11,930 nt of DNA from Oscillospiraceae bacterium (GTDB lineage: Bacteria > Bacillota > Clostridia > Oscillospirales > Ruminococcaceae), in assembly GCA_017848155.1 (NCBI GenBank), contig JAGAKC010000186.1, positions 1 to 11,930 of the forward strand, read 5' to 3'. This document shows, one piece after another, positions 1 through 11,930 of the stretch. The notes under the pieces are model-generated. The model did not search any database. It was not told the origin of the DNA and was given only the letters and a program-made list of their open reading frames with translations. Position 1 is the first letter of the stretch. The number at the start of each line of letters is the position of its first letter. The translations under genes were made by a program, and so were the position numbers.

Positions 1-467
1 AGGGCCCCAAGGGCACACTCACAAAGGAATTCAGCAGCCGCATGGAGATCGCAGTTGAAGGTGCAGAGCTCACAGTTAAGCGCCCCAACGACGATAACGT
101 AAACAAGTCGCTGCACGGCCTGACAAGAACACTTATCAACAACATGATAATAGGTGTTACAGAGGGCTATTCAAAGGAGCTCGAGGTAAACGGCGTTGGT
201 TACAGAGTTCAGAAGAACGGTAAGGACGTTGTAATGAACCTTGGTTTCTCCCACAACGTAGTAGTATCCGATACAGACGATATCACACTGGAAGTTCCTG
301 CTCCCAACAAGATCATCGTTAAGGGTATTGACAAGCAGAAGGTTGGCCAGATGGCTTCTGAGATCAGAGGACATCGTCCCCCCGAGCCTTACAAGGGCAA
401 GGGCATTAAGTATGCCAACGAAGTTATCCGCCGCAAGGAAGGTAAAGCCGGCAAGGGTAAGAAGTAA
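1..467 (+). CDS. rplF: 50S ribosomal protein L6, 5' partial
   Basis: This is the large-subunit protein L6, which binds 23S rRNA near the sarcin-ricin loop and the factor-binding site. The frame is open from the first base; the first whole codon is at 3-5 and reads [10 protein letters not shown], an L6 N-terminal segment that normally sits some 25 residues into the protein. The start codon therefore lies upstream of the window, and the ATG at 42 is an internal methionine. About 154 of the usual 175-185 residues are visible. The C-terminal part carries the L6 signature region with [16 protein letters not shown], followed by a Lys/Gly-rich basic tail. The gene is followed by rplR after 27 nt, the standard spc operon order. 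Identification is firm. Confidence 0.97.
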
Positions 468-494
468 TTCCGAGAATGAAAGGACTGAAAATAA

Positions 495-854
495 ATGGTT
501 AAAATCATCGATAAAAACAAGAGCAGACTTCGCCGTCATAAGCGTGTCCGCGCTAAGATCAACGGTACTGCAGAGTGCCCGCGTCTTAATGTTTTCCGTT
601 CTTCACAGCACATTTACGCTCAGATCATTGACGACGTAAAGGGTGTTACACTCGCTGCTGCTTCCTCTACCGAGAAGGGTTTTGAGGGCTTCGGCGGTAA
701 CGTAGAGGCTGCCAAGAAGGTAGGCCTGATGATTGCTGAGAAGGCAAAGGCAGCAGGCATTACCGATGTCGTATTCGACAGAGGCGGCTATGTGTACCAC
801 GGCAGAGTTGCTGCTCTGGCCGAGGGCGCTAGAGAAGGCGGACTTAATTTCTAA
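495..854 (+). CDS. rplR: 50S ribosomal protein L18
   Basis: L18 is the 5S rRNA-binding protein of the large-subunit central protuberance, where it works with L5. The 119-residue product has the usual bacterial length. A basic N-terminus ([16 protein letters not shown]) is followed by the conserved [18 protein letters not shown] block, which lies in the rRNA-binding fold, and the protein ends in the typical [20 protein letters not shown] region with final GLNF. The start is ATG 495, preceded by an AAAGGA-type ribosome binding site around 479-484. The gene lies 27 nt after rplF and 17 nt before rpsE. Confidence 0.97.
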
Positions 855-871
855 TAAGGAGGGACACAAAC

Positions 872-1369
872 TTGGCACTTTTAGATGCAAACAATTATGA
901 GCTTGCCGAAAAGGTAGTTGCTATAAACCGTGTTTCCAAGACCGTAAAGGGCGGACGTATCATGAAGTTCTCCGCACTGGTAGTTGTCGGCGACGGCAAT
1001 GGTGTTGTAGGTTTTGGCATGGGTAAATCAAACGAAGTTCCCGACGCAATCCGCAAGGGTATCGAGGACGCTAAGAAGAATCTTCACAAGATCGCTCTGA
1101 AGGGAACAACAATTCCCCATGAGATCACAGGTAAGTTTGGTGCAGGCGCAGTTCTGATGCGTCCCGCTCCCGAGGGTACCGGTGTTATCGCCGGCGGTCC
1201 TGTTCGTGCAGTCATCGAGATGGCTGGTATCAAGAACATCCGTACAAAGTCCCTGCGTTCCAACAACCCCTGCAACGTTGTTCGTGCAACAATGGCAGGT
1301 CTGACAGCACTCAGAACAGCAGAGGAAGTTGCTGCTCTCAGAGGCAAGACTGTTAAGGAAATCTTATAA
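872..1369 (+). CDS. rpsE: 30S ribosomal protein S5 (TTG start)
   Basis: S5 is a small-subunit protein at the mRNA entry side that contributes to decoding accuracy and, with S3 and S4, to mRNA unwinding. The 165-residue product shows the N-terminal double-stranded-RNA-binding fold ([20 protein letters not shown], then [13 protein letters not shown]) and the C-terminal S5 fold ([19 protein letters not shown], then [13 protein letters not shown], ending in [12 protein letters not shown]). The start is TTG 872: a strong AAGGAGGG site lies at 856-863, 8 nt upstream, and no other start gives the family N-terminus. Downstream rpmD follows after 23 nt. A non-ATG start in a gene this highly expressed is uncommon. 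Confidence 0.97.
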
Positions 1370-1392
1370 GCAGAACGAAAGGAAGTATTACA

Positions 1393-1569
1393 ATGGCTCT
1401 TAAAATCACACTTGTACGCTCTCTCAACAGCTGCAAGAAGAATCAGATTGCCACTGCGTATTCCCTTGGTCTGCGCAAGGTAAACTCTGTAACAACTCAG
1501 CCCGACAATGCGGCTACAAAAGGTAAGATCAAGACTATCGCTCACCTTGTAAAGGTTGAAGAAGTTTGA
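1393..1569 (+). CDS. rpmD: 50S ribosomal protein L30
   Basis: L30 is a small protein on the surface of the large subunit that contacts 23S rRNA. This 58-residue frame begins MALKITLVRS, matching the L30 start (short beta strand followed by R-S), continues with a K-x-Q-x2-T-A-x2-LGLRKVN segment and ends with IKTIAHLVKVEEV, the typical L30 C-terminus. The family length is about 58-62 residues. The start ATG is preceded by AAAGGAAG at 1378-1385. It sits between rpsE and rplO as in other bacterial spc operons. It was found by reading the gap between the two neighbours directly. Confidence 0.96.
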   Translation: MALKITLVRSLNSCKKNQIATAYSLGLRKVNSVTTQPDNAATKGKIKTIAHLVKVEEV

Positions 1570-1620
1570 TAATACTAAAGAATTAACAACTACATTCAAA
1601 TTACTAGGGGGTGCAAAGTA

Positions 1621-2064
1621 ATGAAGCTTTACGAATTACAGCCCGCAGCAGGTTCTGTAAAGGACGTTAAGCGTATCGGTCGTGGCCACGGCTCCGGCAA
1701 CGGTAAGACAGCCGGCAAGGGTCACAAGGGTCAGAAGGCACGTTCCGGCGGCTCTATCAGACCCGGTTTTGAAGGCGGTCAGATGCCTCTGCAGAGAAGA
1801 ATGCCCAAGAGAGGCTTTAACAACATCTTCGCAACAGAGTATGCTACTGTAAACGTATCCGATCTCGAGGCTCGTTTTGATAACGGTGCAGTCGTAGATG
1901 CAGCAGCTCTCAAGGAGTGCGGTCTGCTCAAGGAAACTCTTGACGGTGTTAAGATCCTCGGCAACGGTGAGCTTACAAAGAGCCTTACAGTAAAGGCTGC
2001 TAAGTTCACAGCAGGTGCTCAGGAAAAAATTGAAAAGGCAGGCGGAAAGGCAGAGGTGATCTAA
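1621..2064 (+). CDS. rplO: 50S ribosomal protein L15
   Basis: L15 is an assembly protein of the large subunit that binds 23S rRNA through an extended Gly/Arg/Lys-rich N-terminal arm. That arm is clear in residues 10-60 ([20 protein letters not shown] and the following [19 protein letters not shown]), followed by the KRGFNN motif and a compact C-terminal domain. The length of 147 residues is normal. The start ATG has an AGGGGG ribosome binding site at 1606-1611. Its stop codon overlaps the secY start by one base (TAATG at 2062-2066), so secY is probably translationally coupled to rplO. Confidence 0.97.
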
Positions 2065-3416
2065 TGTTTCAGGTCTTCCGTAACGCGTGGGTTGACACGC
2101 AGCTGCGTAAAAAGATTTTGTACACACTGTTCATCATCATCTTATTCCGTTTTGGCTCCAGCATCTTCGTACCTTTCATCGACAGCAACGCTGTCGGTGA
2201 GATGGTAAAGGGTGTTTCCCTGCTGAACTACCTCGACGTTATGACGGGTGGCTCGCTCGGAAAGGGCACACTGCTTGCGATGTCGATCACGCCTTACATC
2301 AATGCGTCGATCATCATCCAGCTGCTCACAGTCGCTATTCCTCCTCTGGAGAAGCTCTCCAAAGAGGGTGACGAGGGCAGAAAAAAGCTCAACCTGATCA
2401 CTAAGTTCACATCACTTGCTATCGCACTCTTCCAGGCAATTGCGTTCTATCTGACGCTTGCAGGAAGCGATACCAACGGCGATGGAACAGGAGATCCGAT
2501 CCTGAAGTACTGTGCCGTTAACGGCTCAGACACGTTCTCGATCGTTCTCTCCGCAATAGTAATCGTTGCATGCTTCGTTGCCGGCGCTTCGCTGATCATC
2601 TGGCTTGGCGACCGTATCAACGAAAAGGGTATCGGCAACGGTATCTCCATGATCCTCTTTGCAGGTATCATCTCCAACCTCCCCGGCGCAGTTGAGTATT
2701 TTGTTAAGCTGTGCATATCTGATATGAAGAACATCATCTTCGTTCTAATCACAGTGATCATATTCGTTGCACTGGTATGGTTCGTTATCCTGATGACCAA
2801 TGCAGAGCGCAGGATCCCCGTACAGTACGCTAAGCGTGTTGTCGGAAGAAAGATGTACGGCGGACAGTCCACTCACATCCCGATAAAGGTTGCGATGGCA
2901 GGCGTTATGCCCATCATCTTTGCAATGTCACTGATGAGCCTTCCCCAGACGATCTGCTACTTCTTCGGAGTTGATGGCAGACCTGATCCCATCACAGGTG
3001 AGATGACATTCTGGGACAACTTCGTAAATTTCTTCAGCACAAGCAGCCCTGCTTATGCTATAATTTACTTCATCCTGATCATTGCATTTAACTATTTCTA
3101 TGTATCCATTCAGTACAACCCCGTTGAGATCGCAAATAACCTCAAGAAGAACAACGGTGCTATCCCCGGTTACAGACCCGGCAAGCCCACTTCTGACTTT
3201 ATTTACAACTCCCTCAACAAGGTTACACTGGTAGGTGCGATATTCCTCGGAATCATCGCAATACTCCCCATCATCATCTCGATGTGCGTTCCTGCACTTG
3301 CAGGTATCCAGCTCGGCGGTACAACTCTGCTGATCGTTGTTGGTGTTGCACTTGAGACAGTACGTTCTCTCGAGAGCCAGATGATGATGCGTCACCACAA
3401 GGGCTTCCTTGAATGA
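2064..3416 (+). CDS. secY: Preprotein translocase channel subunit SecY
   Basis: SecY is the pore-forming subunit of the SecYEG translocon, which exports unfolded proteins and inserts membrane proteins with SecA or the ribosome. The 450-residue product shows ten hydrophobic segments at about 17-38, 70-95, 115-134, 155-180, 193-214, 222-244, 275-297, 329-350, 386-408 and 418-438. Family hallmarks include SITPYINASIIIQLL after the plug region, the NERR-like NAERRIPVQYAKR cytoplasmic loop, and IPGYRPGKPT in the next large cytoplasmic loop. A GAGGTGAT ribosome binding site at 2053-2060, inside the end of rplO, gives near-perfect anti-Shine-Dalgarno pairing. The external loop between the third and fourth segments carries an Asp/Gly/Asn-rich stretch at residues 136-144 that resembles a calcium-binding loop (see findings). 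Confidence 0.98.
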   Translation: MFQVFRNAWVDTQLRKKILYTLFIIILFRFGSSIFVPFIDSNAVGEMVKGVSLLNYLDVMTGGSLGKGTLLAMSITPYINASIIIQLLTVAIPPLEKLSKEGDEGRKKLNLITKFTSLAIALFQAIAFYLTLAGSDTNGDGTGDPILKYCAVNGSDTFSIVLSAIVIVACFVAGASLIIWLGDRINEKGIGNGISMILFAGIISNLPGAVEYFVKLCISDMKNIIFVLITVIIFVALVWFVILMTNAERRIPVQYAKRVVGRKMYGGQSTHIPIKVAMAGVMPIIFAMSLMSLPQTICYFFGVDGRPDPITGEMTFWDNFVNFFSTSSPAYAIIYFILIIAFNYFYVSIQYNPVEIANNLKKNNGAIPGYRPGKPTSDFIYNSLNKVTLVGAIFLGIIAILPIIISMCVPALAGIQLGGTTLLIVVGVALETVRSLESQMMMRHHKGFLE

Positions 3417-3449
3417 TCCTGAAAGACAATTTTTGAATAGGAGAATATT

Positions 3450-4082
3450 ATGAATCTGATTTTTTTAGGTGCTCCCGGTGCAGGTAAAGGCACACAGGCT
3501 GAAGTAGTCTGCAACGAGCTGAATATACCTGCTATCTCCACAGGCAATATGCTCCGTGAGGCAGTAAAGAACGGCACACCCGCCGGTCTTGCGGCAAAGG
3601 AGTGCATGGACAAGGGTGACCTTGTTCCCGATGAGATCGTGATCGGTATCCTCAAGGACAGAATTGCTCAGGACGACGCAAAGAACGGCTTTATCCTCGA
3701 CGGCTTCCCCAGAACTGTTTCCCAGGCTGAGGCGCTTGAGAAGATGGGCGTTCAGATCGACAAGGTAGTTGAGATCCACGTTGCTGACGAGAAGATCACT
3801 TCCAGAATGTCCGGAAGACGTGTTTGCGAGGGCTGCGGTAACTCTTATCACATCGAGTACAAGCCCACAAAGGTAGAAGGCATCTGCGACGCTTGCGGCG
3901 CAAAGGTAGTTCAGAGAGTGGACGACAAGCCTGAAACTGTTCTCAGCCGTCTTGAAACCTATCACGAAAAGACAGCTCCCCTCAAGGATTTCTATGCTGC
4001 GAAGGGCAAGCTGGTAACAGTAGAGGGTCAGGAAGAGATCGCTGACACCTCCAAGCTCACTCTGGCTGCTGTTAAGGGTTGA
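3450..4082 (+). CDS. adk: Adenylate kinase, long form with zinc-binding lid
   Basis: Adenylate kinase converts ATP plus AMP to two ADP in the cytoplasm and balances adenine nucleotides. The 210-residue protein starts with the P-loop GAPGAGKGTQ (residues 7-16), has the AMP-binding STGNMLR segment near 30-36 and the LDGFPRT motif at 83-89. The lid carries four cysteines, C126-x2-C129 and C146-x2-C149, the structural zinc site found in many Gram-positive adenylate kinases. The lid arginine region RVDDKPETVLSRL follows. The start ATG has an AGGAG site at 3439-3443. It lies 33 nt after secY and just before map, the usual Firmicutes order. Confidence 0.98.
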   Translation: MNLIFLGAPGAGKGTQAEVVCNELNIPAISTGNMLREAVKNGTPAGLAAKECMDKGDLVPDEIVIGILKDRIAQDDAKNGFILDGFPRTVSQAEALEKMGVQIDKVVEIHVADEKITSRMSGRRVCEGCGNSYHIEYKPTKVEGICDACGAKVVQRVDDKPETVLSRLETYHEKTAPLKDFYAAKGKLVTVEGQEEIADTSKLTLAAVKG

Positions 4083-4087
4083 TCCCC

Positions 4088-4093
4088 GGAAGG
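4088..4093 (+). promoter_or_regulatory. Ribosome binding site that sets the map start
   Basis: GGAAGG lies 9 nt before ATG 4103. It supports that ATG over the in-frame TTG at 4079, which overlaps the adk stop codon and lacks a suitably placed site. Confidence 0.7.
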
Positions 4094-4102
4094 CGTGGTA
4101 GA

Positions 4103-4858
4103 ATGATCCAGATCAAAAATCCAACTGAACTGAAACTTATGCTTAAGGCTGGCGAACTTGCTGCGCAGGCACTGGAGCTTGCAGGCAAGAACGCCGTCCC
4201 CGGCATTTCCACATGGGAGCTCGACAGGATCGTTGCGGACTACATCAAGTCCAAGGGCGGAAGCTGTCCCTGCAAAGGCTACGGCGGATTCCCGGGACAC
4301 AATTGCTTCTCCGTGAACGAGGAGCTGATCCACGGTATCCCCTCAAAAAAGAAGATCCTTAAGGAGGGTGACATCATTTCCTGTGATATCGTTGCAGAGC
4401 TGAATGGCTTTATGGGCGATAACACAAAGACCTTCCGCATCGGTACAGTTTCTGAAGAGGCTGAAAAGCTTATGAAGGCGACCGAGGAAGCGCTTTACAT
4501 GGGCATCGCTCAGGCGGTGTCGGGAAACAGGGTCGGCGACATCTCCAATGCTATACAGCAGCATATCGAAGGCGCAGGCTATGCGATAGTACGCAAGTTC
4601 ATCGGTCATGGCGTAGGCAGAGATATGCACGAGGATCCCGAGGTTCCGAATTTCGGCAAGCCCGGCAGAGGTCCAAGACTTACACCGGGAATGACGATAG
4701 CTATCGAGCCGATGGTCAACACGAACTTCCCCGAGGTAAACATACTCGGTGACAAGTGGACTGTTGTGACCACGGATGGCAGCCTCAGCTGTCACTTCGA
4801 GCATACTGTGGCGATCACAAATGCCGAAGCACTGATACTGACATTACCGGAGCACTGA
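4103..4858 (+). CDS. map: Methionine aminopeptidase, type I
   Basis: This enzyme removes the initiator methionine from new proteins when the second residue is small, acting near the ribosome exit. With the ATG at 4103 the product has 251 residues and begins MIQIKNPTEL, the standard family start. All five metal ligands of the pita-bread fold can be placed: D95 (SCDIVAE), D106 (GDNTKTF), H169 (GHGVGRDMHEDPEV), E202 (IAIEPM) and E233 (CHFEHTVAI). H77 matches the substrate-binding histidine. A longer frame from TTG 4079 adds eight residues (MIPGRRGR) unlike the family and is rejected. The next gene starts one base after the stop. Confidence 0.97.
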   Translation: MIQIKNPTELKLMLKAGELAAQALELAGKNAVPGISTWELDRIVADYIKSKGGSCPCKGYGGFPGHNCFSVNEELIHGIPSKKKILKEGDIISCDIVAELNGFMGDNTKTFRIGTVSEEAEKLMKATEEALYMGIAQAVSGNRVGDISNAIQQHIEGAGYAIVRKFIGHGVGRDMHEDPEVPNFGKPGRGPRLTPGMTIAIEPMVNTNFPEVNILGDKWTVVTTDGSLSCHFEHTVAITNAEALILTLPEH

Positions 4859-4859
4859 C

Positions 4860-5129
4860 ATGGGATCTGTTTCAGGAATGGTTGTTATAAGCTCCGCGGG
4901 GCATGACCGTGACAGATGGTTCGTGGTCACAGGAGCTGACGAGCGGTATGTATATATCGCCGACGGAAAAGAGCGAAAGCTCGCCTCCCCGAAAAGAAAG
5001 AACATTAAGCATATCCGAAAGACCGATATGTCGCTGGAGCTCAGCGGCATGACGGATAAACAGCTTCGACGCACGCTGGGCGTGCTGAGTAAGCAAAGCA
5101 TCGCCGAGGAGAGTGAAAAGCTTGTCTAA
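4860..5129 (+). CDS. Small KOW-domain RNA-binding protein (L14e-like)
   Basis: This 89-residue protein resembles the KOW-domain RNA-binding proteins often found between map and infA in Clostridia, which are annotated as related to the archaeal/eukaryotic L14e-type ribosomal proteins. Residues 1-60 form the likely KOW beta fold: a [11 protein letters not shown] start, then [20 protein letters not shown] and a basic [12 protein letters not shown] strand. The last 30 residues look helical. The start ATG is one base after the map stop, with CGGAG at 4848-4852 inside map. Its 3' end overlaps infA by 8 nt. The context suggests a role on the ribosome or in translation, but the exact function is not known to me. 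The family call is moderately sure. Confidence 0.82.
5106..5113 (+). promoter_or_regulatory. Ribosome binding site that sets the infA start
   Basis: GAGGAGAG lies 8 nt before TTG 5122, the ideal distance. The alternative GTG at 5113 overlaps this site and so cannot use it. The site lies inside the 3' end of the KOW gene. Confidence 0.8.
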
Positions 5130-5340
5130 AGAAGATGTATTGGAAGTTGAAGGCGTAATTCTTGAGGCTCTTCCGAACGCACAGTTCAAAGTTGAGCTTT
5201 CAAACGGTCATAAGATCTTAGCTCACATCAGTGGCAAGTTGAGAATGAACTTCATTCGAATCCTGCCCGGTGACAAAGTGACCGTTGAAATGTCGCCTTA
5301 TGATCTGACAAAAGGCAGAATCACATGGCGTGCCAAGTGA
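5122..5340 (+). CDS. infA: Translation initiation factor IF-1 (TTG start)
   Basis: IF-1 is a single OB-fold protein that binds the A site of the 30S subunit during initiation. Starting at TTG 5122 the product is 72 residues, exactly the common bacterial length, and begins [11 protein letters not shown] like the family. The core matches closely: [39 protein letters not shown], then [13 protein letters not shown]. An in-frame GTG at 5113 would add three residues but has no usable ribosome binding site. The first 8 nt overlap the end of the KOW gene, so the two are likely translationally coupled. rpmJ follows after 40 nt. Confidence 0.96.
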
Positions 5341-5380
5341 TTGCGGCAAAGTAAACAAACCTATAAGGAGGGTTATTTAA

Positions 5381-5494
5381 ATGAAAGTAAGACCTTCAGT
5401 TAAGCCCATTTGCGATAAGTGCAAGGTTATCAAGCGCAAGGGCAAGGTAATGGTTATTTGTGTTGAACCTAAACACAAGCAGAGACAGGGCTAA
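5381..5494 (+). CDS. rpmJ: 50S ribosomal protein L36, zinc-binding form
   Basis: L36 is the smallest large-subunit protein and binds 23S rRNA in its late-assembling regions. The 37-residue product begins [17 protein letters not shown] and ends PKHKQRQG, a full-length match to the family. It keeps the zinc ribbon ligands C11, C14, C27 and H32, so this is the zinc-containing (C+) paralogue. A strong AAGGAGGG site lies at 5365-5372. It stands between infA and rpsM in the normal Firmicutes order. Confidence 0.97.
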
Positions 5495-5528
5495 TAGGCC
5501 TTGATCCCAATTCAGAGGAGGAAAAACT

Positions 5529-5897
5529 ATGGCAAGAATTGCTGGTGTAGACCTGCCCAAGGAAAAGCGCGTTGAAATAGGCCTGACCTATGTATACGGC
5601 ATCGGCAGAAAGTCTGCAAATGATATTCTGGCTAAGGCTGGCGTAAATCCTGACACACGTGTTAAGGATCTGACAGACGACGAAGAGGCTAGAATTCGTG
5701 AGGTTATCGACCACGGCTATCTCGTAGAGGGCGACCTCAGAAGAACTGTTGCTCTTAACATCAAGCGCCTGGTTGAGATCAACTGCTACCGTGGCATGCG
5801 TCACCGCAAGGGTCTTCCCTGCCGTGGACAGCGCACAAAGACAAACGCAAGAACTCGCAAGGGTCCTAAGAAGACTATTGCAAACAAGAAGAAGTAA
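5529..5897 (+). CDS. rpsM: 30S ribosomal protein S13
   Basis: S13 sits in the head of the small subunit and contacts the P-site tRNA and the 50S subunit through bridges B1a/B1b. The 122-residue protein begins [20 protein letters not shown], has the helix-hairpin-helix-like [12 protein letters not shown] segment, the conserved [29 protein letters not shown] block in its C-terminal part, and a lysine-rich tail that reaches the tRNA. An AGAGGAGG ribosome binding site ends at 5521, 7 nt before the ATG. rpsK follows after 24 nt. Confidence 0.98.
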
Positions 5898-5921
5898 TCA
5901 CACGAGAAAGGTGGTATTTTA

Positions 5922-6317
5922 ATGGCAACTAAGGGCAAGCAGGTTATCCGCAGACGCCGTGAGCGCAAGAACATTGAAAACGGTGCTGCTCATATCCAGT
6001 CCACATTTAATAACACAATCGTGACCATCACCGACCTTCAGGGCAACGCTCTTTCTTGGGCAAGCGCAGGCGGACTGGGCTTCAGAGGCTCCAGAAAGTC
6101 CACACCCTTCGCTGCACAGACAGCAGCTGACGTTGCAGCTAAGGCAGCTATGGAACACGGTCTTAAGACTGTTGAAGTATTCGTAAAGGGCCCCGGCGCA
6201 GGTCGTGAGGCAGCTATCAGAGCACTTCAGGCAGCAGGTCTTGAGGTTAAGCTCATCAAGGACGTTACACCTATCCCCCACAACGGATGCCGTCCCCCCA
6301 AGAGAAGACGTGTATAA
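5922..6317 (+). CDS. rpsK: 30S ribosomal protein S11
   Basis: S11 is a platform protein of the small subunit near the mRNA exit channel. The 131-residue protein has a basic N-terminus, then the core [20 protein letters not shown] and [16 protein letters not shown], the [18 protein letters not shown] stretch and the signature [16 protein letters not shown] at the C-terminus. The Asn-Gly pair in that signature is the position known to form isoaspartate in E. coli S11. A GAAAGGTGG-type site precedes the ATG. The stop at 6315-6317 is followed by an unusually long gap before rpsD. Confidence 0.98.
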
Positions 6318-6320
6318 AAG

Positions 6321-6391
6321 ATAACAACCGAGCTATTCGTTTACTCGGCGTCGGCAGCTTAGTGCCGATATTATTACTAGAATAACGGAGG
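6321..6391 (+). promoter_or_regulatory. Structured leader in front of rpsD
   Basis: The 82-nt gap between rpsK and rpsD can form three hairpins: CCGAG 6328-6332 with CTCGG 6344-6348; TCGGCA 6351-6356 with TGCCGA 6363-6368 (6 bp, loop GCTTAG); and TTATT 6371-6375 with AATAA 6381-6385. The third can be extended by CCG 6365-6367 pairing with CGG 6386-6388, which hides the first bases of the rpsD ribosome binding site (GGAGG 6387-6391) and excludes the second hairpin. No T-run follows, so this is not a terminator. A role in controlling S4 synthesis is inference from position and from S4 autoregulation known in other bacteria. Confidence 0.45.
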
Positions 6392-6399
6392 AAATTACA

Positions 6400-6996
6400 A
6401 TGGCAGTAAATCGCGATCCGATTTTAAAGAGATGCAGAGCGCTGGACCTCAGCCCCGCAGTTCTCGGTTATGACAAGAAGTCCAGAAGAAATCCCGGCGG
6501 AAACAGAAGAAAGAAGGAGTCCGAGTACGGCTCCCAGCTCAAGGAGAAGCAGAAGCTGAAGTTCATCTACGGCGTTCTCGAGAAGCAGTTCTATCACTAC
6601 TACGAGCTCGCTACAAAGATGGAGGGCATCGCAGGTGAGAACCTCATCGCTCTTCTGGAGTCCCGTCTGGACAACGTTGTTTTCAGAATGGGTCTTGCAT
6701 GCACAAGACGTGAAGCTCGTCAGCTCGTTACCCACGGTCATTTCTGTGTGAACGGCAAGAGAGTAAACATTCCTTCCTACAGAGTTAAGGTTGGCGATGT
6801 TATCTCCCTGAAGGAAACAAGCAAGAAGAGCAAGAAGTTTGAGCAGATCAATGAAGTTGCAGGCGGAAGGATCACTCCCCTGTGGCTGGAAGTTAACAAG
6901 GAAGCTTACACAGCAAAGGTACTCCGTGCTTTCCAGCGTGACGAACTCGACTATGAGATCGCTGAGCACTTAATTATCGAGTTGTATTCTAAATAA
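6400..6996 (+). CDS. rpsD: 30S ribosomal protein S4
   Basis: S4 is the primary 16S rRNA-binding assembly protein of the 5' domain and, in E. coli and B. subtilis, also represses its own mRNA. The 198-residue product has the N-terminal domain (LKEKQKLKFIYGVLEKQF) and the S4 RNA-binding domain at about residues 89-150 (LESRLDNVVFRMGLACTRRE, then ARQLVTHGHFCVNGKRVNIP). The N-terminus has one cysteine only, so it lacks the four-cysteine zinc site of some S4 proteins (C- form). The start ATG has GGAGG at 6387-6391. The gene lies between rpsK and rpoA, as in many Clostridia but unlike B. subtilis, where rpsD is separate. Confidence 0.97.
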   Translation: MAVNRDPILKRCRALDLSPAVLGYDKKSRRNPGGNRRKKESEYGSQLKEKQKLKFIYGVLEKQFYHYYELATKMEGIAGENLIALLESRLDNVVFRMGLACTRREARQLVTHGHFCVNGKRVNIPSYRVKVGDVISLKETSKKSKKFEQINEVAGGRITPLWLEVNKEAYTAKVLRAFQRDELDYEIAEHLIIELYSK

Positions 6997-7052
6997 TAGC
7001 TTTTTAGCATACAGATATTTAGTGCAGTTATTTTTAATTCATAATCTGCGGC

Positions 7053-7129
7053 CGCTGTTTAATTTCATCGGACTGTGCCAATACTTGATAGTAAAGGCAC
7101 AGGCAGAGTGTGATTTAAAATTAACAGCG
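7053..7129 (+). ncRNA. Candidate structured RNA element upstream of rpoA
   Basis: The 189-nt gap between rpsD and rpoA contains a nested RNA fold. The outer stem pairs 7053-7065 with 7118-7129: 12 Watson-Crick pairs with a single bulged T at 7060. Inside it, CTGTGCC 7073-7079 pairs with GGCACAG 7096-7102, then a symmetric AA/AA internal loop, then TACT 7082-7085 with AGTA 7090-7093 around a TGAT tetraloop. No T-run follows either stem, so it is not an intrinsic terminator. It ends 43 nt before the rpoA ribosome binding site. A ribosomal-protein-binding leader, an RNA processing site and a DNA operator are all possible. I do not recognise it as a named family. Confidence 0.5.
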
Positions 7130-7172
7130 AATACAACATTAAGCACAGGATAATTAACAGACGAGAACTTGT

Positions 7173-7178
7173 GGAGGG
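7173..7178 (+). promoter_or_regulatory. Ribosome binding site that sets the rpoA start
   Basis: GGAGGG lies 7 nt before ATG 7186 and supports that start. The in-frame GTG at 7171 overlaps the site and would add five residues (MEGYQ) foreign to the family. Confidence 0.85.
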
Positions 7179-7185
7179 TTACCAA

Positions 7186-8145
7186 ATGCTTGAAAAAATC
7201 GAAAAGCTCAATATTGAGACCTCGAAACTGAGGTCTGACGGAACTTATGGAATGTTCGTTCTGGAGCCTCTTCAGAGCGGATATGGAAACACCTTGGGCA
7301 ACAGCCTGAGAAGGGTGCTACTCTCCTCATTACCGGGTGTCGCAGCTACGTCCGTAAAGATCGACGGCGTTCAGCATGAATTTTCGACAGTTCCCGGAGT
7401 TAAAGAAGATGTTACAGAAATAATCCTCAATATCAAGGGACTCAGGGCAAAGATGTACGGCGAATCTCCCAAGACGATCTACATCGAAGCTGAGGGCGAA
7501 GGCGAGGTTACTGCCGGTGATATCAAGACCGACAGTGAGGTCGAGATACTTGATCCCGGCATGCATATCGCTACACTCAGTGCGGGCGCAAAGCTGTACA
7601 TGGACATTACACTTGACAGAGGCAGAGGCTATGTTTCTGCCGAGCAGAACAAGGAGTATATCCAGCCTGTTATCGGTGTTATTCCGATCGACAGTATCTA
7701 TACTCCCGTGCTCAAGTGCAACTACACTGTAGAGAATACCCGTGTTGGCCAGAGAACCGACTATGAGAAGCTCATAATCGAGATCTGGACAGACGGTACT
7801 ATCTCCGCTAAGGAGGCAGTTTCCTACGCTGCCAAGATCCTTATTGAAAGACTGAAGCTCTTTGCTGAGCTGTCCGATGATTCGGAGCAGCCCGAGCTGA
7901 TGGTGGAGAAGGAAGAGAACCGCAAGGACAAGCTGCTTGAGATGACTATCGAAGAGCTTGAGCTGTCCGTTCGTTCCTTCAACTGCCTTAAGAGAGCAGG
8001 TATCAATACGGTTGATGACCTTATCAACAAGTCTCCTGAGGACATGATGAAGGTCAGAAACCTTGGTAAGAAGTCCTTCGACGAGGTCAAGGCAAAGCTC
8101 AACTCCCTCGGATTTGACTTAACACCCTCTGAAGACAACAATTAA
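7186..8145 (+). CDS. rpoA: DNA-directed RNA polymerase subunit alpha
   Basis: The alpha subunit dimerises to nucleate RNA polymerase assembly, and its C-terminal domain binds UP elements and activators. From ATG 7186 the product is 319 residues. The N-terminal domain shows the assembly and dimer region ([20 protein letters not shown], then [19 protein letters not shown] and [12 protein letters not shown]). An acidic linker follows at about 225-245. The C-terminal domain contains [20 protein letters not shown] and [17 protein letters not shown], including the helix-hairpin-helix elements and the DNA-contacting arginine region. It is preceded by a long structured gap and followed by rplQ after 50 nt, the normal end of the alpha operon. 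Confidence 0.98.
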
Positions 8146-8195
8146 GATATACGGTTGGCACAATGACCGAATTCCTATCGAAAGGAGAATAAAAA

Positions 8196-8537
8196 ATGCC
8201 AGGTACAAGAAAGCTGGGCAGACCCAGCGACCACAGAAAAGCAATGCTCAGAGCCATGGTTACATTCCTGCTTGAGAACGGTAAGATCGAAACTACCGTT
8301 ACACGTGCGAAGGAAGTTCGTGCGGAGGCAGAGAAGATGATCACTCTCGGCAAGGCAAACACCCTGCACACAAAGCGTCAGGTTCTGTCCTACGTTACTA
8401 AGGAAGATGTTGCTAAGAAGGTATTCGACGAGATCGCTCCTAAGTACGCTGACAAGAATGGCGGTTACACAAGAATCTACAAGATCGGTCCTCGCCGCGG
8501 CGACGCAGCTGAGATGGCTATCATTGAGCTTGTTTAA
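8196..8537 (+). CDS. rplQ: 50S ribosomal protein L17
   Basis: L17 lies near the polypeptide exit tunnel of the large subunit. The 113-residue product begins [20 protein letters not shown] and continues with [18 protein letters not shown], the L17 signature region, then ends [20 protein letters not shown] plus ELV. The length is standard for the Gram-positive short form. AAAGGAGA at about 8181-8188 precedes the ATG. It is the last gene of the ribosomal cluster here, closed by a strong terminator 13 nt after its stop. Confidence 0.98.
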
Positions 8538-8550
8538 TTGAAATAAACAG

Positions 8551-8586
8551 TGATCCCTCCGATGATTCGGGGGGATCATTTTTGTT
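8551..8586 (+). terminator. Intrinsic terminator of the spc/alpha operon
   Basis: An 11-bp stem with one G-T pair, 8551-8561 (TGATCCCTCCG) with 8568-8578 (CGGGGGGATCA), encloses a 6-nt loop and is followed directly by TTTTTGTT. This is a textbook Rho-independent terminator and marks the end of the ribosomal protein transcript. Confidence 0.95.
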
Positions 8587-8613
8587 GACTTTTCGTTGGG
8601 TAGTTGATATAAT
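8585..8613 (+). promoter_or_regulatory. Sigma-A-type promoter for the GNAT/metallopeptidase pair
   Basis: TTGACT at 8585-8590 (five of six consensus bases) and a perfect TATAAT at 8608-8613 are separated by 17 nt, the ideal spacing. Transcription would begin near 8620, giving a leader of about 20 nt with AAAGGAGA in front of ATG 8641. The -35 box overlaps the last bases of the terminator T-tract, so the two units are packed without a gap. A second TATAAT at 8619-8624 has only a weak -35 match. Confidence 0.85.
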
Positions 8614-8640
8614 TGAGTTATAATGAAAAGGAGAAATGCT

Positions 8641-9081
8641 ATGAAAATAAAAGAACTAGGAACAGACAATATAGAAGAAATAAAAAAGCTGTTTTTTGAA
8701 GTGTTCAGCGGAGAGCCGTGGAACGATGATTGGAGTGACAAGGAACAGCTTCATGAGTATATAATTGACCTTGTCGGAAACAGAAATTCACTTTCGCTGG
8801 GATTATACGAGGGGGATGAACTGATCGGTATATCGCTCGGGAGCATTATGCATTGGTATACGGGAACGGAGTATTACATATCTGAATTCTGCATAAAGAC
8901 AGAACATCAGGGCAAGAGTGCAGGGTCTTTCTTCCTGAAACAGGCAGAGGAACGTGTAAAGGCAAAGGGTATAACGCATATCTATCTACAAACAGACAGA
9001 ACAGCACCTGCCTATAGCTTCTATAAAAAGAATGGATTCGATGAGATTCCGGACCATGTATCGCTTTACAAATACTTTTGA
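8641..9081 (+). CDS. GNAT family N-acetyltransferase
   Basis: This 146-residue protein is a GCN5-related acetyltransferase, which moves an acetyl group from acetyl-CoA to an amine. The N-terminal region has the VFSGEPWNDDW motif (about 21-31), seen in clostridial GNATs that are often annotated as aminoglycoside 6'-acetyltransferase-like. The central strand and loop FCIKTEHQGKSAGSFF (about 83-98) is motif A, and AYSFYKKNGF (114-123) is the usual motif B region. In motif A, Ser93 stands where the first Gly of Q-x-x-G-x-G/A is expected. The start is ATG 8641 because AAAGGAGA lies 6 nt upstream; ATG 8623 overlaps the second TATAAT. Codon use is more A/T-rich (many ATA, AAA) than the ribosomal genes. 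The substrate is unknown, and resistance should not be assumed. Confidence 0.85.
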   Translation: MKIKELGTDNIEEIKKLFFEVFSGEPWNDDWSDKEQLHEYIIDLVGNRNSLSLGLYEGDELIGISLGSIMHWYTGTEYYISEFCIKTEHQGKSAGSFFLKQAEERVKAKGITHIYLQTDRTAPAYSFYKKNGFDEIPDHVSLYKYF

Positions 9082-9095
9082 CAGCAGGAGAGCAC

Positions 9096-9776
9096 ATGAA
9101 AAAAATATCACTTCCCGATGGGCGGGAGCTTCAATATGAGCTGATCCGGAAAAGTGTAAAGAATGTCAATATGCGTATCAAAGCGGACGGAGTAGTGTAT
9201 GTTTCGGCGAATACCCGTGTCAGCGTAAAGCGTATCGAGGAGATACTGACAGAGCGGGCAGAATACATACTTAAGGCGGCGGAGCAGCTGAAACAGCGTG
9301 ACCTGCGCAGTGAGATAACTGCTGACAGTATGCGCTGGCTTGGACGGGAATACGATGTCCGTGTGATACGCAATTTCAGTGAGCGTGTAGCTTTGGAGGA
9401 TGACGAGCTTCGTGTGTTTACGTCACATCCCGAGCAGGCTGCGACTATGCTGCGGGAGTGGGCAGCTGACAGGTTTTCTGAGCTTCTTGCTGAATTGAAC
9501 GATCAAGTGAGAAGCTCGCTTTTGAGTGCAGGAATTACTCCTCCGCCGACACGAATAACGATAAAAGACATGAAAACACGCTGGGGAAGTTGTTCATACA
9601 CCCGTGGTCATATCTCGATGAATCTGCGCCTTATGGCGTATCCGAGAGAAACAGTGCTTTCCGTCCTGTGGCATGAGTATGCACATTACTGGCATCATGA
9701 CCATTCAGAGAGATTTTATGGATTTCTGCTGAGGTTCTACCCCGATTATCATAAATGGAACAGATTACTTAAATAG
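9096..9776 (+). CDS. YgjP-like zinc metallopeptidase (DUF45, M48-type)
   Basis: The 226-residue product matches the YgjP/DUF45 family of predicted cytoplasmic zinc metallopeptidases, related to the M48 and SprT-like zincins. The N-terminal half has the family pattern of a short beta domain (QYELIRKSVKNVNMRI, then VYVSANTRVSVKRIEEI). The catalytic half has WGSCS (163-167), the active-site HEYAH (H193, E194, H197) and a third ligand H203 in the DHSERFY segment, the usual HExxH-x5-H spacing. The end RFYPDYHKWNRLLK is also typical. There is no signal peptide. ATG 9096 follows AGGAG at 9086-9090; a TTG at 9078 is rejected. It lies 14 nt after the GNAT gene and probably shares its transcript. The natural substrate is not known. 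Confidence 0.9.
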   Translation: MKKISLPDGRELQYELIRKSVKNVNMRIKADGVVYVSANTRVSVKRIEEILTERAEYILKAAEQLKQRDLRSEITADSMRWLGREYDVRVIRNFSERVALEDDELRVFTSHPEQAATMLREWAADRFSELLAELNDQVRSSLLSAGITPPPTRITIKDMKTRWGSCSYTRGHISMNLRLMAYPRETVLSVLWHEYAHYWHHDHSERFYGFLLRFYPDYHKWNRLLK

Positions 9777-9779
9777 AAA

Positions 9780-9804
9780 CAGCTCCCGTATTACACGGGA
9801 GCTG
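9780..9804. terminator. Shared hairpin between convergent genes
   Basis: A perfect 10-bp inverted repeat, CAGCTCCCGT 9780-9789 with ACGGGAGCTG 9795-9804 and loop ATTAC, lies between the stop of the metallopeptidase gene and the stop of the minus-strand gene. T-tracts are weak on both sides (AATCATTT on +, TTTCTATTT on -). It probably acts as a bidirectional terminator. Confidence 0.75.
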
Positions 9805-9822
9805 AAATCATTTACAGAGGTA

Positions 9823-11930
9823 TCAGAGATACTTCTTTGCAGCAGCAGCTGCGCTCTGCGCTGCTGTGACGTCGTTATTTACAGACGACTTGAAGCTGGA
9901 CAGAGTGTTTGCGTTTGAACCGAGCTGGAATGTATCAGCTGCGGACTCAAGCTCAGCGCAAGCAGTCTTTAAGTAGCTGTAAGCGCTGGAGTAAGCGGAG
10001 GGTGCGGAGGAAAGCATATTGCAGTAGCTTCTTGCAGCCTGTGTGTACTTTGCAGCCTTCATGTATGTGGACATGTTGTTTACAAGTACTTCGCTGAACT
10101 TAGCTTCAAATGTGCTGTCCTTAAGAGCTGCAACCTTGGAGCGCATGGTGCTGTATGCGGCGGATGCATTCTCAACTGCTGCGATAGCTTCGCCAAGAAC
10201 GTATGCATAATACTCGTTCTTGTCTGTAGCGGTCTGTGCGGAGGTGTTGAGTCCTGCGATAGCACAGCTGTTCTTTGCATAGCTGTTGAAGCTGTTGAGG
10301 TAGCTGTCACACTTGGATTCATAACCCTTGAAAGTAGAGGGATTTACAACATAGTTGTAGTAATCAAGATACTTGCTCTGGAGTGTTGTGAGTGCACTGT
10401 ATGCACCCTTAAGCTCGGAAGAAGTAGGCTTTGCAGCGCTTACAGCAGATGCAACTGCAGACTTACCGCTCTTGATGTTCTTGATCATGGATGTGGCGAT
10501 ATCACGTGTGTAGAACGATTTAGCTGCGGTCTCCTCTGCTCTTGAGTCGAATGCGATAGTTGCCACTGTAGTTCTGGCAAGCAGGTCTACCTTACCCATT
10601 TCCTCGGAGATAGCTGCGAAGGCAGCAACGATCTTGTCGCGCTCCTTATCCTGTGCCTTAACAGTAGCGGAAGGCACATAAGTGGGTGCATCAGGTTTTG
10701 TTGTCGTTGTTGCACGTGTCGTAGTAGTTGTTGTAGCAGGCTTTGTTGTGGATGTAGCCGACGATGCAGAGGAAGATGTGGAAGGAGTGCTTACTGTAGT
10801 TGAAGAAGTAGATGTGACCTCAGGCTCGGATGTATCCTCAGGTGTGGAGGCATTGCTGTCCTCTACAGTTTCTACGGGGTCAACCTCAACACTTTCAACC
10901 GGCTCGGGAGTATCGGTAACTTCCTCGGGGGTAGTTTCTGTAGCAGAAGTGGTCGTTGCGGAAGATGCGGTAGTATCCTGCGGCTCACTTTCTGTCGGAG
11001 TAGTTGTAGTGGTGGAAACAGTGGTTGCATTTGCATTTAACTGTTCATTACCCGTAAGGCTGCTTTTGCCATCGTTTATTCCGCCTGATGTAAGCAGCAG
11101 AATGCCAAGAACGACTACCACAGCAGCTATGCCGACCATAGCAGGAATACTGAGAACGCCGAACAGCTTGAACGGCTCCTTCTGTACCTTTGCCATTTTT
11201 GGCTTGTATTCTTCACGCTTGGGAGCGCCGCAGTTCTTGCAGACAAGCTCCTTCTCGTACATATCCTGACCGCAGTTGCGGCAGTAAAGCAGACGACCGA
11301 GATCCACCTCAGGCTCTGCCTCGGCTTCAGGCTCGGCAGCTGCAGCTGCGACAGTAGAGGCAGTTGCGCTAACCGCAGAAGCAATACTTGCGCTGCTGTT
11401 GTCATCGTAGGCGCTGCTGTTATTGTATGTGTCACTGTAGCTTGGCTCGTATGCGCTGTTTGCTTCAGGCTCGGTCACAGTGTCGGATACGTTGTCTGTG
11501 TATGTATCTTCTGCAGCTGTATATTCAGCAGGTGCAGGTTCGTTTGCAGGTTCTTCCGTATCCTCAAAAACAGGGATGTCGGCAGCATATGTCGGTTCAT
11601 CATCGCTGGTGTATGCAGGGATGTCTTCAACAGAAGTATCGTCGTCCTGATATACAGGAATATCGACCGCAGGCTCCTCATAAACGGGAGCTTCCTCGAC
11701 AGCCGCAGGCTCTTCGTAAGCAGGCTCCTCATAAACGGGAGCTTCTTCAACAGCCGCAGGTTCTTCGTAAGCAGGCTCCTCATAAACGGGAGCTTCCTCA
11801 ACAGCCGCAGGCTCTTCGTAAGCAGGCTCCTCATAAACGGGAACTTCCTCGACAGCCGCAGGCTCTTCGTAGGCAGGCTCCTCATAAACGGGAGCTTCCT
11901 CGACAGCCGCAGGCTCTTCGTAAGAAGGAT
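9823..11930 (-). CDS. Repeat-rich zinc-ribbon membrane protein, N-terminus outside window
   Basis: The frame stays open to the right edge, so at least 701 residues are encoded and the start is missing; GTG 11478 is an internal valine. Five acidic 17-residue repeats come first (11674-11928), then degenerate relatives with (D/E)IPxY-like motifs, then an Asn/Ser/Ala-rich stretch. Next is a zinc ribbon YCRNCGQDMYEKELVCKNCG (C-x2-C...C-x2-C, 11230-11283), a basic segment and one transmembrane helix (about 11089-11160). A Thr/Ser/Glu/Pro-rich linker with Thr runs follows (about 10670-11060), and an Ala/Ser/Tyr-rich, probably helical domain of about 280 residues with four cysteines ends the protein. 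By the positive-inside rule the repeats and ribbon are probably cytoplasmic and the helical domain extracytoplasmic. Zinc ribbon plus membrane helix is a common arrangement in Clostridia; I do not recognise the C-terminal domain. Function unknown. Confidence 0.85.
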   Translation of the reverse strand, partial: PSYEEPAAVEEAPVYEEPAYEEPAAVEEVPVYEEPAYEEPAAVEEAPVYEEPAYEEPAAVEEAPVYEEPAYEEPAAVEEAPVYEEPAVDIPVYQDDDTSVEDIPAYTSDDEPTYAADIPVFEDTEEPANEPAPAEYTAAEDTYTDNVSDTVTEPEANSAYEPSYSDTYNNSSAYDDNSSASIASAVSATASTVAAAAAEPEAEAEPEVDLGRLLYCRNCGQDMYEKELVCKNCGAPKREEYKPKMAKVQKEPFKLFGVLSIPAMVGIAAVVVVLGILLLTSGGINDGKSSLTGNEQLNANATTVSTTTTTPTESEPQDTTASSATTTSATETTPEEVTDTPEPVESVEVDPVETVEDSNASTPEDTSEPEVTSTSSTTVSTPSTSSSASSATSTTKPATTTTTTRATTTTKPDAPTYVPSATVKAQDKERDKIVAAFAAISEEMGKVDLLARTTVATIAFDSRAEETAAKSFYTRDIATSMIKNIKSGKSAVASAVSAAKPTSSELKGAYSALTTLQSKYLDYYNYVVNPSTFKGYESKCDSYLNSFNSYAKNSCAIAGLNTSAQTATDKNEYYAYVLGEAIAAVENASAAYSTMRSKVAALKDSTFEAKFSEVLVNNMSTYMKAAKYTQAARSYCNMLSSAPSAYSSAYSYLKTACAELESAADTFQLGSNANTLSSFKSSVNNDVTAAQSAAAAAKKYL
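11674..11928 (-). repeat. Five tandem 51-bp repeats coding for 17 residues each
   Basis: Five head-to-tail units start at 11674, 11725, 11776, 11827 and 11878, each exactly 51 bp. On the minus strand each encodes PAYEEPAAVEEAPVYEE, with one Ala-to-Val change in the unit at 11827 and one Ala-to-Ser change in the unit at 11878. Only a few bases differ between units, including at silent sites, so the copies are recent or homogenised. The array probably continues past the window edge. Confidence 0.95.

Follow-up and report, generated by a model that had tools for sequence, protein, structure and literature searches.

The untranslated stretch before rpoA in this genome contains a conserved structured RNA, a long AU-rich helix designated P1. 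The window (the whole 11,930-nt stretch of DNA analysed) holds the end of a spc/alpha operon, and P1 lies there between rpsD and rpoA. We tentatively propose that P1 is a cis-acting internal leader of rpoA-rplQ, to which a product of the same operon would bind.

Genes were named on the basis of their translations and tblastn among the loci of relatives. Measured from the open reading frames, the gap before rpoA has the 189 nt given in an earlier, sequence-only reading of this DNA. The features of the region are as follows, with genes defined by open reading frame and translation.

5529-5897, rpsM
5922-6317, rpsK
6318-6399 (core 6325-6373), second RNA, in the rpsK-rpsD gap: two adjacent hairpins before the rpsD ribosome-binding site
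6400-6996, rpsD
6997-7185, plus strand, the whole rpsD-rpoA gap carrying the element (189 nt, rpsD stop to rpoA ATG)
6999-7008, plus strand, small hairpin adjoining the rpsD stop (3 bp in the window; gap fold)
7023-7049, plus strand, 5' strand of P1, the conserved AU-rich helix, with the near-invariant core at 7028-7039
7052-7071, plus strand, P2, apical hairpin with a UGUUUA-type loop (gap fold; weak in the window; seen in the window's genus)
7073-7102, plus strand, P3, hairpin CUGUGCC-AA-UACU-UGAU-AGUA-AA-GGCACAG (gap fold)
7103-7129, plus strand, 3' strand of P1, partner of 7023-7049, with the core at 7113-7124
7173-7178, plus strand, Shine-Dalgarno region of rpoA, GGAGGG, 43 nt downstream of P1 (pairing not consistent)
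7186, ATG of rpoA
8196-8537, rplQ

Elsewhere in the window, an open-ended reading frame on the minus strand (9823-11928) showed tandem VYEEPAYEEPAAVEE-type repeats, a CxxC...CxxC ribbon-like stretch and a membrane-like segment. Another frame (9078-9776) has a HEYAH...H motif, by which we take it to be a putative SprT/YgjP-type metallopeptidase.

The gap fold (6994-7197) had a free energy of -53.9 kcal/mol, while shuffled sequences averaged -37.5 (z = -4.09), and 7040-7140 gave z = -3.37; in neither case was any of 200 shuffled sequences as stable, confirming that a nested fold here is beyond chance. In the window, P1 comprises 27 positions and 23 pairs, with mismatches at A7026.A7126, U7031.U7121, U7038.U7114 and A7044.G7108. 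The sequence-only reading had placed a nested RNA between rpsD and rpoA, and its structure, its place and its inner hairpin stand; the latter (7073-7102; 7 + 4 bp, with a TGAT loop and an internal AA/AA loop) was drawn exactly and belongs to the minimum-energy fold. The strands of its outer stem do not. The letters of that 12-bp stem with one bulged T are present (7053-7065, CGCTGTTTAATTT, versus 7118-7129, AAATTAACAGCG), but the full-gap fold pairs the 3' strand with 7023-7049. The range 7053-7129 thus lacks the entire 5' strand of the conserved helix, because the true partner lies upstream. As a conserved helix the 12-bp stem was rejected: among 15 relatives, all 12 pairs were kept by L005 alone, L007 kept 11 with another bulge, and the other 13 kept 7-10 (best 12-13 nt anywhere in the loop).

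Including both arms, the span of P1 varied from 43 to 196 nt across loci, since the apical part is freely replaced. It consists of two hairpins in the window's genus and of almost nothing in L038, L040, L042 and L051, where both P1 arms are kept and the whole hairpin is only 43-46 nt. Changes in P2 among relatives, collected by eye, include CCG/CGG, CTGC/GCAG and CCGC/GCGG. The YCAAURCU part of P3 recurs within the window's genus; a stem of at least 4 bp was found in 31 of 36 gaps with CAATRCT, compared to a mean of 18.1 and a maximum of 26 in a letter-shuffled control (200 rounds). Over 81 gaps the predicted probability of P1 averaged 0.89, and it was below 0.4 in five (L025, L058, L077, L142 and L145). 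An H-type pseudoknot in a second genus was considered and rejected by eye: what had looked like its second stem is just a simple hairpin, and the partner of the loop is altered in L138, L140 and L150.

In the predicted folds, P1 was not seen to pair directly with the ribosome-binding site of rpoA. The mean unpaired probability of this site was 0.43 in the 81 gaps (range 0.02-0.85). It was below 0.25 in 25 of them, mostly in the second genus, so cover by leader parts other than P1 is possible there, and in these models is not general. Within 6900-7250 of the window no terminator-like site was found (0.2 in shuffles) and no G+C-rich hairpin followed by a T-run, in agreement with the earlier statement that the structure is not a terminator; nor did the window show a consensus-like internal promoter near the element. 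By eye, no conserved T-run or terminator was evident downstream in the gaps inspected.

Near the rpsD stop, longer and variable hairpins seem, by eye, to stand in place of the small hairpin in many relatives. Eight loci (L012, L013, L017, L019, L020, L022, L025 and L027) have about 45-60 extra nt at one point by the stop, before GCATACAG; their P1 arms are unchanged. The sequence GCATATAATG just after the stop is retained in L054, L160, L166 and L181 despite the loss or strong divergence of P1, and it is possibly a signal of its own. Many second-genus members have a TATAAT-like stretch downstream of the rpsD stop, which was rejected as a promoter: it has no conserved -35 (by eye) and is absent from the window's genus.

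Covariation, a check called for with the sequence-only reading, was strong for P1. In 53 sequences and 19 pairs, 92.9% of cells were paired, and 12 of the 19 pairs showed changes on both sides. The number of cells changed on both sides was 96, compared to 40.8 +/- 5.1 after shuffling. The covariation score was 0.257 versus 0.135 +/- 0.007 and was reached by none of 500 shuffles; with the partners slid by 1-3 columns it was at most 0.062. Because such shuffles ignore relatedness, the changes were also mapped on a tree of rpoA and S4, and the result agreed: on 14 branches both sides changed with the pair kept, versus 0, 2, 2, 0, 1 and 0 branches for six slides of the partners. Some pairs run against this pattern. 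The pair at position -1, just outside the outer end of the core, is non-standard in 30 of 53 sequences, and pairing is lost at two distal positions, in 10 and 14 of the 53.

The core is also conserved in sequence. Over all pairs of the 53 sequences, its 12 positions per arm were 96.8% identical, while positions 13-18 were 56.5% and the apical part 42.8% identical; the same comparison gave 49.6% for four-fold sites of rpsD and 74.3% for rpsD as a whole. Of the 44 distinct arm pairs, 43 have U.U as the first mismatch, all but that of L054, which lacks a real 3' arm, and 39 have U.U as the second (otherwise three U.G, one U-A and one C.C). Both mismatches are kept in L050, L059, L163, L164 and L167, in which the core is altered to AUUUCAAAUU/AUUUUGAAUU. 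L181, from a distant second-genus member with rpoA matched at 64% identity, apparently has another compensated form by eye, which the strict helix scan described below did not accept. Both strands of the core read AUUUnnAAUU, and the two central pairs of this ten-base core change together. The core is conserved beyond the needs of pairing while its flanks drift; therefore, something likely reads its sequence, and a partner doing so is likely what would leave such a contrast between core and flanks. Clearly, P1 is a real conserved structured RNA.

Relatives were collected by an rpoA similarity search, from which the best 80 of at least 576 confirmed loci were taken. Among the matches listed, the closest named relatives were metagenome-assembled genomes called Oscillospiraceae or Clostridia. 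In these best 80 of at least 576, rpsD lies upstream of rpoA in every locus and rplQ was found in 79. A search by sequence with at most 4 substitutions per arm detected both P1 arms in 54 of the 80 and in the window, and a clear variant in L050 makes it 55. The P1-bearing loci of this set have rpsD-rpoA gaps of 176-455 nt. In the remaining 25 loci, from which P1 is missing, gaps are 30-198 nt and rpoA is 74-77% identical to that of the window; P1 is present in L055, L056, L058 and L077 although their rpoA identity falls in the same range. Close relatives with the same gap retain the structure.

We built a covariance model of P1 (R1); large genome searches with it use stricter filters and lose weak matches. 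The genome of the window has one R1 site, apart from a minus-strand echo of the inverted repeat. In the window's genus, R1 matched 34 of 43 genomes (25 of the 27 good ones), and in the second genus 48 of 71 (28 of 41 good ones). Two of the nine R1-negative genomes of the window's genus were inspected and both have P1, with a long loop in G412 (L156) and Ns in the loop in G409 (L158). In a family sample 10 of 248 genomes matched, including a strong match in G559, of a third genus, and one by chance in G639 (E = 0.018, away from rpsD-rpoA, where that genome has a 56-nt gap). Matches were found in 19 of 395 genomes of an order sample; in a phylum sample the window's genome alone of 398 matched, with none among the other 397. 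P1 carriers are mostly gut bacteria.

The position of P1 is fixed. In 70 of 71 loci fetched behind a subset of the R1 matches it lies between rpsD and rpoA, with rpoA directly downstream, so that the first downstream gene is not a ribosomal-protein gene. In 125 distinct gaps, a set enriched for R1 matches, a looser test found P1 in 85. The strict helix scan was positive in 79, versus 11 of 500 Markov-resampled gaps; its positive in L073 looks like chance, and it missed several gaps with one U.U as U.G or U-A. P1 is clearly absent from L160 (a 58-nt gap in the second genus) and L063 (30 nt), among others, so losses seem to have happened. Since several genomes of the second genus and of sister genera do not have P1, it is not needed in every lineage for expression of rpoA.

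P1 is thus left as a helix that some factor probably binds or cleaves. Tentatively, a protein from the same operon would bind the core of P1, with L17 as the first candidate and S4 as the second. L17 is put first because it is the only ribosomal protein of the rpoA-rplQ pair; the available text of PMC7247131 applies the same rule, that the ligand is the product of the 'only ribosomal-protein gene regulated'. Binding would alter how the rpoA-rplQ part of the message is translated or how stable it is, and would hold its output apart from that of the upstream ribosomal-protein genes. Because the ribosome-binding site of rpoA is not a pairing partner of P1, any effect would depend on the bound protein, which might block ribosome loading or scanning from rpsD, or guard or expose a cleavage site. 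The 16S and 23S regions of G091 (second genus) shared no words with the P1 element beyond those shared with shuffles; we therefore saw no sign of rRNA mimicry. To our knowledge, no ribosomal-protein leader has a long AU helix with U.U mismatches as its core. Both points speak against the proposal. If a protein reads the core, such a helix would be an uncommon RNA-protein recognition site. In the available text of PMC10931766, alpha of E. coli is described as 'regulated independently' of the S4-controlled cistrons, so an element before rpoA would have a job, and regulation of the ribosomal-protein genes of the alpha operon in Bacilli is said there to be one that 'remains unknown'. P1 is a concrete test object for control of alpha separate from the co-transcribed ribosomal proteins.

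The main rival to binding by an operon protein is processing, which we consider possible, if doubtful. An RNase III-type double-stranded RNA endonuclease would cut at P1 and split the ribosomal-protein message from that of rpoA-rplQ, giving them differing stability. With 23 pairs in 27 positions, P1 is about two helical turns, the length of duplex such an enzyme calls for; both arms persist in loci with a hairpin of only 43-46 nt, and P1 stands at the boundary between ribosomal-protein and RNA-polymerase genes. At the rplL-rpoB junction of E. coli, RNase III-type processing separates the messages; one paper reportedly covers both attenuation and processing at rplJL-rpoBC. RNase III, however, needs little sequence, and the core of P1 is almost invariant while its paired flanks drift.

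A pause or antitermination role of P1, in which it would affect the polymerase during transcription and tune how much continues into rpoA-rplQ, is unlikely. The operon is long, and the window has no terminator- or promoter-like site near P1, which would fit such an action; the gaps inspected, however, show by eye no conserved T-run or terminator downstream, and no Rfam model matched, antiterminator RNAs included.

Autoregulation by alpha is very unlikely. Here the alpha homodimer would bind the near-symmetric AU helix in its own mRNA and limit its own synthesis. The AUUUnnAAUU on both core strands, the joint change of the central two pairs and the position of rpoA directly downstream in 70 of 71 loci would agree with this. 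The symmetry is weak, though: about 5 of 6 informative pairs fit it, roughly p = 0.1 by our own reckoning, and we rejected it as proof of a dimeric binder. The known AT-rich target of alpha is DNA, not RNA. Equally slight is the chance of a combined arrangement with P1 as an RNA operator for the alpha dimer and S4 controlling rpsD via the separate upstream RNA; if true, this lineage would control alpha autogenously inside a ribosomal-protein operon.

A role of the inverted repeat as DNA, whether as two operator sites or as a cruciform, is disfavoured and barely plausible: the arms are AT-rich near-palindromes, but the flanks contain G-U pairs and compensatory changes, and the span from first to last arm base differs among loci (43 to 196 nt). 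A functionless repeat, chance or mobile, for which AT-richness and nothing further speaks, is refuted by the covariation, by conservation above that of silent sites, by the single site in the window's genome and by the same place in 70 of 71 loci elsewhere.

The second RNA of this operon bears on the choice between L17 and S4 as the candidate partner of P1. It lies in the rpsK-rpsD gap and consists of the hairpins CCGAG-(loop with CGUUUR)-CUCGG and GUCGG-loop-CCGAUA. In 53 sequences 95.6% of its cells were paired, with a covariation score of 0.328 versus 0.147 +/- 0.010 after shuffling and at most 0.078 in the slid control. Two weaker measures were less clear, as 7 of 500 shuffles reached the number of pairs with both sides changed and 71 of 500 that of pair types. 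With a model of this RNA (R2), matches at E <= 0.01 were obtained in 53 of 81 sources. Among 247 genomes of the order, 27 matched; 18 matches were strong (E <= 5e-7) and nine weak. One strong match, in another family, lies directly before an rpsD of the MAV form (see below). A second match in G231 (E = 1e-5), antisense in a mutL-like reading frame, was taken as chance. The RNA also occurs where P1 is absent (L054, E = 2e-9; L063, E = 0.13, by eye). It had no Rfam match, and a likeness to the rpsD-rpoA RNA was rejected, as R2 had no match in the latter gap in the 81 sources at E up to 10. In L142, L143, L055 and L056 its second hairpin has long, partly repeated insertions rich in GCAG/CTGC. From its position this RNA is likely the S4 site of this lineage and a better candidate for it than P1; because a conserved RNA directly before rpsD is the more natural S4 site, P1 was not assigned to S4 first.

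S4 was typed by its N-terminus, a MAV/MAI/MAK start without the PGQHG stretch versus a form with PGQHG. P1 was present in 82 of 98 distinct gaps of the former type, 0 of 20 of the latter and 3 of 7 untyped, an association that is confounded with descent. In our view the two types correspond to the C- (zinc-free) and C+ (zinc-binding) forms of PMC3087516. The S4 encoded by rpsD in the window (6400-6996), inside the alpha operon, has an unusual N-terminus and is probably the zinc-free form. According to the available text of PMC3087516, which covers 660 genomes, C+ S4 is found in the alpha operon of all Clostridia but one, which makes the form present here an unusual one. A single full S4 gene was found in each of 11 genomes examined, other matches being short and weak; in G027 the single gene shows as two pieces of one place.

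Like known ribosomal-protein leaders, P1 has a secondary structure supported by covariation. At gathering scores, Rfam gave no match in the window, in agreement with the sequence-only reading, and none in 20 loci with P1 or its variants, one tRNA apart; within 6950-7200 there were only six sub-threshold eukaryotic RNA models (E 1.4-8.5). The S4 leader of the E. coli alpha operon, which we take to be Rfam Alpha_RBS, is likewise a structured RNA of the alpha operon, and it controls ribosomal-protein cistrons apart from alpha. As described in the available text of PMC10931766, it lies before rpsM and is a pseudoknot containing the ribosome-binding site of that gene, whereas P1 is a plain long helix between rpsD and rpoA. 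A Clostridia S4 leader has been predicted for the operon rpsM-rpsK-rpsD-rpoA-rplQ (Eckert and Weinberg 2020, PMC7247131). The available text lists it for an operon starting at rpsM and gives it a conserved GAAA at its 5' end; P1, which comes after rpsD, is set apart from it by position. The gap between rpmJ and rpsM, where measured in loci with P1, spans 12-94 nt. The rpsD-type S4 leader of B. subtilis lies upstream of rpsD, whereas P1 lies downstream and matches no family. The conserved GUAA with which the Firmicutes S4 leader imitates rRNA is not conserved in P1: of 81 gaps with both arms, 30 have GUAA within the P1 span and 10 have it in the apical part, including P3 of the closest relatives of the window.

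Two further RNAs are connected with L17 in the available text of PMC7247131, L17DE, a structured RNA downstream of L17 genes in Firmicutes, and an L17 leader, from Actino- and Proteobacteria, for which rplQ is the only gene listed. Both, like P1, are structured RNAs in the neighbourhood of rplQ, but P1 lies before rpoA and has no Rfam match. The rplL-rpoBC junction of E. coli, with an attenuator and an RNase III site, stands likewise at a border between ribosomal-protein and RNA-polymerase genes; unlike it, the window has no terminator-like attenuator, and P1 has a conserved core sequence.

In a literature search covering mainly open-access papers, we found no published RNA between rpsD and rpoA in this lineage. 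The pair rpsD-rpoA is reportedly named in a Campylobacter assay paper (PMC10936861) and in one on gene order in Gammaproteobacteria and Bacilli (PMC8046335). The available text of PMC8040213 gives 508 candidate RNAs directly upstream of genes, and P1 is possibly an unnamed entry among them. As far as Rfam and literature searches go, P1 is undescribed; its kind, a cis-acting RNA of a ribosomal-protein operon, is known, and what is new is its internal position, directly before rpoA.
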